Positions 1 to 64,000 of a DNA stretch of 64,000 nucleotides are shown here, piece after piece (within the stretch, counting starts at the first letter, position 1; each line of letters begins with the position of its first letter). Source of the DNA: Arthrobacter pascens (lineage in GTDB: Bacteria > Actinomycetota > Actinomycetes > Actinomycetales > Micrococcaceae). The notes below the pieces were generated by a model. That model ran no database searches, was not told where the DNA came from, and worked only from the letters and a program-made list of their open reading frames with translations. The stretch covers positions 1 through 64,000 of the forward strand of contig NZ_JAFHKT010000127.1 in assembly GCF_017052465.1 (NCBI RefSeq), read 5' to 3'. The translations under genes were made by a program, and so were the position numbers.

Positions 1-117
1 CACAACCAAGCCCTCATCGCCCTCGCCAGACGCCGCTCAGACGTACTCTTCGCCATGCTCCGAGACGGAACCCTCTACCAAGAACCTGAGCCACGGAACC
101 TACCCTCAGCCGCTTGA
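1..117 (+). pseudogene. 3' end of an IS110-family transposase (cut by window edge)
   Basis: An open frame enters from the left edge and stops with TGA at 115-117. The 38 visible residues include ALIALARRR and VLFAMLRDGTLY, which resemble the extreme C terminus of IS110/IS116/IS902-type transposases in actinobacteria. The rest lies outside the window, so I cannot say whether the element is intact. Short C-rich sequence follows to about 145, where the element probably ends; IS110 elements usually lack long terminal inverted repeats, so the boundary is not sharp. Confidence 0.6.
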
Positions 118-267
118 CGAAAACCATAGAGGCACCCCCCGTGAGCCCCCTGCAACGTGAACGCAATGAACTTAACGTTCTCTGGTTACACAAGAGTGAG
201 CCGCGTCACTTTCGGCCCTAACATCGGAGAACACCGCTCAAACGGACCAAACGAGAAGAGGAACAAC

Positions 268-1278
268 ATGCGCGGATTCAGCGCATTACGCGTGGCAGCA
301 GTTGCGGCAGGCATCGCCCTGATGGCCACCGGCTGCGGGGCGACAGGCAAGACTGAGGGCGGCCCCTCCACCACCGGAGCAAGCAGCGGACCCCTCACCG
401 GGCTGCGCATCATGGTGCCCAACACCGCCGGCGGCGGCTACGACACCACGGCACGCGCCGCGGCAAAGGTTCTCGAAGATGAGAAACTCGCCACCAACCC
501 CGAGGTCTTCAACCTGGCCGGCGCTGGCGGCACCGTCGGACTGGCCCGCGTAGTCAACGAAAAGGGCAACGGCGACCTGACCATGCTGATGGGCCTCGGC
601 GTCGTCGGAGCCAGCTACACCAACAAGTCCGAGTCGAAGCTGACCGAGACCACTCCGCTTGCGAAGCTCATCGAAGAGCCGGGCGCCATCATGGTTTCCA
701 AGGATTCCCCGTACAAGACCATTGACGATCTTGTGGCTGCCTGGAAGGCGGACCCATCCAAAGTCAGCGTCGGCGGCGGCTCCTCCCCGGGCGGACCGGA
801 CCACCTCCTGCCGATGCAGCTCGCAGGTGCCGTGGGCATCGACGCCACCAAGGTCAACTTCGTCTCCTACGACGGCGGCGGGGACCTGCTTCCGGCCATC
901 CTCGGCAACAAGCTGGGCTTCGCGGCCTCCGGAGCGGGCGAGTTCATTCAACAGATCAAGTCCGGATCCATCCGCGTCCTGGCAACCAGCGGTGAGAACC
1001 GGCTTGAAGGAGTCGACGCCCCCACGCTCAAGGAATCCAACATCGACCTGGTCTTCACCAACTGGCGCGGCATCGTCGCCCCTCCGGGCATCAGCGATGC
1101 CGACCGTGACGCGCTGATTGCCACGCTGACCAAGATGCACGAGTCGGCGTCCTGGAAGGAAACCCTGAAGGCGCGCGGCTGGACCGACGCGTTCGCCACC
1201 GGCGACGAATTCAAGTCCTTCCTCACGGACCAGGACAAGCGCGTCGCCGATGTCCTGACGAAGCTCGGCCTGGCGTGA
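268..1278 (+). CDS. tctC: Tripartite tricarboxylate transporter, solute-binding lipoprotein (TctC/Bug family)
   Basis: Extracytoplasmic substrate receptor of a TTT-family secondary carrier, which imports citrate or related carboxylates. I chose the ATG at 268, behind a purine-rich GAGAAGAGG, because it gives a clean lipoprotein signal: basic start, hydrophobic stretch, lipobox MATGC with Cys23. An upstream in-frame start at 157 would add about 37 residues before the signal. The mature protein has the PNTAGGGYDTTAR segment near residues 50-62 and a PGGPDH loop typical of Bug receptors. The 336-residue length is normal. Its stop overlaps the tctB start (GTGA), so the three transporter genes are cotranscribed. 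The actual ligand cannot be read from sequence. Confidence 0.9.
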   Translation: MRGFSALRVAAVAAGIALMATGCGATGKTEGGPSTTGASSGPLTGLRIMVPNTAGGGYDTTARAAAKVLEDEKLATNPEVFNLAGAGGTVGLARVVNEKGNGDLTMLMGLGVVGASYTNKSESKLTETTPLAKLIEEPGAIMVSKDSPYKTIDDLVAAWKADPSKVSVGGGSSPGGPDHLLPMQLAGAVGIDATKVNFVSYDGGGDLLPAILGNKLGFAASGAGEFIQQIKSGSIRVLATSGENRLEGVDAPTLKESNIDLVFTNWRGIVAPPGISDADRDALIATLTKMHESASWKETLKARGWTDAFATGDEFKSFLTDQDKRVADVLTKLGLA

Positions 1279-1778
1279 CCTCCTTGTCCTCCCGCCTCAA
1301 AGGCCGCTCCGAGCTGGGCGTCGCAGCCCTGCTCGGGGCGGTCGGCGCCTTCGTCCTCTTCGACGCCGTGCGCCTGGTCGTGCCCTACTCCCAGTCAGAC
1401 CCGGTGGGCCCCAAGGCCCTGCCCGTCATTGTGGGAGCACTCCTGCTGGTCTGCGCCGTGATGCTGGCAGTAAATGTCGTGCGCGGCGGCCACGCCGACG
1501 CAGAGGCCGGCGAGGACGTCGATCTGAGCCACCCGAGCGATTGGAAGACCGTCCTCCCGCTTGCTCTCGCCTTCATCGCCAACATCCTGCTGATCGACTG
1601 GGCCGGCTGGGTCATCTCCGGAACCGTGCTCTTCTGGGGCAGTGTCTGGGCGCTGGGAAGCCGCCACTACGTCCGCGACGGACTCATCTCCCTGGCCCTG
1701 GCGCTCCTGACCTTCTACGGCTTCTACCTCGGTCTGGGCATCGCTCTCCCCGCCGGGCTCCTTGAAGGGATTCTCTAG
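1275..1778 (+). CDS. tctB: Tripartite tricarboxylate transporter, small membrane subunit
   Basis: Small integral membrane subunit of the TTT carrier, 167 residues with about four hydrophobic helices (roughly residues 12-32, 44-64, 90-108 and 130-160), as usual for TctB. It starts with GTG overlapping the tctC stop by four bases and ends directly before the tctA ATG, which indicates translational coupling. It partners TctA in the membrane and has no catalytic motif of its own. The call rests on size, hydropathy and position; TctB sequences diverge strongly. Confidence 0.85.
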   Translation: MTSLSSRLKGRSELGVAALLGAVGAFVLFDAVRLVVPYSQSDPVGPKALPVIVGALLLVCAVMLAVNVVRGGHADAEAGEDVDLSHPSDWKTVLPLALAFIANILLIDWAGWVISGTVLFWGSVWALGSRHYVRDGLISLALALLTFYGFYLGLGIALPAGLLEGIL

Positions 1779-3401
1779 ATGGACATCCTGTCCTCACTCA
1801 TGGACGGGTTCGCGACGGCGCTGACTCCCATGAACCTCCTGTACGCCCTGATCGGCGTCCTCCTGGGCACCGCCGTCGGCGTCCTTCCCGGCATCGGGCC
1901 GGCCATGACCGTGGCGCTGCTGCTCCCGGTCACCTCGGTCCTCGAACCGACGAGCGCCTTCATCATGTTCGCCGGCATCTACTACGGCGGCATGTTCGGC
2001 GGTTCCACCACATCGATCCTCCTCAACACCCCGGGCGAATCGTCCTCCGTGATCACCGCGATTGAGGGCAACCTGATGGCCAAGGCCGGCAAGGCAGCCC
2101 AGGCATTGGCGACGGCGGCCATCGGCTCGTTCGTCGCCGGCACCATCGGCACGGCCCTCCTGGTGGTCTTCGCACCGATCGTCGTTCAGTTCGCGGTGAG
2201 CCTTGGCTCGCCCAGCTACTTCGCCATCATGGTCCTGGCCCTGCTGGCCGTCACCGCCGTCCTGGGCTCGTCCCGGCTGCGCGGCTTCGCGTCCCTCGGC
2301 CTGGGGCTGGCGATCGGCCTCGTCGGCCTTGACATCGTGTCCGGCCAGGCCCGCCTCACCTTCGGCCTGCCGCTGCTCGCTGACGGCCTCGACGTCGTCG
2401 TCGTCGCCGTGGCGATCTTCGCCGTCGGTGAAGCCCTGTGGGTAGCAGCGCACCTGCGCCGCACACCGCTGCAGATCATCCCCGTGGGCCGGCCCTTCAT
2501 GGGCAAGCAGGACTGGAAGCGGTCCTGGAAGCCGTGGCTGCGCGGCACCGCCTACGGCTTCCCCTTCGGAGCGCTGCCGGCGGGCGGCGCCGAAATCCCC
2601 ACCTTCCTCTCCTACGTGACGGAGAAGCGGCTCACCAAGCACCCCGAGGAGTTCGGCAAGGGCGCCATCGAAGGTGTGGCCGGTCCGGAAGCGGCCAACA
2701 ACGCCGCGGCGGCGGGCACCCTGACCCCGATGCTGGCCCTCGGCCTGCCGACGAACGCCACCGCCGCCGTCATGCTCGCCGCCTTCGTCCAGTTCGGCAT
2801 CCAGCCCGGACCCCTCCTGTTCGAAAACGAGGGGCCGCTGGTCTGGGCGCTGATCGCCAGCCTGTTCATTGGCAACTTCCTGCTGCTGCTGGTGAACCTT
2901 CCACTGGCACCGGTCTGGGCGAAGCTGCTCCGGCTGCCGCGCCCGTACCTGTACGCGGGCATCCTGTTCTTCGCCACGCTGGGTGCCTACTCGGTCAACC
3001 TGCAGGCGTTCGACCTGGTGATCCTGCTGGTTCTGGGCACGCTGGGCTTCATGATGCGCCGCTACGGACTGCCCGTCCTGCCGCTCATCCTCGGCGTGAT
3101 CCTCGGACCGCGCCTTGAAAAGCAGCTGCGCCAGACGCTGCAGCTGAGCGCCGGCGACGTCTCCGGCCTCTGGAGCGAACCGATCGCCATCGTCGTCTAC
3201 ATCATCGTGGCCCTCGTCCTGCTCTGGCCGCTGCTGTTCAAGGCATGGCGCCGTGCCCGCCCCCGCACCGCCGCGGCGGTTGCGGGCGGCACAGTCGCCG
3301 GCGGCCCCGCAGCAGCCGGTTCGACGGCGGACCGTCCGCCGGCGGACGGTCCGACGGCGTCAGACGCCACGCCCGCCAACCATGGACAGGAGAAATCGTG
3401 A
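1779..3401 (+). CDS. tctA: Tripartite tricarboxylate transporter, large membrane subunit
   Basis: Main transport channel of the TTT system, 540 residues with 11-12 predicted membrane helices. Family features are visible: the N-terminal [14 protein letters not shown] segment, the [11 protein letters not shown] stretch near residue 80, and a repeat-like [13 protein letters not shown] in the second half, which fits the internal duplication known for TctA. The last 60 or so residues are an unusual hydrophilic Ala/Gly/Pro/Thr-rich cytoplasmic tail that most TctA proteins lack. The stop TGA overlaps the GTG of the following Usp gene, so the stress protein is translated from the same message. Confidence 0.93.
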
Positions 3402-3793
3402 GCATCATCGTCGGCTACGTTCCCACGCCTGAGGGGGCAGCCGCCCTCAACCGGGCGATCAGTGAGGCCCAGAAAAACCAAAGCCGGCTCGTCATCGTCA
3501 ATTCCTCCCGCGGCGACGCACTGGTGGACAAGCGCTACGTCCAGGCCGAGGACCTCACAGCGGTCACCCAGCGGCTGGAGAAGGAGGGCGTGGAGCACCT
3601 CGTCCTCCAGCCGGTCCGCGGAAACGACGCAGCCAACGAGGTGCTCGATGCCGCGGAGGAATACCAGGCCGACCTGATCGTCATCGGCCTTCGGAAGCGC
3701 ACTCCCGTAGGGAAGCTGATCATGGGCAGCACGGCGCAGCAGATCCTGCTCGAAGCGTCCTGCCCCGTGCTGGCGGTCAAGGCCGGCGCTTAA
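3398..3793 (+). CDS. Universal stress protein (single UspA domain), coupled to tctA
   Basis: A 131-residue single-domain UspA-like protein starting with [18 protein letters not shown] chose the GTG at 3398 because it overlaps the tctA stop and sits behind GGACAGGAG. The ATP-binding signature is present as [31 protein letters not shown], matching the G-x2-G-x9-G-(S/T) pattern of ATP-binding Usps. As the last gene of the tctCBA operon it may adjust carrier activity to energy state; Usp proteins fused or linked to transporters are known, but that role is inference. A strong hairpin follows the stop. Confidence 0.88.
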
Positions 3794-3815
3794 TCACGCA
3801 CCAATCCAGAACGTC

Positions 3816-3862
3816 GCAGACCGGGGGTCCGGACCCGTTGGGATTCCGGGCCCCCGGTCTGC
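3816..3862 (+). terminator. Strong GC-rich hairpin after the tct-usp operon
   Basis: A perfect 12-bp inverted repeat (GCAGACCGGGGG at 3816-3827 pairing with CCCCCGGTCTGC at 3851-3862) encloses further complementary segments (CCGGA/TCCGG and CCC/GGG). No clear T tract follows, as is common in high-GC actinobacteria. It lies 22 bases after the usp stop and before the next gene's ribosome binding site, so it probably ends or processes the operon transcript. Confidence 0.7.
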
Positions 3863-3888
3863 ACCATCCGCACGTTGAAAGGACCACC

Positions 3889-4188
3889 ATGACTGTCTGC
3901 ACCCCCGATGCCCGCGCCGCCGCAGGAAGGCTGTCCCCGGAACCCATAGCCAACTGGGCCACGCTCTCCCCCGGTGACAAGGTGGAAATCCACCGCCAGG
4001 GACGCGTCGCCTCCGGCCGGATTGACATGCGGGCTCCGGACGGCAGCGTCATCTGGATCATTCAGGATGGCGGACAGGGACGTGCACTCTTTCTGCACGG
4101 CGACGGCGCGACGCTCTTCCGCCGCGCCCGGAGGCACAGTGCCGGCCCGGGTCGCACCCGCAGCCCCGGCCAGCCCCGCAGGTCCTGA
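3889..4188 (+). CDS. Hypothetical small protein, 99 aa
   Basis: A small protein starting at the ATG at 3889 behind GAAAGGA. I do not recognise a named family. The N-terminal half (about residues 20-75) reads as a compact beta-rich domain: LSPGDKVEIHRQGRVASGRIDMRAPDGSVIWI followed by a short charged turn, similar in style to small SH3-like or KOW-like barrels. The C terminus is Arg/Pro/Gly-rich and probably disordered. There is no signal peptide or membrane helix. It stands alone between the tct terminator hairpin and the leaderless dehydrogenase gene. Function unknown. Confidence 0.6.
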   Translation: MTVCTPDARAAAGRLSPEPIANWATLSPGDKVEIHRQGRVASGRIDMRAPDGSVIWIIQDGGQGRALFLHGDGATLFRRARRHSAGPGRTRSPGQPRRS

Positions 4189-4217
4189 GCCCTGCGGCCG
4201 TCAGGAAAGCCGTCCGG

Positions 4218-4223
4218 TAGCGT
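4218..4223 (+). promoter_or_regulatory. -10 hexamer TAGCGT of a leaderless promoter
   Basis: TAGCGT ends six bases before the ATG at 4230, so transcription should begin at or next to the start codon. There is no Shine-Dalgarno sequence in between. Confidence 0.55.
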
Positions 4224-4229
4224 AAAGCC

Positions 4230-5204
4230 ATGAACCAGCACCGCCTCGCCATTCTGGACGACTACCAAGGAGTCGCGGAGGACTTCGCCCCGTGGAGCTC
4301 CCTGGAACAGCGGGGGGTCGCCGTCACCGTATTCGGCCGGCATTTCGCCTCCGAAGCCGACGTGGTGGCGGCGTTGGCGGACTTCGACATCATCATCGCG
4401 ATGCGGGAACGCACGCCCTTTCCCCGCCCCGTCATCGAGCAGCTGCCCCGGCTGAAACTGCTGGTGACCACCGGCGCCGCGAACGCCTCGATCGATCTGC
4501 AGGCCGCCACCGACCACGGCGTCACGGTGTGCGGAACCGGCGGCTCACCCACCGCAGCCCCCGAACTGACCTGGGCGCTACTCCTGGCTTTCGCCCGGCA
4601 CATCACCGCGGAGGAGAACACGCTGCGTGCAGGCGGCTGGCAGCGGACGGTCGGCTTCGAGCTGTCCGGCAAGACGCTCGGAATCGTTGGCCTCGGCAAG
4701 ATCGGCCAGCGCATCGCCGCCTACGGCCGCGCCTTCGGGATGGACGTGCTTGCGTGGAGCCAGAACCTCACGGAAGAGACCGCCGCCGCGGCCGGCGCGC
4801 GCAAAGTCACCAAGGATGAGCTCTTCCAGAAGTCCGACGTCGTGTCCCTGCATCTGCGCCTGTCGGCGCGTTCCGAGGGGACGGTCGGCGAACGGGAGTT
4901 GCGGCTCCTGGGCCCCGACGGCGTCCTGGTGAACACCGCCCGAGGGCCCCTCGTTGACCAGCAGGCACTTGTCACGGCGCTGCGGAAAGGCTGGATCCGC
5001 GGCACCGCGCTGGATGTCTTCGACCAGGAACCGCTGCCGCCGGGCCACCCGCTCCTGGACGCGCCGCGAACACTCCTGACGCCCCACCTTGGCTATGTCA
5101 CGCGGGAGAGCTACCGGGCATTCTTCGGCGGCGCGTTCGAGGATGTGACAGCCTGGCTGGACGGCACCCACGTCCGGCCGCTCACGCCGGCCACCCTGCG
5201 CTAG
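4230..5204 (+). CDS. D-isomer-specific 2-hydroxyacid dehydrogenase
   Basis: A 324-residue NAD(P)-dependent dehydrogenase of the D-2-hydroxyacid family (phosphoglycerate, glyoxylate/hydroxypyruvate or formate dehydrogenase fold). The Rossmann motif GLGKIG lies near residues 153-158. The catalytic set is complete: Arg in NTARG near 237, Glu in FDQEP near 266 and His in TPHLGY near 285. It lacks the C-terminal ACT domain of biosynthetic SerA, so it is more likely a catabolic or detoxifying reductase of a 2-keto acid. The substrate cannot be assigned. The start follows a leaderless-type promoter. Confidence 0.88.
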   Translation: MNQHRLAILDDYQGVAEDFAPWSSLEQRGVAVTVFGRHFASEADVVAALADFDIIIAMRERTPFPRPVIEQLPRLKLLVTTGAANASIDLQAATDHGVTVCGTGGSPTAAPELTWALLLAFARHITAEENTLRAGGWQRTVGFELSGKTLGIVGLGKIGQRIAAYGRAFGMDVLAWSQNLTEETAAAAGARKVTKDELFQKSDVVSLHLRLSARSEGTVGERELRLLGPDGVLVNTARGPLVDQQALVTALRKGWIRGTALDVFDQEPLPPGHPLLDAPRTLLTPHLGYVTRESYRAFFGGAFEDVTAWLDGTHVRPLTPATLR

Positions 5205-5236
5205 GGAGTGCCTCGCCCATCGGGTGTGACCTGGTA

Positions 5237-5242
5237 TAGGGT
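5237..5242 (+). promoter_or_regulatory. -10 hexamer TAGGGT (within TATAGGGT) before VOC gene
   Basis: The hexamer lies eight bases before the ATG at 5251, leaving almost no 5' leader and no ribosome binding site. It is read as a leaderless or nearly leaderless promoter; the overlapping TATAGG at 5235 is an alternative -10. Confidence 0.5.
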
Positions 5243-5250
5243 CAGGCGGT

Positions 5251-5988
5251 ATGGCACTGCGACTTGTCCAGGTGAATTTCAAGGCCCGGGATGACTCAGC
5301 GCTCGGCAGGTTTTGGGCGGAGGCGCTCGGCTGGGGTGTGTCCAGCGAGGGTCCCGGTGTGACCAATGTTGAGCCCGTGGGCTTCGCCTGGCCGGACCCC
5401 ACCGCCGTCTGCGTCGACGTCGTCACCGTTCCGGACCCCGAGACAGTGAAGTACCGCGCGCACCTCGATCTAGCCACCACCTCTGCGGCCCATCAAGCGG
5501 AGCTGGTGGCGCGCCTGTTGGAGCTCGGTGCGACGCCAGCAGATGTGGGCCAGGGTGATGTGCCGTGGACCGTCCTGGCCGACCCGGAGGGCAATGTGTT
5601 CTGTGTGCTGGAACCCCGGGAGATCTACCGGGACACCGGGCCGATCGCGACGGTGGTGGTCAACTGCACGGATCCGCGGGCCATGGCCCGGTTCTGGAGC
5701 GAGGCTACGGACTGGACGCTGCACGAGGTGACCGACGATCATGCGAGGCTGCGTTCGGCCGAGGATGTCGGGCCGTATCTGGAACTCCTTCGTACGTCCG
5801 GCGAGGAGACCGTGTGGAACCGTATCCACCTCGACCTGAGGCCGTATCCCGGTGACGATCAAGCGGCAGAGGTGGCCAGGCTGCGCGCTCTGGGCGCCAC
5901 TGACGCCGACGTCGGCCAGGGCGATGTGCCGTGGGTGTGCCTCGCCGACCCGGAGGGTAACGAGTTCTGCGTCCTTACCCCGGGCTGA
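5251..5988 (+). CDS. Double VOC (glyoxalase-like) domain protein
   Basis: A 245-residue protein made of two tandem VOC-fold halves (about residues 1-125 and 130-245). Each half begins with a strand plus an F-W segment (GRFWAEALGW, ARFWSEATDW) and ends with the same block, DVGQGDVPW followed by LADPEGN and EFCVL or VFCVL. It matches the Glyoxalase_6 type common in actinobacteria, often linked to antibiotic or electrophile resistance or of unknown role. The internal duplication is clear; the enzymatic activity is not. Its stop codon forms part of a hairpin shared with the convergent gene. Confidence 0.85.
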   Translation: MALRLVQVNFKARDDSALGRFWAEALGWGVSSEGPGVTNVEPVGFAWPDPTAVCVDVVTVPDPETVKYRAHLDLATTSAAHQAELVARLLELGATPADVGQGDVPWTVLADPEGNVFCVLEPREIYRDTGPIATVVVNCTDPRAMARFWSEATDWTLHEVTDDHARLRSAEDVGPYLELLRTSGEETVWNRIHLDLRPYPGDDQAAEVARLRALGATDADVGQGDVPWVCLADPEGNEFCVLTPG

Positions 5989-6025
5989 CACAGAGGGATA
6001 CAGGCGCCTCCCTCTGCCCGTGTCA
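5986..6025. terminator. Convergent hairpin containing both stop codons
   Basis: TGACACAGAGGGA (5986-5998) pairs with TCCCTCT (6009-6015) and, after a four-base bulge, GTGTCA (6020-6025). The stop codon of the VOC gene (5986-5988) and that of the minus-strand gene (6023-6025) are the two outer ends of the stem, so the same structure can serve both converging transcripts. Confidence 0.6.
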
Positions 6026-8695
6026 CGCCTCGGCGCGTTCTACCGTGACCGTGCCCGCATCGCCGTCGACCCTCACCTGCTGTCCGCTCGCGAGACGCTG
6101 GGTGGCCACGCCGGTGCCGAGAACGGCGGGGATGCCGTATTCCCGGGCGACGATCGAGCTGTGGCTCAGCGGGCCGCCCACGTCGGTGACCACGCCGGCG
6201 GCCATGGCGAACAGCGGCGTCCACGCCGGCGTCGTCATGCGGGCGACCAAGACCTCCCCCGGCCGCATGCTGGCGAAGTCCTCGGGGCCGCCGAGGACGC
6301 GCGCCGGTGCGGTCACCTGCCCGGAACTGGCGCCGACTCCCGAGAAGGTGTCGCCGCGCTGGTCCTGGGAGCGGGCCGGCATCATGCTTCCGAACGCCCG
6401 TTCCATCCATCGGCTTTCGGGCAGGAGTTGCGGCGCGGCGGCCTTCCGCTGCCCGCGCCACAGCATCTTGCGCTGCTCCACGGCATCGGCCCGCACCGGC
6501 CGTTCGGCGCCGGTGATGGATGCACCCGGTGTGGCAAGGCCGAACTCGATGGCGTTGCGCAACTCGTCGAGCCGGAGCCAGAAGACGTCGGCGGGGTCGG
6601 CGATGATGCCGGAGTCGACCAGCCGCCGGCCTAGCTCCAGCAGCATCCTCCGCATCAGCGGCCACGCCAGGCCGACGTCGGCTAGCGCATCTTCACGGAC
6701 GGGCGCCGCCCTTTGCGCCCAGCGCAGCAGCCGGGTGAACGCGGCGCGGCGGACGGGGTCAAGCCTTGCGCTGATCGCCCGGCTCTGGTCCTCCCGGCGG
6801 CCGGCCGAATGCTGCTGGCGCTCATGCGGGTCGTGGCCCTCGCCGCGCAGGAAGAACTTCAGGGTTTCCAGCAGGGCCGAAGGATCGTCGGCGGGCACCG
6901 GGTTGACGAAGTCAAGGTTGTACACGGCATGCCCGAACCGGTCCAGATGCCGCTGGAAGCGCGTCCGCCACTGTTCCCACTCCCCCGCGTCCACGCCCGC
7001 TGGCCGCTCCCCAGTCCGCACGGACGCGGCAATGGATCCGGCCGGTCCGGAGGCTAGGGCTGCGGCCAGTTCCGGATGTCCGCGGGTCCAGGCCGCCAGG
7101 TCGAACAGTGACTTCTCGGCACGGATGGGCTCGCTGTCGTACCCGAGCAGGAAGGTCTGCCCGGGCGGGTCGCCGGCACGGCGGACCAGCCGGTCGTAAA
7201 ACGACCGGAACATGATCTCGCTTGTTGCTGCGATGGGGATGACGGACTGCACCGCCGTGTAATAGGCGGTTCCGGCGTCCAGCAGCTCGGAGATCCCGCC
7301 CAGCACCTCGGAGGAGGGAAGGTCCTCCAGCGGTTTGGCGGCCCAGCGCCGCACCAGCCCGCGGTAGCGGGGGTGGGAATGGTCCCGCCACCCCTTGATG
7401 CCCATGTGCGCCTGGCCGCGGGCGAGGGCACCCATCGCGGTCAGGGACTTGCCCATCACGCGCCACATTCCGCTGGAGCTGTAGTAGTAATAGGCGTAGC
7501 CGTTGATCGTGGGCAGGGAGACGTCGCCCTCCCGGACCACGTCGCTGCCCACGGCCTCGGACAGCAGGGCCCTGATCGACCGCGTCACCGAGCCGTCGAT
7601 GAGGTCGGCGAACAAGGGTGAGAGCGGGTCGGGCAGCTGCTCCACAATGCTCGCCCGGAAGTACATGCCCTTCGGGAATGGCAACGGCCATTCCGTCGGG
7701 GCCTCGGCCGAGGGTTCGGGCAGCGCGGTGACCGGGCGGGACTGCACAATGAAGAACTCACCGGCCGAACGCGCCCATTCGATGTCCTGCGGCGAGCCGA
7801 AATGTTCCGCGATGGCTACTCCCTGCCGTGCCAGCGCGGCCGCCGCAGCGTCATCCAGGACCGGCTGGCGGCGCTGCCGCTCAGGAACCGGCTGCTCCCT
7901 CGTGCCATTGTCCGCGTAGGCGGTCATGACGTCCTTGTCCGCGGTGCTCCGCGACTCCACGCGGCCCGAAGCGGGGTCCAGCACGACGTCGTCGGTGGTG
8001 ACGGCACCGCTGACCACCGACTCGCCCAGGCCCCAGGCGGCACTGATCACCACCTGGTCGCGGCGGCCGTTGGAAGGGTTGGCGGTGAACATGACGCCGG
8101 CGGCGTCCGACTCGACCATCCGCTGTACCACCACCGCGAGGCGAACCGTGGCGGGATCGAGCCCCTCACGGGAGCGGTAAGCCATGGCGCGCGCATTCCA
8201 CAGGGACGCCCAGCAGTCTATGACCGCCGCCGTGACGTCATCGGCGCCCCGGATGTTCAAGTAGGTGTCCTGCTGCCCCGCGAAGCTGGCCGAGGCCAAG
8301 TCCTCGGCGGTGGCAGAGGACCTCACGGCCACCGGCACGTCCGCACCGCCGCCGTCGCCGGGCGCGGCAGTCCCCCGGGCGAGCCCGCTGTACGCCTCGC
8401 GCAGCTCGCGGGCGATCTCCTTCGGCATCACGCCCCCGGTGAACAGCGCGCGGATCCGCCGGGCGGCCCCATCGTAGTCGGTCCCGTGTGCACCGGGAGG
8501 AAGCGTGGCGAGTTCGAGAATCCGCGGGGCGAGGCCGTTGGACTCGACGAAGTCCGCATACGCTGCGGTGGTCAGCACGAAGCCGGGCGGCACGGGAAAC
8601 CCTGCCCGGGCCAGCTCGCCAAGGTTGGCACCCTTTCCGCCGGCCAGCCCGACATCCCCGCGCCCGAGCTGCCCGAAGTCCCTGATGTAGGCCAT
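6023..8695 (-). CDS. PEP-synthase / rifampin phosphotransferase-like dikinase
   Basis: An 890-residue protein with a PEP/pyruvate-binding ATP-grasp domain at the N terminus (GGKGANLGELARAGFPVPPG near 17-36, then VAVRSSATAEDL and SFAGQQDTYLN), a long middle region, and a C-terminal swivelling phosphohistidine domain (GGPLSHSS, with the transferred His near 845, then VAREYGIPAVLG). This order, with no C-terminal PEP-binding TIM barrel, is that of rifampin phosphotransferases rather than true PEP synthase (PpsA). I start at the ATG at 8695, behind GGAGGG; a GTG lies one codon upstream. No rifampin-associated element is visible upstream, so resistance is only one possibility. A paralogue lies at 51571-54393. 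Confidence 0.8.
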   Translation of the reverse strand: MAYIRDFGQLGRGDVGLAGGKGANLGELARAGFPVPPGFVLTTAAYADFVESNGLAPRILELATLPPGAHGTDYDGAARRIRALFTGGVMPKEIARELREAYSGLARGTAAPGDGGGADVPVAVRSSATAEDLASASFAGQQDTYLNIRGADDVTAAVIDCWASLWNARAMAYRSREGLDPATVRLAVVVQRMVESDAAGVMFTANPSNGRRDQVVISAAWGLGESVVSGAVTTDDVVLDPASGRVESRSTADKDVMTAYADNGTREQPVPERQRRQPVLDDAAAAALARQGVAIAEHFGSPQDIEWARSAGEFFIVQSRPVTALPEPSAEAPTEWPLPFPKGMYFRASIVEQLPDPLSPLFADLIDGSVTRSIRALLSEAVGSDVVREGDVSLPTINGYAYYYYSSSGMWRVMGKSLTAMGALARGQAHMGIKGWRDHSHPRYRGLVRRWAAKPLEDLPSSEVLGGISELLDAGTAYYTAVQSVIPIAATSEIMFRSFYDRLVRRAGDPPGQTFLLGYDSEPIRAEKSLFDLAAWTRGHPELAAALASGPAGSIAASVRTGERPAGVDAGEWEQWRTRFQRHLDRFGHAVYNLDFVNPVPADDPSALLETLKFFLRGEGHDPHERQQHSAGRREDQSRAISARLDPVRRAAFTRLLRWAQRAAPVREDALADVGLAWPLMRRMLLELGRRLVDSGIIADPADVFWLRLDELRNAIEFGLATPGASITGAERPVRADAVEQRKMLWRGQRKAAAPQLLPESRWMERAFGSMMPARSQDQRGDTFSGVGASSGQVTAPARVLGGPEDFASMRPGEVLVARMTTPAWTPLFAMAAGVVTDVGGPLSHSSIVAREYGIPAVLGTGVATQRLASGQQVRVDGDAGTVTVERAEA

Positions 8696-8803
8696 CACCG
8701 CGCATCCCTCCTGCCCGGGCCGAGGCGCTGCTCCGGGCCCGGTCCGTGCCCATTGTGGCACGCGGGATGCCGGCGTCCTAGGCCTGGACCCCTTCGGCGC
8801 CGC

Positions 8804-9226
8804 TCACTGGCCGCTGCGCGGGCGCCAAACCACCACGGCCTGGGAGCGCGGCCGGGGGCGCTGCCCACGGGCGAGGCTGACGACGTCGCCGGCTGCTCCG
8901 GCGGCAAAGATCCTGGAGTCGAGCGAATCACGACGCCGGCCCAGTTGCTCCGTCAGTTCGCCGACCCGGCGCTGCAGCGCGGCCACCTGGTTCTCCAGTT
9001 CGAGGATGCGCTTGATGCCCTCGAGGGAGACCCCCTCGTGGGACAGGCGCTGCACCTCGCGGAGCATGTTCACGTCCCGTTGGGAATACCGGCGGGATTT
9101 ACCCGGCGCACGGCTGGGCTTGACGATGCCCAGCCGGTCGTACTGCCGCAGCGTCTGCGGATGCATGTCTGCCAGCTCGGCCGCCACTGAAATGACGAAA
9201 ATCGGCTGATCGAAGTTGATGTCCAC
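8804..9226 (-). CDS. hspR: Heat-shock repressor HspR (MerR family)
   Basis: Repressor of the chaperone operon, 140 residues, GTG start. The N terminus is a MerR-type winged helix: FVISVAAELADMHPQTLRQYDRLGIVKPSR followed by RRYSQRDVNMLREVQRLSHEGVSLEGIKRIL, the standard HspR signature. A leucine-rich coiled coil (ELENQVAALQRRVGELTEQL, about 77-96) mediates dimerisation, and a basic tail follows. It is the last gene of dnaK-grpE-dnaJ-hspR, 15 bases after dnaJ. In Streptomyces HspR needs DnaK as corepressor and binds HAIR sites; two such sites lie upstream of dnaK at 13013-13086. Confidence 0.93.
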   Translation of the reverse strand: MDINFDQPIFVISVAAELADMHPQTLRQYDRLGIVKPSRAPGKSRRYSQRDVNMLREVQRLSHEGVSLEGIKRILELENQVAALQRRVGELTEQLGRRRDSLDSRIFAAGAAGDVVSLARGQRPRPRSQAVVVWRPRSGQ

Positions 9227-9241
9227 GGCCGGCGCCCGTTT

Positions 9242-10225
9242 CTACAGCCGGGCCTTGGCTGCCAGGCCCTCACGGACATCCGCGCCGGCGGTGGCGGCGG
9301 CAAACGCCTTCACCGCCTCCTCGGCTTCCTTGCTCAGGTTCTTCGGAACGGCGACGTCGATCGTCACCAGCAGGTCGCCCTCGCCCTTGGACGTTTTGAC
9401 GCCGCGGCCTTTGACCCGGAGGGTGCGCCCGGACGGCGTCCCCGCGGGCACCCGGACCCTGACATGCTCGCCGTCGATGGTGGGGACCTCGATGTCGGCG
9501 CCCAAAGCGGCTTCCGGGAAGGTGACCGGCACGTGGATGCGGAGGTTGTCGCCGTCGCGCGTGTAGAAATTGTGCGGCTTGACGTTGACCGTCACCATGA
9601 GGTCGCCGTTGCCGGCAGGACCGTACTGGCCCTTGCCGCGGACACGGACCCGCTGGCCGTCCTTGATGCCGGCGGGCACGCGGACGTCGATGACTTCGCC
9701 GTCTGGCTCGCGCAGGCCGATGGTGGTGCCGCGGATGGATCCGGCGAAGGAGATGCTGGTGGTCGCCGTGCGGTCCGCGCCCTTCTGCGGCGCACGCTGG
9801 TACCCGGCAGGCCCGCCGGCCCCGCCGAAGCCGCCGCCGAACAGGTCCGCAAATTCGGGCGGGACGCCGCCGGCCGTGCTGAAACCGCCGGAATGGCGCC
9901 CTCCGCCGCCGGTGAACAGCCCGCCGAAGAGGTCCTCGAAACCGCCGTTCGCGGTACTCCCGGCACCGTGCGGGGCGAAGCGCGCTCCGCCACCCATGGC
10001 CCGGATGGCGTCATACTGCTGACGTTCATCAGGGTCCGACAACACGGAATATGCCTCGGAGATGTCCTTGAACTTCTTCTCCGAGGCAGCGTCACCTGAA
10101 TTCGTATCCGGGTGGTGCTGCCGGGCGAGCTTCCGATAAGCCTTCTTGATATCAGCGTCGGAAGCGTCCTTGGCAACACCAAGGATCTTATAGAAGTCCT
10201 TGTCTACCCAGTCCTGGCTGGCCAA
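9242..10225 (-). CDS. dnaJ: DnaJ-type co-chaperone without zinc finger
   Basis: A 327-residue J-protein. The J domain is at 10-75 with HPD at 38-40, then a Gly/Phe-rich linker (about 85-150) and two CTD beta-domains ending in KNLSKEAEEAVKAF. The cysteine-rich CxxCxGxG zinc finger of classical DnaJ is absent; the CTDs follow directly after SISFAGSIRGTTIGL. This is the CbpA-like type II layout, although the gene sits in the dnaK operon. The start is TTG (rc of 10223-10225) behind AAAGGA, seven bases upstream. It stimulates DnaK ATPase and delivers clients. A zinc-finger DnaJ is probably encoded elsewhere. Confidence 0.93.
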   Translation of the reverse strand: MASQDWVDKDFYKILGVAKDASDADIKKAYRKLARQHHPDTNSGDAASEKKFKDISEAYSVLSDPDERQQYDAIRAMGGGARFAPHGAGSTANGGFEDLFGGLFTGGGGRHSGGFSTAGGVPPEFADLFGGGFGGAGGPAGYQRAPQKGADRTATTSISFAGSIRGTTIGLREPDGEVIDVRVPAGIKDGQRVRVRGKGQYGPAGNGDLMVTVNVKPHNFYTRDGDNLRIHVPVTFPEAALGADIEVPTIDGEHVRVRVPAGTPSGRTLRVKGRGVKTSKGEGDLLVTIDVAVPKNLSKEAEEAVKAFAAATAGADVREGLAAKARL

Positions 10226-10253
10226 TGGCGTTTCCTTTCAAAAAGTTACGGGT

Positions 10254-10301
10254 CGGTGGTTGAGCTTGCCGAAACCTGGGTTCCGACAAGCTCAACCACC
10301 G
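10254..10301. repeat. Inverted repeat of the GGTTGAGCTTGTCG family between grpE and dnaJ
   Basis: Arms 10254-10276 and 10279-10301 are 23 bases each and complementary except at two positions, with a 2-base centre (core GGTGGTTGAGCTTG / CAAGCTCAACCACC). It lies in the 85-base gap between grpE and dnaJ, inside the operon. As an RNA hairpin it could attenuate transcription or protect the dnaK-grpE part of the message. A single arm of the same family lies inside grpE at 10723-10746. Confidence 0.8.
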
Positions 10302-10310
10302 GGGGTAATG

Positions 10311-11003
10311 CTACGCAGGCACAGCCACGATGACCTGCGCTGCCCGGAGGACGCGCTCGCCTGACTTGTAGCCGGAGCGGAGCACCTGGCTGACAGTGTC
10401 AACCTCGATGTCCTCGCCGGGCTGCTGGATGAGGGCCTCGTGGATCGTGGGGTCGAACTCCACACCGGTCTCATCGATGCGCACCAGGCCGTACGTCTTC
10501 AGCGCATTCTCCAGCTTGGCGGCGATCGCGGCGAACGGGCCGTCCGTGAGGTCACCGTGCTGGCGGGCGGCGTCCACGTCGTCCAGCACCGGAAGCAGCG
10601 AGTTCAGGACGCCGATGACGGCCATTTCCCCTGCCACGGCGCGGTCGCGCTCAACGCGCTTGCGGTAGTTGACGTACTCCGCCTGCAGCCGGAGCAGGTC
10701 GTTCTTCAGCTCCGTAGCCTCAGCGGTGGTTGAGCCTGTCGCAACCCCCTGTGCCACCGATTCCTCGGCCGGCACATCCACCCGGTTAAGGATTTCCTCT
10801 GCCTGGGCGAGGGCGTCGCCGTCGGAATCCGCGGAGGTCTCGAGGGGCTCCGCCACCGGTTCGGCATGCTTCTCACCTTTGGGGTGGCGGGCCTGCCCGG
10901 TCACCGGGTCCACCTTGCGGTGGTCCCGGATGACCGGCTCGTCGCGCTTGCTTCCCTGGTCGCGGGAAGAGCCGTGCTCTTCTTCGTTACCGTGATGAGG
11001 CAT
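10311..11003 (-). CDS. grpE: Nucleotide exchange factor GrpE
   Basis: A 230-residue nucleotide exchange factor for DnaK. The N-terminal 95 residues are charged and disordered. The coiled-coil (LKNDLLRLQAEYVNYRKRVERDR, about 97-119) and the beta-wing domain with ALKTYGLVRIDETGVEFDPTIHEAL and VLRSGYKSGERVLRAAQVIVA are all present. The ATG is two bases after the dnaK stop, so translation is coupled. One oddity is the stretch GVATGSTTAE in the linker before the coiled coil, encoded by an in-frame arm of a dispersed repeat (10723-10746). That insertion sits in a tolerant region and should not affect DnaK contact. Confidence 0.95.
   Translation of the reverse strand: MPHHGNEEEHGSSRDQGSKRDEPVIRDHRKVDPVTGQARHPKGEKHAEPVAEPLETSADSDGDALAQAEEILNRVDVPAEESVAQGVATGSTTAEATELKNDLLRLQAEYVNYRKRVERDRAVAGEMAVIGVLNSLLPVLDDVDAARQHGDLTDGPFAAIAAKLENALKTYGLVRIDETGVEFDPTIHEALIQQPGEDIEVDTVSQVLRSGYKSGERVLRAAQVIVAVPA
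10723..10746. repeat. Single arm of the GGTTGAG repeat family inside grpE
   Basis: The segment GCGGTGGTTGAGCC-TGTCGCAACC matches one arm of the inverted repeat at 10254-10301 with few differences. It lies in frame in grpE and encodes VATGSTTA in the disordered linker, showing that the repeat has been tolerated as coding sequence. Confidence 0.6.
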
Positions 11004-11005
11004 GG

Positions 11006-13086
<2,081 letters not shown>

Positions 13087-13225
13087 TTTGGAATTCTGCG
13101 GGGCTCGCCCATGGGAATGGCCCCCGGCCATCCGCGGAAGCTGGTGGAAAGCCGGAGGCCAAAGGGACGGAACGGTACGGTTTCGCCCTGCGTGAACGTG
13201 CGCCGGGCGCCGCCCCCCGCGCGAC

Positions 13226-13648
13226 TTAATCGCGGGAGGAACTGCCGCCGCCGTTGTTCTTGGGAGCGTTGACCTGGCCGTCGATGAGTTCATCCTTCAG
13301 TTCGTCGGCCTCACCCCGCTCCGGCGCGGTACCGGCGGCGCCATAGTCGCCTTCGGAGTATTCGCCTGCCTGGCCGGCGGGCAGCTCCTGTCCCACCGCG
13401 CCAGCCCCGCCATAGTCGCCTGTCGCATAGGCGCCTGCCTCGGCGTCGGCGGGGCCTTCGGCCGATCCGGCGTCGCCACGATCGCCGCCAGAGTATTGGC
13501 CCTTCGTATCGGCGCGGGCATCGTCACCCACCACGCCGGCGTCGCCATAGTCGCCCTCAACGTACTGTCCGCTATCACCTTCGAGTGCCGGGTTCCTGGA
13601 GCTGGCGTGGGTCTTTCCTGCGCTGTTCGGCTCGCTGTTTTCGGTCAT
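13226..13648 (-). CDS. Small acidic protein with four GDYG-type repeats
   Basis: A 140-residue protein starting at the ATG at 13648 behind AAGGAG. I recognise no named family. Residues 27-117 hold four tandem copies of a unit of about 23 residues: G-x-Y-x-x-G-D-(Y/R)-G-x-A-G followed by an acidic Ala/Gly-rich spacer. The copies start at about 27, 50, 73 and 96. There is no signal peptide, membrane helix or cysteine. The tail is KNNGGGSSSRD. Composition (Gly, Ala, Asp, Glu) suggests a disordered, hydrophilin-like or metal/water-binding protein. It lies upstream of the dnaK promoter region on the same strand and may be stress related, which is inference only. Confidence 0.75.
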   Translation of the reverse strand: MTENSEPNSAGKTHASSRNPALEGDSGQYVEGDYGDAGVVGDDARADTKGQYSGGDRGDAGSAEGPADAEAGAYATGDYGGAGAVGQELPAGQAGEYSEGDYGAAGTAPERGEADELKDELIDGQVNAPKNNGGGSSSRD

Positions 13649-13740
13649 CGCTTGATCACTCCTTCGGAGGATTGGGCCGCGCCCGGCCGGACGCACTGGC
13701 AGTCTACTCAGCCGGAGCAGGTGGCAACAGGGGTCCGTAT

Positions 13741-14460
13741 TCAGTCGAATCCGGCCACGCGGGCCAGCATGTCCACGTGGTGCTGAAACAGTTCGTCGGG
13801 GGCGGAAAACGTGTCGGCTCCGTACTGCCCGAAGACTTCGAAACTGACAGCCCCGAAGATCGACGTCCACACCAGCGCGCCGCGGGCCAGCAGGGCGTCC
13901 GGGACCGCCAGGTCCAGTCCACCGCGGATTGCTTCAAAGTCGGCAGCCAGCGCGGGGTGCACGACGGCGGCATCCGGCGCAGCGAGCCTGCCTGCCCGGT
14001 AGGCGGAGTCCAGGATCCCCATCAGGCAGGTGACCACCCGCGTACCGGGGCCGGTGGTCCGCTCTGCCGGCGCCTGGTATCCGGGCACCGGACTCCCGAA
14101 CAGGAGAGAGTATCTGGACGGCTCCCTCACCGCCCACTCCCTGACGGCGTGCGCCAGTGCGGCAAAGCGGCCCCTGAAGTCGTCCGCGGGGAACGGCTCG
14201 ACGGCGGCATCCACTGCATCTCCCAGCTCACCGTAGGCGTCTATGAGCAGGAGCGTCAGGAGCTCGTCGCGGCTCTCCACGTAGCGGTACACGGCGGACG
14301 ACACCACGCCCAGGTCGCGGGCAACGGCGCGGAGTGAGAGCGCAGCCGCCCCATGGAGCGCGAGATGCTCCCGTCCCAGCTGGACAATCTGCGCGATGGT
14401 ACGGATGCGGGCCAGCTCACGCGGGGTCTTGGGCTTCTGGGGATCCTGGACGTCAGCCAT
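13741..14460 (-). CDS. TetR-family transcriptional regulator
   Basis: A 239-residue regulator. The helix-turn-helix lies at about 20-65 (TIAQIVQLGREHLALHGAAALSLRAVARDLGVVSSAVYRYVESRDELLTLLL), where LSLRAVARDLGVVSSAVYRY is the usual TetR recognition helix. The ligand domain is of the TetR_C WHG-like type (REPSRYSLLFGSPVPGY near 125-141). It is divergent from the NAD-binding gene at 14592; two dyads flank that gene's promoter and a third perfect inverted repeat covers its own start codon, so it probably represses both itself and its neighbour. Confidence 0.9.
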   Translation of the reverse strand: MADVQDPQKPKTPRELARIRTIAQIVQLGREHLALHGAAALSLRAVARDLGVVSSAVYRYVESRDELLTLLLIDAYGELGDAVDAAVEPFPADDFRGRFAALAHAVREWAVREPSRYSLLFGSPVPGYQAPAERTTGPGTRVVTCLMGILDSAYRAGRLAAPDAAVVHPALAADFEAIRGGLDLAVPDALLARGALVWTSIFGAVSFEVFGQYGADTFSAPDELFQHHVDMLARVAGFD

Positions 14461-14473
14461 CCTTCAAGGATGG
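14457..14473. promoter_or_regulatory. Perfect inverted repeat over the TetR start codon
   Basis: CCATCCTT-C-AAGGATGG, 8+1+8, spans the regulator's ATG. It could be an RNA hairpin that hides the start codon. It differs from the dyads at 14502 and 14549, so it is less likely to be the same operator. Confidence 0.45.
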
Positions 14474-14501
14474 CACAAAGCAGAGCAGGGAACTCAACTG
14501 C

Positions 14502-14512
14502 GAGCACTGCTC
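14502..14512. promoter_or_regulatory. Operator dyad 1, GAGCA-C-TGCTC
   Basis: Perfect 5+1+5 dyad directly abutting the -35 (TTGACT, 14513-14518) of the promoter for the 14592 gene. It shares its core with dyad 2. Confidence 0.6.
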
Positions 14513-14541
14513 TTGACTTCGCTGAGCAGGGCGGTCATTCT
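14513..14541 (+). promoter_or_regulatory. Promoter of the NAD-binding gene
   Basis: TTGACT at 14513-14518 and CATTCT at 14536-14541 with 17-base spacing, placed between two matching dyads. The -10 is weak; the -35 is nearly consensus. Confidence 0.5.
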
Positions 14542-14548
14542 GGATTGA

Positions 14549-14563
14549 GAGAGCAGTGCTCTC
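14549..14563. promoter_or_regulatory. Operator dyad 2, GAGAGCA-G-TGCTCTC
   Basis: Perfect 7+1+7 dyad at the expected transcription start, sharing the GAGCA-N-TGCTC core with dyad 1. It is the likely TetR operator. Confidence 0.7.
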
Positions 14564-14591
14564 ATAACCTTTCAGTGAAAGCGGGGAGACC

Positions 14592-15572
14592 ATGCCGGAC
14601 AAACTATTCGTCGTCACGGGAGCCGGGCCGGTGGGGTGGACGGTCGCCGAACAGCTCGCCGGGCTGGGCCACCGCGTCCGCGTCCTGACGCGGTCCGGCA
14701 GCGGCCCGCGGCACCCGCTGGTTGAAAGGCGCTCCGTGGACGTTGCGGACCCCGCGCTGCTGGCGGACTCGTTCCGCGGCGCCAGCGCCGTCTTCCACTG
14801 CATCCACGGCTCGGCCTACAGCGCCAAGGCATGGGAGCGGGAACTTCCGCGGGCAGAACAGGCCGTGCTGGCGGCGGCAGGCGAGGCGGGCGCCGTCGTC
14901 GTCTTTCCCGAAAGTCTCTACTCGTACAGCGAGCCGGACCAGGTGCTGACAGAGGAGAGCCCGCGCTCGGCCCGGGGCGGCAAGCGCGGCGTGCGGACGG
15001 CGCTCCTGGGTGCGCGGGAAGCGAGCGCCACAGACACCGTGAGCGTGGTTGCGGCCGACTTTTTCGGCCCCCGGGTCCGGATGTCGCACGCGGGCGAACG
15101 CATGGTGCCGGCGATCCTGGCGCGGCGGCCGCTGCAGGTGGTGGGCGGCGCGGACCGGCCGCATTCATTCACGTTCGTGCCGGACCTGGCTGCGGCGATG
15201 ATCAAGGCCGCACAGACTCCCTCGTTGTGGAACCGCGTGCTGCACGCCCCCACCAACCCGGCGCCCACGCAGCGGCAACTTGCCGTCGCGTTCGCTGATG
15301 CCGCGGGCCTGCCGTCGCCGAAGGTGGGCGTCCTGCCGGGCTGGCTGCTGCGCGCCGTCGGGGTGTTCTCGGCCGACGTCCGCGAGATCGCCGAGATGCT
15401 GTACCAGTTCCAGCAGCCGTTCGTGATGAGCTCGGCAGCCAGCGAGGCGGCACTTGACCTGCGCCCGACGCCGCTGCCCGCCGCTGCCCGGCTGACTGTT
15501 GACTGGTGGAAGTCGGAGGCCTCCACCGCGGCTTCAGGATCCGCCGCGCCGCGCACCGCCCGCGCTAGCTGA
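14592..15572 (+). CDS. NAD(P)-binding epimerase/dehydratase-like protein
   Basis: A 326-residue atypical short-chain dehydrogenase. The N-terminal Rossmann strand is LFVVTGAGPVGWTVAEQLA (G-x-G-x-x-G near 10-15), followed by VRVLTRSGSG for cofactor selection and AVFHCIHGSAYS. The usual YxxxK catalytic pair is not clear; the matching region is VVVFPESLYSYSEPDQVLTE, as in NmrA-like or non-catalytic members. Its ATG follows GCGGGGAG. The gene is controlled by the divergent TetR regulator through the two dyads at 14502 and 14549. Its 3' end overlaps that of the convergent MMPL gene by eight bases. Substrate unknown. Confidence 0.8.
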   Translation: MPDKLFVVTGAGPVGWTVAEQLAGLGHRVRVLTRSGSGPRHPLVERRSVDVADPALLADSFRGASAVFHCIHGSAYSAKAWERELPRAEQAVLAAAGEAGAVVVFPESLYSYSEPDQVLTEESPRSARGGKRGVRTALLGAREASATDTVSVVAADFFGPRVRMSHAGERMVPAILARRPLQVVGGADRPHSFTFVPDLAAAMIKAAQTPSLWNRVLHAPTNPAPTQRQLAVAFADAAGLPSPKVGVLPGWLLRAVGVFSADVREIAEMLYQFQQPFVMSSAASEAALDLRPTPLPAAARLTVDWWKSEASTAASGSAAPRTARAS

Positions 15573-17841
15573 CGCGGGTTTCCTGGGCCTCGGTTGCACC
15601 GGCCGTTTCGTCCGCCGACGGGAAGGGGTGCGGCTCCGCGCGCCCCAGCCTGCTTGGCCACCAGATGCGCCTGCCCAGGTCGTAGGCCAGCGCCGGGACA
15701 AGCAGCGAGCGCACCAGCACCGTGTCCAGCAGCACTCCGAATGCCACGATGAACGCGAGCTGCACCAGGAACATGATGGGGATGACACCCAGTGCGGCAA
15801 AGGTGGCTGCAAGAACCACCCCTGCGGAGGTGATCACCCCGCCGGTCACGCCCAGTCCCCGCAGGATGCCGGGCCGGGTCCCGTGCTTGAGTGACTCCTC
15901 GCGGACCCGGCTCATGAGGAAGATGTTGTAGTCCACGCCCAGGGCCACCAGGAACACGAAGCCGAACAGCGGCACTGTGGCATCAGCTCCCGGGAAGCCC
16001 AGGACGGTGTTGAACACGAAGGCTGAGACGCCCATGGCGGCCGCGTAGGAAAGCACCACAGACGCCACCAGCAGGACGGGCGCCAGGACGGATCGCAGCA
16101 ACAGCATCAGGATGGCCAGGATGACCGCGAGCACCACGGGGATGATGGTCACAAGGTCCCGCTGCGCCGTCGTGTTCGTGTCCAGCGCCGTGGCGGTCAC
16201 GCCGCCGACCAGCGCTTTCGGGTCCACGCCCTTGACGCCCTCCCGCAGCCCCAGCACCGCATTCTCGGCGTCGCTTGAGTCCGCTGCGAAGTCGAGGGTG
16301 GCGTTGATCAGCACCCTCCCGTCGCGGACGGCCGGGGCGGTGGGGGCACCGGGCGCCGCCGGTTCGCTGGAAACGACCGGCACGCCGCCGTCGGCAAGCA
16401 GGTAGGCACTTCCCACGCCGTCGGACGCCTTGACCTCTGCCAGCACCTCCGCGGCCTTGGCTTCGGTGGCCACAATCACCGCGGGGCTGCCGCTTCCGGC
16501 GTCGAAGTGGCGGGCCAGCGCGTCCTGCCCGTCAACAGCATTGGAGGCGCTGAGGATGACGTCGGTCTGGGGAACGCCGTTCGCCTTGAGCTGCAGGATT
16601 CCCGCCGACGCGGCGAGCAGCAGGAGGACGGACGCCACCCATACGGTCCGCGGACGCCGGGACACCAGTGAACCGGTGGCACGCCACAGCCCCTTCTGGC
16701 CCTCCAGGCCGGTGACCAGCCGCGGCTCCCGCTCCCCTTCGGGCACCAGCCTGGGCAGGAACGGCCAGAACGCGCCGCGCCCCAGGAGCGCCAGCAGCGC
16801 AGGCAGCAGGGTCAGCGCCGCGAACAGCGCACACAGGATGCCGGCGGCAGCCACGGGACCCAGGGCCTTGTTGGAATTAAGGTCGGAGAACAGCAGGCAC
16901 AGCAGGGCGATGATCACCGTGGCGCCGGAAGCCAGGATCGGCTCGAAGGACGCCTTCCAGGCGGTGGCGACGGCGGCGGTCCGGTCCGCGGTGTGCGTCA
17001 GCGCCTCGCGGAACCGTGCCACATAGAGCAGGGCGTAGTCGGTGGCGGCGCCGATTACCAGGATCGACAGAATGCCCTGGCTCTGGCCGTTGAGCTGGAT
17101 CCAGCCGAGCTTCGCCATGCCGAACACCAGCAGGATGGCCGCACACAGGGCGAACACCGAGGTCAACAGCACGGCCACGGGCAGGAGCAGGGACCGGTAG
17201 ACCACCAGGAGGATGACCAACACCGCCCCCAGCGCCACGAGCAGCAGGATGCCGTCGATGCCGGCGAAGGCGCCCGCGAGGTCGGCCGCCAGCCCGGCCG
17301 GGCCAGTGACAAATGTCTGCGTGCCTTCCGGCGCTCCGGCCCGGACCGCGTCCCGCAGCTCCTGCACGGCGTCCTTGACCTCGCCGGACGAGGAAATAGG
17401 CACGATGAACTGCACCGCCCGCTGGTCCTCGGCGGGGATGGGGCCGATGACCGAACTGGCCGCCCGCAGCGCTTCCAGCTCACCCTTGAGGGCCGCCGCC
17501 TCGCCCAGTTGGGACGGCGTGAACGCGGCCTCGCTTTCAATCACGACGACGGCGGGAACCTCGCCAGAGTCCCTGAACTTTTCCTGCCAATCCCGGGCCT
17601 CGGTGGCCTCCGCGCCGGCCGGCAGGAAGGACGCCTGGTCGTTGGACGAGACCTCCTCCAGCCTGCCGAAGGTGGGCCCGCCAATGCCCGCGACGGCTAG
17701 CCAGATGAGGACGAGGAGCACAGGAATTAGCCAGCGCAGCCAGAACGGGACGCGGGGCACGGTGCTGGATGGCTGCTTCATGGCGTCCTTCATGTCGGTC
17801 GCGTCCCGCTGGAGCCGGGCACGCAATAATGAATCCAGCAT
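15565..17841 (-). CDS. MMPL/RND-family exporter
   Basis: A 758-residue RND transporter of the MMPL type with two halves: TM1 (about 34-54), a periplasmic-side loop, TM2-6, then the same pattern repeated. The family signatures are GAATDYALLYVARFREAL near residue 265 and VALGVDYNIFLMSRVREE near 635, which carry the Asp-Tyr proton-relay pairs. Such proteins export lipids, peptides or drugs across the membrane. The start is uncertain: ATG at 17841, 17793 or 17781, the latter two nearer to the first helix. It is divergent from a MarR regulator with a dyad between them, so inducible export of a toxic compound is likely. Confidence 0.88.
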   Translation of the reverse strand: MLDSLLRARLQRDATDMKDAMKQPSSTVPRVPFWLRWLIPVLLVLIWLAVAGIGGPTFGRLEEVSSNDQASFLPAGAEATEARDWQEKFRDSGEVPAVVVIESEAAFTPSQLGEAAALKGELEALRAASSVIGPIPAEDQRAVQFIVPISSSGEVKDAVQELRDAVRAGAPEGTQTFVTGPAGLAADLAGAFAGIDGILLLVALGAVLVILLVVYRSLLLPVAVLLTSVFALCAAILLVFGMAKLGWIQLNGQSQGILSILVIGAATDYALLYVARFREALTHTADRTAAVATAWKASFEPILASGATVIIALLCLLFSDLNSNKALGPVAAAGILCALFAALTLLPALLALLGRGAFWPFLPRLVPEGEREPRLVTGLEGQKGLWRATGSLVSRRPRTVWVASVLLLLAASAGILQLKANGVPQTDVILSASNAVDGQDALARHFDAGSGSPAVIVATEAKAAEVLAEVKASDGVGSAYLLADGGVPVVSSEPAAPGAPTAPAVRDGRVLINATLDFAADSSDAENAVLGLREGVKGVDPKALVGGVTATALDTNTTAQRDLVTIIPVVLAVILAILMLLLRSVLAPVLLVASVVLSYAAAMGVSAFVFNTVLGFPGADATVPLFGFVFLVALGVDYNIFLMSRVREESLKHGTRPGILRGLGVTGGVITSAGVVLAATFAALGVIPIMFLVQLAFIVAFGVLLDTVLVRSLLVPALAYDLGRRIWWPSRLGRAEPHPFPSADETAGATEAQETRVS

Positions 17842-17853
17842 AGACTATCTCTG

Positions 17854-17869
17854 CCATGGAGATATATAG
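17854..17869. promoter_or_regulatory. Imperfect dyad between MMPL and MarR genes
   Basis: The segment GGAGATATATAGCTCC (about 17854-17871) is palindromic in 14 of 16 positions and follows an ATCTC-N7-GAGAT repeat. It lies in the only gap between the divergent genes and is AT-rich in a GC-rich setting, as expected for a shared promoter with a MarR operator. Confidence 0.5.
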
Positions 17870-17936
17870 CTCCGTGCGGGTTGTCTCCTGCGCTGGAGTA
17901 AACTCCGGAAGGCATGAATCAGGCAGGGAGGTGGAC

Positions 17937-18455
17937 GTGACCGACGCTCCGGCGGCATCCCCTGCTCCCGCTCCTGCTCCTGGGCCGCAGGCCGGTCCGC
18001 CGCATCCTCTGGTACGGCTGCTCCAGGAGTTCACCCTTGAGGCCAACCGGTACGTCGACGCCGCGGGCGGCCGGAACGACATGCACCGCACCGACCTCAA
18101 CGCGCTTGCCGTCATCATGCGGCACTCCGCCAAGGACCAGGTGGTCACCCCCGGGACGCTGCGGAAGGAACTCAACCTCAGCTCCCCCGCCACCACCGCG
18201 CTGATCGACCGGCTTTGCGGGTCGGGGCACCTGGTCCGCGAACGCCAAGGCCAGGACCGCCGGCAGGTCCAGCTCCGGATGACGGACAAGGCCTACCGTG
18301 ACGGCAGCGCCATGTTCCTTCCGCTCGCCCGGCACATGGGCACGGCCATGGCCGGGTTCAGCGCCGAAGAGCTGGAGACCGTGACCCGGTTCATGAACTC
18401 GATGATCGATGCCACCATCCGCGCCGGCCAGGAAGCCTCCGGGAAAGCCCCGTAA
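17937..18455 (+). CDS. MarR-family transcriptional regulator
   Basis: A 172-residue winged-helix regulator. I chose the GTG at 17937 behind GGGAGG; an upstream ATG at 17856 would cover the operator region. After a Pro/Ala-rich leader (VTDAPAASPAPAPAPGPQ) the MarR fold runs from about residue 20, with the recognition helix in TPGTLRKELNLSSPATTALIDRL and the wing in GSGHLVRERQGQDRRQVQLRMT, the classic DxRxxxxxLT-like wing. It is divergent from the MMPL exporter and is probably its repressor. Confidence 0.88.
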   Translation: MTDAPAASPAPAPAPGPQAGPPHPLVRLLQEFTLEANRYVDAAGGRNDMHRTDLNALAVIMRHSAKDQVVTPGTLRKELNLSSPATTALIDRLCGSGHLVRERQGQDRRQVQLRMTDKAYRDGSAMFLPLARHMGTAMAGFSAEELETVTRFMNSMIDATIRAGQEASGKAP

Positions 18456-18506
18456 AAGGGACGGGGGGAACGGTGCGTATTCCGTTTCCATTTGGCGCAG
18501 GTGGAG

Positions 18507-18512
18507 TAGCGT
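18507..18512 (+). promoter_or_regulatory. -10 hexamer TAGCGT of a leaderless promoter
   Basis: The hexamer ends six bases before the methyltransferase ATG at 18519, with no ribosome binding site between. It is identical in sequence and spacing to the one at 4218. Confidence 0.55.
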
Positions 18513-18518
18513 TTCCCT

Positions 18519-19334
18519 ATGAGTACGCAGCAGCCAGACGATGTGTACACGCACGGCCACCACGAGTCGGTGGTCCGGGCCCATGCCTCCCGGACGGCGG
18601 AGAATTCCGCGGCGTTCGTGATCCCGCACCTCGCCCACGGGGTCTCGGTGCTGGATGTGGGCTGCGGACCGGGAAGCATCACCTGTGACTTCGCCGTGCT
18701 GGTGGCCCCCGGAACCGTCACCGGGCTGGACCGCTCCCCCGACGTGATTGCGCACGCCCGGGAGCTCGCCGCGGACCGGGGCGTGGAGAACGTCGAGTTC
18801 GTGGCCGGCAACATCTACGACCTTGACTTCGAGGACGACACCTTCGACGTCGTCCATGCGCACCAGGTACTGCAGCATCTGACCGATCCGGTGGAGGCGC
18901 TGCGCGAGATGCGGCGGGTGGCCAAGCCCGGCGGTATCGTGGCCGTCCGCGACGCCGATTTCCACGGCATGAGCTGGTATCCCCCCATCCCCGAACTCGA
19001 TGAGTGGATGGACCTGTACCAGCGGATCGCCCGGCGGAACGGGGCCGAACCCGACGCCGGACGCCGCCTGGTGTCGTGGGCGCAGGCCGCCGGCTTCACC
19101 GACGTCGCACCGACAAGCAGCAACTGGCTCTACGCCACGGGGCAGCAGCGGCGCTGGCAGGCACGCGTGTGGGGCGAGCGGGTGCTGCACTCGGCCTTCG
19201 CTGATCAGGCACTCGAGTACGGCTTCGCGCAGGAGGCTGACCTGACGCGCATCTCGGCCGGCTGGCACCGCTGGGGTTCCACGGATGACGGCTGGTTCCT
19301 GATCCCGAACGGCGAGGTCATTGCGCGGGCCTAG
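18519..19334 (+). CDS. Class I SAM-dependent methyltransferase (UbiE-like)
   Basis: A 271-residue methyltransferase. Motif I is VLDVGCGPGSITCDFA (about 46-61), the acidic loop after beta-2 is GLDRSPDVI, motif II/III is EDDTFDVVHAHQVLQHLTDPVEALREM, and a post-motif GGIVAVRDADF follows. The architecture is Methyltransf_11/25, the small-molecule type. There is no signal for RNA or protein substrates. It stands alone behind a leaderless promoter and is convergent with a lipoprotein gene. Substrate unknown. Confidence 0.85.
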   Translation: MSTQQPDDVYTHGHHESVVRAHASRTAENSAAFVIPHLAHGVSVLDVGCGPGSITCDFAVLVAPGTVTGLDRSPDVIAHARELAADRGVENVEFVAGNIYDLDFEDDTFDVVHAHQVLQHLTDPVEALREMRRVAKPGGIVAVRDADFHGMSWYPPIPELDEWMDLYQRIARRNGAEPDAGRRLVSWAQAAGFTDVAPTSSNWLYATGQQRRWQARVWGERVLHSAFADQALEYGFAQEADLTRISAGWHRWGSTDDGWFLIPNGEVIARA

Positions 19335-19346
19335 GTTCGTGGCGCG

Positions 19347-19369
19347 CGCCGGAGGCCCAGCTTCCGGCG
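19347..19369. terminator. Convergent hairpin
   Basis: CGCCGGA at 19347-19353 pairs with TCCGGCG at 19363-19369 around a nine-base loop, in the 42-base gap between the converging methyltransferase and lipoprotein genes. Confidence 0.45.
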
Positions 19370-19376
19370 GACCGGG

Positions 19377-20183
19377 CTAGCCTTCCCGTGCGGGAAGCGT
19401 CACGCTCGCGGGCTCTCCCATTCCCATGCCGGCGGTGAACCCGACGACCCCGATTTCGACCGCACTGCCCCGGTGGACATCCGTCATGGACGCGGTCCGC
19501 TCGTTGCCCTCCACCATTCCGGCGGGAATGCCGTCCACGGTAAGGCCCCAGCGGTAGGGCTCCGTTCCGCTCGGCTCCCAGGAAATTTGGACGGTACTCA
19601 CGTCTCCGGCGTCCGCAGTGACTACAACGGTGACGTTGAGGGGCGCCGCCGGCAGCCCGTCCCTGGGTCCCCGTCCGATGTGCACGGCAGCGGACGCCGT
19701 CGACGACCCTCCCCCGAAGAAGGTAATCCTGACTTCCGCAGTTCCTTCAAACACTTGATTGAACGTATGCGCCGCCACCGGAACCGGACCGACTTCGTCA
19801 ATCACGCCGTCGCCGTCAAAGTCCCATTCGTAGCGCGCAGTGCTGACCCCCGTGGGTAAAGACGCGGAGACATCGAAGATGATCTCCTGGCCTGGCATGG
19901 CGTAATAGTCAGGGTGCCCGAACCTTGCCTCAGGGGGTGGTCCAGCGGGCTCAGAGTCCGTCCCGCGCCCTTTGTTCATGATGTCCGAAATGGGACCTTG
20001 GGTGGCGGTCGGACTTTGGGTGGCGCCCGGACCTTGGACCGGGCCGGATGAGGCCGCTGTGCTGGAAGGGGGCGCTGTGCCTTGCTCCGATGGGCGCTGT
20101 CCGGAATTCGAAACGGGCAGCGCGCAGGAGGCCGCCGCCATCAAGGCCGCCCCTGCGAAAATTGTTCCGACGATCCTGTTCAT
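19377..20183 (-). CDS. PKD-domain lipoprotein
   Basis: A 268-residue lipoprotein starting at the ATG at 20183 behind GGGGGAG. The signal is MNRIVGTIFAGAALMAAASC with lipobox Cys20. A low-complexity Ser/Thr/Pro/Gln linker follows (about 22-75). A PKD-like immunoglobulin-fold domain covers about 88-175: FDVSASLPTGVS, YEWDFDGDGVIDE and AHTFNQVFEGTAEVRITFFGG are the usual PKD strands. A second Ig/FnIII-like domain fills the C-terminal 90 residues. Anchored outside the membrane, it probably has a binding or structural role. No enzyme motif is visible. Confidence 0.75.
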   Translation of the reverse strand: MNRIVGTIFAGAALMAAASCALPVSNSGQRPSEQGTAPPSSTAASSGPVQGPGATQSPTATQGPISDIMNKGRGTDSEPAGPPPEARFGHPDYYAMPGQEIIFDVSASLPTGVSTARYEWDFDGDGVIDEVGPVPVAAHTFNQVFEGTAEVRITFFGGGSSTASAAVHIGRGPRDGLPAAPLNVTVVVTADAGDVSTVQISWEPSGTEPYRWGLTVDGIPAGMVEGNERTASMTDVHRGSAVEIGVVGFTAGMGMGEPASVTLPAREG

Positions 20184-20361
20184 CGACTCCCCCAAGTCAT
20201 GGACTGTTCCACCGCGAAGCAGCTTTGTGCCGCGCCCCGGCAAACCCGGGGGGTGCGGCTGACTGCATCGTAGCCCCGGCAGACGCGGTTGTCTGTAATG
20301 GCATCCATGGCCTGGAGCGGCAAAGGGCTCCGGCAGCAAGAAACCGCCCCGCGCCCGGGAC

Positions 20362-20367
20362 TAAGCT
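20362..20367 (+). promoter_or_regulatory. -10 hexamer TAAGCT before a leaderless GTG
   Basis: TAAGCT ends exactly six bases before the GTG at 20374. The same hexamer with the same spacing precedes the gene at 25442. Confidence 0.55.
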
Positions 20368-20373
20368 TGATGG

Positions 20374-20997
20374 GTGCAATCCTCCCTGTGGCTGGCCCTC
20401 GCGGGCGCCGGCGTCCTCATCAGCTTCACTCCCGGCGCGGGCGCCATCAACACCATGAGCAACTCCCTGATTTCAGGGTTCCGGCGTTCCATCTGGGGAA
20501 TCCTCGGCCAGCAGGCGGCCCTGATCGTCCATGTGGTGATCGTGGCGCTCGGCGTCGGCGTCCTGGTGGCGGGCTCGCCCGTCGCCTTCAACGTCATCCG
20601 CTACGCCGGCGCCGCCTACCTCGTCTATCTGGGCATCCGGCAGTTCCTGCACAAGCCGGACCTGGACCAGGAGAAGGCAGCCGCACTCCGGAACGAGCCC
20701 GCCTGGTCCATGTTCCGGCGGGGCCTGTGGGTCAACCTGCTCAACCCCAAGGCCATCGTGTTCTTCCTGGCGTTCATGCCACAGTTCATTAGGCCGGAAC
20801 ACCCGCTGTTGCCGCAGTACGCCGTCCTGACCGCCACCGTTGTGGCGATCGACATCCTGGTCATGTGGTTCTTCTTTGCCGCGGCGGCGAAGTCGTTCCA
20901 GCGCTTCACGCACAATGCCCGCGGACAGACCATCCTGAACAGGGTCTTCGGCATCCTGTTCGTCGCCGTGGGCATCCTGCTGGCCCTGATCCACTGA
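20374..20997 (+). CDS. LysE/RhtB-family amino-acid exporter
   Basis: A 207-residue membrane protein with six helices. The N-terminal SFTPGAGAINTMSNSLISGFRRSIWGILGQQ matches the LysE/RhtB hallmark (PGP followed by a Gly-rich turn). AAYLVYLGIRQF near 85 and GLWVNLLNPKAIVFFLAFMPQF near 122 are the other family blocks. It exports amino acids or similar metabolites by proton antiport. The GTG start is supported by the six-base spacing to TAAGCT; there is no ribosome binding site. Confidence 0.9.
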   Translation: MQSSLWLALAGAGVLISFTPGAGAINTMSNSLISGFRRSIWGILGQQAALIVHVVIVALGVGVLVAGSPVAFNVIRYAGAAYLVYLGIRQFLHKPDLDQEKAAALRNEPAWSMFRRGLWVNLLNPKAIVFFLAFMPQFIRPEHPLLPQYAVLTATVVAIDILVMWFFFAAAAKSFQRFTHNARGQTILNRVFGILFVAVGILLALIH

Positions 20998-21091
20998 GGC
21001 GCCGGTCCACGGAGACCCCGTCCGCCGACGTCCAGGAGAAATGTTGTGAACAATAAGGCTACTTACTGGCCAAGGGGCAGCGGCATCCCCC

Positions 21092-21667
21092 ATGCTTAGC
21101 AACATGTCCTCAACGTCGAGCCCCTACCGGATCATCGCGGTTTGCACCGGCAACATCTGCCGGTCCCCGATGGCAGAGCTGATACTGGCGGAAGCCTTCG
21201 ACGCGGCGGGGCTGGCCGATGCCGTCGTCGTGGATTCCGCCGGAACCACCGCCTACGAGGCGGGACGGCCCATTGATGCCCGCGCCGCGCGGAAACTGAC
21301 CGCCCACAACCTCACCTCGGACCGGCATGTGGCCCGGGAATGGCGGCCTGAGTGGTACACGGAACGCCACCTGATCCTGGCCCTGGACGTGGACCACTAT
21401 GGCTGGCTCCGGGCGTCCGCCCCCGACAGTGAAACCAGGGCGAGAGTCCGCATGCTCCGCAGTTTCGATCCTGCGCTCGAGTCACAGGACCCACTCGACC
21501 AGGGCATCGAGGACCCCTGGTACGGGGACCACAGCGACTTCGAAAGCGTGTGGGACCAGATCCAGGCGGCCGTGCCCGGCATCCTCGAATTTGTCCGGTC
21601 GGCGATTGCAGATGAAGAAGCCCGGCTAAAACTTCAGAACAGCCAGCAGGTACGCTCTATTTCATGA
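21092..21667 (+). CDS. Low-molecular-weight protein tyrosine phosphatase
   Basis: A 191-residue LMW-PTP. The active-site loop is VCTGNICRSPMAE with nucleophile Cys18 and Arg24, and the general-acid loop EDPWYGDHSDFESV lies near residue 140. A second in-frame ATG at 21107 gives a start five residues later. Such phosphatases act on tyrosine kinases of polysaccharide export or on arginine-phosphorylated proteins. The stop overlaps the next ATG (ATGA), so it may be cotranscribed with the pabB-like gene, although that gene also has its own -10. Confidence 0.9.
   Translation: MLSNMSSTSSPYRIIAVCTGNICRSPMAELILAEAFDAAGLADAVVVDSAGTTAYEAGRPIDARAARKLTAHNLTSDRHVAREWRPEWYTERHLILALDVDHYGWLRASAPDSETRARVRMLRSFDPALESQDPLDQGIEDPWYGDHSDFESVWDQIQAAVPGILEFVRSAIADEEARLKLQNSQQVRSIS
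21651..21656 (+). promoter_or_regulatory. -10 hexamer TACGCT inside the phosphatase gene
   Basis: TACGCT lies seven bases before the ATG at 21664 and inside the 3' end of the phosphatase gene. It could give a separate leaderless message for the pabB fusion. Confidence 0.4.
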
Positions 21668-23805
21668 CCCCCGCACCTGTGATCATCGCCATTGACGGGC
21701 GGTCGGGCGCAGGCAAAACCACACTGGCCATTGAACTCGCGGCCCGGCTGCGGACCCACCGCAAGGTGGCGCTCTTCCACCTGGAGGACATCTACCCCGG
21801 CTGGAACGGACTCGCTGCCGGCGTTGAACGCTACGTCAGCACTGTGCTGGCACCCCTGCGGCGGGCAGAGCCGGCCACGTGGATCAGCTGGGACTGGGAA
21901 AAGCACTACGACGGCGATGCCCGGGTGACGCTGCCCGCGGAGATTGTGATCGTGGAAGGGGTGGGGGCCGCCGCCGCGGCGGCCCGGCCGATGCTGGACG
22001 CCGTCATCTGGGCCGACTCCCCGGAGGACGAACGCCGCGCCCGTGCCCTGGAGCGCGACGGCCAGACCTATGAGCCCTACTGGGACCAGTGGGCCGCCCA
22101 GGAAGCGGAACTCCTCGACTCGGACGATGTGCGCAGCCATGCGGACGTCCGGGTCCTCAACCGCGCCGATGACACCGCCCCCGCGGACGTCCTGCAGGCG
22201 CTCACTTACCTCCCGGGCCTCGCCACCGTGCTGGTTCCCGAGCTCTCCTCGCGCCGGGGCCTGCGGCTGCAGTCCGAGCGGATCGAGGCCCGCCCCGATG
22301 CCGCGGACCTGTTCGAATCGCTGTTCGGAACCTCCGCGAATGCCGTGTGGCTGGATTCCTCGCTGGTCCCGCCGGCGCCGCAGGGCAGGCACAGCGGACC
22401 GGACCGTGACGCTGCGGTGGCCGCGGAACGCAGCCGCTTCAGTATCCTGGCGGACGACGGGGGCACGTTCGGCCAGTCAGTTCGGCACCGTTCAGGGACC
22501 AACAGGATCACCGCAGGATGCGCCACCGCCGACGTGCCCGGGCCTTTCTTCCGCTGGCTGGAGACCGTCTGGGGGCGGAAGGCGGTCCGCGGCCCCGAGG
22601 GCTATTCGTGCGATTTCACGCTGGGCTGGCTGGGCTACCTGGGGTATGAGCTCAAGCGTGAGACCGGCGGCTCGGACGTCCCCGCCGACACTCCGGACGC
22701 TGCCCTGATCTTCGCCGGACGGGCGGTGGTCCTGGACCATGCCGAGGGCACGGCCTGGCTGCTGGCCCTCGACGCCCCTGATGCCGCCGACTGGCTTGCG
22801 AGCGCCCGGACTGCCGTGGCAACGGCGTCCGGCCACGGCACGGGCACGGCTCCCGGGACCGGCGCCAACCGTGCCCCCGAAGCCGGCGGCAGCCCCGCCG
22901 TCGTGCCTTTCCCTGCCCCGGAGTTCACCAGCCGCGATACCGAGGACAGCTACAAGCGCAAGATCGCCGACGCCCAGAAAGAGATCACCGACGGCAACTC
23001 GTACGAGGTCTGCCTCACCACGTCCCTCACCGCGGAGGTGCCCGCGGACGGGCTCGAGCCGTGGCCCACGTACCTGGCGCTGCGGACGAGGAACCCGGCG
23101 CCCTTCGCGAGCTACCTGCGGTTCAGCGGCCTCACGGTTGCCAGCACGTCCCCGGAGCGCTTCCTGCGGATAGCGTCCGACGGCGGCATGCGCGCCGAAC
23201 CGATCAAGGGCACCCGGGGCCGGGCTGCCGATCCGGAGACGGACGCGGAGCTGCGGCACGACCTGGCGACCTCGCTGAAGGACCGGGCCGAAAACATCAT
23301 GATTGTCGATCTGCTCCGGAACGATCTCAGCCACTTTGCCGAGCCCGGGTCCGTGACCGTCAGCCGGCTGTGCGAGATCGAGAGCTACGCCACCGTCCAC
23401 CAGCTCGTGAGCACCATCGATGCCCAGCTCCTGCCCGGATCGCCGCGGGCCGAAGCCGTGGCCGCGTGTTTCCCCGCCGGCTCCATGACCGGGGCGCCGA
23501 AGATCAGCACCATGGCCATCCTGGACCGGCTCGAGGATGGGCCGCGGGGCGTCTATTCGGGGGCGATCGGCTACTTCTCGCTGAACGGCGCCACGGACCT
23601 GGCGGTCGCCATCCGGACGCTCGTGATCCAGACCGGCGACGAGAACCGCGCTGCGGGCGGGCCGACGGCGACCCTGAGCCTCGGCGTCGGCGGCGCCATC
23701 ACGGCCGATTCAGTGCCCCAGGAGGAGTACGAGGAAATCCGCACCAAGGCCTTTGGCGTGCTGTCCGCCCTGGGCTCGGAATTCCCCGCGCGAACGGACA
23801 CTTAA
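21664..23805 (+). CDS. pabB: P-loop kinase-like / aminodeoxychorismate synthase component I fusion
   Basis: A 713-residue two-part protein. Residues 1-200 are a nucleoside-kinase-like P-loop domain: Walker A GRSGAGKT at 12-19, LFHLEDIYPGWNGLAAGV, then IVIVEGVGAA, the layout of uridine-kinase-like enzymes. Residues about 255-705 are the chorismate-using domain of PabB: FFRWLETVWG, GWLGYLGYELKRE, GNSYEVCLTT, STSPERFLRI, PIKGTRGR with Lys515, ENIMIVDLLRNDLSHF, GSMTGAPK and YSGAIGYF. PIKGT marks aminodeoxychorismate synthase; anthranilate synthase has PIAGT. It makes ADC for folate; a PabC-like lyase lies at 25442. No glutaminase domain is fused. The stop codon lies inside a dispersed palindromic repeat. 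Confidence 0.9.
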   Translation: MTPAPVIIAIDGRSGAGKTTLAIELAARLRTHRKVALFHLEDIYPGWNGLAAGVERYVSTVLAPLRRAEPATWISWDWEKHYDGDARVTLPAEIVIVEGVGAAAAAARPMLDAVIWADSPEDERRARALERDGQTYEPYWDQWAAQEAELLDSDDVRSHADVRVLNRADDTAPADVLQALTYLPGLATVLVPELSSRRGLRLQSERIEARPDAADLFESLFGTSANAVWLDSSLVPPAPQGRHSGPDRDAAVAAERSRFSILADDGGTFGQSVRHRSGTNRITAGCATADVPGPFFRWLETVWGRKAVRGPEGYSCDFTLGWLGYLGYELKRETGGSDVPADTPDAALIFAGRAVVLDHAEGTAWLLALDAPDAADWLASARTAVATASGHGTGTAPGTGANRAPEAGGSPAVVPFPAPEFTSRDTEDSYKRKIADAQKEITDGNSYEVCLTTSLTAEVPADGLEPWPTYLALRTRNPAPFASYLRFSGLTVASTSPERFLRIASDGGMRAEPIKGTRGRAADPETDAELRHDLATSLKDRAENIMIVDLLRNDLSHFAEPGSVTVSRLCEIESYATVHQLVSTIDAQLLPGSPRAEAVAACFPAGSMTGAPKISTMAILDRLEDGPRGVYSGAIGYFSLNGATDLAVAIRTLVIQTGDENRAAGGPTATLSLGVGGAITADSVPQEEYEEIRTKAFGVLSALGSEFPARTDT

Positions 23806-23850
23806 GGCCCCGCAGATCGCCGCCGAGGGGCCTTAAGTGTACGTTTGCGC
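23788..23850. repeat. Dispersed palindromic repeat, locus A (GAACGGACACTTAAGG family)
   Basis: Left arm 23788-23811 and right arm 23827-23850 are inverted copies of a 24-base unit with core GAACGGACACTTAAGG and end CCCC, differing at two positions. The left arm encodes the last residues and the TAA of the pabB fusion. Between two converging genes it can fold into a long hairpin and serve as a bidirectional terminator. Confidence 0.9.
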
Positions 23851-23860
23851 TTGGCTGCGG

Positions 23861-25384
23861 TTACTGGACCGTGGCGGTGAGGCGGGCCACGTTGTCCACG
23901 TACCGCGCTGCGAGGGGCCGCCGCATCCAGTCCTCAAGGTCAAGCTCGTGCGAGATGTCGCGGTACGTGTCCTCCACTTCGCGCATGCTGTTCACCGTCT
24001 CCGTGCCGAGCAGCATCACCGACACCTCCATGTTCAATGAAAAGGAGCGCATGTCCATGTTGCTGGAGCCGAGGACGGCCACTTCGTCGTCGATGGTGAA
24101 GTGCTTGGCGTGCAGCACGAACGGAGCCTTGTAGAGGTAGATCCGCACCCCGGCCTCCAGCAGCGCCTGGTAGTAGGACTGCTGGGCGTGGTGGACCAGG
24201 AACTGGTCGCCCTTTTCGGAGACGAAGAGCTCGACATCGACACCCCGCTGCGCCGCGGTGGTGATTGCGTAGAGCAGCGAATCGTCGGGCACGAAGTACG
24301 GGCTGCAGATGGAGATCCGGTGCTGGGCGGAGTAGATGAGCGTGTTGAACAGCCGGAGGTTGTTCTCGGTGCTGAAACCGGGGCCGCTGGGAACCACCTG
24401 TGCCGTGACGTTGCCGGAGTCGGTCCCGTCCGGCAGCTCGAGCTGCGCCTCGAGCTGGGCCTCGAGCGATTCGTCTGTCTCGCTGAGCCAGTCGGTGGCG
24501 AAAACCACGTTGAGGGTGGGCACGATGGGGCCGCGCAGCCGGGCCATCAGCTCCACCCATTCACGCCCCACCTTCCGGTGCTTGGGGTTGTTGTAGGACG
24601 GCTCGATGAGGTTCTGCGACCCGGTGAACGCCACCTCGCCGTCAATCACCATGATCTTGCGGTGGTTCCGGAGGTCCGGCCGGCGCCACTGGCCGTGGAT
24701 GGGCAGCAGCGGGAGCATCCGCCGCCACTGGATCCGGCTGGCTTTGAGGCGTTTGAGGAGCCTGTTGTAACCCTTAATCCGGAGGGTTCCGATGTGGTCG
24801 AACAGCACGCGGACTTCCACGCCGCGGTCGGCAGCGTCTTCCAGCGCCGTGAACAGCTCGTCCGTCACGTGGTCCGTGCTCATGATGTAAAACTCGGCGT
24901 TGATGAACCGCTTGGCTTTCCGGATGTCCTCGGTCATCGCCCGGATGGAGTCAGGGTAGCCCGGGATGAGTTCCACGGAGTTGCCGTCCACCATCGGGAT
25001 CGAACCCAGGCGCCGGTTGAGTTCGGCGGCGGATTTGACCCATTCGGGGCCGGGATAGTCGCTTCCGACGTCGGACAGCAGAGAGGTGCGGGCCCGCACC
25101 CTTTCGCTGACCAGCTGCTGCTGCTCCACGCGCCGCCGGGACAGCCGGAAGTTGCCGAACAGCAGGAAAAGGATCAGGCCGACGGCGGGCACAAAGAAGA
25201 TGCCCAGGAGCCACGCCATGGCGGTGGTGGGCCGGCGGTTGCCGGGGATGATGCCCAAGGCGAGCACCCTGATGATGAAGTCCGCGGCGCTGAAAACGAA
25301 AACCAGCCACGCGGGCAGGGTTCCGGCGAGCGGAAATGGCCACAACACTGGTGAACCCCCATTGTTTCTTACCCTCGGAGCCAT
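23861..25384 (-). CDS. cls: Cardiolipin synthase
   Basis: A 507-residue membrane phospholipase-D-family enzyme that condenses phosphatidyl donors to cardiolipin. Two N-terminal helices (about 13-35 and 44-66) anchor it. Two HKD motifs are intact: HRKIMVIDGEVAFTGSQN near residue 239 and HAKHFTIDDEVAVLGSSN near 424. I chose the ATG at 25384, just before the first helix; an open extension upstream would run into the divergent gene. It lies between pabB and pabC on the opposite strand. The gap to the divergent pabC-like gene is only 57 bases, so both promoters share it. Confidence 0.93.
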   Translation of the reverse strand: MAPRVRNNGGSPVLWPFPLAGTLPAWLVFVFSAADFIIRVLALGIIPGNRRPTTAMAWLLGIFFVPAVGLILFLLFGNFRLSRRRVEQQQLVSERVRARTSLLSDVGSDYPGPEWVKSAAELNRRLGSIPMVDGNSVELIPGYPDSIRAMTEDIRKAKRFINAEFYIMSTDHVTDELFTALEDAADRGVEVRVLFDHIGTLRIKGYNRLLKRLKASRIQWRRMLPLLPIHGQWRRPDLRNHRKIMVIDGEVAFTGSQNLIEPSYNNPKHRKVGREWVELMARLRGPIVPTLNVVFATDWLSETDESLEAQLEAQLELPDGTDSGNVTAQVVPSGPGFSTENNLRLFNTLIYSAQHRISICSPYFVPDDSLLYAITTAAQRGVDVELFVSEKGDQFLVHHAQQSYYQALLEAGVRIYLYKAPFVLHAKHFTIDDEVAVLGSSNMDMRSFSLNMEVSVMLLGTETVNSMREVEDTYRDISHELDLEDWMRRPLAARYVDNVARLTATVQ

Positions 25385-25429
25385 TCCGGAAGGGACGGTC
25401 CAGCACAGCCTATCGGGGACTGGCCGCAC

Positions 25430-25435
25430 TAAGCT
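25430..25435 (+). promoter_or_regulatory. -10 hexamer TAAGCT of a leaderless promoter
   Basis: TAAGCT ends six bases before the ATG at 25442; same hexamer and spacing as at 20362. Confidence 0.55.
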
Positions 25436-25441
25436 TGAGGC

Positions 25442-26374
25442 ATGACTTCTCCTGCCTCCGCCACCGTGCTGGTATTCCTCGACCCGGACTATGAGTACGG
25501 CCGGATTGCCGATCCCACCCAGCCGCAGCTGATGGCCACCGACCTGGGTGCCACCCGCGGTGACGGCGTATTCGAGTCCATGCTCGCCGTGGCCGGCCGG
25601 ACCCGCAAAGTTCAGGCGCATCTGGACCGGCTGGCCGGCTCTGCACACGCACTGGACCTCGACATCCCGGACCAGGATGCCTGGCGACGCGCCATCGACA
25701 CCGGTGTCGCGGCGTTCCGTTCGGATAACCCGGCTGCCTCACCCGACGAGGACGAGGCCGTGGTCAAGCTCCTGGTGACGAGGGGCGTCGAGGGCGCCGC
25801 GGCGCCCACCTGCTGGGTCCAGGTGTCCCCGGTCGGGGCGACCGGCCGTCGTCAGCGCGAAGCGGGCATCGACGTCATCCTGCTGGACCGCGGCTACGAC
25901 AGTGACGCCGCCGAGCGCGCCCCCTGGCTTCTGCTTGGCGCCAAGACGCTTTCCTATGCCGTCAACATGGCTGCCCTGCGCCACGCCCACAAACAAGGCG
26001 CCGACGACGTCATCTTCACCTCTTCCGACGGCCGCGTGCTGGAGGGGCCGACGTCGACCGTCCTGCTGGCACAGGTCGAAGAGTCCGACGACGGCGAAAC
26101 CGTCAAGCGGCTCATCACGCCCCAGCTGGACAGCGGCATCCTTGCGGGCACCTCCCAGGGTGCGCTGTTCGCCGCTGCGAAGGCGGCCGGCTGGGAGCTG
26201 GGCTACGGTCCGCTGGAACCCCAGGACCTGTTCGACGCCGACGCCGTGTGGCTGATTTCCAGCATCCGGCTGCTCGCACCGGTGAACCACATCGACGGCA
26301 AAGAGATCGGCACGCCTGCCCTGAAGAAGCAGCTCACGGCCGAGCTGGCGGAGCTCTTCGCCTGGGTCGAGTAA
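25442..26374 (+). CDS. pabC: Class IV aminotransferase, probable aminodeoxychorismate lyase
   Basis: A 310-residue fold-type IV PLP enzyme. Near the N terminus ATDLGATRGDGVFESMLAV matches the ADC lyase / branched-chain aminotransferase start. The Schiff-base lysine is in LGAKTLSYAVNMAALRHA near residue 170; the ADDVIFTSSDGRVLEGPTSTVLL block and the C-terminal DLFDADAVWLISSIRLLAPV follow. D-amino-acid and branched-chain aminotransferases share this fold, so the lyase call leans on the nearby PabB fusion, 1.6 kb upstream. It would release pyruvate from ADC to give 4-aminobenzoate. Confidence 0.8.
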   Translation: MTSPASATVLVFLDPDYEYGRIADPTQPQLMATDLGATRGDGVFESMLAVAGRTRKVQAHLDRLAGSAHALDLDIPDQDAWRRAIDTGVAAFRSDNPAASPDEDEAVVKLLVTRGVEGAAAPTCWVQVSPVGATGRRQREAGIDVILLDRGYDSDAAERAPWLLLGAKTLSYAVNMAALRHAHKQGADDVIFTSSDGRVLEGPTSTVLLAQVEESDDGETVKRLITPQLDSGILAGTSQGALFAAAKAAGWELGYGPLEPQDLFDADAVWLISSIRLLAPVNHIDGKEIGTPALKKQLTAELAELFAWVE

Positions 26375-26423
26375 GACATTTGCCGCGTGCCATCCGGAGC
26401 GGTGCGGGTGACGAATAACCGGC

Positions 26424-26546
26424 ATGAGCAAGACGGAAAAGAAGAACCTGCGGTACTGCGACTACTACTGCTTCATGTCACTGGCCGATTTCACAGCGTG
26501 GGTGCAGGATGACAGCGGCACCGAACCGGACATGTCCTACAGATGA
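26424..26546 (+). CDS. Tiny protein with YCFMSLADFT core (40 aa), copy 1
   Basis: A 40-residue open frame starting MSKTEKKNLRY and ending PDMSYR. Residues 11-24 (Y-C-D-Y-Y-C-F-M-S-L-A-D-F-T) are nearly identical to a segment of the small gene at 49081, which also has an aspartate-rich stretch after it. Two copies 23 kb apart with conserved protein but changed DNA argue that it is translated. There is no ribosome binding site and no clean leaderless -10, so expression is not assured. It has two cysteines and no signal peptide. I know no named family. Confidence 0.6.
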   Translation: MSKTEKKNLRYCDYYCFMSLADFTAWVQDDSGTEPDMSYR

Positions 26547-26676
26547 GCCAGCCCGTGCGGCGCGGTTCCGGACGCGCTTCCGGACCCGAAAAAACTGGCA
26601 CGTGAAATGTGGGTTCCGCAAAAAACAGACAACTCAGAGGCAGTCGTTGTACTCTTCTAGAACGGTCTGACCGGCT

Positions 26677-26728
26677 CATCCCGAGGGGATGGGCAGGGCA
26701 GCCGCGGGTTCCGGGCTCAGCCGGGACC
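26677..26728 (+). promoter_or_regulatory. Structured leader of the EAL gene
   Basis: Two hairpins lie within 75 bases before the start at 26751: CATCCC-GAG-GGGATG (26677-26691, perfect 6-bp stem) and GGTTCCGG-GCTCAG-CCGGGACC (26707-26728, 8-bp stem with one G-U). The ribosome binding site AAAGGA follows. I could not match it to a c-di-GMP riboswitch consensus. It may be a regulatory leader of unknown type. Confidence 0.4.
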
Positions 26729-26750
26729 AGTAGCCATAAAGGAATAGCCG

Positions 26751-27845
26751 ATGTCCAGGGATGAATCCTCCCTTCCTGCACTGACAAACTCACTACCCGA
26801 GGGCTTGGGGGCCCAGGCAGCGACGCCAGGGGACGTGGGTGAAATAACTGTGCGCTGGCAAGCCCAGGAAATTATCGATGTGCTGCTGGCGGAGTCCGAT
26901 CCGGACAGCCATAGGACCCGGATGCGGCTCCGCGATCTGGTCGCGGCGCATCCAGACCATCCTGAGCTCGCACTCCTTGAGCACCTGAAAGTGACCACGG
27001 CACTCACCAATAACGAAGGCGGGGCAGTCACCGTCGAGCCTTCCCGCGCCGCGGAGGTGCCCGCACCGGTTCCCTTCACGAGGCGCAGCAGGAACAAGAT
27101 CGAAGCTGTCCTCGGTGACAAGATGCTGATGACGGCCTTCCAGCCCGTCCGGCAGCTTCCGGATGGGCAGGTCATCGGTGTCGAGGCCCTCACACGCTTC
27201 GTGAGCGACGACGGCGCCAGCGCCGACCACTGGTTTAACGAGGCGGAAGCGGTGGGCCTGGGTGCCGACCTCGAGATCGCCGCCCTCCTCAGGGCACTCA
27301 CGGCGGCGCATTCCGTGCCCGAGCCACTGTTCATTGCCTTGAACCTCACGCCCGCCACCTGCCTGGATCCGCGCATTCACGGGCTGCTGGAGCACTCCCA
27401 GCTGCCGATGGACCGGATCATCATCGAGCTCACCGGCCAGGTGGCCTCTGACCAGTATCCGTCGCTGAGCGCGGCCCTGGCGCCGCTCCGCAGCCGGGGG
27501 CTCCGCCTTGCCGTCGACGGCGCCGGCGCCGGTTTCACGTCGATGGACCAGATTCTCGAGCTGAGCCCCGACATCATTAAGTTGGACCGCCGCTTCATCG
27601 AAAACATCGAGCACTCCGAAGGGCAACGGCTTCGGGGCGCTGCCATGGCGGAGCTCGCACACTACATCGGTGCGGAACTCACGGCGGAAGGCATTGAAAC
27701 CGTCGCGGAACTGAGCGCGGTGACGGAGCTGGGGATGACTGCGGCCCAGGGGTACCTCTTGGGCCGGCCGTCGGTGCATCCGCTGGATTGGAACTCCTGG
27801 ATCCGTTCCGAAAGCGAAACCGCGGTAGGCGGCTCTGCTTCCTGA
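26751..27845 (+). CDS. EAL-domain protein with degenerate metal site
   Basis: A 364-residue cytoplasmic protein: an N-terminal region of about 100 residues of unknown fold, then an EAL domain (about 115-350). Conserved: EAL at 145-147, Asn198 (ALNLTP), Glu226 (IELTG), Asp256, Lys277 (IKLDRRF), Glu313 (TAEGIET) and QGYLLGRP. Changed: the second Asp of the DDFGTG motif is Gly257 (DGAGAG), and the second Glu of the LEITE motif is Gly229. Both normally hold the catalytic Mg2+/Mn2+ ions or the loop above them, so phosphodiesterase activity on c-di-GMP is doubtful. It is more likely a binding or regulatory protein. A structured leader precedes it. Confidence 0.85.
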   Translation: MSRDESSLPALTNSLPEGLGAQAATPGDVGEITVRWQAQEIIDVLLAESDPDSHRTRMRLRDLVAAHPDHPELALLEHLKVTTALTNNEGGAVTVEPSRAAEVPAPVPFTRRSRNKIEAVLGDKMLMTAFQPVRQLPDGQVIGVEALTRFVSDDGASADHWFNEAEAVGLGADLEIAALLRALTAAHSVPEPLFIALNLTPATCLDPRIHGLLEHSQLPMDRIIIELTGQVASDQYPSLSAALAPLRSRGLRLAVDGAGAGFTSMDQILELSPDIIKLDRRFIENIEHSEGQRLRGAAMAELAHYIGAELTAEGIETVAELSAVTELGMTAAQGYLLGRPSVHPLDWNSWIRSESETAVGGSAS

Positions 27846-27878
27846 CCGGCGAAAGGCTTCTACGGCAAGGCAGTGGAC

Positions 27879-28925
27879 CTAGTCCTCCGCCAGGTCCGTG
27901 GCCAGGCGGATGTGGTTGTCCGCCAGCCATTCGGGGTTGAAGGCCTTGCTCAGGTAGTTGCGTCCGGTGTCCGGCGCAATGGCCACCACCACCGAGCCGT
28001 GCGGGGCGGCCCGTGCCACGCGCAGGGCTGCCGCCACGGTCAGCCCTGAGGACGGGCCAAGGGAGAGCCCCTCCTCGTTGAGCAGCCGGTGGGCTGTGGT
28101 GTACACCTCGTCATTCGGGATGCGTAGGAAACGGTCCAGCAAGCCGGGGTCAAAGACCTTCGGCCAGTCCGGCTTGGGCCAGGAGTTGCCCACGCCGTCC
28201 ACCAGGATCTGGCCCGGATGCCCTCCGCTGTAGACCGAGCCGTAGGGATCGGCGCCGATCACCTCAACATGGCCGGCTGACTTTTCCTTGAAGTACCGCC
28301 CGTTGCCGGTGATGGTCCCGCCGGTGCCGACGCCGGCGACGAAGTGCGTGATCCTCCCCGCCGTCTGCTCCCAGATTTCCGGCGCCGTCCCCTCGTAGTG
28401 GGCCTTCGGGTTGGCCGGATTGTCGAACTGGAGGGGCCGCCACGCGCCGGGAATTTCCCGCGTGATGCGCGCGGCCACCGCCCTCGCATTCGCCGGGGAG
28501 TCCGAGGGTGCGCTCCAGTCCGTGAAGACCACCTTCGCCCCGTAGCGCTGCAGCGCCTCCAGTTTTTCCGAGGAAATGGAATCACCGGTTACCACCACCA
28601 CGGGGTGCCCGGTCAGCGCCCCGATCAGTGCCAGCCCGATCCCCGTGTTCCCGGAGGTGCTCTCCACGATCGTGCCGCCGGGCTGCAGCTCCCCGCTGCG
28701 TTCGGCCGCGCGCACCATGCTCAGCGCCGTGCGGTCCTTAATGGAGCCACCGGGATTTTCCGATTCCAGTTTGGCGAAAACCGTGCTGCCCAGGCCCCGG
28801 CTCAGCGCGCCCAGCGGAACGAGTGGCGTGTTTCCGACGCGGGCCAGCACAGCACCGGCGTCGGCCCCGGGATCCACGGCGGCCGCCGCGTGCCGCGGCC
28901 CGGGCCCGCCTGTCACAGTGCTCAT
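27879..28925 (-). CDS. Cysteine synthase / cystathionine beta-synthase family enzyme
   Basis: A 348-residue fold-type II PLP enzyme. The PLP lysine is in ENPGGSIKDRTAL near residue 62, the phosphate-binding loops are STSGNTGIGLA and GVGTGGTITGNG, and EEGLSLGPSSG lies near the C terminus. It could make cysteine from O-acetylserine, or perform beta-replacement with another thiol. It has no C-terminal CBS pair. Its ATG overlaps the stop of the lyase gene (ATGA), so it is the third gene of a translationally coupled operon with a flavin monooxygenase and a MIO-less lyase. That suggests it captures sulfide or a thiol released by them. This is inference. Confidence 0.85.
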   Translation of the reverse strand: MSTVTGGPGPRHAAAAVDPGADAGAVLARVGNTPLVPLGALSRGLGSTVFAKLESENPGGSIKDRTALSMVRAAERSGELQPGGTIVESTSGNTGIGLALIGALTGHPVVVVTGDSISSEKLEALQRYGAKVVFTDWSAPSDSPANARAVAARITREIPGAWRPLQFDNPANPKAHYEGTAPEIWEQTAGRITHFVAGVGTGGTITGNGRYFKEKSAGHVEVIGADPYGSVYSGGHPGQILVDGVGNSWPKPDWPKVFDPGLLDRFLRIPNDEVYTTAHRLLNEEGLSLGPSSGLTVAAALRVARAAPHGSVVVAIAPDTGRNYLSKAFNPEWLADNHIRLATDLAED

Positions 28926-30574
28926 GCTTCGCCTCCTGTATCGTCCGTGTCCGCCTGCGGCTGGCGGAGTTCCGGCAGGCTGGCCAGCAGCTCCCGCAGT
29001 GCGTCGCGTCCCCGCTCCACCAGCGCCGGAGCCGGCAACTGTTGGGACAACAGCCGGGAAAGACGGCCGACGACGGCGCCGGCCCCCTTGCCGAGCGGCC
29101 GCGCCTGCGCCGCGGACCCGCTTCCGCCGGTCTCCGCAGCCTGCGCTTCCGCCAGCAGGTACGCGGCCGTCAGGGCCTCAACGGTGAGCAGCTTCCCGGC
29201 AGCTTCCACCGAGCGCTGCAGCTGCTGGAGTGCGAGCGGTGCCAGCGTCGAGTGGTCCTCCACATCGGCAGAGAGCGTGGGCGCCCCCAAGGTTGCCGGC
29301 GCCGCGAGGAATTTCAGTTCAGCCAGCAGGCCCGCGGCCGAATACCAAAGGAGGCCCGGCAGCTCCTCGGTTGCCAGCGGCGTGCCGCTTCGGGCCGCCT
29401 CCAGGTTCAGCTGCCGGATGAGCCGCTGCGGCGGGTAGAGCTTGGCGATGCGCCGCTCGCTGCTGATGCCTACGTGGGCGAGCCCCAGCCGCAGTGCCTC
29501 GAAGGCGAGGGCCAGCTGCATCGGCTGGAAGTTGCCTCCGGACACCATCCGGCCGGAGGACAGCTCCGTCAGCGGGTTGTCGCCGCGGCCGTTCAGCTCC
29601 ACGTCGAGGGCCCCGGCCAGGGCCGTGACCTGGGCACGGAACGCGCCGTGCGTCTGCGGTGCGGCGCGGAAGGACAGGGCGTCCTGCACCGACACCTCAC
29701 GCCGCGGGTCCTCCAGCCAGCCGCCGCGCACCAGCCGCCGGACGTTCGCGGCCGAGATCCGCTGGCCGTCCACCGCCTTGGCCGCCTGCACTGCCGGCGA
29801 AAACGGGCTGAGGTTCCCGCCGCCGTCGTACCGCCCGGTGGCCTCCAGTGACAGGGCGAGTGCGGTGTCCGCGAGGTCGGCCAGTTCGAGCAGCCGGCCA
29901 AGCGCCAGGGTGCCGGCGCCGATCGAGTAGGAGTTGGCGCTGACCAGCGCCAGGGCTTCGCCCGCGGCAAGCACCAGCGGTTCGAGGCCTGCCCCGGCGA
30001 GCGCCGCGGCGCCGGAAATGATGCTTCCGTCGGGCGCCAGGGCCTGTCCTTCACCGATGGCGACGGCGGCCACCGCGGCCAGCTGGGTCAGGTCTGAGGA
30101 GCCGACGGAACCGTCGCGGGGAACAGCGGGGACCACTCCCCGGTTGAGCAATTCCGCATAGAACCGCGCTGTTTCCGGGCGGACCCCGGAGCCGCCGCGG
30201 GTGAAGCCGATCAGCCTCGCGAGGATCACGGCGCGGACTTCCTCCGGAGCGAGCAGGGGGCCGATACCGCTGTGGTGGTAGCGGACCACCTGCACCTGGT
30301 AGTCAAGGATGGATTCTTCCACCACGGCTGTGTCCCGGCCCGAGCCCAGCAGGGTGTTCAGCCCGTAGACCCTGTGGCCGGAGTCGATGGCGGCCTGGAC
30401 CACTTCACGGGAGAGGCCCATCAGCTCCATCGCATCAGCGCTCAGGACGACTTCGACCCCCGGGTCGGAGGCCACCTTCGCCACGTCGGCGGCCACGAGA
30501 TGTGCCGTGCCGATCAGGAAGCTGGCACTTTTGGCTTCCCGCAGCAGGTCGTCAGACGCCCGTGTCCCGGCCAT
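28922..30574 (-). CDS. Aromatic amino acid ammonia-lyase family protein lacking the MIO triad
   Basis: A 550-residue member of the HAL/PAL/TAL superfamily. I chose the ATG at 30574, four bases after the monooxygenase stop; the open frame upstream is only the other gene read out of frame. Conserved: VYGLNT with Tyr70, HHSGIG, ANSYSIGAG, QDALSFRAAPQTHG and GRGDNPL. The MIO-forming Ala-Ser-Gly, normally GSVGASGDL, is replaced by GSVGSS-DL (155-162) with a residue lost, so the electrophilic cofactor should not form. MIO-independent members exist: ergothionase removes trimethylamine from ergothioneine. A beta-elimination with a good leaving group is therefore plausible; ammonia release from a plain amino acid is not. 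Confidence 0.85.
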   Translation of the reverse strand: MAGTRASDDLLREAKSASFLIGTAHLVAADVAKVASDPGVEVVLSADAMELMGLSREVVQAAIDSGHRVYGLNTLLGSGRDTAVVEESILDYQVQVVRYHHSGIGPLLAPEEVRAVILARLIGFTRGGSGVRPETARFYAELLNRGVVPAVPRDGSVGSSDLTQLAAVAAVAIGEGQALAPDGSIISGAAALAGAGLEPLVLAAGEALALVSANSYSIGAGTLALGRLLELADLADTALALSLEATGRYDGGGNLSPFSPAVQAAKAVDGQRISAANVRRLVRGGWLEDPRREVSVQDALSFRAAPQTHGAFRAQVTALAGALDVELNGRGDNPLTELSSGRMVSGGNFQPMQLALAFEALRLGLAHVGISSERRIAKLYPPQRLIRQLNLEAARSGTPLATEELPGLLWYSAAGLLAELKFLAAPATLGAPTLSADVEDHSTLAPLALQQLQRSVEAAGKLLTVEALTAAYLLAEAQAAETGGSGSAAQARPLGKGAGAVVGRLSRLLSQQLPAPALVERGRDALRELLASLPELRQPQADTDDTGGEA

Positions 30575-30578
30575 GGCA

Positions 30579-31874
30579 CTAGAAGTCCAGCAGGTTCCGG
30601 CGGAAGCCGCCGTCGCCGTAGCTTGTCCGCAGCAGTCCGCGACGGCGGAGCACCGGAGCCAGCTTGTCCAGCACACCGTGCACGGTGGCCGGGTCCACGA
30701 AGCCGGAAAAGAGGAAGCCGTCCCCGCCCACCGCGGCGCCTGTTTCCTCCAGGTGGTCCGCGATTTCCTCGGCCGTGCCGATGATGCTGTCCCCGGCACC
30801 GCCGCTGCGGGCCCGCAGGATCTCGCGCAGGGTCGAGCCCGGCGGCGCCGCCTTCGAGAAGTGTTCCAGCGTGCCCTGGTTGCTGTTGGTGGTGAGCTCC
30901 GGCAGCGGCTCGTCCAGGTCGAACTGCTTGAAGTCGATGACGGACAGGTATGAGATCGAATTGAGCTGGCTGTCGATGTCCCGCTGCGTCAGTTCCTTCC
31001 GCGCGGCCCGCAGTTCCTCCGCTTCGGTCTTTGAACCGACCACGGTGGGCTTGAGCACGAACAGCACCTTGACGTCGTCGGGGTTCCGGCCCGCCTTGGC
31101 GGCCTCGGCCCGGATCGAGTCGCGGTAGGCCTTCATACCGTCCGAGCCGCGGGCCAGCGCGATCGCGACGTCCGCGTTCCCTCCCGCAAACGCCTTGCCG
31201 CGCGGGGACGCCCCGGCCTGCACCAGCACGGGCTCCTCCGGCAGCGGAGCGGTGTTCAGCGGGCCGCGGACCCGGAAGAACTCGCCGCTGTGCCGGATGG
31301 GCCGCACCTTGGTGTGGTCGGCGAACACGCCGGCCCGGGCATCCTCCACAATGGCGTCCTGGTCCCAGCTGCGCCAGAGCTTCCGCACCACGTCCACAAA
31401 TTCCTCCGCCTTCTCGTACCGGAGGTCGTGCTCGATCTGCTGGTCCAGCCCGTAGTTCTGCGCGGCAAGGTCACTGCCGGAGGTCACCACGTTCCAGCCG
31501 AGCTGGCCGTTGGAGAAGTGCTGCAGCGTGGCCAGCAGCCGGGCCGCCGTGAACGGCGGATAGAAGGAGGCACTGACCGTGGGGACAATTCCCAGGTGCT
31601 CCGTGGCGGAGAGCAGGTACGGGACGAGGGCCAGCGGATCGTGCTTGGGTGCGAAGGAGGCCTGCGCGAGGCTCACCTCCGCGCTGCCGCCGTACGTGTC
31701 CGGGACCGTGAGCGAGTCCTCGATGATGAACAGGTCCAGTCCCGCCCGCTCGAACTCGCGCACGGCATGCTGGTACAGCTCGGGTTTCTTCCAGTCGTAC
31801 CCGATCCCGTAACCGGGCGTCCCCCAGCCCTGGACTCCGAACCCATGGCCCACAAACCATCCAAAGTGCAGCAT
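30579..31874 (-). CDS. NtaA/SnaA/DszA-type FMN-dependent monooxygenase
   Basis: A 431-residue bacterial-luciferase-like flavoprotein of the NtaA/SnaA/DszA group, which uses FMNH2 and O2 to cleave C-N or C-S bonds. Family marks: MLHFGWFVGHGFGVQGWG, FIIEDSLTVPDTYGGSAEVSLAQ, HDPLALVPYLLSATEHLGIVPTVSASFYPPF, QLGWNVVTSG and EEPVLVQAGASPRGKAFA. I prefer the ATG at 31874, seven bases after TAGAGT; a GTG 11 codons upstream is also open. It needs a flavin reductase, none of which is in the window. It is first in an operon with the MIO-less lyase and the CysK-like enzyme and divergent from methionine genes, which favours an organosulfur substrate. Confidence 0.85.
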   Translation of the reverse strand: MLHFGWFVGHGFGVQGWGTPGYGIGYDWKKPELYQHAVREFERAGLDLFIIEDSLTVPDTYGGSAEVSLAQASFAPKHDPLALVPYLLSATEHLGIVPTVSASFYPPFTAARLLATLQHFSNGQLGWNVVTSGSDLAAQNYGLDQQIEHDLRYEKAEEFVDVVRKLWRSWDQDAIVEDARAGVFADHTKVRPIRHSGEFFRVRGPLNTAPLPEEPVLVQAGASPRGKAFAGGNADVAIALARGSDGMKAYRDSIRAEAAKAGRNPDDVKVLFVLKPTVVGSKTEAEELRAARKELTQRDIDSQLNSISYLSVIDFKQFDLDEPLPELTTNSNQGTLEHFSKAAPPGSTLREILRARSGGAGDSIIGTAEEIADHLEETGAAVGGDGFLFSGFVDPATVHGVLDKLAPVLRRRGLLRTSYGDGGFRRNLLDF

Positions 31875-31881
31875 GGGACCG

Positions 31882-31887
31882 ACTCTA
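31882..31887 (-). promoter_or_regulatory. -10 hexamer TAGAGT of the monooxygenase operon
   Basis: On the minus strand TAGAGT ends seven bases before the ATG at 31874, giving a leaderless start. If this is right the upstream GTG at 31907 is not used. Confidence 0.45.
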
Positions 31888-32048
31888 TTGGCACTCGACT
31901 CGTTCACTGTTGCCTGGTTTCATCCGGCGTTACGGCGGTTCATCTCCCGTCATTATGCACCCGGGCCGGATCTTTGTAACCGAAGCTGCGAGCCTCCAGC
32001 GTTACGGAACATGACGACGGCGGCGGTGCGCGCCGGCGTCGTCGGTGT

Positions 32049-32165
32049 TACGTTTTTGAGGAGTAATGAGAATCGGCGCCAAGCCCTGACTGGCCGGTCG
32101 GCAACCCTCCCTCGCGGCGGGGTGCCTCAGGTGAATACTCGGCATATCGACCACTTCGAGCTGCA
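32049..32165 (+). promoter_or_regulatory. SAM riboswitch (SAM-IV or SAM-I/IV type)
   Basis: Aptamer before the methionine genes. P1 is GAGTA (32061-32065) with TACTC (32136-32140). P2 is ATCGGC (32072-32077) with GCCGGT (32093-32098, one G-U), enclosing CCAAGCCCTGACTG. The conserved CGGCAACCCTCC then a C/G-rich P3 and GGTGCCTCAGGTGAA follow. These blocks match the actinobacterial SAM-IV family. A -10-like TACGTT at 32049-32054 places the RNA start at P1. High SAM should turn off the DUF1737-rhodanese-metZ operon, most likely at translation since the ribosome binding site (GAAGGAG, about 32174) lies shortly after. Confidence 0.85.
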
Positions 32166-32188
32166 AGCGTGAGAGAAGGAGATCCGTC

Positions 32189-32497
32189 ATGACGGACGCG
32201 CCCCCCGGCGTTACCCTGCCGACCCCGCAGGATAAACCTGAGGAGAAACTGGCCTACCGCCTGATCACGGGACCCGACAACCGTTCCTTCTGTGAACGCA
32301 TCTCGGACGCACTGGCCGAAGGGTATGTGCTGCACGGCAGCCCCGCGGCCGCATTCAACGGCAGAGACGTGATCGTGGCGCAGGCCGTGATCCTCCCCCT
32401 CGCCGTCGCCACCGCTGATGCCGCCGTGGCCACCGCCGTGGACCGGCTGGACTCGGACGAAAACCTCGACGCTGAAGCATTCGAGGGGCACGCGTGA
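32189..32497 (+). CDS. DUF1737 domain protein, first gene of the metZ operon
   Basis: A 102-residue protein starting at ATG behind GAAGGAG. Residues 20-70 match the small DUF1737 domain (KLAYRLITGPDNRSFCERISDALAEGYVLHGSPAAAFNGRDVIVAQAVI). The rest is an Ala/Val-rich tail. It is cytosolic with no catalytic motif. The stop overlaps the GTG of the rhodanese gene, and the SAM riboswitch lies directly upstream. DUF1737 proteins recur beside rhodanese and O-succinylhomoserine sulfhydrylase genes, which hints at a role in sulfide delivery; this is inference. Confidence 0.8.
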   Translation: MTDAPPGVTLPTPQDKPEEKLAYRLITGPDNRSFCERISDALAEGYVLHGSPAAAFNGRDVIVAQAVILPLAVATADAAVATAVDRLDSDENLDAEAFEGHA

Positions 32498-32904
32498 GCT
32501 ACGCCGGAGACCTCACCCCGCAGGAAGCATGGGCCAAGCTGGAGGACGGCGCCATCCTGGTGGACGTCCGCACCGAGGGCGAATGGGCGCATATCGGCAT
32601 GCCCAACACGGCTGCTACAGAGAACGACCCGCTGTTCATTCAGTGGACCTTCCCCGGCGGCATCCCCAACCCCGAATTCATCGACCAGCTCAAGCTGCAG
32701 GCGCCGGAGGAAGACGGCACCGAGCTGGTATTCCTGTGCCGCTCCGGGCAGCGGTCCATTGCCGCCGCCATTGCAGCGACCCGCGCCGGCTTCACCTCGT
32801 ACAACGTGCTCGAAGGCTTCGAGGGCGAACCCGACCGGTACGGTGAGCGCACCGTCAACGGCTGGAAGAACCGCGGGCTGCCAACAAACCTGGGAAAGAA
32901 CTAA
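32494..32904 (+). CDS. Rhodanese-like sulfurtransferase
   Basis: A 136-residue single rhodanese domain, GTG start overlapping the previous stop by four bases. The domain begins with SYAGDLTPQEAWAKLEDGAILVDVRTEGEW and the active-site loop is VFLCRSGQRS with Cys near residue 82. It carries persulfide sulfur and is placed directly before metZ. It ends where metZ begins, without a gap. It probably supplies or detoxifies sulfide during homocysteine synthesis. Confidence 0.9.
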   Translation: MSYAGDLTPQEAWAKLEDGAILVDVRTEGEWAHIGMPNTAATENDPLFIQWTFPGGIPNPEFIDQLKLQAPEEDGTELVFLCRSGQRSIAAAIAATRAGFTSYNVLEGFEGEPDRYGERTVNGWKNRGLPTNLGKN

Positions 32905-34113
32905 GTGACCTTCAATCAAGATGCCGCCGGCTGGAGCCCCGAGACCCAGGCCGTCCGCGGCGGGCTGGACCGCACCAATTTCCAGGAAACCACGGAGCCG
33001 ATCTTCCTGAACTCCGGCTTCGTCTACGAGTCCGCGGCCGCCGCCGAGCGCGCCTTCACCGGCGAGGACGAACGCTTCGTCTACTCCCGCTACGGCAACC
33101 CGTCCGTGGCCACCTTCCAGGAGCGCCTCCGCCTGCTCGAAGGCACGGAAGCATGCTTTGCCGCGGCGTCCGGCATGTCCGCGGTGTTCACCGCCCTGGG
33201 TGCCCTGCTGGCCGCCGGGGACCGCGTGGTGGCCGCCCGCTCGCTCTTCGGCTCCTGCTTCGTGATCCTCAACGAAATCCTGCCGCGCTGGGGCGTGGAG
33301 ACGGTGTTCGTGGACGGACCTGACCTGGAGCAGTGGAAGGCGGCACTCTCGGTGCCCACCACCGCCGTCTTCTTCGAGTCGCCGTCCAACCCGATGCAGG
33401 AAATCGTGGACATCGCGGCGGTCAGCGAACTGGCCCACGCGGCCGGTGCGACCGTCGTCGTCGACAACGTGTTCGCCACTCCCCTGCTGCAGCGCTGCGG
33501 CGACCTCGGCGCCGACGTGATCGTCTATTCGGGGACCAAGCACATCGACGGCCAGGGCCGCGTGCTGGGCGGCGCCATTCTGGGCACCAAGGAATTCATC
33601 GACGGACCGGTCAAGCAGCTGATGCGCCATACCGGGCCCAACCTGTCGGCATTCAACGCCTGGGTCCTCACCAAGGGGCTCGAAACCATGGCGCTGCGGG
33701 TGAACCACTCATCGGCCACCGCGCTGCGCCTCGCCGAATGGCTGGAGGGCCAGCCGGCCATCAGCTGGGTCAAATACCCGCTGCTGAAATCCCACCCGCA
33801 GTACGAGCTTGCCGCCAAGCAGATGAAGGCCGGGGGCACCGTGCTCACGCTGGAACTCGCGACGACGGCCGGCCAGTCGGCCAAGGAGGCCGCCTTTGCG
33901 CTGCTGGACGCCCTGAAGATCATTGACATCTCCAACAACCTGGGAGATGCCAAGTCCCTCATCACCCACCCGGCCACCACTACCCACCGCGCCATGGGCC
34001 CGGAGGGCCGCGCCGCCATCGGGCTCAGCGACGGCGTGGTGCGCCTGTCCGTCGGCCTGGAGGATCCGGAGGACCTGATCGGAGACCTTGAGCAGGCGCT
34101 CAAGCAGATCTGA
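32905..34113 (+). CDS. metZ: O-succinylhomoserine sulfhydrylase
   Basis: A 402-residue Cys/Met-metabolism PLP enzyme (fold type I) that makes homocysteine from an O-acylhomoserine and sulfide. It has YSRYGNPSVATFQERL (phosphate-binding Tyr/Arg), AAASGMSAVFTAL, ESPSNPMQEI, and the PLP lysine in YSGTKHIDGQGRVLGG near residue 212. Near the end SLITHPATTTHRAMGPEGRAAIG and RLSVGLEDPEDLIGDLEQAL are standard. GTG start right after the rhodanese stop. The first genes and the riboswitch define a methionine operon under SAM control. Acyl preference (succinyl or acetyl) cannot be read from sequence. Confidence 0.93.
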   Translation: MTFNQDAAGWSPETQAVRGGLDRTNFQETTEPIFLNSGFVYESAAAAERAFTGEDERFVYSRYGNPSVATFQERLRLLEGTEACFAAASGMSAVFTALGALLAAGDRVVAARSLFGSCFVILNEILPRWGVETVFVDGPDLEQWKAALSVPTTAVFFESPSNPMQEIVDIAAVSELAHAAGATVVVDNVFATPLLQRCGDLGADVIVYSGTKHIDGQGRVLGGAILGTKEFIDGPVKQLMRHTGPNLSAFNAWVLTKGLETMALRVNHSSATALRLAEWLEGQPAISWVKYPLLKSHPQYELAAKQMKAGGTVLTLELATTAGQSAKEAAFALLDALKIIDISNNLGDAKSLITHPATTTHRAMGPEGRAAIGLSDGVVRLSVGLEDPEDLIGDLEQALKQI

Positions 34114-34140
34114 GTCCCTCGAGTTGACCGGGCGCCCTGC

Positions 34141-34220
34141 CGGGCGGCCGGTCAGCCTGCCGGGCGGCCGGTCAGCCTGCCGGGCGGCCGGTCAGCCTGC
34201 CGGGCGGCCGGTCAGCCTGC
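34141..34220. repeat. Four perfect 20-bp tandem repeats
   Basis: CGGGCGGCCGGTCAGCCTGC occurs four times without change between the converging metZ and PKD-protein genes; the last copy contains the stop codon of the PKD protein (TGA at 34212-34214, minus). Each copy holds a near-palindrome (CCGGGCGGCCGG), so the RNA can form hairpins from either strand. It looks like a young tandem array acting as terminator. Confidence 0.9.
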
Positions 34221-36413
34221 CGGCCTGAGGGCGGTCCGCCAGGCTGCGGCCGCCTTGGCGGCGCTGAACGTCCAGGTGGCGGTGCCGGCGGCGCCGGCGG
34301 TGGCCTGCGGCTGGTCTGCCTGCTGGGCGATCTGGCCGTTGGCCGCCTCCCACCGCTCGGTCCATCCCGTCGGCGCCGTGGCCCCCGGGATTGCGGTGTC
34401 GAAGCCGACGCCGCCAATCAGCCGGGCGCCGTTCCTGGTGGTCGTGACGCTGGGGACCGTGATGCTCGTGGCCGTGTACGTCGCGTTGACCGCTGTGGTG
34501 ACCGCGCTGTCCAGAGGCGTCGTATTGCTGACCCCGTCGTAGGCGGTGATCCCGCCGCCCCACTTCACAGCCTTGCTCAACGTCCAGGTGTAACTGGCAG
34601 GATCGCCGGAACCGACCACGCGGTAGTAGGCGAACACCCTGGCCCCGGTCGTGGTGGTGCTGTTGATGCTCAGCCCGTTGACGATGGCGGTCCAGCCGGT
34701 CGGGACAGCGACCGTGGGGTTCAGGTCAGTGGTAAAGGACGCGACCAGGACGTCCCCGGCCGTGCGGCCGGTGGGTGCGGGCAGTGAGACCGTGCTGGTG
34801 GCCGTTGCGGCATTTGCCGTGCTTGAGCTGCGGGCGGAGATCCCCGGGCTGGTGCCTCCGGACGGGTTGACCGTGATCGTCCTGGTTGTGGACGACGAGC
34901 CCTCCGCGTTCGTGGCCGTCAGCCGTGCCGAGTAGGTGCCGGCCGCGCTGTACGTATGTGACGGGTTCCGGCTGGTTGAGGTGGAGCCGTCACCGAAATT
35001 CCAGTCCCATGACGTCGGCGACCCCGTGGATGTATCGGTGAAGTCCACCGTCAGCGGTGCCGTGCCCGAGGTCGGAGTGGCGATGAAGGATGCCGTCGGC
35101 GCCGTGGGACCGGGAGGGTTTCCCGAGCCGAGGCTGCGGTCGGAGAACCAGTAGCGCTTGGTGACATTGTTGCTGGCCATGACGACGATCCCGGTGGCGG
35201 CATTCACACTCTGCTTGGTGCTGGTGACGTCGTTCATGTTGGCCGAATTCGCGTCCTGGATTACCGGTGTTCCGCGGCCGCTGCCGAATATCGGGTTGTC
35301 CATCGAGGCAGTCTTTTCATAGATGCTGCCGGCAACGCCGGAGAACGGGCAGCCGCTGACCGACGTCGACGGCGCAGTGTGGAACGCGCGGACCCGGTTG
35401 TTCTCGGTATCGAGCACGATCTGCGGACGAGACACGCAATCCCCGGTTCTGGCGATCGTGGTTTGGCTGAAGGAACCAGTGGCGGGCTTGAACACCACCA
35501 GCACCAGCTGGGCCAGGTTGGGGTCGCTCGAACCGTCGTTGAGGCTGGTTTTCACCGCGGCGAACACCCGGCCGGACGGGTCGGCCTGCAGCGTCTTGAT
35601 GTTCAGGTGGTCATCGACCTGCTTGTTGCCCTTGATGGCTTCCCTGACCTTCCACGATGACGCCGTCCTCGCACTTTCGTCGTCGTCGTGGGTGGCCCAC
35701 CACGCGGTTCCGGTGGCCTGGTCGGTCCACATGATCCCTATTTCGTCACCTTCGAAGGCGACGATGGCGGACAGGTCATCGGGGGTCGGGTGTGGATCCT
35801 CAGCCCCCGGCACCACGAACGGCGCTCCCCAGCTCGTCCCGCCGGGCGCGGAGTTGTTGACAAAGACGGTGCTCGTGCCGCCGGACACCTGGGTCCAGCT
35901 GGCCCAGACTGCGCCGGTGGAGTCCTTGGCAATGGTCAGGGACTCGCTGCTGTTGTTCGAGATCGTGGTGGGAAAGCCGCTGCTGCGGGTGTAGGTCCCG
36001 TTTGAGTAGCTGTACCTGTAGAGGCGTGCCGGCTGTCCGGCCGCTGAGGCACCGGAGGTGACCACGTTCGAGGCGATGTACAGGTGGGTGCCGTCCCACA
36101 AGGTGTCGGAGGACGTGCTGGCCCGGCTGTCGCTGCGCACTCCGGTGTCCACCCACGTGTCGGTGCCCCGGTCCAGCCGGTAAATACTCCACCCGCTCCC
36201 GGTTTTCCACATGTTCGCCCACCAGGACCCGTCGTTCCACCACAGCTTGCTCTGCGGTTTATCCGCCGTCGGCGGGTTGCTCACACCGGAATACGCGATG
36301 CTGGGAGTGCCGACCGTGGCCGCCTGGGCCGGGCCGGCGGCACCCACCAGGCCCCCCGCAGCCACGATGGACAGGGCGAGCAAATGGCTGAGCCAGCGGA
36401 GCGGTTTTTTCAT
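34212..36413 (-). CDS. Secreted PKD-domain protein with N-terminal beta-propeller-like region
   Basis: A 733-residue exported protein. The Sec signal is MKKPLRWLSHLLALSIVAAG with cleavage after GPAQA (about residue 31). Residues 35-430 form a repeat-rich region with W-W-N and SRPQIV-type strands resembling a sialidase/BNR-like propeller. A canonical PKD domain follows (about 440-515: PTASFIATPTSG, TSWDWNFGDGSTS, NPSHTYSAAGTYSARLTATN). The C-terminal 210 residues form another beta domain with AVPTGWTAI and APTGWTERW repeats. No anchor is visible. It probably binds a polysaccharide or a surface ligand. No catalytic residues are recognised. Confidence 0.8.
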   Translation of the reverse strand: MKKPLRWLSHLLALSIVAAGGLVGAAGPAQAATVGTPSIAYSGVSNPPTADKPQSKLWWNDGSWWANMWKTGSGWSIYRLDRGTDTWVDTGVRSDSRASTSSDTLWDGTHLYIASNVVTSGASAAGQPARLYRYSYSNGTYTRSSGFPTTISNNSSESLTIAKDSTGAVWASWTQVSGGTSTVFVNNSAPGGTSWGAPFVVPGAEDPHPTPDDLSAIVAFEGDEIGIMWTDQATGTAWWATHDDDESARTASSWKVREAIKGNKQVDDHLNIKTLQADPSGRVFAAVKTSLNDGSSDPNLAQLVLVVFKPATGSFSQTTIARTGDCVSRPQIVLDTENNRVRAFHTAPSTSVSGCPFSGVAGSIYEKTASMDNPIFGSGRGTPVIQDANSANMNDVTSTKQSVNAATGIVVMASNNVTKRYWFSDRSLGSGNPPGPTAPTASFIATPTSGTAPLTVDFTDTSTGSPTSWDWNFGDGSTSTSRNPSHTYSAAGTYSARLTATNAEGSSSTTRTITVNPSGGTSPGISARSSSTANAATATSTVSLPAPTGRTAGDVLVASFTTDLNPTVAVPTGWTAIVNGLSINSTTTTGARVFAYYRVVGSGDPASYTWTLSKAVKWGGGITAYDGVSNTTPLDSAVTTAVNATYTATSITVPSVTTTRNGARLIGGVGFDTAIPGATAPTGWTERWEAANGQIAQQADQPQATAGAAGTATWTFSAAKAAAAWRTALRPAG

Positions 36414-36575
36414 CTTCAGCGCCGTTTCTGTTGGGGCGAAACATACACCATCGTGCGCCTGCGTGGTCGTGGAAAACCCTTGAAAACCTTGGAGTGAAAC
36501 CGGTGAGGGACTGCTTGCCCACCCGAACTAGGGGTTGCCTGGTGGTGCTGAGGCCATTCCGGCTTTGAATAGCCC

Positions 36576-36593
36576 GGCCCTGCGGGGCCCCTG
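36576..36593 (-). terminator. Hairpin after the DUF1905 gene
   Basis: GGCCC-CGCA-GGGCC (read on the minus strand) lies directly after the DUF1905 stop. No T tract follows. The 36414-36593 gap otherwise shows nothing but the AT-rich upstream region of the secreted protein gene. Confidence 0.4.
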
Positions 36594-36899
36594 TCAGGTA
36601 TCGCCCTCGACAGTAAGCCGGACCTCCACCTCGTCCCCGGTGCTGAGGCGCGCGGCGGTCCGGACGGTTTTCTTCACGGGCAGCAGGTAGGATCCGCTCT
36701 TGGAGTCGGGGAAGAGGGAGGTCTGCCACTCGTGGCCGCCGACGCCGGCCGTCACCCTCACCGAGCCGAAACCCTTGCGGAGCAGGGCCGTCGTCTCACG
36801 GATCTCGTCGGCGACGTCCAGCGGCAGGGTGATGAAGTGCCAGCCCGCTTCCCCGGGGTAGAGCCACAGTTCGGAGCGGAACGTATACGAGGTGGTCAC
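36594..36899 (-). CDS. DUF1905 domain protein
   Basis: A 101-residue small protein: TTSYTFRSELWLYPGEAGWHFITLPLDVADEIRE, then GFGSVRVTAGVGGHEWQTSLFPDSKSGSYLLPVKKTVR and GDEVEVRLTVEG, the complete DUF1905 beta fold. I chose the GTG at 36899 because GATACT lies six bases upstream, the same leaderless spacing as other genes here. An ATG nine codons upstream is open but has no signal. Its function is unknown; related domains occur beside YdeI-like (bacteriocin-protection) domains. It is divergent from the iron-boxed fusion gene. Confidence 0.8.
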   Translation of the reverse strand: MTTSYTFRSELWLYPGEAGWHFITLPLDVADEIRETTALLRKGFGSVRVTAGVGGHEWQTSLFPDSKSGSYLLPVKKTVRTAARLSTGDEVEVRLTVEGDT

Positions 36900-36905
36900 G
36901 GTCCG

Positions 36906-36911
36906 AGTATC
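36906..36911 (-). promoter_or_regulatory. -10 hexamer GATACT before a leaderless GTG
   Basis: On the minus strand GATACT ends six bases before the GTG at 36899. Confidence 0.4.
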
Positions 36912-36941
36912 GCACTCCGTCACAATAGTTATTGGATTTAA

Positions 36942-36960
36942 TTAGGTAAGGCTCAGCTAA
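36942..36960. promoter_or_regulatory. Iron box (IdeR/DmdR/DtxR-type operator)
   Basis: TTAGGTAAGGCTCAGCTAA agrees with the consensus TTAGGTTAGGCTAACCTAA at 16 of 19 positions and is directly followed by the -10 TAAAAT of the next gene. A repressor bound with iron would cover the promoter, so the downstream gene should be expressed when iron is scarce. Confidence 0.8.
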
Positions 36961-36966
36961 TAAAAT
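36961..36966 (+). promoter_or_regulatory. -10 hexamer TAAAAT of a leaderless promoter
   Basis: TAAAAT ends six bases before the ATG at 36973 and abuts the iron box. A weak -35, TTTAAT at 36937-36942, is 18 bases upstream and overlaps the box. Confidence 0.6.
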
Positions 36967-36972
36967 CGCCGA

Positions 36973-39639
36973 ATGACCACGCAGCTTGATTTCGCGCGGG
37001 CGTCCTTTGCCGCGGATCTGGCAAATTACGGAGACAGCCCCGCCATACTCTCCGCCAACGGATCCCTGACCTACCGGGAGCTGGCAGACCGCGTCACCGC
37101 GATGGCACGCCGGCTGGGGCCCGTCCGCCGCCTGGTGGCGCTGGCGGCAGCGAACGACCTTGACTCGCTCGTGGCGTACCTGGCCGCCCTCGTGGCCGGC
37201 CACCCGCTGATCCTTTTGCCTGAGGACAAGCCTGCAGCCCTCGATTCGATTGTCGCTGCGTACGATCCCGACGTCGTCCTGCGTCCCGGCGGCGGAAGCA
37301 CGGTCCTGGAGGAGCGCAGGCCGGGCACGCTGCACGAACTGCACCCCGACCTCGCCTTGCTGCTCAGCACGTCAGGCTCCACCGGCTCGCCCAAGCTCGT
37401 GCGGCTCTCCCACAAGAACCTGCAGGCCAACGCTGAGTCCATCGCCGAATACCTCCGCATAGGCGCCGGGGACCGGGCGATGACCACCCTGCCGATGTCC
37501 TACTGCTATGGGCTGTCGGTGATCAACAGCCATCTGCTTCGCGGCGCCGGGCTCGTCCTCACCGACCTGTCCGTGGTTGACCCCTGCTTCTGGGACCTGT
37601 TCCGTCACCACGGTGCAACGTCCTTCGCGGCAGTTCCGTACACGTTTGAACTCCTGGAGCGGGTCGGCTTTTCCGACATGGCACTGCCCGGCCTGCGCTA
37701 CGTCACCCAGGCCGGCGGCCGGCTCGCGCCCGACAAGGTGCGCAGCTACGCCGAGCTGGGACGCCGGAACGGCTGGGACCTGTTCGTCATGTACGGCCAA
37801 ACGGAGGCCACCGCCCGGATGGCCTACCTGCCGCCGGAACTGGCCACTACCGTGCCCGGCGCCATTGGCATCCCGGTACCCGGCGGGGATTTCCGCATCG
37901 ACTCCGTCCCCGGGCTCGCGGACGGGGAACTCGTGTACACCGGACCGAACGTCATGCTGGGCTACGCGGAACGTCCCGGCGACCTGGCGTTGGGCCGGAC
38001 CATCCCTGAACTGCGCACCGGGGACCTGGCCCGCAGGCACCCCACCGGAGTGTACGAAGTGGTGGGCAGGCGCAGCAGGTTCGTGAAAATCGTGGGACTG
38101 CGCGTCGATCTGGGGCAGGTCGAGAGGATCCTGGCCGACCTCGGAGTCCAGGCCGCCAGCGCAGGAACGGACGAAGGACTGGTGGTCGCCGTTGAAGGCG
38201 ACCACGACACTCGGCTGCTGGGCAAGGTCCTGGCGCAAGGGCTGGGGCTGCCGCGGACGGCATTGGAGATCCACGCCGTCGAACACCTCCCCCGGCTGGG
38301 CACCGGCAAACTGGACTACCCCGCGGTCCTGGCGCTCCGACGGCCGGCGGCCGGACCGGCCGGGACGGCAGGACCGACGGGCGCGGCCGGACCGACGGGC
38401 GCGGCCGGACCGACGGGCGCGGCAGGACCGACGGGCGCGGCCGGACCGACGGGCGCGGCCGGACCGACGGGCGCGGCCGGACCGACGGGCGCGGCTGTAA
38501 AAAGCGCGGGGAACGTCAGGACCATCTTCGCCGAGACGCTCGAATGTACCGACGTCGGCGACGACGATACGTTCGTAAGCCTCGGCGGCGACTCGCTGTC
38601 CTACGTGGCGGCCTCCGTCAGGCTCGAGCAGGTGCTGGGCCACCTTCCCGCAGACTGGCATGTCACGCCGGTCCGCGATTTGGAGCCGCGTCCCCGCAGT
38701 GTGCCGCGCCGTAAAATCCGGCGGTTCTTCGCGCCGCTCGAGACCGGCATCGTCCTCAGGGCGGTCGCGATTGTGTGCATCGTCGGCACGCACGTGGGTC
38801 TCTTCAGCTGGCAGGGTACGGCGCACGTTCTCATGGCCGTGGCTGGCTACAACTTCGCCCGGTTCCAGGTTGCCGGCGCGCGCCTTCCCCGGCTGCGAAG
38901 GCAGCTCACCAGCCTGGCCAGGGTGGTGATACCGAGCATGGCCTTCATCGCCGTCGCCTACCTGGTCACCGACCGCTACAGCCTCGCCAACATCCTGCTG
39001 CTCAACGCCATCATCGGGCCGGAAGCGGTGACCACCCAGTGGCATTTCTGGTTCGTCGAGGTGCTGGTGTACATCCTGGTGGCGATGACAGCCCTGCTCG
39101 CCATCCCCTGGGCAAGCCGGGCCGAGCAGCGCTTTCCACTGCTCTTCCCCCTGGCGCTGACCGGCGTCGGGCTGCTCACCCGCTTTGAGCTGATCGATCC
39201 CGGAGTGCCGAACACCGCCCCCGCACTGTGGCTCTTCGCCCTCGGGTGGGCCATTGCGCGGACCCGGAACGTGGGCCAGCGGTGCGCGGTGTCTGTCCTT
39301 GCAGTCCTGACCGTCCCCGGCTTCTTCGAGAACGCGACCCGCGAGGGGACACTGCTCGCCGGGCTCCTGCTGCTGATCTGGTTGCGGAGCATCCCCGTGC
39401 CCAGGGGTTTGCGAGGGCTGACCGTCATGCTGGCCAGCGCCTCACTCTACGCATATCTGGTTCATTGGCTGGTCTATCCGCCGCTCGCCCCGGTCAGTCC
39501 GGCGTTGGCTGTTGCTGCCTCGCTGGCCGCCGGCGTGGCGTATTGGGCGCTGTCCATGCGGGTGATGGGCATGGTGAGCCGCTGGCGGATCGCCCGCGCA
39601 GGCACCTCCGCCGGGCACCGCGCCGGGGCCGCGGCGTAA
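36973..39639 (+). CDS. Adenylation - carrier - acyltransferase-3 fusion protein, iron-box controlled
   Basis: An 888-residue single-chain assembly protein. Residues 1-455: AMP-forming adenylation domain ([14 protein letters not shown] near 130, [29 protein letters not shown], and GTGKLD with Lys446). Residues 467-508: seven GPTGAA repeats, a collagen-like linker. Residues 510-560: carrier domain with LGGDSLS and phosphopantetheine Ser541. From about 575 to 870: a ten-helix acyltransferase-3 (OafA-like) membrane domain beginning [25 protein letters not shown]. The A domain looks more like acyl-activating enzymes than amino-acid-specific NRPS. It could load an acyl group and move it across or onto an envelope or siderophore molecule. 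Iron control suggests the latter; the product is unknown. Confidence 0.85.
38371..38496 (+). repeat. Seven 18-bp in-frame repeats encoding GPTGAA
   Basis: Seven tandem copies of GGACCGACGGGCGCGGCC, differing only in the final bases, encode (GPTGAA)7 between the adenylation and carrier domains. The low divergence indicates recent expansion, and copy number probably varies between strains. Confidence 0.92.
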
Positions 39640-39664
39640 GCGGCGTAGCCGGCCGCCTGGCCGT

Positions 39665-40318
39665 TTAGACCGGCTGGAGCTCCCGTGCCGCCACCGCAGA
39701 GATGAGCATGGAACCGGCGGCCATGACGGGGTCAATCACCGGTATCCCCAGCCGGCGCCGCAGCACGTCCGCCATGCCGATGCTTGTCAGCCCGGTACTC
39801 GCCTCCACGATGACGTCTGCTCCCGCGTCAACCAGCATGTGGGCGGCGGCCAGGGAGTCAAAAATGCCTGTCGGCATAAGAAAACCCTCTGGCGTTTCCA
39901 CATTCCCCGGACCGTCGATCAGCAGCATGCGGTCCCCAAGTGCCTCCGAAATCGGACCAGGCACCGCGTCTTTGAGCCCCAGCACGCCCACGCGCCCGCC
40001 GAACGTGAGCGCAGCCGCCGCGGCAGCGGACCCCGCGCCGATCACCGGGATGCGCACCACGGAGCGCACCTCGGCGAGGCCAGGATCGGCAGCGCAGCTG
40101 ATGATCAGGGCGTCAACGTCGCCGGCCATCTCGAGGGCCAACTCCACAACCTTCGGAACGGCCGCCCGGAGCGACTCCGCGTTGTAGACACCTGACGGCT
40201 GGCCGGGAATGCACCGCGACATCACATCGAAGCCGAACGATTCCTGCAGCAGCTTCCCGTGCGAATTGAGCAGACGCCGGTCTGACGTCGTCAAAGCCCG
40301 GATGACACCTACACGCAT
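39665..40318 (-). CDS. Asp/Glu/hydantoin racemase superfamily protein
   Basis: A 217-residue protein of the Asp/Glu racemase superfamily (MRVGVIRALTTSDRRLLNSHG start). The first active-site block is LIISCAADPG with Cys75. In the second block, where racemases have a Cys in GCTG or GCTE, it has EASTGLTSIG with Ser174. One-cysteine members include decarboxylases and non-racemising enzymes, so a two-base racemase is unlikely. Related proteins process hydantoins, allantoin or maleate. Its ATG at 40318 is followed downstream by the convergent fusion gene; upstream lies a palindromic repeat. Confidence 0.8.
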   Translation of the reverse strand: MRVGVIRALTTSDRRLLNSHGKLLQESFGFDVMSRCIPGQPSGVYNAESLRAAVPKVVELALEMAGDVDALIISCAADPGLAEVRSVVRIPVIGAGSAAAAAALTFGGRVGVLGLKDAVPGPISEALGDRMLLIDGPGNVETPEGFLMPTGIFDSLAAAHMLVDAGADVIVEASTGLTSIGMADVLRRRLGIPVIDPVMAAGSMLISAVAARELQPV

Positions 40319-40440
40319 GATTCATGCCTTCCCCAAATGGATCCTGTGGTTCCACCGTAGCCAGTCAATATTTCCTGGGGTTTGCGGGGAAATGACCATC
40401 GGAAACACGAACGCCACGCCACTCCGCAACCAATCGAACA

Positions 40441-40504
40441 GCGCGAACGGACACTTGAGGCCCCAATTTCCGTTCGCGTTGGGGGCTTAAGTGTCCGTTC
40501 GCGC
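40441..40504. repeat. Dispersed palindromic repeat, locus B
   Basis: Left arm 40441-40464 (GCGCGAACGGACACTTGAGG plus CCCC) and right arm 40481-40504 are near-perfect inverted copies with 16 bases between. It lies between two minus-strand genes, 26 bases after the YbdK-like gene's stop. Confidence 0.9.
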
Positions 40505-40530
40505 TTCCGGGATCAGGGGGATCAGGGCGA

Positions 40531-41766
40531 TCAGGGCTGGCGGACGCGCAGCAGCTCGGGCGCGGGCTCCGCGTCCGGATCAGTTTGGCCAGCCGTCCCC
40601 CGGAGTGTGGCCCGCACGGCGTGGGCGACGACGGCACCCAGCCCGCCGTCGTCGGGCGCGCCTTTCTCCAGCACCGTCTGCCGCACGCTGCGCTGCTCCG
40701 CGGCCCCGGTTCCGCGCTCCAGAATCGACGCGACCCCCGAGCGCACAAGCTCCAGCTCGCCCTGCTCGGTCAGCACAGGTTCCAGGTAATCCACCAGGGA
40801 GTTCACGACGTCGGCGGCCGGCGCCGGACGGAAGCTGCCGAAATCCAGCAGCTCGCCGCAGAGACCGAAATTGCTGGCCTGCCACGAGGCCATCCTCAGC
40901 AGCACGGTGGGGACCGGCGCGGGTTCGACCCCTTCAAGTGCTTCCCTGCCGGCTGATTCCACCATCGCCCTCACCAGGACGGCGATCAGCGCTGCGTCCT
41001 CGGCGCGGAGGCAGACGTCGGCGACCCTGACCTCCACGGTGGGATGGTTGCGGGACAGCCGCGCATCGAAATAGATCATGCCCTCGTCGAGCATCACGCC
41101 GCTCTCCAGCAGACGGGTCACCACCCGCCGGTACGCGGAGAGGCTGCCGTAGATGCCTGAGGGGCCGGCGGTCGGCCACCGGTTCCAGGCCTGGGTCCGG
41201 TAACTCTCAAAACCGGTTTCAAGCCCGTTCCAGAACGGCGAGTTGGCGCTGATCGCCGTCAGCACTGCCAATTTGTCCCGGATCCGATCCAGAATCGCCA
41301 CGCCCTCATCCTGCGATTCGATATAGGTGTGGACATGGAAGCCGCAGGTGAGCTGCTCCCGTGCCGTCAGGCCAAAACGCTCCAGCATGCGCGCGTAGCG
41401 GGGGTCCGGTGTGGTGTGGCTGGCCAGGGCGAGCGGGGATGTGGCCAGCGCAGCCACCCGCGCACTCTGTTTCTGGGCGGCCGCATCCGCCATGGAACGG
41501 CCGGCGCGGATCTGCCGGAGCAGTTCGTCGTAGTCCAGGCACGGGCGGGTCTGCGTTTCGATCTGCTCGAGCTTGAGCTCGAAGCTCAGGCCCATCCCGC
41601 TGTCGTCGAACCCGGTTTCGCCTTGGGACTCAAAGAAGCGCGGCTTGTCAGGGGCGTCGTCGGCGGCGAGCTTCCGGCCGGCGAGCAGGGCGTCAGCGAG
41701 CGCGAGTGGCTCCCCGGTCTCCGGGTCCACAATCAGCAGTTCTTCCTCGACCCCAAAAGTCCGCAT
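40531..41766 (-). CDS. YbdK-type carboxylate-amine ligase (GCS2 family)
   Basis: A 411-residue glutamate-cysteine ligase-like enzyme of the YbdK/GCS2 family: [21 protein letters not shown] at the start, [59 protein letters not shown] near 240. It joins a carboxylate and an amine using ATP. The ATG at 41766 has GACAAT six bases upstream, so I prefer it to the start nine codons earlier. It is not clearly EgtA; other ergothioneine genes are not in the window. Its substrates are unknown. Confidence 0.88.
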
Positions 41767-41772
41767 GCCTAC

Positions 41773-41778
41773 ATTGTC
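41773..41778 (-). promoter_or_regulatory. -10 hexamer GACAAT before the YbdK-like gene
   Basis: On the minus strand GACAAT ends six bases before the ATG at 41766. It departs from TANNNT at the first base but keeps the A at position 2 and the final T. Confidence 0.4.
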
Positions 41779-41813
41779 CGTCAGACCAGCCAAAACGTCC
41801 CGGACATGACGAA

Positions 41814-41908
41814 GCGCGAACGGACACTTAAGGCCCTGATCCTCCGGGTTCGCGGGGGCTTAAGTGTCCGTTCGCGCCCGACGGCGGGGCTTAAGTGTCC
41901 GTTCGCGC
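41814..41908. repeat. Dispersed palindromic repeat, locus C (three arms)
   Basis: One left arm (41814-41836) and two right arms (41854-41877 and 41886-41908) of the GAACGGACACTTAAGG family. The left arm can pair with either right arm, giving two alternative hairpins. It fills the gap between the HTH-MurA and YbdK-like genes. Confidence 0.9.
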
Positions 41909-41914
41909 TGTCGG

Positions 41915-43438
41915 TCAGTCCTGGAAGTACTCGATCTTGGCGCCGATGGTGTTCAGGCGCTCGGCCAGATCCTCATAGCCGCGCTCAATCACGTAGATGT
42001 TCCGCAGCTCGGACACGCCCCGCGCCGCGAGCATGGCCAGCAGCAGGCAGGCGGCCGGGCGCAGGGCCGGCGGGCAGCCCACCTCCGCGGCGCGCCACCG
42101 GGTGGGACCGTTCACGTAGATGCGGTGCGGATCCAGGAGCTGCACGCGTGCCCCGAGCTTGTTCAGCTCGGTAAGGTAGATGGCCCGGTTCTCGTAGACC
42201 CAGTCATGGATCATTGTCTGGCCCTCGGCGTTGCCCGCGATCACGGCGAAGAACGGCAGATTGTCGATGTTCAGCCCGGGGAACGGCATGGGATGGATTT
42301 TGTCCTCCGGCGCCCGCAGCTCCGAGGGTTTGGTGGTCACATCCACGAGCCGGGTGCGGCCGTTGCGGGCCATGTACTCCCCTGACACCTCCAGCTGCTG
42401 GCCCATCTGCTCCAGCGTGGCCAGCTCGATCTCCATGAATTCGATGGGCACCCGGCGGATGGTCACCTCCGAGTTGGTGACGATCCCGGCGGTGATGAGG
42501 CTCATGGCCTCGATGGGGTCTTCCGAAGGGAAGTATTCGATGTCGACGTCGATGGCCGGTTTGCCGGTGATCTTCAGCGTGGTGGTGCCGACGCCCTCGA
42601 TCTCGACTCCCAGCCTCTCCAGGTAGAAGCAGAGGTCCTGCACCATGTAGTTGGGGCTGGCGTTGCGGATGACCGTGGTGCCGCAGCGGTGGGCAGCAGC
42701 CATGATGGCGTTTTCGGTGACGGTATCGCCGCGCTCTGTCAGCACGAAAGAACGGTCGAGGACGTCGGACGGGGGCGCCTGCACGGTGTAGAAGCCTGCA
42801 GTGGCTTCCACGGACAGCCCGAACTGCCGCAGCGCCTGCATGTGCGGCTCCACGGTGCGGGTCCCCAGGTCGCAGCCGCCGGCGTAGGGCAGCCGGTATT
42901 CATCCGCCTCATCCAGCAGCGGGCCGAGAAGCATGATCACGCTGCGGGTGCGGCGCGCGGCCTCAACATCCATGGACTCCAGGTCCAGCTCGGCGGGCCG
43001 GCGGAGCTGGAGATCGTTGTCGTTGAGCCACGTGCATTCGACGCCGATGCTGCTCAGGACCTCGACGATCCGGTTGACTTCCTCGATGCGGGCCAGGCGG
43101 CGCAGGGTGGTGGTGCCGCGGTTGATAAGGCTGGCGCAAAGGAGCGCGACGCCGGCATTCTTGCTGGTGTTGACGTCAACGGAGCCGGAGAGTGTCCGGC
43201 CCCCTTCCACGCGGAGGTGGGTCATCTGGGACTTGCCGAGGTTGACGATGCTGCGGCCGAAGATCGTCTCCAGGCGCTGGATCATCTTAAGGCTCAGATT
43301 CTGCTTGCCCTGCTCCATTCGTGCCACGGCGCTTTGGCTGGTTCCGAGTTCAGCGGCGAGCTGGCCCTGGGTCCAGCCCTTCTCTCCGCGGGCGTCGCGG
43401 AGCAGGAGGCCAACGTGTTCGGCAGTCTCTTGTGTCAT
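41915..43438 (-). CDS. HTH-MurA fusion (UDP-GlcNAc 1-carboxyvinyltransferase family)
   Basis: A 507-residue fusion. Residues 1-70 are an XRE/HTH_3 DNA-binding domain (LLLRDARGEKGWTQGQLAAELGTSQSAVARMEQGKQNLSLKMIQRL). Residues 75-505 are an EPSP-synthase-fold domain with MurA features: SGSVDVNTSKNAGVALL (the Lys-Asn pair), AGGCDLGTRTVEPH with the Cys near 188 that corresponds to the MurA catalytic Cys, TERGDTVTENAIMAAA, and HDWVYENRAIYLTELNKLGA. The catalytic frame looks intact. It could be a second MurA, or a regulator that senses UDP-GlcNAc or PEP. A dyad upstream fits self-regulation. Confidence 0.88.
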   Translation of the reverse strand: MTQETAEHVGLLLRDARGEKGWTQGQLAAELGTSQSAVARMEQGKQNLSLKMIQRLETIFGRSIVNLGKSQMTHLRVEGGRTLSGSVDVNTSKNAGVALLCASLINRGTTTLRRLARIEEVNRIVEVLSSIGVECTWLNDNDLQLRRPAELDLESMDVEAARRTRSVIMLLGPLLDEADEYRLPYAGGCDLGTRTVEPHMQALRQFGLSVEATAGFYTVQAPPSDVLDRSFVLTERGDTVTENAIMAAAHRCGTTVIRNASPNYMVQDLCFYLERLGVEIEGVGTTTLKITGKPAIDVDIEYFPSEDPIEAMSLITAGIVTNSEVTIRRVPIEFMEIELATLEQMGQQLEVSGEYMARNGRTRLVDVTTKPSELRAPEDKIHPMPFPGLNIDNLPFFAVIAGNAEGQTMIHDWVYENRAIYLTELNKLGARVQLLDPHRIYVNGPTRWRAAEVGCPPALRPAACLLLAMLAARGVSELRNIYVIERGYEDLAERLNTIGAKIEYFQD

Positions 43439-43445
43439 GGTTCAA

Positions 43446-43467
43446 AAATATCATAAGTGATCTATTT
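43446..43467. promoter_or_regulatory. AT-rich dyad before the HTH-MurA gene
   Basis: ATCA-TAAG-TGAT (43450-43461) sits inside a wider dyad with AAATA and TATTT ends, just upstream of the ATG at 43438 and overlapping TATGAT, a possible -10. It is the only AT-rich stretch around, and a candidate operator for the fused HTH domain. Confidence 0.5.
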
Positions 43468-43710
43468 CAGCGAGAAATGCACCCTCTACAGCCGTAGAAT
43501 GGCCCTAAAGCGGCAGACTACCCGCCTCATGCGATAAAAGCCAGTCTACCGGCTGCAGTCGCAACGGGGCGGGAGGTCCAGCCGCGGCGCGGCTGGCACG
43601 GGCCCTGCGCACCGGTCCGCTCCGCTTGCGCGGGGGCCTTGACCAAGGAACGACTCGGGAGCAAGCTAGCACTTAGCGGTTGCGGCCGGATTGAGGAATG
43701 GGAGGCCGCC
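43468..43710. other. Intergenic stretch without recognised features
   Basis: No gene, repeat or clear promoter is visible. A GC-rich inverted segment around 43578-43592 (CCGCGG and GCCAGCC-like pairs) may be a hairpin. The region separates the divergent HTH-MurA and GH25-like genes. Confidence 0.4.
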
Positions 43711-44676
43711 GTGTCCTTTTTCAGTTCCGCGGCGCTCCGCAACAAGCGCCCAACCAGGCAACAGGCCACCGCCCTGCTGTCCTTCCTGATCGCGACGGCG
43801 GTGGGATTCGTCCCCGGCCCCCGCCTGGACGACGGCTCGCCGCCAAGGTCATCCGTGACCCAGCCGTCCCCGGCGACATCTGCCACCGGCCCTGCTCCGG
43901 CGGCAACCCCCGATCCCACATCCTCGGTGCCGGCCCCGACCACGCAGGCGCAGCCTGCTGGTCCGTCGTGGGGCGGCACACCACTGCTGGGCAACGACGT
44001 GTCCTGGCCGCAATGCACCGCGGCGCTCCCCGAGGACCCGGCCTTCGCGATCGTCGGCGTCAACAACGGGCTGGCCAACACCACCAACCCGTGCCTGCAC
44101 GAGCAGCTGGAGTGGGCAGAGACCGCACTGGGCGGGACGGCGCAGCCCGAGGTCGCCCTATACGTCAACACGGCCAACCCCGGTCATGACGGATCCTGGT
44201 GGCCGAGAAGCAACGACTACGGCGGCCAGACTGTTGCCAACCCCTACGGTACCTGCACCGGAGGGGAAGACGCAGCCTGCGCGTACATGTACGGCTACGC
44301 CAAGGCTTTCGACGACGCCTTCCTCCGCACCGTCTCGGACCCGGAGGAATACCTGTGGTGGCTGGACGTGGAGACCGGCAACACGTGGTCCCGGGACCAA
44401 AACGCCAACAGGGCAGACCTCGAAGGCATGACGGACTTCTTCCACAGCATAGGCGCGGCGGTGGGCGTCTACTCGACAGGTTCGCAGTGGGGGCAGATCG
44501 TCGGCACCGTCAGCGAAGACAGCAGCCTCTACAGCCTGCCCAGCTGGCTCGCCGGTGCCCACACCGTGGACGGAGCCAAGAGCAACTGCTCGCTCCCTCC
44601 CCTGACCTCCGGCGGTAAAGTCACGCTCACGCAGTTCGTCGCCAAGGGCTTCGACTACAACTACTCCTGCATCTAG
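43711..44676 (+). CDS. Secreted GH25/DUF1906-like protein
   Basis: A 321-residue protein. I chose the GTG at 43711 behind GGGAGG; a TTG frame upstream is open but unlikely. A basic stretch and a hydrophobic helix (ATALLSFLIATAVGFVPG, about 18-35) act as signal or anchor. A Ser/Thr/Pro-rich linker follows (45-85). The catalytic-type domain from about 90 starts LLGNDVSWPQC and contains EYLWWLDVETGNTWSRD and GAAVGVYSTGSQWGQI, which follow the TIM-barrel pattern of GH25/DUF1906 lysozyme-like proteins, with Asp and Glu in WLDVETGN. Cell-wall cleavage is possible but unproven. Confidence 0.75.
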   Translation: MSFFSSAALRNKRPTRQQATALLSFLIATAVGFVPGPRLDDGSPPRSSVTQPSPATSATGPAPAATPDPTSSVPAPTTQAQPAGPSWGGTPLLGNDVSWPQCTAALPEDPAFAIVGVNNGLANTTNPCLHEQLEWAETALGGTAQPEVALYVNTANPGHDGSWWPRSNDYGGQTVANPYGTCTGGEDAACAYMYGYAKAFDDAFLRTVSDPEEYLWWLDVETGNTWSRDQNANRADLEGMTDFFHSIGAAVGVYSTGSQWGQIVGTVSEDSSLYSLPSWLAGAHTVDGAKSNCSLPPLTSGGKVTLTQFVAKGFDYNYSCI

Positions 44677-44716
44677 GCACGGCCCGGAGCGGCACGGCGG
44701 CGCGCGGAATGTAAAC

Positions 44717-45520
44717 CTACGGCCCCTCCAGCCACACCATGTTCCACGTGCCCGCCCATACGGCGGCAACCACGGCGCCGGCCGCGATTGCCAGTCCGCC
44801 GAGCAGCACCCAGACGTCCAGGCTGCTGTAGGTCGATCCGCGGGCCCAGGTCCTGCCCGCACCGCCGAAGCCGCGGGCCTCCATGGTGACGGCGAGGCGG
44901 GTCGCGCGGCGAATGGCCTGGACCAGCAGCCCGAAACTTTGGCCCAGGGTGGCGCGCAGCCGCTGCCACGGGTTGCCGCGGGATCCAACGCCGCGGGCAC
45001 GCCGGGCCATGCCGATGGTCTGCCATTCCTCCGCCATGAGGCCCACGAGCCGCATGGCCGCCAGCGTTCCCAAGACGAAGCGGTGCGGCAGGCGGGCCTT
45101 CTGCGCCAGCGCATCGGCGAGGTCGGTGGGGTCGGTGCAGCTCATGAGCAGCACCGCCGGCAGCGCAATCGCCAGGCCCCGGAGCAGGAAACCCAGCCCC
45201 AGCTCAAGGGAGCCTTCGCTCATGGACCAGATTCCGACGTCGAGCAGTATCCCTCCGCTGTCCGGCGCGAGGATTGAGGTGCTCCAGCCGCCCACGGCGG
45301 CCGCGACGATCAGCGGCCAGCCGCGCTGCCAGAGGAGCGTCAACGTAAGGCCAGCCAGCGGGAAGAGCAGCAGTTCGCAGGCCAGTGCCACGGAGGCGGA
45401 CATCCAGTCGATCGACAGCGCGAGGACCAGGGTGATGAGGAAGACGGCCGCGAGTTTGGCCAGCGGGTTGGCCCGGGTCAGCAGGGCCCGGTTCCCGGCA
45501 ATTGTCAGGGCGGCCCTCAT
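44717..45520 (-). CDS. ykoC: ECF transporter transmembrane component (EcfT/YkoC)
   Basis: A 267-residue EcfT-type integral membrane protein linking the ATPases to the substrate-binding S protein. The start MRAALTIAGNRALLTRANPLAKL and the coupling helices GMARRARGVG and LAVTMEARGFG (the conserved Ala-Arg-Gly motifs) are present. It has about five helices. Its ATG overlaps the ykoD stop by four bases. Last gene of ykoE-ykoD-ykoC, which takes up a thiamine precursor, probably HMP. Confidence 0.9.
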   Translation of the reverse strand: MRAALTIAGNRALLTRANPLAKLAAVFLITLVLALSIDWMSASVALACELLLFPLAGLTLTLLWQRGWPLIVAAAVGGWSTSILAPDSGGILLDVGIWSMSEGSLELGLGFLLRGLAIALPAVLLMSCTDPTDLADALAQKARLPHRFVLGTLAAMRLVGLMAEEWQTIGMARRARGVGSRGNPWQRLRATLGQSFGLLVQAIRRATRLAVTMEARGFGGAGRTWARGSTYSSLDVWVLLGGLAIAAGAVVAAVWAGTWNMVWLEGP

Positions 45521-47169
45521 GGAGTGGCCGCCTTCGGTGTCCCGACGCCCGACGGACCCACGCCGGACGGACCGACGCCGGGGGCACGGAGTTCCGGTGC
45601 GCCCAGTTTGAGCTCGGTGCCGCCCAGCACCTGGGTGAATTCCTGGTCGTGCGTCACTGACACCACGGCGGTGCCGGCGTCGAGCAGTTCGGACAGGAAG
45701 GAGGCGAGCTCCGCCCAGGTGTTGGCGTCCTGGCCGAACGTCGGCTCGTCGAGGATCAGGACCTGCGGGTGGGCCGCCAGGACGGTGGCCACCGAGAGCC
45801 GCCGCTTTTCCCCGCCCGAGAGCGTGTACGGGTTGGCGTCCACGAGGTCGGTCAGCCGCAGCCTTTCGAGCAGTTCGTCCACCCGCTCTTCGCCGTGGCC
45901 CAGGTGCCGCGGGCCAAACTGCAGCTCGTCGAGGACCCGGCCGGTGACGAACTGGTGCTCAGGTTCCTGGAAGACCGTGCCGATCCTGGCGATCAGCTGT
46001 TCGGCCCGCCACTTGTAGGGATCGATTCCGGCTCCGCGGCTCAGCTCCACGGCGGCGGACACCTTGCCCTCGATAGGAGGGAGCAGGCCGGCGAGCGTCA
46101 GCGCGAACGTGGATTTGCCCGCACCGTTGGCCCCCGTGATGGTCAACGCTTCACCGGCGCGGACCTGCGCCGTGATGTTCCGCTGCACGGGCTGCGGCGG
46201 AACGGACGTGAAGCCGCGTCTCCGCGGACGCTCGCGGGAAACGCTGACGCCCTCGGCCGCGAGGAGCAGCTGGCCGGGCGCGACGTCCAGCTGGTTCCTC
46301 GCGCCTGCGAGGCCGCCGGGCGACCGCTGCCGGGTGGGCGGAACGTAGCCCGGAACCCAGACCCCGGCGGCGATCAGCATCTCGCGCGCCTGCACCAGGA
46401 CCTGGTCGGGAGTGCCGTCGATCAGCACGGCCGGCTGCGTGGCAGAGCCAGGCTGCAGCACGATGATCCGGTCCACGAGGTCTTTCCACACCGCAACCCG
46501 GTGCTCCACCACCACCAGCGTTGCGCCGGTCTTGTCGAGGCAGCGGCCCACGGCATCGCGGACCTCCAGGACGCCTGCCGGGTCCAGGTTGGCGGTCGGC
46601 TCGTCCAGCAGGATGAGCCCGGGGCGCATCGCCAGGATGCCGGCCAGCGCGAGGCGCTGCTTCTGGCCCCCGGACAGGGCCGACGTCGGGTGGTCCAGCG
46701 GAAGGTGCGCGAGCCCGACGTCGTCCAATGCCTCGTGCACGCGGCTCCAGATGGCGTCGCGGGGCACCGAGAGGTTTTCGGCGCCGAAGGCGACGTCGTC
46801 GCCGAGGCGGGAGAGGACCACCTGCGTTTCGGGGTCCTGCTGCACGAGTCCGGCGCGGCCGCGCTGGGCGCGCGGCGGCTCGCCGTCGATCAGGAGGCTG
46901 CCGCTTTCGTCCGCGTCGTCGCTGTCGGCGGACCCGCCGTCGTCGGCTGTGCTGCTTCCGGAGGTGCTGTCACCCAGCACGCCGGCGAGGGCGTGCAGCA
47001 GGGTGGATTTGCCGGCGCCCGAGGGCCCCAGGAGCAGCACCCGCTCCCCCGGGCGGATGTCCAGGTCCAGGGCGTTGACGGCAGGTGTGGTGCGGCCGGC
47101 GTGGCGCCAGCCCCAGCCGCGGGCGGTGACCGCGGCGGGGCGGACACCGCCGTCGTGTTCTCGGGGCAT
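45517..47169 (-). CDS. ykoD: ECF transporter ATPase, two ABC domains fused (YkoD)
   Basis: A 550-residue protein with two ABC ATPase domains in one chain. First: Walker A GPSGAGKSTLLHALAG near 50, signature LSGGQKQRLALAG, Walker B LILLDEPTANL. Second: GANGAGKSTFALTLAG near 345, LSGGEKRRLSVATVL, LILDEPTFGQD. Both look active. It powers uptake by the ykoE/ykoC complex. The C-terminal tail has three VGPSGVG-type repeats. The ATG overlaps the ykoE stop by one base (TGATG), so synthesis is coupled. Confidence 0.93.
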   Translation of the reverse strand: MPREHDGGVRPAAVTARGWGWRHAGRTTPAVNALDLDIRPGERVLLLGPSGAGKSTLLHALAGVLGDSTSGSSTADDGGSADSDDADESGSLLIDGEPPRAQRGRAGLVQQDPETQVVLSRLGDDVAFGAENLSVPRDAIWSRVHEALDDVGLAHLPLDHPTSALSGGQKQRLALAGILAMRPGLILLDEPTANLDPAGVLEVRDAVGRCLDKTGATLVVVEHRVAVWKDLVDRIIVLQPGSATQPAVLIDGTPDQVLVQAREMLIAAGVWVPGYVPPTRQRSPGGLAGARNQLDVAPGQLLLAAEGVSVSRERPRRRGFTSVPPQPVQRNITAQVRAGEALTITGANGAGKSTFALTLAGLLPPIEGKVSAAVELSRGAGIDPYKWRAEQLIARIGTVFQEPEHQFVTGRVLDELQFGPRHLGHGEERVDELLERLRLTDLVDANPYTLSGGEKRRLSVATVLAAHPQVLILDEPTFGQDANTWAELASFLSELLDAGTAVVSVTHDQEFTQVLGGTELKLGAPELRAPGVGPSGVGPSGVGTPKAATP

Positions 47170-47789
47170 CAGTTGAAGACGGGCTCCGTAGCTGCCTTGC
47201 GGGACGCGAATGAGCTCAGCACCCCGGTCCTGGCCAGCCCGCGGGTGGCGATCCAGGACAGCGCACCGGCGATGATGGCGCCCGAGATGGCGGTGAAGAT
47301 GATGTAGGCCAGCTTGTCCCCGGCCGCGTAGGCGATGTTCCAGCCCCAGGGAGCGAACGCATCGTTCAGGCCGCAGAACAGCCCTGCGCCTGCGCCGGCC
47401 AGCAGCGAAACGGGCAGGTTGAACTTCTTGTACCTGAAGGCTGCAAACACGAGTTCCGCGCCCAGGCCCTGCAGGATGCCGGAGATCAGCACGGTGGTGC
47501 CGTACTGGGATCCCATGATCAGCTCACCGGTGGCGGCCACGGCTTCGCAGAACAGCGCCGCGCCGGGCTTGCGGATGATGAGCATGCCGAGCACCGCCGG
47601 GATCATCCAGCCGCCGGCGTAGAGGCCGGTGAGCGGCGGGTAGACCGCGTTGATGGGGGCGGAGATGAGGTTGGCGCCCTGGGACCAGGCCCAGAAGATC
47701 ACGCCGCCGGCGACGGCGATCAGTGCCGCCACGACGATGTCGGCCACGCGCCAGTTGTAACCGGTCTTCTTGATTGCTGCAGTTGTCAT
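47169..47789 (-). CDS. ykoE: ECF transporter S component for thiamine precursor (YkoE)
   Basis: A 206-residue membrane protein with about six helices, the substrate-binding S component. WRVADIVVAALIAVAGGVIFWAWSQG, AGGWMIPAVLGMLIIRKPGAALFCEAVAA, and ISGILQGLGAELVFAAFRYKKF match the YkoE family. Its ATG at 47789 is six bases after AGGAGG. A TPP riboswitch and a hairpin that covers that ribosome binding site lie upstream, so the system is off when thiamine pyrophosphate is abundant. Confidence 0.93.
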   Translation of the reverse strand: MTTAAIKKTGYNWRVADIVVAALIAVAGGVIFWAWSQGANLISAPINAVYPPLTGLYAGGWMIPAVLGMLIIRKPGAALFCEAVAATGELIMGSQYGTTVLISGILQGLGAELVFAAFRYKKFNLPVSLLAGAGAGLFCGLNDAFAPWGWNIAYAAGDKLAYIIFTAISGAIIAGALSWIATRGLARTGVLSSFASRKAATEPVFN

Positions 47790-47795
47790 GATGGT

Positions 47796-47814
47796 CCTCC
47801 TGAGGATCAGGAGG
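47796..47814 (-). promoter_or_regulatory. Hairpin hiding the ykoE ribosome binding site
   Basis: A perfect 8+3+8 inverted repeat (plus strand CCTCCTGA-GGA-TCAGGAGG). The AGGAGG of ykoE is one arm. This is the likely translation-level expression platform of the TPP riboswitch just upstream. Confidence 0.8.
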
Positions 47815-47873
47815 GGAAAGCGCTCCCCGGCTGCGGGCGGTGGGACTGCCTGCTGCCGGACACTCTGAGAACT

Positions 47874-47996
47874 CGACTCCCTTGCGCCGGTACTAGCCGG
47901 ATCAGGTTCGAGGGTCTGCGGCTGTCCGCACTCTCAGCGCCCTTCCGCGGTTCCCTGGCAATGCCAGTGATGCCCGACGGCGGCGCTCCCCTGTCG
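47874..47996 (-). promoter_or_regulatory. TPP riboswitch (thi box)
   Basis: On the minus strand the conserved elements are, in order, GGGGAGCGCC, GCGCTGAGAGTGCGG, CAGACCCTCGAACCTGATC, CGGCTAGTACCGGCGCAAGG and GGAG. These are the pyrimidine- and pyrophosphate-sensor arms of a TPP aptamer. An extended P3 arm of about 50 bases (about 47932-47980) is inserted, as often seen in actinobacteria. It controls ykoEDC. Confidence 0.93.
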
Positions 47997-48075
47997 TAAT
48001 AAATCTGCCCTTGTGGGCTGATCCAGTTTACACCGGTACAGCCCCGGCAGCCCTGGGCTGCAGTCACATTCCGGG

Positions 48076-48081
48076 TACATT
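48076..48081 (+). promoter_or_regulatory. -10 hexamer TACATT of a leaderless promoter
   Basis: TACATT ends six bases before the ATG at 48088, with no ribosome binding site. Confidence 0.55.
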
Positions 48082-48087
48082 GGGGCC

Positions 48088-48639
48088 ATGACGCATGAGG
48101 ATTCCGGCAGCAACGCCGCGCCCGCCTTTGACCCCGACTCTCCGGAGGAACAGCCCGGAGGCGCCCTGGAGGCCATGATCGGGCGGATTGAGGGGGAAAT
48201 GGCCGAGCTGCAGTTCCCCCGGTTCAGCAAGGATGATGCCCTGGCGCTGGGGCTCCAGCTGGTTGAAATGGGCAAGGAAGGCAATCTGCCCATTGCCATC
48301 GACATCATCAAGGGGGACCAGGTTCTCTTCCATGTGGCGCTCGAGGGCGCCACACCGGACAACGAGGGCTGGGTGCGGGCCAAGCAGCGGACTGCGGCGC
48401 GCTACGAGGAGCCGTCCCTGCTGGTGGGCCTGCGCGGCCGGCTGGGCGGGGGCAGGATCGAGGACAATGCGTGGTTCGACCAGTCAACCTACGCTGCCCA
48501 CGGCGGGGCCTTCCCCGTGTACGTGCGCGGGGTCGGAGCCGTGGCGGTCGTAACGGTCTCCGGGCTGCCGCAGGTGGCGGACCACGACCTGGTAGTTCAG
48601 GCGCTGCGGGAAATCCACCGTTCCATGCGGCTAGGCTAG
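48088..48639 (+). CDS. UPF0303/heme-degrading domain family protein
   Basis: A 183-residue protein. Residues 30-180 match the UPF0303 / DUF336-type fold: FPRFSKDDALALGLQLVEMGKEGNLPIAIDII, VLFHVALEGATPDNEGWVRAKQRTAAR, and AAHGGAFPVYVRGVGAVAVVTVSGLPQVADHDLVVQALRE. Members of this fold (HbpS/GlcG group) bind heme or corrinoids, but for UPF0303 the role is unknown. The leader of about 30 residues is acidic. It stands behind a leaderless promoter, divergent from the thiamine operon. Confidence 0.8.
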   Translation: MTHEDSGSNAAPAFDPDSPEEQPGGALEAMIGRIEGEMAELQFPRFSKDDALALGLQLVEMGKEGNLPIAIDIIKGDQVLFHVALEGATPDNEGWVRAKQRTAARYEEPSLLVGLRGRLGGGRIEDNAWFDQSTYAAHGGAFPVYVRGVGAVAVVTVSGLPQVADHDLVVQALREIHRSMRLG

Positions 48640-48675
48640 GGGAAGACCAGTATTCGTGACGCAAGGAGTTCCGGA

Positions 48676-48939
48676 ATGAGTTTCTTCATCAAGCTGCTTG
48701 GCACTGGCGTCAGCCTGCTGGCAGGATTCGCCGGCACCAAGGCCGTGGATACCATCTGGGAAAAGGTCACCGGCCGGAAGCCCCCCAAGGGCGACAAGGA
48801 CGACGTCCCCACCACGCTGCGAACGGCCCTGACATTCGCCCTCATTTCCGCATCAGTCAGCGCCGTCATCCAGGTGCTGGCCAACCGCGGCACGCAACGG
48901 GCCATCACCCGCTTCGCCAAGTCCCAGGACATCGTCTAG
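48676..48939 (+). CDS. DUF4235 membrane protein
   Basis: An 87-residue protein with ribosome binding site AAGGAG. MSFFIKLLGTGVSLLAGFAGTKAVDTIWEKVTGRKPP is the DUF4235 signature, followed by a second helix (TALTFALISASVSAVIQVL) and a basic end. Two helices with a short cytosolic linker. Function unknown; common in actinobacteria. Confidence 0.85.
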   Translation: MSFFIKLLGTGVSLLAGFAGTKAVDTIWEKVTGRKPPKGDKDDVPTTLRTALTFALISASVSAVIQVLANRGTQRAITRFAKSQDIV

Positions 48940-49080
48940 CAGCAAGGCCGGCGGCGCTGCCTCGTGCTGCGCAAACTCTTCCCAAGTCTTGACCAAACGC
49001 TGCAGCCAACCGCCGCAAACCTTGATCGGGGCCACACATCATGGACGCAACAGGCAACCAAAACCTCGACTGCGAAAGTG

Positions 49081-49239
49081 ATGATCACAGTGGCGACGAA
49101 GGCAGAAAAATCGAACTACCGCTACAGCGACTTCTACTGCTTCATGTCGCTTGCTGACTTCACCACCTACATCTCACGTGATGACGGGGACGGTGACGGC
49201 TGCTTTTCAATCAGCGGCAGCCGCGAGCCTGCCCTCTAA
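49081..49239 (+). CDS. Tiny protein with YCFMSLADFT core (52 aa), copy 2
   Basis: A 52-residue frame starting MITVATKAEKSNYRYSDF. The segment Y-S-D-F-Y-C-F-M-S-L-A-D-F-T is shared with the small gene at 26424, then an Asp/Gly-rich part and CFSISGSREPAL follow. The start is uncertain: ATG at 49081, GTG at 49078, or an open GTG at 48964. DNA differs at many third positions between the copies, which supports selection on protein. No family or function is known. Confidence 0.6.
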   Translation: MITVATKAEKSNYRYSDFYCFMSLADFTTYISRDDGDGDGCFSISGSREPAL

Positions 49240-49328
49240 GGGACGTTCCTGACCGCCAGCCCTGGCCGGTCTGCTGTTCCTCCGCGGCATCACGTTCAGG
49301 GCGGAGTACGCCGGAGCCGCAATAGGAG

Positions 49329-49404
49329 GTAGCCTTTCCGCAAGGCGGGAAGCGGTGCAGCTCCCGTACGCGCTGCATCATCCTGCCGTGCCTTCACCGG
49401 CTAC
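49329..49404 (+). promoter_or_regulatory. Structured leader of the TerC gene
   Basis: GTAGCC (49329-49334) pairs with GGCTAC (49399-49404). Inside, CGGGA/TCCCG and GTGCAGC/GCTGC stems compete. The closing stem ends a few bases before the ribosome binding site of terC. It recalls the Mn2+ (yybP-ykoY) riboswitch in location and closing stem, but its diagnostic internal loops are not recognised. Confidence 0.4.
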
Positions 49405-49415
49405 TGGGAGCAGGA

Positions 49416-50657
49416 ATGATGGACGTTCCTCCACTGATATGGGTGCTGACCGTCGCAGGAATCGTTGCGCTGCTGGTCTTCGACTTCATTTTCCACGTCC
49501 GCCGCGCGCACATTCCAACTCTCAAGGAAGCGGTCATCTGGTCCTCGGTCTATGTGGGGATCGCGCTCTGCTTCGGGCTCGGAGTTTCCGTCTTCGGAGG
49601 GGCATCACCCGGCGCAGAGTATTTCGCGGGCTACATCACCGAGAAGGCGCTGTCAGTGGACAACCTGTTCGTCTTCCTGGTGATCATGAACAGCTTTGGG
49701 GTGCCGCGCGAAGACCAGCAGAAGGTGCTGCTGTTCGGCATAGCGTTTGCGCTGGTTGCGCGCACGGTCTTCATTCTCCTCGGGGCTGCGCTGATCACCA
49801 CCTTCGCCTGGGTCTTCTATCTCTTCGGACTGATCCTGCTGATCACCGCGGGCAACATGTTCAGGCCCGAAGGCACGGAGGAAAAATCCGCGGACAACAT
49901 CATGACCCGGCTAACCCAGCGGCTGTTTCACACCGCTGACTACTACGACGGCGACAAGCTGCTCACGCTGCAGGACGGCAAACGCACCCTGACACCGATG
50001 CTGCTCGTGATGGTCGCAATCGCCGGCACCGACATTCTCTTCGCGCTGGATTCGATCCCGGCGATCTTTGGCCTGACCCAGGACGTCTTCATCGTGTTCA
50101 CGGCGAACGCGTTTGCGCTCCTTGGCCTTCGCCAGCTGTACTTCCTGATCGACGGCCTGCTGAACCGGCTCATCTTCCTCTCCTACGGTCTGGCGCTGAT
50201 CCTGGGATTCATCGGCGTGAAACTCATGCTCCATGCCCTGCATGAAAACAACGTGCCGTTCATCAATGACGGCGAACCGGTGCCGGTAGTCGAGTTCGAT
50301 ACTGCGCTGTCGCTGACAGTGATCACTGCCGTGCTGGGCGTCACCGTTCTGGCGTCCCTGCTCAGTCCGCGCGGGAAGGTTCGAGCGGCCGTTTCCGCCG
50401 CCCGCCGCGATGTCGTCAACTACCTGGACCCCGCTTACACCGCGGACCCCGGGGAACGGAACCGGATCTTCGCGAAACTGCTCGCGGAAGAGCAGCAGCT
50501 CCGCAGGATCGGACCCAAACACCGGAAACCGGCAAAGGACGAAAAGGAAGTGATGGAGCTGATCGCCCAGGCCCGCCAGCAACACGATGAGAACACCCCG
50601 GCAAAGGACCACCCGAAGCAGGACCGCTTCGACGGACCGGACAACGGCAGCCGTTGA
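49416..50657 (+). CDS. TerC/Alx-family membrane protein
   Basis: A 413-residue protein with about nine helices and the TerC family core: EAVIWSSVYVGIALCFGLGV, EYFAGYITEKALSVDNLFVFLVIMNSFGVP, and AGTDILFALDSIPAIFGLTQDVFIVFTANAFALLGLRQLYFLIDGLLN. The two acidic Asp/Asn motifs (SVDNLF and ALDSIPA) are metal-binding in related proteins, where Mn2+ or Ca2+ export to secreted proteins is known. The C-terminal 100 residues are cytoplasmic and charged. Start ATGATG behind GGGAGCAGGA. Confidence 0.9.
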   Translation: MMDVPPLIWVLTVAGIVALLVFDFIFHVRRAHIPTLKEAVIWSSVYVGIALCFGLGVSVFGGASPGAEYFAGYITEKALSVDNLFVFLVIMNSFGVPREDQQKVLLFGIAFALVARTVFILLGAALITTFAWVFYLFGLILLITAGNMFRPEGTEEKSADNIMTRLTQRLFHTADYYDGDKLLTLQDGKRTLTPMLLVMVAIAGTDILFALDSIPAIFGLTQDVFIVFTANAFALLGLRQLYFLIDGLLNRLIFLSYGLALILGFIGVKLMLHALHENNVPFINDGEPVPVVEFDTALSLTVITAVLGVTVLASLLSPRGKVRAAVSAARRDVVNYLDPAYTADPGERNRIFAKLLAEEQQLRRIGPKHRKPAKDEKEVMELIAQARQQHDENTPAKDHPKQDRFDGPDNGSR

Positions 50658-50669
50658 GCCACGCAGCTG

Positions 50670-51488
50670 TTATCTGGCGATCATGACGTTGCAGTGTGCG
50701 TGGGTCAGAACGCTGGCCAAGGTTCCTGGATGGCCTTCGCGCCGGCGTGCACCCAATACCAGCAGTTCAGCATCAGCCCCCGCGTCGACCAGCACGGCGG
50801 ACACGGAGTGACCGGAGAGAAGTTCCTCCGACACAGCCAGTCCTGGGTCGAGCCCCTGTACGTGGAGCATGGCGTTGCGCAGGACGTCACGGCCATGAAA
50901 CTGCGAGGGCGAGTGACGCCCCCAGGCCGGCATCGGCGGGTCCACGTGGACAATCCGCAACTTCGTCTGCAGGGTCTGCGCCGCGCTGACTGCCTGTTCA
51001 AGGACCTTGCTGCTCCTCAGGTGCCCGTCCACGCAGGCGATCACCGGTTTTCCCTCCTCACGCGCGGCGCGGACCACCACCACCGAGGCGGGACACGTGG
51101 CCGCCAAGCCGACGGACACGGAACCGACCAGCTTGCCGAGGAAGCCTCCCAGGCCGCGGCTGCCCACCACAAGCAGGTCCGCATCGAGGGATTCCCGGCG
51201 CAGCACATCCGCGGGCAGGCCGGCGACCATCCGCGGCTCGATTTCCAGATCGGGGGCGATCCCGCGGGCAACGTCCACGCCCTCGGAGAGAATTGCCTCG
51301 GCTGCGTGCCGCAACCCGCTGTCGGCAACTCCCTTCACGGGTCCCACGTCGTGGGTGAACATGGGCCAAATCCACGCGTGGACGAGGCGCAGGACGGCCT
51401 GCGATGCCAACGCATACTCCGCGGCCCAGCTGAGGGCCAGCTTGGACTGGTCCGAGCCGTCATAGCCGACTGCTACCTTCATGCCCAT
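50670..51488 (-). CDS. Universal stress protein with two Usp domains
   Basis: A 272-residue tandem Usp. Domain 1 (about 1-145): MKVAVGYDGSDQSKLALSWAAEYA and VVGSRGLGGFLGKLVGSVSVGLAATCPASVVVV. Domain 2 (150-272): KPVIACVDGHLRSSKVLEQAV and LLVLGARRREGHPGTLASVLTHAHCNVMIAR. Domain 1 has the ATP-binding G-x2-G-x9-G(S) pattern; domain 2 is less regular. The start is ATG 51488 or 51482. It lies next to the second PEP-synthase-like gene, also on the minus strand, 82 bases downstream, as in dormancy or energy-stress gene groups. Confidence 0.9.
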   Translation of the reverse strand: MGMKVAVGYDGSDQSKLALSWAAEYALASQAVLRLVHAWIWPMFTHDVGPVKGVADSGLRHAAEAILSEGVDVARGIAPDLEIEPRMVAGLPADVLRRESLDADLLVVGSRGLGGFLGKLVGSVSVGLAATCPASVVVVRAAREEGKPVIACVDGHLRSSKVLEQAVSAAQTLQTKLRIVHVDPPMPAWGRHSPSQFHGRDVLRNAMLHVQGLDPGLAVSEELLSGHSVSAVLVDAGADAELLVLGARRREGHPGTLASVLTHAHCNVMIAR

Positions 51489-51570
51489 TGTTACCGGCCC
51501 CCTGACTCCCCACGCCAGCTCACGCGGACCCCGCGGAAGGCCTCCGTGCCGCTCGCTGGTCCTATTGAAT

Positions 51571-54393
51571 TTAACGCCCCCATGTCCCTGGATCTTCCCC
51601 GCGAGAGGGCTGCAGCACGTCCAGTTTCTCGGACCGTGAGATGGTTCCCGCCGCCCCATCCACCGTCACCGCAGCGCCGGTGTGCAGGCGGGTGGTGGCG
51701 TCCGGGACGCCCACCACGGCAGGAATGCCGTACTCGCGGGCCACGACTGCCCCGTGCGAGATCACTCCGCCCATCTCCATGACCAGGGCTCCGGCCGTCA
51801 GGAAGAGCGGTGTCCAGCCCGGATCCGTGGAGGGCGCCACCAGGATTTCCCCGGGTTCCAGGTGCGCGCCAACGGGGTCCAGGATGACGCGCACCCTGCC
51901 GGTGGCAGTGCCGGCGGAGGCGGGCGTGCCCGTCAGCACTCCCTCTGAGGGGGGCTCCGCCGTGGGCGCCAGCGCAGCCTCGACGTCGGTCCCGTCGGAG
52001 AGCAGCAGGCGGGGAATGTGCCGCCGGCGCAGTTCCAGATCGTATTGCCGGCGGCGGCTGCCCACGATGCCGGACAGGTCGGCGCCCCGCAGCCCCACGC
52101 GGAGTTCGTCGAAGGTGAGGAAGAAGACGTCCTCCGGGGCCGCAATCCGCTGTGTTCCGGCCAGGTCCTTGCCCACCTCGGCGAGTTGCCGGTGCATCTC
52201 ACCCAGGATCACCACGATGTTGAACTTCGGCAGCTCCCGCAGACCAGCCAACTGCCTGGTTCGGTGCAGGCAGAAGCCCACCAGCCGGCTCCGGAGCCTC
52301 CCCTTCGCCCGGGCCTTTCCGACCATGCGGCGCATGGCGGCCTCCGCCTGTTCGGCGGCGCGGGCGAACTGCCGGTCCGGGGCCTGCTCCGGGTCCTCCA
52401 CGCGGAGATAGTTGGCGATCATGCCCAGGACATGGTCCGGATGATCTGACCACCGCGGCATCCCGAGGTCGATTTCCCCCACCGCCCGGTGGCCGTACTT
52501 GCCCAGGAACCCGCGAATAGCATTCTGCGCCGGTGCGGGAAGCGTGCCGGCACTGTAATCCCGGGCGAGGTCCTCCGGGCTTTTTCCGAGGAAGGCCGCC
52601 CGGGAATCGGGATGCCTGCCCAGTGACGCGGCCAGTCGCCACAGTTCCAGATCCATTTCGGTGGTGACATTGTGCGGCAGCCCGCGAAGGACGGCTTCCA
52701 GCTCCCTGGGCTCTACGATGCCGCGAAGCAGCCGGCGGGCGTCGGCCAACAGCAGGTAGCCGGCGGCGGGGGCGGGCAGGGTTGCGCCGATCAGTTCCTC
52801 GACCGTCCCGTGCATGGCCCCTTCGACATAATCGAGCCGTTGTTCGCTGGTTGCAGCGGCTGCGTTGCTGGCCACGCCGGCCTGGAGCCGCTTCCCGTAG
52901 GCATGCGCACGGCGTAGCTCCGCTTCCGGCCGCACCACCGCCCGGACCATGGCGGGCAGCATCATGGCCGTCGTGGCAAAGTTCCGCACGCCGCGGGCGC
53001 TGCGCTTCCTTTGGCCCTTGGGCTGCTGGTTGCGGTTACCGGCGTGCCGCTCCTTCCGGACAGCGAAGCGGGGATCCTCCATCAGCGCCGGGAGAAGGGC
53101 GGCGGACCTGCCGTCCGCCAGGGGAAGCGCCTTCAGCAGTGTCTGCCTGCCGCGTTTGCTGTGGAAGGCGGGGGTCAGGTCCACGTAGAGCCGCAAACCG
53201 GGGGTGGCGTACTGCCGCCACGGCCCCTGGTCGCCCCGCATGAGGTTCAGCGCGGTGAGCCCCATGGGGGTGATGGGCCGGGTCAGGCCCTGCAGGAGTG
53301 AGCCGCACAGGTAGACGCGGGTCTCCTCTCCGGCCGGCGTTTCCGCGTAGTCCTCGGAGCCAGGCATGAATCCGGCGGCGGGACTCCCCGCTTGCAGTGG
53401 CACTGGCAGGGGCACGGGCAGCGGATACAGCGTGGTGACGGGACGCGACTGGGTCAGCCAGACCGTTCCGCTGCGGTCAATGACCCATTCCACGTCCTGG
53501 GGTGCACCGAGGAGGCGCTGGACGGCCGTGCCGAGCGAAGTGAGTTCGCGGAGCTGCTGCGCGTCCAGAACCGGCCGGCGCGCGCCGCCGTCGTGCTGGA
53601 TACCGTCGTGGTGGGTCCCGGCCACCAGCCGGCCGCTGGCCGTGTGGATCTGGAAATGATCGGGATTGACCGCGCCGGAGACCACGTCCTGTCCGGCTCC
53701 CCGGTGGGCGTCGATCACCGTCTCGCCACGGGTTCCGGTCACGGGATTGGCGGTGAACAGGACGCCCGCCGCCGCGGCTTCCACAAAATCCTGAACGACG
53801 ACGGCGAGACTCACCTCGCGCTGGCTGATCCCGTTGGCTGCCCGGTACACCACCGCCCGGTCGCTCCAGAGCGACGCCGAGCAGCGGCGAACCGCATCCA
53901 GCACCCCGTCGGCCCCGGTGACGTCCACGAAGGTGTCCTGCTGACCGGCAAAGCTGGCGAAAGGCAGGTCCTCGGCCGTGGCGGAGGAGCGCACGGCCAC
54001 GGCCGGCCCGCCGCCCTTCCCCTGCTCCCGCCCCGCGGTGCCCATGGCAGCGTAGGCGGTACGGACGGCGGCATCCACCTCCGGCGGCATCGGTGCCGCG
54101 TTAACGAGTTCCCTGGCCTCCAGTGCAAGCCTGCTCAGGTGTTCGGCATCCCCGGGATCGAGGCTCTCGAGACGGGCCGCGAGGACCCCCACTTCCGCCG
54201 ACACAGCCGAGCGGTAGGCGGAGGTGGTCAGGCAAAATCCGGCGGGCACCGGAAGCCCGGCAGCAGCAATCTTGCCGAGATTCAGCGCCTTCCCGCCCAC
54301 GCGGGCGAGCGGCTGGAACCCAAGGTGGTGCAGCTCCACCACGAGCCTGTCCTGGGAATCGTGACGGGCGGAATCCTTGCCCGGGTGGTCCAT
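51571..54393 (-). CDS. Second PEP-synthase / rifampin phosphotransferase-like dikinase
   Basis: A 940-residue paralogue of the protein at 6023, with the same order: PEP/pyruvate-binding ATP-grasp domain (ARVGGKALNLGKIAAAGLPVPAG near 32, VAVRSSATAEDLPFASFAGQQDTFVDV), long middle part, and C-terminal phosphohistidine domain (GGVISHGAVVAREYGIPAVVG, His near 880). ATG at 54393 is behind AGGAGC. The middle part differs much from the first copy, including a basic RNQQPKGQRKR stretch. It likely transfers a phosphoryl group from ATP to an unknown acceptor. Pairing with a Usp points to stress rather than gluconeogenesis. Confidence 0.8.
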   Translation of the reverse strand: MDHPGKDSARHDSQDRLVVELHHLGFQPLARVGGKALNLGKIAAAGLPVPAGFCLTTSAYRSAVSAEVGVLAARLESLDPGDAEHLSRLALEARELVNAAPMPPEVDAAVRTAYAAMGTAGREQGKGGGPAVAVRSSATAEDLPFASFAGQQDTFVDVTGADGVLDAVRRCSASLWSDRAVVYRAANGISQREVSLAVVVQDFVEAAAAGVLFTANPVTGTRGETVIDAHRGAGQDVVSGAVNPDHFQIHTASGRLVAGTHHDGIQHDGGARRPVLDAQQLRELTSLGTAVQRLLGAPQDVEWVIDRSGTVWLTQSRPVTTLYPLPVPLPVPLQAGSPAAGFMPGSEDYAETPAGEETRVYLCGSLLQGLTRPITPMGLTALNLMRGDQGPWRQYATPGLRLYVDLTPAFHSKRGRQTLLKALPLADGRSAALLPALMEDPRFAVRKERHAGNRNQQPKGQRKRSARGVRNFATTAMMLPAMVRAVVRPEAELRRAHAYGKRLQAGVASNAAAATSEQRLDYVEGAMHGTVEELIGATLPAPAAGYLLLADARRLLRGIVEPRELEAVLRGLPHNVTTEMDLELWRLAASLGRHPDSRAAFLGKSPEDLARDYSAGTLPAPAQNAIRGFLGKYGHRAVGEIDLGMPRWSDHPDHVLGMIANYLRVEDPEQAPDRQFARAAEQAEAAMRRMVGKARAKGRLRSRLVGFCLHRTRQLAGLRELPKFNIVVILGEMHRQLAEVGKDLAGTQRIAAPEDVFFLTFDELRVGLRGADLSGIVGSRRRQYDLELRRRHIPRLLLSDGTDVEAALAPTAEPPSEGVLTGTPASAGTATGRVRVILDPVGAHLEPGEILVAPSTDPGWTPLFLTAGALVMEMGGVISHGAVVAREYGIPAVVGVPDATTRLHTGAAVTVDGAAGTISRSEKLDVLQPSRGEDPGTWGR

Positions 54394-54515
54394 ACTTTGC
54401 TCCTGCGAACTGTCCGCGGCCTCACCGTTGAGGATGCCGATCACGCTAGACCCAGAGCGGAGGCCGCGCAATATCCCACGAAACCGGGACAGCCGCCGGG
54501 GCGTTGCGGGCTGAG

Positions 54516-54917
54516 TCAGCGGCCGCCGTCGGAATCCTGTTCCCTGGCCGCCTCGGCGGCCTTGAGCACCACGGCCTCAAGTTCATCCGTGCTGAGCAGT
54601 TCCCTGTGGAGGTGCTTGGTGCGGTAGCCGGCCCGGCCCACCATGTGCGCCGAGACCGGCACGGTGAGCAGCTGGAAGATCCAGGCCACCAGCAGTACGG
54701 GCCACACCCACCATGTGCGAAGCTGCAGCCCCACGGCAGCCAGCAGCAGGAACAGCCCGAGCACCTGGGGCTTGGTGGCGGCGTGCATGCGGCTCATCAG
54801 GTCCGGGAACCGCAGCAGGCCAATCGCCGCTGCAAGGGACATCACCGCCCCCACGATCATGAAGACGGCGGACACCACATCGACGGCGGTATCCACGGCA
54901 CTGGCATCAGGATTCAT
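54516..54917 (-). CDS. mrpG: Mrp Na+/H+ antiporter subunit G
   Basis: A 133-residue subunit with three helices (VSAVFMIVGAVMSLAAAIGLLRFPDLMSRMHAATKPQVLG is the MrpG signature). Last gene of mrpA-C-D-E-F-G, overlapping mrpF by 11 bases. Charged cytosolic tail of about 50 residues. It is an accessory part of the multi-subunit antiporter for Na+/H+ exchange and pH homeostasis. Confidence 0.92.
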   Translation of the reverse strand: MNPDASAVDTAVDVVSAVFMIVGAVMSLAAAIGLLRFPDLMSRMHAATKPQVLGLFLLLAAVGLQLRTWWVWPVLLVAWIFQLLTVPVSAHMVGRAGYRTKHLHRELLSTDELEAVVLKAAEAAREQDSDGGR

Positions 54918-55185
54918 TGAGCTGCTCCCGCCGGTCGGCCACGAAGCGCGCCACGGTCACCGAGCCGATAAACCCGATGACCGATACCGCAACGAGCAGC
55001 ATCAGATTGTTCAGGTGCCTGTTCACGGCCATGTCGATGCACAGTGCCGCGCCCAGGATGGCAAGCAGCACGTCGGCAGCCAGCACGCGGTCCAGCAGCG
55101 ACGGTCCGCGGGCAATCCGCACGATGGCGCCCGCGGCGGCGAGCGACAACACCACGGCGGTGACGGTCAGGACGAGTTCCATCAC
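54907..55185 (-). CDS. mrpF: Mrp Na+/H+ antiporter subunit F
   Basis: A 92-residue protein with three helices: VLTVTAVVLSLAAAGAIVRIARGPSLLDRVLAADVLLAILG matches MrpF. ATG overlaps the mrpE stop by four bases. Confidence 0.92.
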   Translation of the reverse strand: MMELVLTVTAVVLSLAAAGAIVRIARGPSLLDRVLAADVLLAILGAALCIDMAVNRHLNNLMLLVAVSVIGFIGSVTVARFVADRREQLNES

Positions 55186-55727
55186 GTGGCGGCCTCCAGG
55201 TTCAGTGCTTCAAGTTCCTCTTTGGTCCCCATGACGCGGATCAGCCCTGCCTCGGTGTCCCGCACCTCCTTGCGGAGCTTCCGCACGTCGTCGGCGTTCC
55301 GGACGTTCAGGCCGTGGATGTACAGCGTGGAGGTTGACCTGTCCACCTCCACCACGAGCGATCCCGGGATCAGGGAGATCACGTGCCCTGTGGCGGTCAC
55401 CATCAGGTCCGAGTGGCTCCGGAGCGGAACGGCGACGACGGCGTTGGTCACCCTGGGACCCTGCGCCACGGCCAGATAGAAGACCTGGAAGCTGGCGGCC
55501 ACCACCCGGCCAAGGAACTGCACGGCGAACGGGATGGCGCGAAGGACGCTGAACCGTCCGCTCAGCTCCACCGGCGGCAGGTAGAACAAGCGGGCCACCG
55601 CTACGGCGAGCAGGGCTCCGAACAGCAGGTTGCCCGGGGTGAAGTCCTGCCACAAGGCGCCCCAGACGATAACGAGCCACACGAGCAGCGGCAGTTCCTG
55701 CCGCAGGGAAATCCTCCTCCGGCTCAT
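55182..55727 (-). CDS. mrpE: Mrp Na+/H+ antiporter subunit E
   Basis: A 181-residue subunit: LRQELPLLVWLVIVWGALWQDFTPGNLLFGALLAVAVARLF at the start (two helices) and PGSLVVEVDRSTSTLYIHGLN in the cytosolic half are MrpE hallmarks. ATG overlaps the mrpD stop by four bases. Confidence 0.92.
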   Translation of the reverse strand: MSRRRISLRQELPLLVWLVIVWGALWQDFTPGNLLFGALLAVAVARLFYLPPVELSGRFSVLRAIPFAVQFLGRVVAASFQVFYLAVAQGPRVTNAVVAVPLRSHSDLMVTATGHVISLIPGSLVVEVDRSTSTLYIHGLNVRNADDVRKLRKEVRDTEAGLIRVMGTKEELEALNLEAAT

Positions 55728-57355
55728 TTCCCGCCACCGCCCGGCGCACTGCCGTTGAGGGCGCTGTTGAGGGCAAGGTGCGGTACCGGCGCCTGCTGGC
55801 CGAGCACCGCGTGGATATACTCGGATCGGTCCAGCATGGCGTCAGCGGACTGGCCGGCCACCCGGAAGAGCGGGCCGGCGAAGACCGTGAGCGCCACGCC
55901 CAGCACCACCAGCCCCAGCGTGGAGCCCACCATCGTCCGGGGCAGCAGGATCAGGCCGCGTTTGCCGGTCCGGAGGCCCGCCGGCGAATCCGTGGCGTCG
56001 GCAAGCAGCACGGGGTCGGGATGTTCGGCGTCCTCGGGCTTCCGCCAGAACGCACGGTTCCATACCCGCGCCACCGCCAGCAGTGTCAGCAGGCTCGTCA
56101 GCACGCCGCCGACGACGAGCGTGTATGCCAGGGGCGTCCCGAGCTGGATTCCGGCCTGCATGAGGCCGAGCTTGCCAAGGAAACCCGAGAACGGCGGGAT
56201 GCCTGCGAGGTTCATGGCGGGGACGAAGAACAGCAGTGCCAGAATCGGGGACAGCTTCGCGAGCCCGGCGAGGCGGTCCACTGACGAGCTTCCGCCGCGG
56301 CGCTCGATCAGCCCCGTCACGAGGAAGAGGCTGGTCTGGATGGTGATGTGGTGGGCCACGTAGAACACGGCAGCGGCGAGGCCCGCAACGGAGGACATGG
56401 CCAGCCCGAACACCATGTAGCCGATGTGGCTGACGAGGGTGAAGGACAGGAGACGCTTGATGTCGCTCTGGGCGATGGCGCCGAGGATTCCCACCACCAT
56501 GGTCAGCAGGGCGGCGATCATCAGCGGCGTATTGAGCGTGTCGCCCGGGAACAGCAGCGTTTCGGTCCGCACCATGGCGTACACGCCCACCTTGGTCAGC
56601 AGGCCCGCGAACACGGCCGTCACGGGGGCCGGTGCCGTGGGATAGGAGTCGGGCAGCCAGAAGGACAGCGGGAACACGGCGGCCTTGATGCCGAACGCCA
56701 CTAGCAGCATGACGTGCAGGAGCGTCTTGGTTCCCTGGTCTAGCTCGGCCAGTTTGATGGCCAGATCCGCCATGTTGATGGTGCCCGTGGCGCCGTAGAT
56801 CATGGCGATGGCGATGAGGAACAGCACGGAGGACACCACCGAGACCACCACGTAGGTGACGCCGGCACGGATGCGCGGGCCGGTGCCGCCCAGGGTCATC
56901 AGCACGTAGCTGGCTGTCAGCAGGATCTCGAAGCCGACATAAAGATTGAACAGGTCCCCCGACAGGAACGCGTTGGAAACCCCCGCCACGAGGATCAGGT
57001 ACGTCGGGTGGAAAATCGACAGCGGCGCGTCCTGGTCGCCGTCGGCCATGCCCTGCCCGGTGGCGTACACGAGGACGGCGAGGCTCACCGCGGACGACAC
57101 CACGAGCATCAGGGAGGAGAACTGGTCCACCACCAGCACGATTCCCCACGGCGGCAGCCACCCGCCGATGTTCACCGCCTCGGTTCCCCCGTTCCAGACC
57201 GAGGCGAGCAGCAGGCACTCGAGCAGCAGCGTCAGGGACAGCAGCGCGATGCTCACTGCCCGCTGCGCACGCGAATGCCGGATCAGCACGAACGTCAGGG
57301 CCGCGCCCAGGATGGGAAGAACGACGGCGAGCGGGGCCAGGCTTGTCAGGCTCAC
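55724..57355 (-). CDS. mrpD: Mrp Na+/H+ antiporter subunit D
   Basis: A 543-residue NuoN/NuoM-like subunit with about 14 helices. The Lys/Glu helices are visible: DLFNLYVGFEILLTASYVLMTLGG (Glu near 138), GIKAAVFPLSFWLPDSYPTAPAPVTAVFAGLLTKVGVYAMVR (Lys residues of the antiporter core) and AQSDIKRLLSFTLVSHIGYMVFGLA. One of the two proton/cation-channel subunits. GTG/ATG start overlaps the mrpC stop by four bases. Confidence 0.95.
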   Translation of the reverse strand: MSLTSLAPLAVVLPILGAALTFVLIRHSRAQRAVSIALLSLTLLLECLLLASVWNGGTEAVNIGGWLPPWGIVLVVDQFSSLMLVVSSAVSLAVLVYATGQGMADGDQDAPLSIFHPTYLILVAGVSNAFLSGDLFNLYVGFEILLTASYVLMTLGGTGPRIRAGVTYVVVSVVSSVLFLIAIAMIYGATGTINMADLAIKLAELDQGTKTLLHVMLLVAFGIKAAVFPLSFWLPDSYPTAPAPVTAVFAGLLTKVGVYAMVRTETLLFPGDTLNTPLMIAALLTMVVGILGAIAQSDIKRLLSFTLVSHIGYMVFGLAMSSVAGLAAAVFYVAHHITIQTSLFLVTGLIERRGGSSSVDRLAGLAKLSPILALLFFVPAMNLAGIPPFSGFLGKLGLMQAGIQLGTPLAYTLVVGGVLTSLLTLLAVARVWNRAFWRKPEDAEHPDPVLLADATDSPAGLRTGKRGLILLPRTMVGSTLGLVVLGVALTVFAGPLFRVAGQSADAMLDRSEYIHAVLGQQAPVPHLALNSALNGSAPGGGGK

Positions 57356-57924
57356 GTTCCGCCTCCTTCCGGTTTTTTGTCGATGGTGGCGGAACCTGGT
57401 TTTTCTTCCCGCGCGGCGGCTTCCCCGGAGATGTCACGGCCACCGGCCGGTACGGGAGAATCCGGGATGGGGGCGTCCGACACTCCCCCGCCGTCGGCGC
57501 CGAGCATGGTGAGCGGGAACTCTGACGTTTCCATCGGGATGACGGCGTCGTCCTCGGCATCGAAGCTGGGGGTCGCCGCCACGCGGCGGTCCTCGATGTC
57601 GTCCTGGATCTCATCCTGGCGGGCCAGCACCCAGGTCCGGTAGATGATGCCCAGCATGAAGGCCGTGACGGCGAAGGAGATCACGATGGACGTCAGGATC
57701 AGGGCCTGCGGCAGGGGATCGTTGTAGGCGGCCGCTTCCGTGTCCTTGCTGTAAAACGGCGCCAGGCCGGCATAGCCGCCGGTGGCCAGGATGAGCAGGT
57801 TGGTGGCGTTGGCCAGCAGCATCAGCCCCAGCAGAACGCGGGTGAGGCTGCGTTCGAGGAGGAGGTAAATGCCGCACGCATAGAGGGCACCCATGACGGT
57901 CAGCAGGGTGAGGTTGACGCTCAT
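57352..57924 (-). CDS. mrpC: Mrp Na+/H+ antiporter subunit C
   Basis: A 190-residue NuoK-like subunit with three helices in the first 100 residues (YACGIYLLLERSLTRVLLGLMLLANATNLLILATGG, ALILTSIVISFAVTAFMLGII). The final 80 residues are a hydrophilic acidic and Gly/Pro-rich tail, longer than in most MrpC proteins. Overlaps mrpA and mrpD by four bases each. Confidence 0.92.
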   Translation of the reverse strand: MSVNLTLLTVMGALYACGIYLLLERSLTRVLLGLMLLANATNLLILATGGYAGLAPFYSKDTEAAAYNDPLPQALILTSIVISFAVTAFMLGIIYRTWVLARQDEIQDDIEDRRVAATPSFDAEDDAVIPMETSEFPLTMLGADGGGVSDAPIPDSPVPAGGRDISGEAAAREEKPGSATIDKKPEGGGT

Positions 57925-60900
57925 GCCTCTCCCCTCCAGGTGTCCGCGGGGACGGCAGCGGCTTCCCAGTCAGCCGCGGGGTGCACCTCTGCCGGCTCCG
58001 CGCGCCGGGACGGCCGGGTGTCCGCGGGCTGTTCCTCGAAATGTTCGTCGATCTCAGCCCCCAGGCTTCGCAGCACATCCAGCACCAGCCCGACCACCAC
58101 AATGTACACACCCGTGTCGAAGATGGTGGACGTGACAAATTTGATATCTCCGAAGACCGGCAGCCACAACTCGATGATGGCGCTCTGGAACACCTGGCCG
58201 CCCAGCAGGAGCGGGGCGACGCCGGACGCCGCGGCCGTTGCGAGGCCCAGGCCCAGCAGCATTCCGGCGCTGATGGGGGTGGCCTCACGAAGCTCGTAGC
58301 GGCCGCCGGCCAGGTACCGCAGCGTGAGAGCCAGGCCGGCCATGAGCCCTCCCGCGAATCCGCCGCCGGGAAGGTTATGCCCGGCCAGCAGCAGGTAGAG
58401 GGAGAAAATGATCATCGAGTGGAACATGAGCCGCGTAACCACCTCGAAGATGATGGAGCGCCGCTCCGGAGCCAGCGTCCGGCCGGCCACAAGCCATGCG
58501 TCCCGGGTGGCGGCGGCGAACTTGCGGGTCAATGCGAGGGCGGCGCCGTCGCGCGAGGACTTGTCCACTCCGCGGCGCCGGCCCACGGTGCCCTCCTCCA
58601 CCGTGGACGACGCACGGATGCCGTCGCCGCGGCCGCGGAGGAAAATCAGGCTGGCCACTCCCGTTGCGGCGAGGGCCAGCACGGAGATCTCGCCGAACGT
58701 GTCCCAGACACGGATGTCCACGAGGGTCACGTTGACGATGTTCAGGCCACCGCCGCCCTCGTACGCCAGCGCCGGAAATTCCAGCGAAACAGGTGTGGCC
58801 ACCCGGGCGCCCATGGCGTGGATCGCTGCGAAGACCATGGTGGCTCCGAACGCCAGCCCGATGATCACACGGACCACCCGGTACTTGCCGCCCGTGCGGT
58901 CCCGCAGCTCTGCCGGGAGGCTCCGCATGGCCAGCACGAACGCCACCAGGATGATGGTTTCCACCAGCATCTGGGTCAGGGCGAGATCCGGCGCTCCCTG
59001 CAGGGCGAACATCAGCGCAATGCCGTAGCCGGTCACCGAAACCATGAGCACGGCCAGGAAGCGCTTGTTGGCGCGGACTGCGGCCAGCGCCCCGATCACG
59101 ATGCCTGCCCCCGCCACGATCTGCAGTGGTGAGTAAGGATCGATGAAGTACAGCCCCTCCGGCAGCGGTTTGTTCGCTGAGACCAGCGCAGCGAGGGGAA
59201 GCACGAAGGCCGCGGTCAGGATCACGGCAAGGTAGAAGTACAGCGAACCGCGTTGCGTGCGGCCCGTCAACCAGACGGCCACGTCATCGAGGGCGCCGAT
59301 GGTCAGCCGGTAGCCGCGGTCTGCGTCGATCCAGTCCGGGACCAGGCTCTGGGCGCGGTCCACCGCCCCGCGGGCGAAGAACATGGCCAGACCGAGGGCA
59401 AAGGTGACGGCGGTCAGGCCGAGCGCCGGGGTAAACCCGTGCCACAGCGCAAGGTGGCCGGCGGCACCTGCCTCGGCGCCGGCGTCGGACGCTGCTTCGG
59501 TGAAGAGGGCAGCGTACGGCTGGATCCACCCGTCCACGGGCGCCGGCCACAGGCCGTACACGATGGTGAGGACGCTCAGGACCGCAGGGGCTGCGAGGAA
59601 GGACGGCTGGATCGGCTTGAACGGGGTGCGGTCCACCCCGGGCTTGACCGCGAAGGCGCCCCACAGGAACCGGGCGCTGTACGCGAAGGTCAGCACTGAC
59701 CCGAGCACCACGCCGGCGAGGACCACCGCGCCCCACGGCCCGTAGCCCGGCTCGCCCGCAAAGTGGACGAATGCTTCCAGCACCGATTCCTTGGCCACGA
59801 AGCCGCCGAGCAGCGGGACCCCGGCCATGGAAGCGGCACCGATGCTGGCCACGACTGCGAGCGCGCGGGAGGACTGGAAGACGCCTGACAGTTTGTTGAT
59901 GTCGCGGGTGCCGGCCTGGTGGTCGATGATGCCCACCACGAGGAAGAGTGTTGCCTTGAACAGGCCGTGGGCCAGCAGCATGGCGAGGCCTGCCAGGGCA
60001 GCGTCAGGCTTGCCCAGCCCCACCACCATGGTGAGGAAGCCGAGCTGGCTGACCGTGCCGTAGGCCAGGATGAGCTTGATGTCGGTCTGCCGCAGGGCAC
60101 GGTACCCGCCGACCAGCATGGTGGCGAGGCCCAGACCCAGGACCAGCGGCAGCCAGTACGCCGTCTCTGTGAATCCCGGCGCCAGGCGCGCCACGATGTA
60201 GACGCCGGCCTTTACCATCGCCGCGGCGTGCAGGTAGGCGCTTACCGGGGTGGGTGCGGCCATGGCGCCCGGGAGCCAGAAGTGGAACGGGACCAGCGCG
60301 GATTTGGTCACGGCACCGATGAGAATCAGGACGACGGCGGCGCCAACGGCGCCCGCTGCCGGCCCGGCGACCAGGTCCGGCGCCTGCTCCAGGATGGACG
60401 AGATCCGGTACGTTCCGGCGGCGGATCCCAGCATGATGAGGCCAACAAGCATCGCCAGCCCGCCGGCCGTGGTGACCATGAGCGCCTGGAGGGCCGAGCG
60501 CCGTGCCGCCAGGCGGGTGCGGGCATAGCCGATCAGGAGGTATGACAGGACGGTGGTGAGTTCCCAGAAGATGAACAGCAGGAGCAGGTCATCGGCCGTG
60601 ACCAGGCCGAACATGGCCCCGGCGAACGCGAGCAGCTGGGCGCCGAAGCCGCCCAGGTACTGGTCCTTGTTCTTGAAGTAACGGGCGCAGTACAGCAGCA
60701 CCAGGGCGCCCACACCAAGCACCAGCAGGGACATGACCCACGCCAGGGCGTCCAGGCGGAAGGCGAACTCCATGCCGAGGTCCGGGATCCAGGGGGTGAC
60801 CTCGCTGGAGTGACCTCCGCTGCCGCTGCCGTGCGGGCCTGCCGTCGCATAGACCGCGCCGTGCTGCAGCAGCAGCCAGATGAATGAGCCGGCGGGTACT

Positions 60901-60995
60901 GCCGCCAGCGCATAAAAGGAACTCCGGCCAAATTTCCGGAAGATGAACGGCGCCACAGCAGCAACCGCAAAGTGCACGGCAAGGACTGTGATCAC
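57921..60995 (-). CDS. mrpA: Mrp Na+/H+ antiporter subunit A fused to B
   Basis: A 1024-residue protein, GTG start at 60995 behind GCGGAG; an ATG frame 28 codons upstream begins in non-coding-looking sequence. Residues 1-750 are the NuoL-like MrpA domain (LLLLFIFWELTTVLSYLLIG, GAVTKSALVPFHFWLPGAMAAPTPVSAYLHAAAMVKAGVY). The C-terminal part adds the MrpB/MbhE-type domain (RSIIFEVVTRLMFHSMIIFSLYLLLAGHNLPGGGFAGGL). There is no separate mrpB gene, so the fusion provides it. It heads the operon mrpACDEFG, which keeps sodium out and pH stable. Confidence 0.95.
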   Translation of the reverse strand: MITVLAVHFAVAAVAPFIFRKFGRSSFYALAAVPAGSFIWLLLQHGAVYATAGPHGSGSGGHSSEVTPWIPDLGMEFAFRLDALAWVMSLLVLGVGALVLLYCARYFKNKDQYLGGFGAQLLAFAGAMFGLVTADDLLLLFIFWELTTVLSYLLIGYARTRLAARRSALQALMVTTAGGLAMLVGLIMLGSAAGTYRISSILEQAPDLVAGPAAGAVGAAVVLILIGAVTKSALVPFHFWLPGAMAAPTPVSAYLHAAAMVKAGVYIVARLAPGFTETAYWLPLVLGLGLATMLVGGYRALRQTDIKLILAYGTVSQLGFLTMVVGLGKPDAALAGLAMLLAHGLFKATLFLVVGIIDHQAGTRDINKLSGVFQSSRALAVVASIGAASMAGVPLLGGFVAKESVLEAFVHFAGEPGYGPWGAVVLAGVVLGSVLTFAYSARFLWGAFAVKPGVDRTPFKPIQPSFLAAPAVLSVLTIVYGLWPAPVDGWIQPYAALFTEAASDAGAEAGAAGHLALWHGFTPALGLTAVTFALGLAMFFARGAVDRAQSLVPDWIDADRGYRLTIGALDDVAVWLTGRTQRGSLYFYLAVILTAAFVLPLAALVSANKPLPEGLYFIDPYSPLQIVAGAGIVIGALAAVRANKRFLAVLMVSVTGYGIALMFALQGAPDLALTQMLVETIILVAFVLAMRSLPAELRDRTGGKYRVVRVIIGLAFGATMVFAAIHAMGARVATPVSLEFPALAYEGGGGLNIVNVTLVDIRVWDTFGEISVLALAATGVASLIFLRGRGDGIRASSTVEEGTVGRRRGVDKSSRDGAALALTRKFAAATRDAWLVAGRTLAPERRSIIFEVVTRLMFHSMIIFSLYLLLAGHNLPGGGFAGGLMAGLALTLRYLAGGRYELREATPISAGMLLGLGLATAAASGVAPLLLGGQVFQSAIIELWLPVFGDIKFVTSTIFDTGVYIVVVGLVLDVLRSLGAEIDEHFEEQPADTRPSRRAEPAEVHPAADWEAAAVPADTWRGEA

Positions 60996-61173
60996 TGTTA
61001 TCTCCGCAAAGTCAGGAATTCGATTATCAAAGTTGGAGCAGGCGGCTAAGAGTCGGGTTCGGTCTGGACAGTTTATCAAGGGGGCACCGACACTTTTCCC
61101 TCCGGGCCTGCAGGTGGCGTAGGATTCCGCGGTTCCCCGGGGGCCCTTCCGTCGCGTGTTCGCCGCGGGCGGA

Positions 61174-61179
61174 TAGCAT
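61174..61179 (+). promoter_or_regulatory. -10 hexamer TAGCAT of a leaderless promoter
   Basis: TAGCAT lies seven bases before the ATG at 61187, with no ribosome binding site. Confidence 0.5.
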
Positions 61180-61186
61180 CGGCGTT

Positions 61187-62590
61187 ATGAACTCCGCCAC
61201 GGCTCCCGAGGCCATGCAGCCGTCATCCGACCTTGAAGCCGGCAACACGGTCTCCAACAAACGGCGCGTCCTGGCATGGGCGGCGTGGGACTGGGGGTCC
61301 GCGGCGTTCAACGCCGTCATGACCACCTTCGTTTTCACGGTCTACCTGACGTCCCGGGCGTTCGGCAGCGAAGACCAGGCGTCGGCCGTGCTCGGCGGGG
61401 CGCTGGCCATCGCCGGGGCGGCAATTGCCCTGCTGGCTCCGGTTACAGGCCAGCGCTCCGACACCGGCGGCCGGCGGAAGCTGTGGCTGGGAGTCAATAC
61501 GGCCCTGGTCGCGCTGCTGACCGCGCTGTGCTTTTTCGTGTTTCCCCGCCCGGAGTTTCTGCTGCTGGGGGTTTCGCTGATTGCGCTGGCCAACATCTTC
61601 TTCGAATTCGCCGGCGTCAATTACAACGCCATGCTGGCGCAAATTTCCACGCCCGGGAACATCGGCAAGGTCAGCGGTTTTGGCTGGGGCATGGGATACC
61701 TCGGCGGAATCGTGGCGCTGCTGATCGTTCTCCAGCTCTTCGTCCAGCCCCGTTTCGAGTGGTTCGGCGCCTCGACGCAGGACAGCCTCAACATCCGGCT
61801 CGTGGCAGTGTTCTCCGCCCTGTGGTTCATTATCTTCGCGCTGCCGGTGATGTTCGCGGTGCCGGAACTGCCCAGGCCCCAGCGCAGTGCCCGGCTCGGC
61901 ATCATTGCGTCCTATGGCCTGCTGGTGCGCCGGATCAAGGCGATCTACCGGACCAGCCCGCACACCATCTTCTTCCTGCTGGCCAGCGCCATCTTCCGGG
62001 ACGGGCTCGCTGCGGTGTTCACGTTCGGCGGGATCATCGCGGCCGGCACCTTCGGCTTCGAACTGTCGCAGGTGATCTTCTTCGCCATCTTCGGCAACAT
62101 CGTGGCGGCGGCGGGGGCGATCCTCGGCGGATTCCTGGACGACAGGGTGGGCCCCAAGACCGTGATCCTCGGGTCCCTGGTGGGGCTGCTGGTCGCCGGG
62201 ACCGCGATCCTGGTGCTCGGCAACGGCAGCTACGTCTTCTTCGGCACGGCCTGGGCGGGGAGCACCACGTTCTGGGTGTTCGGGCTGTTCCTGTGCCTGT
62301 TCGTCGGGCCGGCCCAGTCGTCTTCCCGCGCCTACCTGGCCCGGCTGGCTCCGCAGGGCGAATCCGGCGAGCTCTTCGGACTGTACGCAACCACCGGCCG
62401 GGCCGTCAGCTTCCTGGCCCCCACGCTGTTTACGATCTGCATCGCCGTAGCCACGCCCCTCGTCGCGGAAGGGGAGGCCCAGCGCTGGGGCATCCTGGGG
62501 ATCATGGTGGTGCTCCTCGCCGGGCTGCTGGTCCTCCTCCCGGTGAAGCCGCCGAGCGAAGCCAGGATCGCCGTCGTCCCCGCCTCCTAG
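61187..62590 (+). CDS. MFS transporter, UMF1/Atg22-like
   Basis: A 467-residue MFS protein with 12 helices and the UMF1 start: RVLAWAAWDWGSAAFNAVMTTFVFTVYLTSRAFG. Other marks are GQRSDTGGRRKLWLG (the loop 2-3 motif), ISTPGNIGKVSGFGWGMGYLGG and FVGPAQSSSRAYLARLAPQGESGELFGLYATTGRAVSFLAP. Family members in fungi export amino acids from the vacuole; the bacterial substrate is unknown. The last codons and the stop abut a palindromic repeat. Confidence 0.88.
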   Translation: MNSATAPEAMQPSSDLEAGNTVSNKRRVLAWAAWDWGSAAFNAVMTTFVFTVYLTSRAFGSEDQASAVLGGALAIAGAAIALLAPVTGQRSDTGGRRKLWLGVNTALVALLTALCFFVFPRPEFLLLGVSLIALANIFFEFAGVNYNAMLAQISTPGNIGKVSGFGWGMGYLGGIVALLIVLQLFVQPRFEWFGASTQDSLNIRLVAVFSALWFIIFALPVMFAVPELPRPQRSARLGIIASYGLLVRRIKAIYRTSPHTIFFLLASAIFRDGLAAVFTFGGIIAAGTFGFELSQVIFFAIFGNIVAAAGAILGGFLDDRVGPKTVILGSLVGLLVAGTAILVLGNGSYVFFGTAWAGSTTFWVFGLFLCLFVGPAQSSSRAYLARLAPQGESGELFGLYATTGRAVSFLAPTLFTICIAVATPLVAEGEAQRWGILGIMVVLLAGLLVLLPVKPPSEARIAVVPAS

Positions 62591-62694
62591 CGCGAACGGA
62601 CACTTAAGCCCCCGCCCCGCCCCACCCCTTGGCGCGAACGGACACTTGAGGCCCCTTTTCGCAGCGCAAACGGGGCCTTAAGTGTCCGTTCGCG
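62590..62694. repeat. Dispersed palindromic repeat, locus D (three arms)
   Basis: Two left arms (62590-62613 and 62632-62655) and one right arm (62672-62694) of the GAACGGACACTTAAGG family lie between the MFS gene and the khtT-like gene. The right arm ends four bases before that gene's -10. Either left arm can pair with it. Confidence 0.9.
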
Positions 62695-62697
62695 GAT

Positions 62698-62703
62698 TAG
62701 GCT
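62698..62703 (+). promoter_or_regulatory. -10 hexamer TAGGCT of a leaderless promoter
   Basis: TAGGCT ends six bases before the ATG at 62710 and begins four bases after a repeat arm. Confidence 0.55.
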
Positions 62704-62709
62704 GATGGT

Positions 62710-63192
62710 ATGAACGTGGAAGAGACAGACCTCCCCGGCCTTGGCAGGCGCAAGGACTTCATGACAGCCTCCGGACGGAGGATCGGCGTGGTGGAGCTGC
62801 GCGAGGGCCAGACGGAACTGTTCGTCTCCACGTGGGACGATCCCGACACCTGCCAGGCCTCCATTCCACTGACCGGTGATGAAGCCGCCACGCTGGGCAA
62901 CCTGCTCGGCGGCCAGCATCTGGCCATGAAGCTGACGGAGGCACATAAAGAGGTGCCCGGGATCGTCACGAGGCAGTTCTCGATCACTGCGGACTCGCCG
63001 TTCCAAAACCAGCCCATGGGCAAGGCGTGCATCCGCACCCGGTGCGGTGTCTCGATTGTGGCGATCATGCGTGAAGGTGAGGTGGTCCCTTCGCCGGGAC
63101 CCGACGTCGTTCTTCACACGGGCGACCTGCTGGTCGCTGTCGGCACACAGGAAGGCCTTGATACAGCGGCCGATATCCTGCGCAACGGCTGA
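62710..63192 (+). CDS. khtT: KhtT-like regulatory subunit of a K+/H+ antiporter (TrkA-C domain)
   Basis: A 160-residue protein: an N-terminal domain (RRKDFMTASGRRIGVVELREGQTELFV) and a RCK_C/TrkA-C domain (about 75-158: GIVTRQFSITADSPFQNQPMGKACIRTRCGVSIVAIMREGEVVPSPGPDVVLHTGDLLVAVGTQEGLDTA). The order matches KhtT, which gates the KhtU antiporter. The antiporter gene follows six bases after its stop. Confidence 0.9.
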   Translation: MNVEETDLPGLGRRKDFMTASGRRIGVVELREGQTELFVSTWDDPDTCQASIPLTGDEAATLGNLLGGQHLAMKLTEAHKEVPGIVTRQFSITADSPFQNQPMGKACIRTRCGVSIVAIMREGEVVPSPGPDVVLHTGDLLVAVGTQEGLDTAADILRNG

Positions 63193-63197
63193 CCGCG

Positions 63198-64000
63198 ATG
63201 GATGAGCTGGCACTGACCCTCATCGAACTGGGGGCCGTCGTGTTCTGCTTAGGCCTCCTGGCCCGGCTCGCCGGGCGGATCGGCATGTCGCCCATCCCGT
63301 TATATCTGGTGGGAGGCCTGTTCTTCGGTGCCGGCGGCCTGATGAAGCTCGAAGGCATCCAGAGCTTTGCGCATCTGTCCGGTGAGATCGGTGTGATCCT
63401 GCTGCTGTTAATGCTCGGTCTGGAATATTCCGCGCCGGAACTGGTCACCGGAATGCGCCGCTCCTGGCAGGGCGGCGTGTTGGACCTTGTCCTGAATTTC
63501 CTGCCCGGGGCGGCCCTCGCCCTGATGCTGGGGTGGGGCGGCGTGGGCGCCATGGTGATGGGCGGCGTCACCTACATCTCTTCCTCCGGCATTGCGGCCA
63601 AGGTCATCACCGACCTTGGCCGCATCGGCAACAGGGAAACGCCTGTGGTCCTCTCCATCCTGGTGTTCGAGGACCTGACCATGGCCATATACCTGCCGAT
63701 CCTCACAGCGACGCTCGCAGGGATCAGCTTCCTCGAGGGCATGCTGACCGTCGCCATTTCATTGGCCGTGGTCACCGTGGTGCTGGCGGTGGCACTCCGG
63801 CACGGCCATCACGTCTCCAAGGCGGTGCACAGCGAAAATTCCGAGGTCTTCCTGCTCAACCTGCTCGGTGCCGCGCTCCTCGTGGCAGGCCTGGCGGCTG
63901 CGCTGCAGGTGTCGGCCGCTGTGGGTGCGTTCATGCTCGGCATTGCCATTTCCGGGGCCACGGCCGACAGCGCGACGCGGATCCTGGAGCCGCTGCGCGA
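63198..64000 (+). CDS. khtU: Cation:proton antiporter KhtU/KefB-like, 3' end outside window
   Basis: The frame opens at ATG 63198, six bases after the khtT stop, and runs to the window edge (about 267 residues visible). It starts MDELALTLIELGAVVFCLGLLARLAGRIG and holds the CPA2 motifs LYLVGGLFFGAGG, LSGEIGVILLLLMLGLEYS, SSSGIAAKVITDLGRIGNRETPVVLSILVFEDLTMA (with the conserved Asp) and AAVGAFMLGIAISG. Together with KhtT it would export K+ in exchange for H+. Confidence 0.92.
   Translation, partial: MDELALTLIELGAVVFCLGLLARLAGRIGMSPIPLYLVGGLFFGAGGLMKLEGIQSFAHLSGEIGVILLLLMLGLEYSAPELVTGMRRSWQGGVLDLVLNFLPGAALALMLGWGGVGAMVMGGVTYISSSGIAAKVITDLGRIGNRETPVVLSILVFEDLTMAIYLPILTATLAGISFLEGMLTVAISLAVVTVVLAVALRHGHHVSKAVHSENSEVFLLNLLGAALLVAGLAAALQVSAAVGAFMLGIAISGATADSATRILEPLR

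Follow-up and report, generated by a model that had tools for sequence, protein, structure and literature searches.

Organization of the Locus

The DNA analyzed here, referred to below as the window, is a stretch of 64,000 nucleotides from Arthrobacter pascens (contig NZ_JAFHKT010000127.1), and its relevant features are collected in Table 1. The gene under study is one frame of 713 codons that joins a Walker-A kinase-like domain to a PIKGT-type PabB, as had been proposed in an earlier note made from the sequence alone; both halves look intact, and the motif GRSGAGKT stands at residues 12-19, where that note had placed it. The ATG of the fusion gene overlaps the stop codon of the upstream low-molecular-weight phosphatase gene by 4 bases, and a reading of the neighbouring genes showed that such a phosphatase gene adjoins the kinase in Micrococcaceae loci. 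The PabC-like lyase that the earlier note had recognized 1.6 kb downstream, past a cardiolipin-synthase-like gene, is also there, since it scored 295 bits against NF005887 (cut-off 278) and the intervening gene carries PLD domains and PLDc_N. Elsewhere in the window, a SAM-IV riboswitch (32062-32175, plus strand, 87.5 bits) lies ahead of genes starting at 32189.

Table 1. Features of the window discussed in the text
Feature	Position	Strand	Evidence
Low-molecular-weight phosphatase gene	21092..21667	+	PF01451, 115.7 bits
Kinase-PabB fusion gene, 713 aa	21664..23805	+	One open frame
P-loop kinase domain, residues 5-165, predicted thiamine kinase	21676..22158	+	NF005115, 157 bits; AlphaFold2
Walker A GRSGAGKT, residues 12-19	21697..21720	+	Gly17, Lys18 conserved
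HLEDIYPGWNGL, residues 39-50, presumed catalytic acid Glu41 and Trp47	21778..21813	+	Conservation
WDW, residues 76-78, presumed substrate pocket	21889..21897	+	Trp78 in 134/134 rows
Presumed lid region, residues 124-147 (R124, R127, R131, D132, W140, W143, Q146, E147)	22033..22104	+	
PabB (aminodeoxychorismate synthase component I), about residues 200-709	22261..23790	+	PF00425, PF04715, TIGR00553
PIKGT motif, residues 513-517	23200..23214	+	Sequence
Cardiolipin-synthase-like gene	23861..25648	-	PLDc_2, PLDc, PLDc_N
pabC, aminodeoxychorismate lyase; frame start overlaps the PLD frame	25442..26374	+	NF005887
ykoC, ECF T component	44717..45520	-	PF02361
ykoD, ECF ATPase	45517..47169	-	TIGR01166 over cut-off; PF00005
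ykoE, ECF substrate-binding component	47169..47789	-	PF09819, 140.8 bits
TPP riboswitch before ykoEDC	47861..48002	-	RF00059, 59.9 bits

The PabB Half

The C-terminal part of the fusion protein matched PF00425 with 273 bits (cut-off 27) over residues 427-695 and narrowly missed the cut-off of the pabB model TIGR00553 (320.6 versus 328.4 bits, residues 322-696). The PIKGT motif, which contains the catalytic lysine and distinguishes PabB from TrpE (PIAGT), was invariant in a 42-row alignment, and the 15 plasmid-borne PabB matches listed begin at residues 165-206. Three chorismate-binding genes are present in the A. pascens genome, the fusion gene being the one that was read with the PabB motif, and a single TrpG/PabA over cut-off is encoded elsewhere (contig C79). 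The C-terminal domain would accordingly be described as an ordinary PabB, which would receive ammonia from the separate TrpG/PabA and hand its product to the PabC encoded next door. Actinobacterial PabA-PabB fusions are built in a similar way, with an N-terminal partner about 190 residues long ahead of PabB; in them the partner is an amidotransferase, whereas in the fusion protein of A. pascens it is a kinase. One apparent fusion of that type, a 728-aa open frame with a TrpG/PabA match directly before PabB, was seen in a genome of family f6 (G041:C1:752743-754881), with the amidotransferase in the place held by the kinase in Micrococcaceae.

Conservation of the Fusion

A single match spanning residues 1 to at least 606 of the fusion protein was found in 36 of the 37 genomes of the genus (G000-G036, that of A. 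pascens included), and in the remaining one, G030, the match was in pieces. At the family level, one match ran across both domains in 81 of 149 genomes (a manual count of the listing), both parts appeared as nearby pieces on one contig in 9 further genomes of the 149, and G190 was fused on direct reading. The copies in pieces at G030:C1:3529663-3531834 and G022:C1:2866895-2868915 may reflect either a frameshift or an assembly error. AlphaFold2 modeled residues 1-196 with a pLDDT of 94.7 and the full chain with a pLDDT of 88.7 and a whole-chain pTM of 0.90. The domain fusion is real and does not reflect chance.

The synthesis of two proteins through an internal start was considered and rejected. 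Among 58 fused genes, no in-frame start between residues 160 and 300 was both common and accompanied by a Shine-Dalgarno-like sequence. The commonest in-frame ATG, at residue 262 in 32 of the 58 genes, lacked a Shine-Dalgarno-like sequence in every case, and it falls within a strand of the AlphaFold2 model.

The Walker-A residues Gly17 and Lys18 were kept in all 58 fused sequences (that of A. pascens included) and in all 42 stand-alone sequences, and most other residues of the kinase motifs were also invariant in the 58 fused proteins. In 10 pairwise comparisons of the A. pascens gene with 10 of the other 57 fused genes, dN/dS was 0.10-0.36 for the kinase and 0.12-0.27 for the catalytic part of PabB. 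One possibility is that the P-loop domain has given up its kinase activity and serves only to stabilize PabB or to bind a partner; in its favour, the unrelated enzyme Tad2 of S. pombe carries a domain of the same fold at its N terminus (7eey, Z 18.1). We regard this as very improbable, since Walker A and the other motif residues are retained and the kinase dN/dS is close to that of the PabB catalytic part. The presumed catalytic acid at position 41 speaks on both sides of this question, being Glu in 58/58 fused proteins and Asp in 37/42 stand-alone kinases, with Glu also in the other 5/42.

A different proposal is that the domain serves PabB, either as an ATP sensor or regulator or by phosphorylating a folate precursor, and both forms of it had been put forward in the earlier note. 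The covalent fusion conserved in the genus, the proximity of PabC, and the whole-chain pTM are consistent with such a role, yet we judge it improbable because the kinase occurs without PabB, and PabB without the kinase, in related genera, and among the 100 loci read a pabB-like match near the kinase was seen only in L066, in L080, and in nine fused loci. Moreover, FolK was found in 78/80 family genomes, A. pascens included, and for this reason a pterin or folate kinase replacing FolK was rejected, so that the suggested phosphorylation of a pterin or folate precursor lost its footing; as to nucleotide control of PabB, nothing found points to such regulation.

Family and Fold of the Kinase Domain

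A search for stand-alone homologues of the N-terminal domain, as envisaged in the earlier note, led to the NF005115 (PRK06547.1) family, which has members at many loci. The model is named "hypothetical protein" and gives no function. It matched residues 6-163 of the fused domain with 157 bits (E 2.8e-46; 153 bits in the full protein), below its cut-off of 173, whereas the cut-off was passed by kinases of ykoEDC operons from Mycolicibacterium (213.6 bits) and Cryobacterium (195.8 bits). The match nevertheless covers the same domain over 158 residues, with the same core motifs.

The closest solved fold was that of uridine-cytidine kinase 2 (UCK2, 1uej_B), with a Z score of 19.1 and an rmsd of 2.6 A over 181 residues (VIA-align), and Foldseek likewise returned uridine-cytidine kinases, with TM values up to 0.77 by query length. 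The fused domain has its fold and P-loop kinase layout in common with UCK2 and bacterial uridine kinase, but it is only 17% identical to UCK2, and its scores fall far under the cut-offs of the uridine kinase models (33.3 versus 220.3 bits for TIGR00235 udk; 38.9 versus 180 for NF004018). The kinase domain has a uridine-kinase fold, but by score it is not a uridine or cytidine kinase. The histidine of UCK2 that we take to read the base aligns with residue 81 of the fused domain, a position that was variable across the family in a 134-row alignment.

In the same alignment, G17, K18, D/E41, W47, W78, and W143 were present in 134/134 kinases whatever their genomic context, and R131 in 133. Two positions set the fused branch apart from the kinases linked to ykoEDC: residue 41 was Glu in 20/20 fused rows versus Asp in 33/33 ykoEDC-linked rows, and residue 147 was Glu in the fused rows and W, F, or V in 15/33 ykoEDC-linked rows. 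The midpoint-rooted kinase tree has two deep halves, and most ykoEDC-linked kinases are not in the one that contains the Micrococcaceae kinases, so that any function assigned through them has to be carried across the family to the fused domain. The A. pascens genome also contains a distant stand-alone paralogue (L002, G000:C44:10680-11162) that scored 82 bits against NF005115 and is without D77, R124, and W140; it probably has another function.

Thiamine Context of the Stand-alone Kinases

Genomic neighbours were read for the best 80 of at least 112 named loci, which is not a random sample, and in 31 of these 80 the kinase gene followed ykoE-ykoD-ykoC, which encode an ECF transporter linked to thiamine, on the same strand. 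Mycolicibacterium, Mycobacterium, and Corynebacterium have loci of this type, as do many Microbacteriaceae. A possible start of the kinase lay between -17 and +26 nt from the ykoC stop in 26 of the 31 ykoEDC-linked loci within that set, and of the other five, two had an incomplete list of starts and three had their ykoC stop placed 0.7-0.8 kb upstream by the script. A TPP riboswitch was detected 5' of ykoE at the gathering score in 20 of the 31 loci, again among the best 80 of at least 112, and at 40-54 bits, below gathering, in 9 further ones, which brings the total to 29/31; at L187 and L211 it was not found at ykoE even below gathering. It was found in 0/14 control kinase loci without ykoE, which were chosen by hand and scanned at the gathering score only.

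Taken together, the ykoEDC genes and the TPP riboswitch make thiamine the pathway to which stand-alone kinases are repeatedly linked. The genome of C. glutamicum, which served as a control, contains a match that passes the NF005115 cut-off, and a passage of a study of this organism describes a TPP riboswitch, confirmed by RNAseq, before cg1227, itself described there as part of an ABC transporter (PMC3890552). Nothing was found in the open-licence literature on PRK06547, on a thiamine kinase in actinobacteria, with ykoE, or with thiL, or on any link between pabB, Arthrobacter, and uridine kinase.

A thiamine gene context was thus seen for the stand-alone family and not for the fused gene, at whose locus no TPP riboswitch was found. 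The window has a ykoEDC operon of its own (44717-48002, minus strand), which does not contain a kinase as fourth gene; the PabB-fused kinase is about 21 kb away. Both ThiL and ThiE are present in the A. pascens genome, and TPK gave no match there at E<=1e-8.

These observations leave room for a kinase that acts on some other small molecule, such as a nucleoside, a thiamine precursor like HMP, or another metabolite, whether throughout the family or just in its fused members, with ykoEDC marking a shared location rather than the substrate. Such a reading would agree with the uridine-cytidine kinases as closest solved fold, with the fused gene having Glu for Asp at position 41 and no TPP riboswitch, and with the varied contexts of the family, in which other stand-alone kinases adjoin hisF or sit between argH and tyrS (argGH-tyrS) instead of following ykoEDC. 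It also agrees with a passage of PMC6593275 that assigns YkoEDC to HMP and YkoEDC2 to B1. We nonetheless consider a substrate other than thiamine less likely, given the TPP riboswitches at 29 of the 31 ykoEDC-kinase loci, the distance from the udk model, and the fact that the 54 kinase genomes without ThiE would have no evident need of an HMP kinase.

Co-occurrence of Thiamine Genes

The distribution of thiamine genes was followed in 149 genomes of the order, which are related to one another, by family scans at fixed E-value limits that may miss divergent genes; under these conditions the kinase was found in 110 genomes, YkoE in 110, ThiL in 134, ThiE in 81, and TPK over cut-off in 9. Kinase and TPK occurred together in 0/149 genomes, and TPK over cut-off in 0/110 kinase genomes, in a search for other thiamine kinases that covered those of the TPK type. 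All 9 TPK genomes belong to family f4, and hence this mutual exclusion rests on one lineage. ThiL was present in 107/110 kinase genomes, in 0/9 TPK genomes, and in 27/30 genomes with neither; since it is near universal, its presence alongside the kinase says little alone and marks the absence of TPK more than the presence of the kinase.

ThiL without ThiE or TPK was observed in 61/149 genomes, of which 53 have the kinase and 8 have none. At the limits used, these 61 genomes would be expected to need a kinase that converts thiamine to its monophosphate on the way to thiamine diphosphate, and a thiamine monophosphate-forming kinase would fill this gap. Two genomes with the fusion, G076 and G148, are of this type, being without ThiE and TPK and having ThiL and YkoE. 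Over the whole set, the absence of ThiE was not significantly associated with the presence of the kinase (odds ratio 1.7, p 0.19), and the linkage between YkoE and the kinase at the genome level was loose, with 29 kinase genomes without YkoE and 29 YkoE genomes without the kinase. Furthermore, ykoEDC and ThiL were present with no kinase match in 10/10 genomes of family f6 and in 8/10 of family f11. At the loci of these two families that were read (L261-L267), ykoEDC is present, ThiL is found in the genome, and the kinase gave no match; three of these loci belong to f11, and two of the three (L265 and L266) have a frame of 130-158 aa after the transporter.

Origin of the Fusion

Related genera show the genes of the locus in other arrangements. 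Kocuria and the genera g24 and g27 have the order phosphatase, kinase, pabC, with no PabB at the locus and, in g24, possibly with a transporter-like frame among these genes. Galactobacter, also without PabB at this locus, has phosphatase, kinase, a cardiolipin-synthase-like gene, and pabC, and in genome G106 of genus g25 PabB is present with no kinase match at E<=1e-15. In the 134-row midpoint-rooted tree, the fused clade took in Kocuria and Galactobacter, with moderate support, whereas in a 35-row tree rooted with an outgroup, Kocuria, g27, and g24 fell outside it and Galactobacter inside without resolution; a single fused clade was not rejected in the latter tree (p-AU 0.458). One fusion within the Micrococcaceae is the most likely origin, and Galactobacter possibly reflects a later loss of PabB. 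The simplest course would be that pabB arrived next to pabC, with which it shares a pathway, on the side facing the kinase gene, and that the frames of kinase and PabB were then joined.

Proposed Function

From the domains, their conservation, the operon context, the riboswitches, and the gene co-occurrence, all of them observed, we infer the substrate of the kinase, the roles of its catalytic residues, the independence of the two domains, and the course of the fusion. The reading that we somewhat favour is that the fusion protein combines, on one chain, PabB and an ATP-dependent thiamine kinase with the fold of uridine kinases, and that the two activities are probably independent of each other. 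The Walker A motif of the N-terminal domain would bind ATP, Glu41 (Asp in most relatives) would activate the hydroxyethyl group of thiamine, the invariant set W47, W78, and W143 may hold the thiamine rings, and the product, thiamine monophosphate, would pass to ThiL. The evidence for thiamine comes from gene context. It is strongest for the half of the family with the ykoEDC-linked kinases and is extended to the fused domain by way of the shared core residues. Counted against thiamine are the change from Asp41 in the ykoEDC-linked kinases to Glu41 in the fused ones, the shift at residue 147, and the exceptions in f6 and f11.

For the family as a whole, the chances seem to us evenly balanced that NF005115 represents a thiamine kinase present in many actinobacteria and related to neither ThiK nor TPK, which together with ThiL would salvage imported thiamine, and that its Micrococcaceae version is fused to PabB, in a protein serving both B1 salvage and folate (B9) synthesis. 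The predicted substrate would be the same as that of E. coli ThiK and of TPK/ThiN. ThiK has a choline-kinase-like fold and TPK a fold of its own, both different from that of the kinase domain, and to our knowledge the uridine-kinase fold is not used by any known thiamine kinase.

Encoded beside thiamine transporters under riboswitch control, this small and widely conserved "hypothetical protein" presents itself as a direct candidate for a thiamine kinase. If this assignment is true, it would provide a function for the extra domain of PabB across Arthrobacter and its relatives, and two unrelated vitamin pathways would have been fused by gene position.
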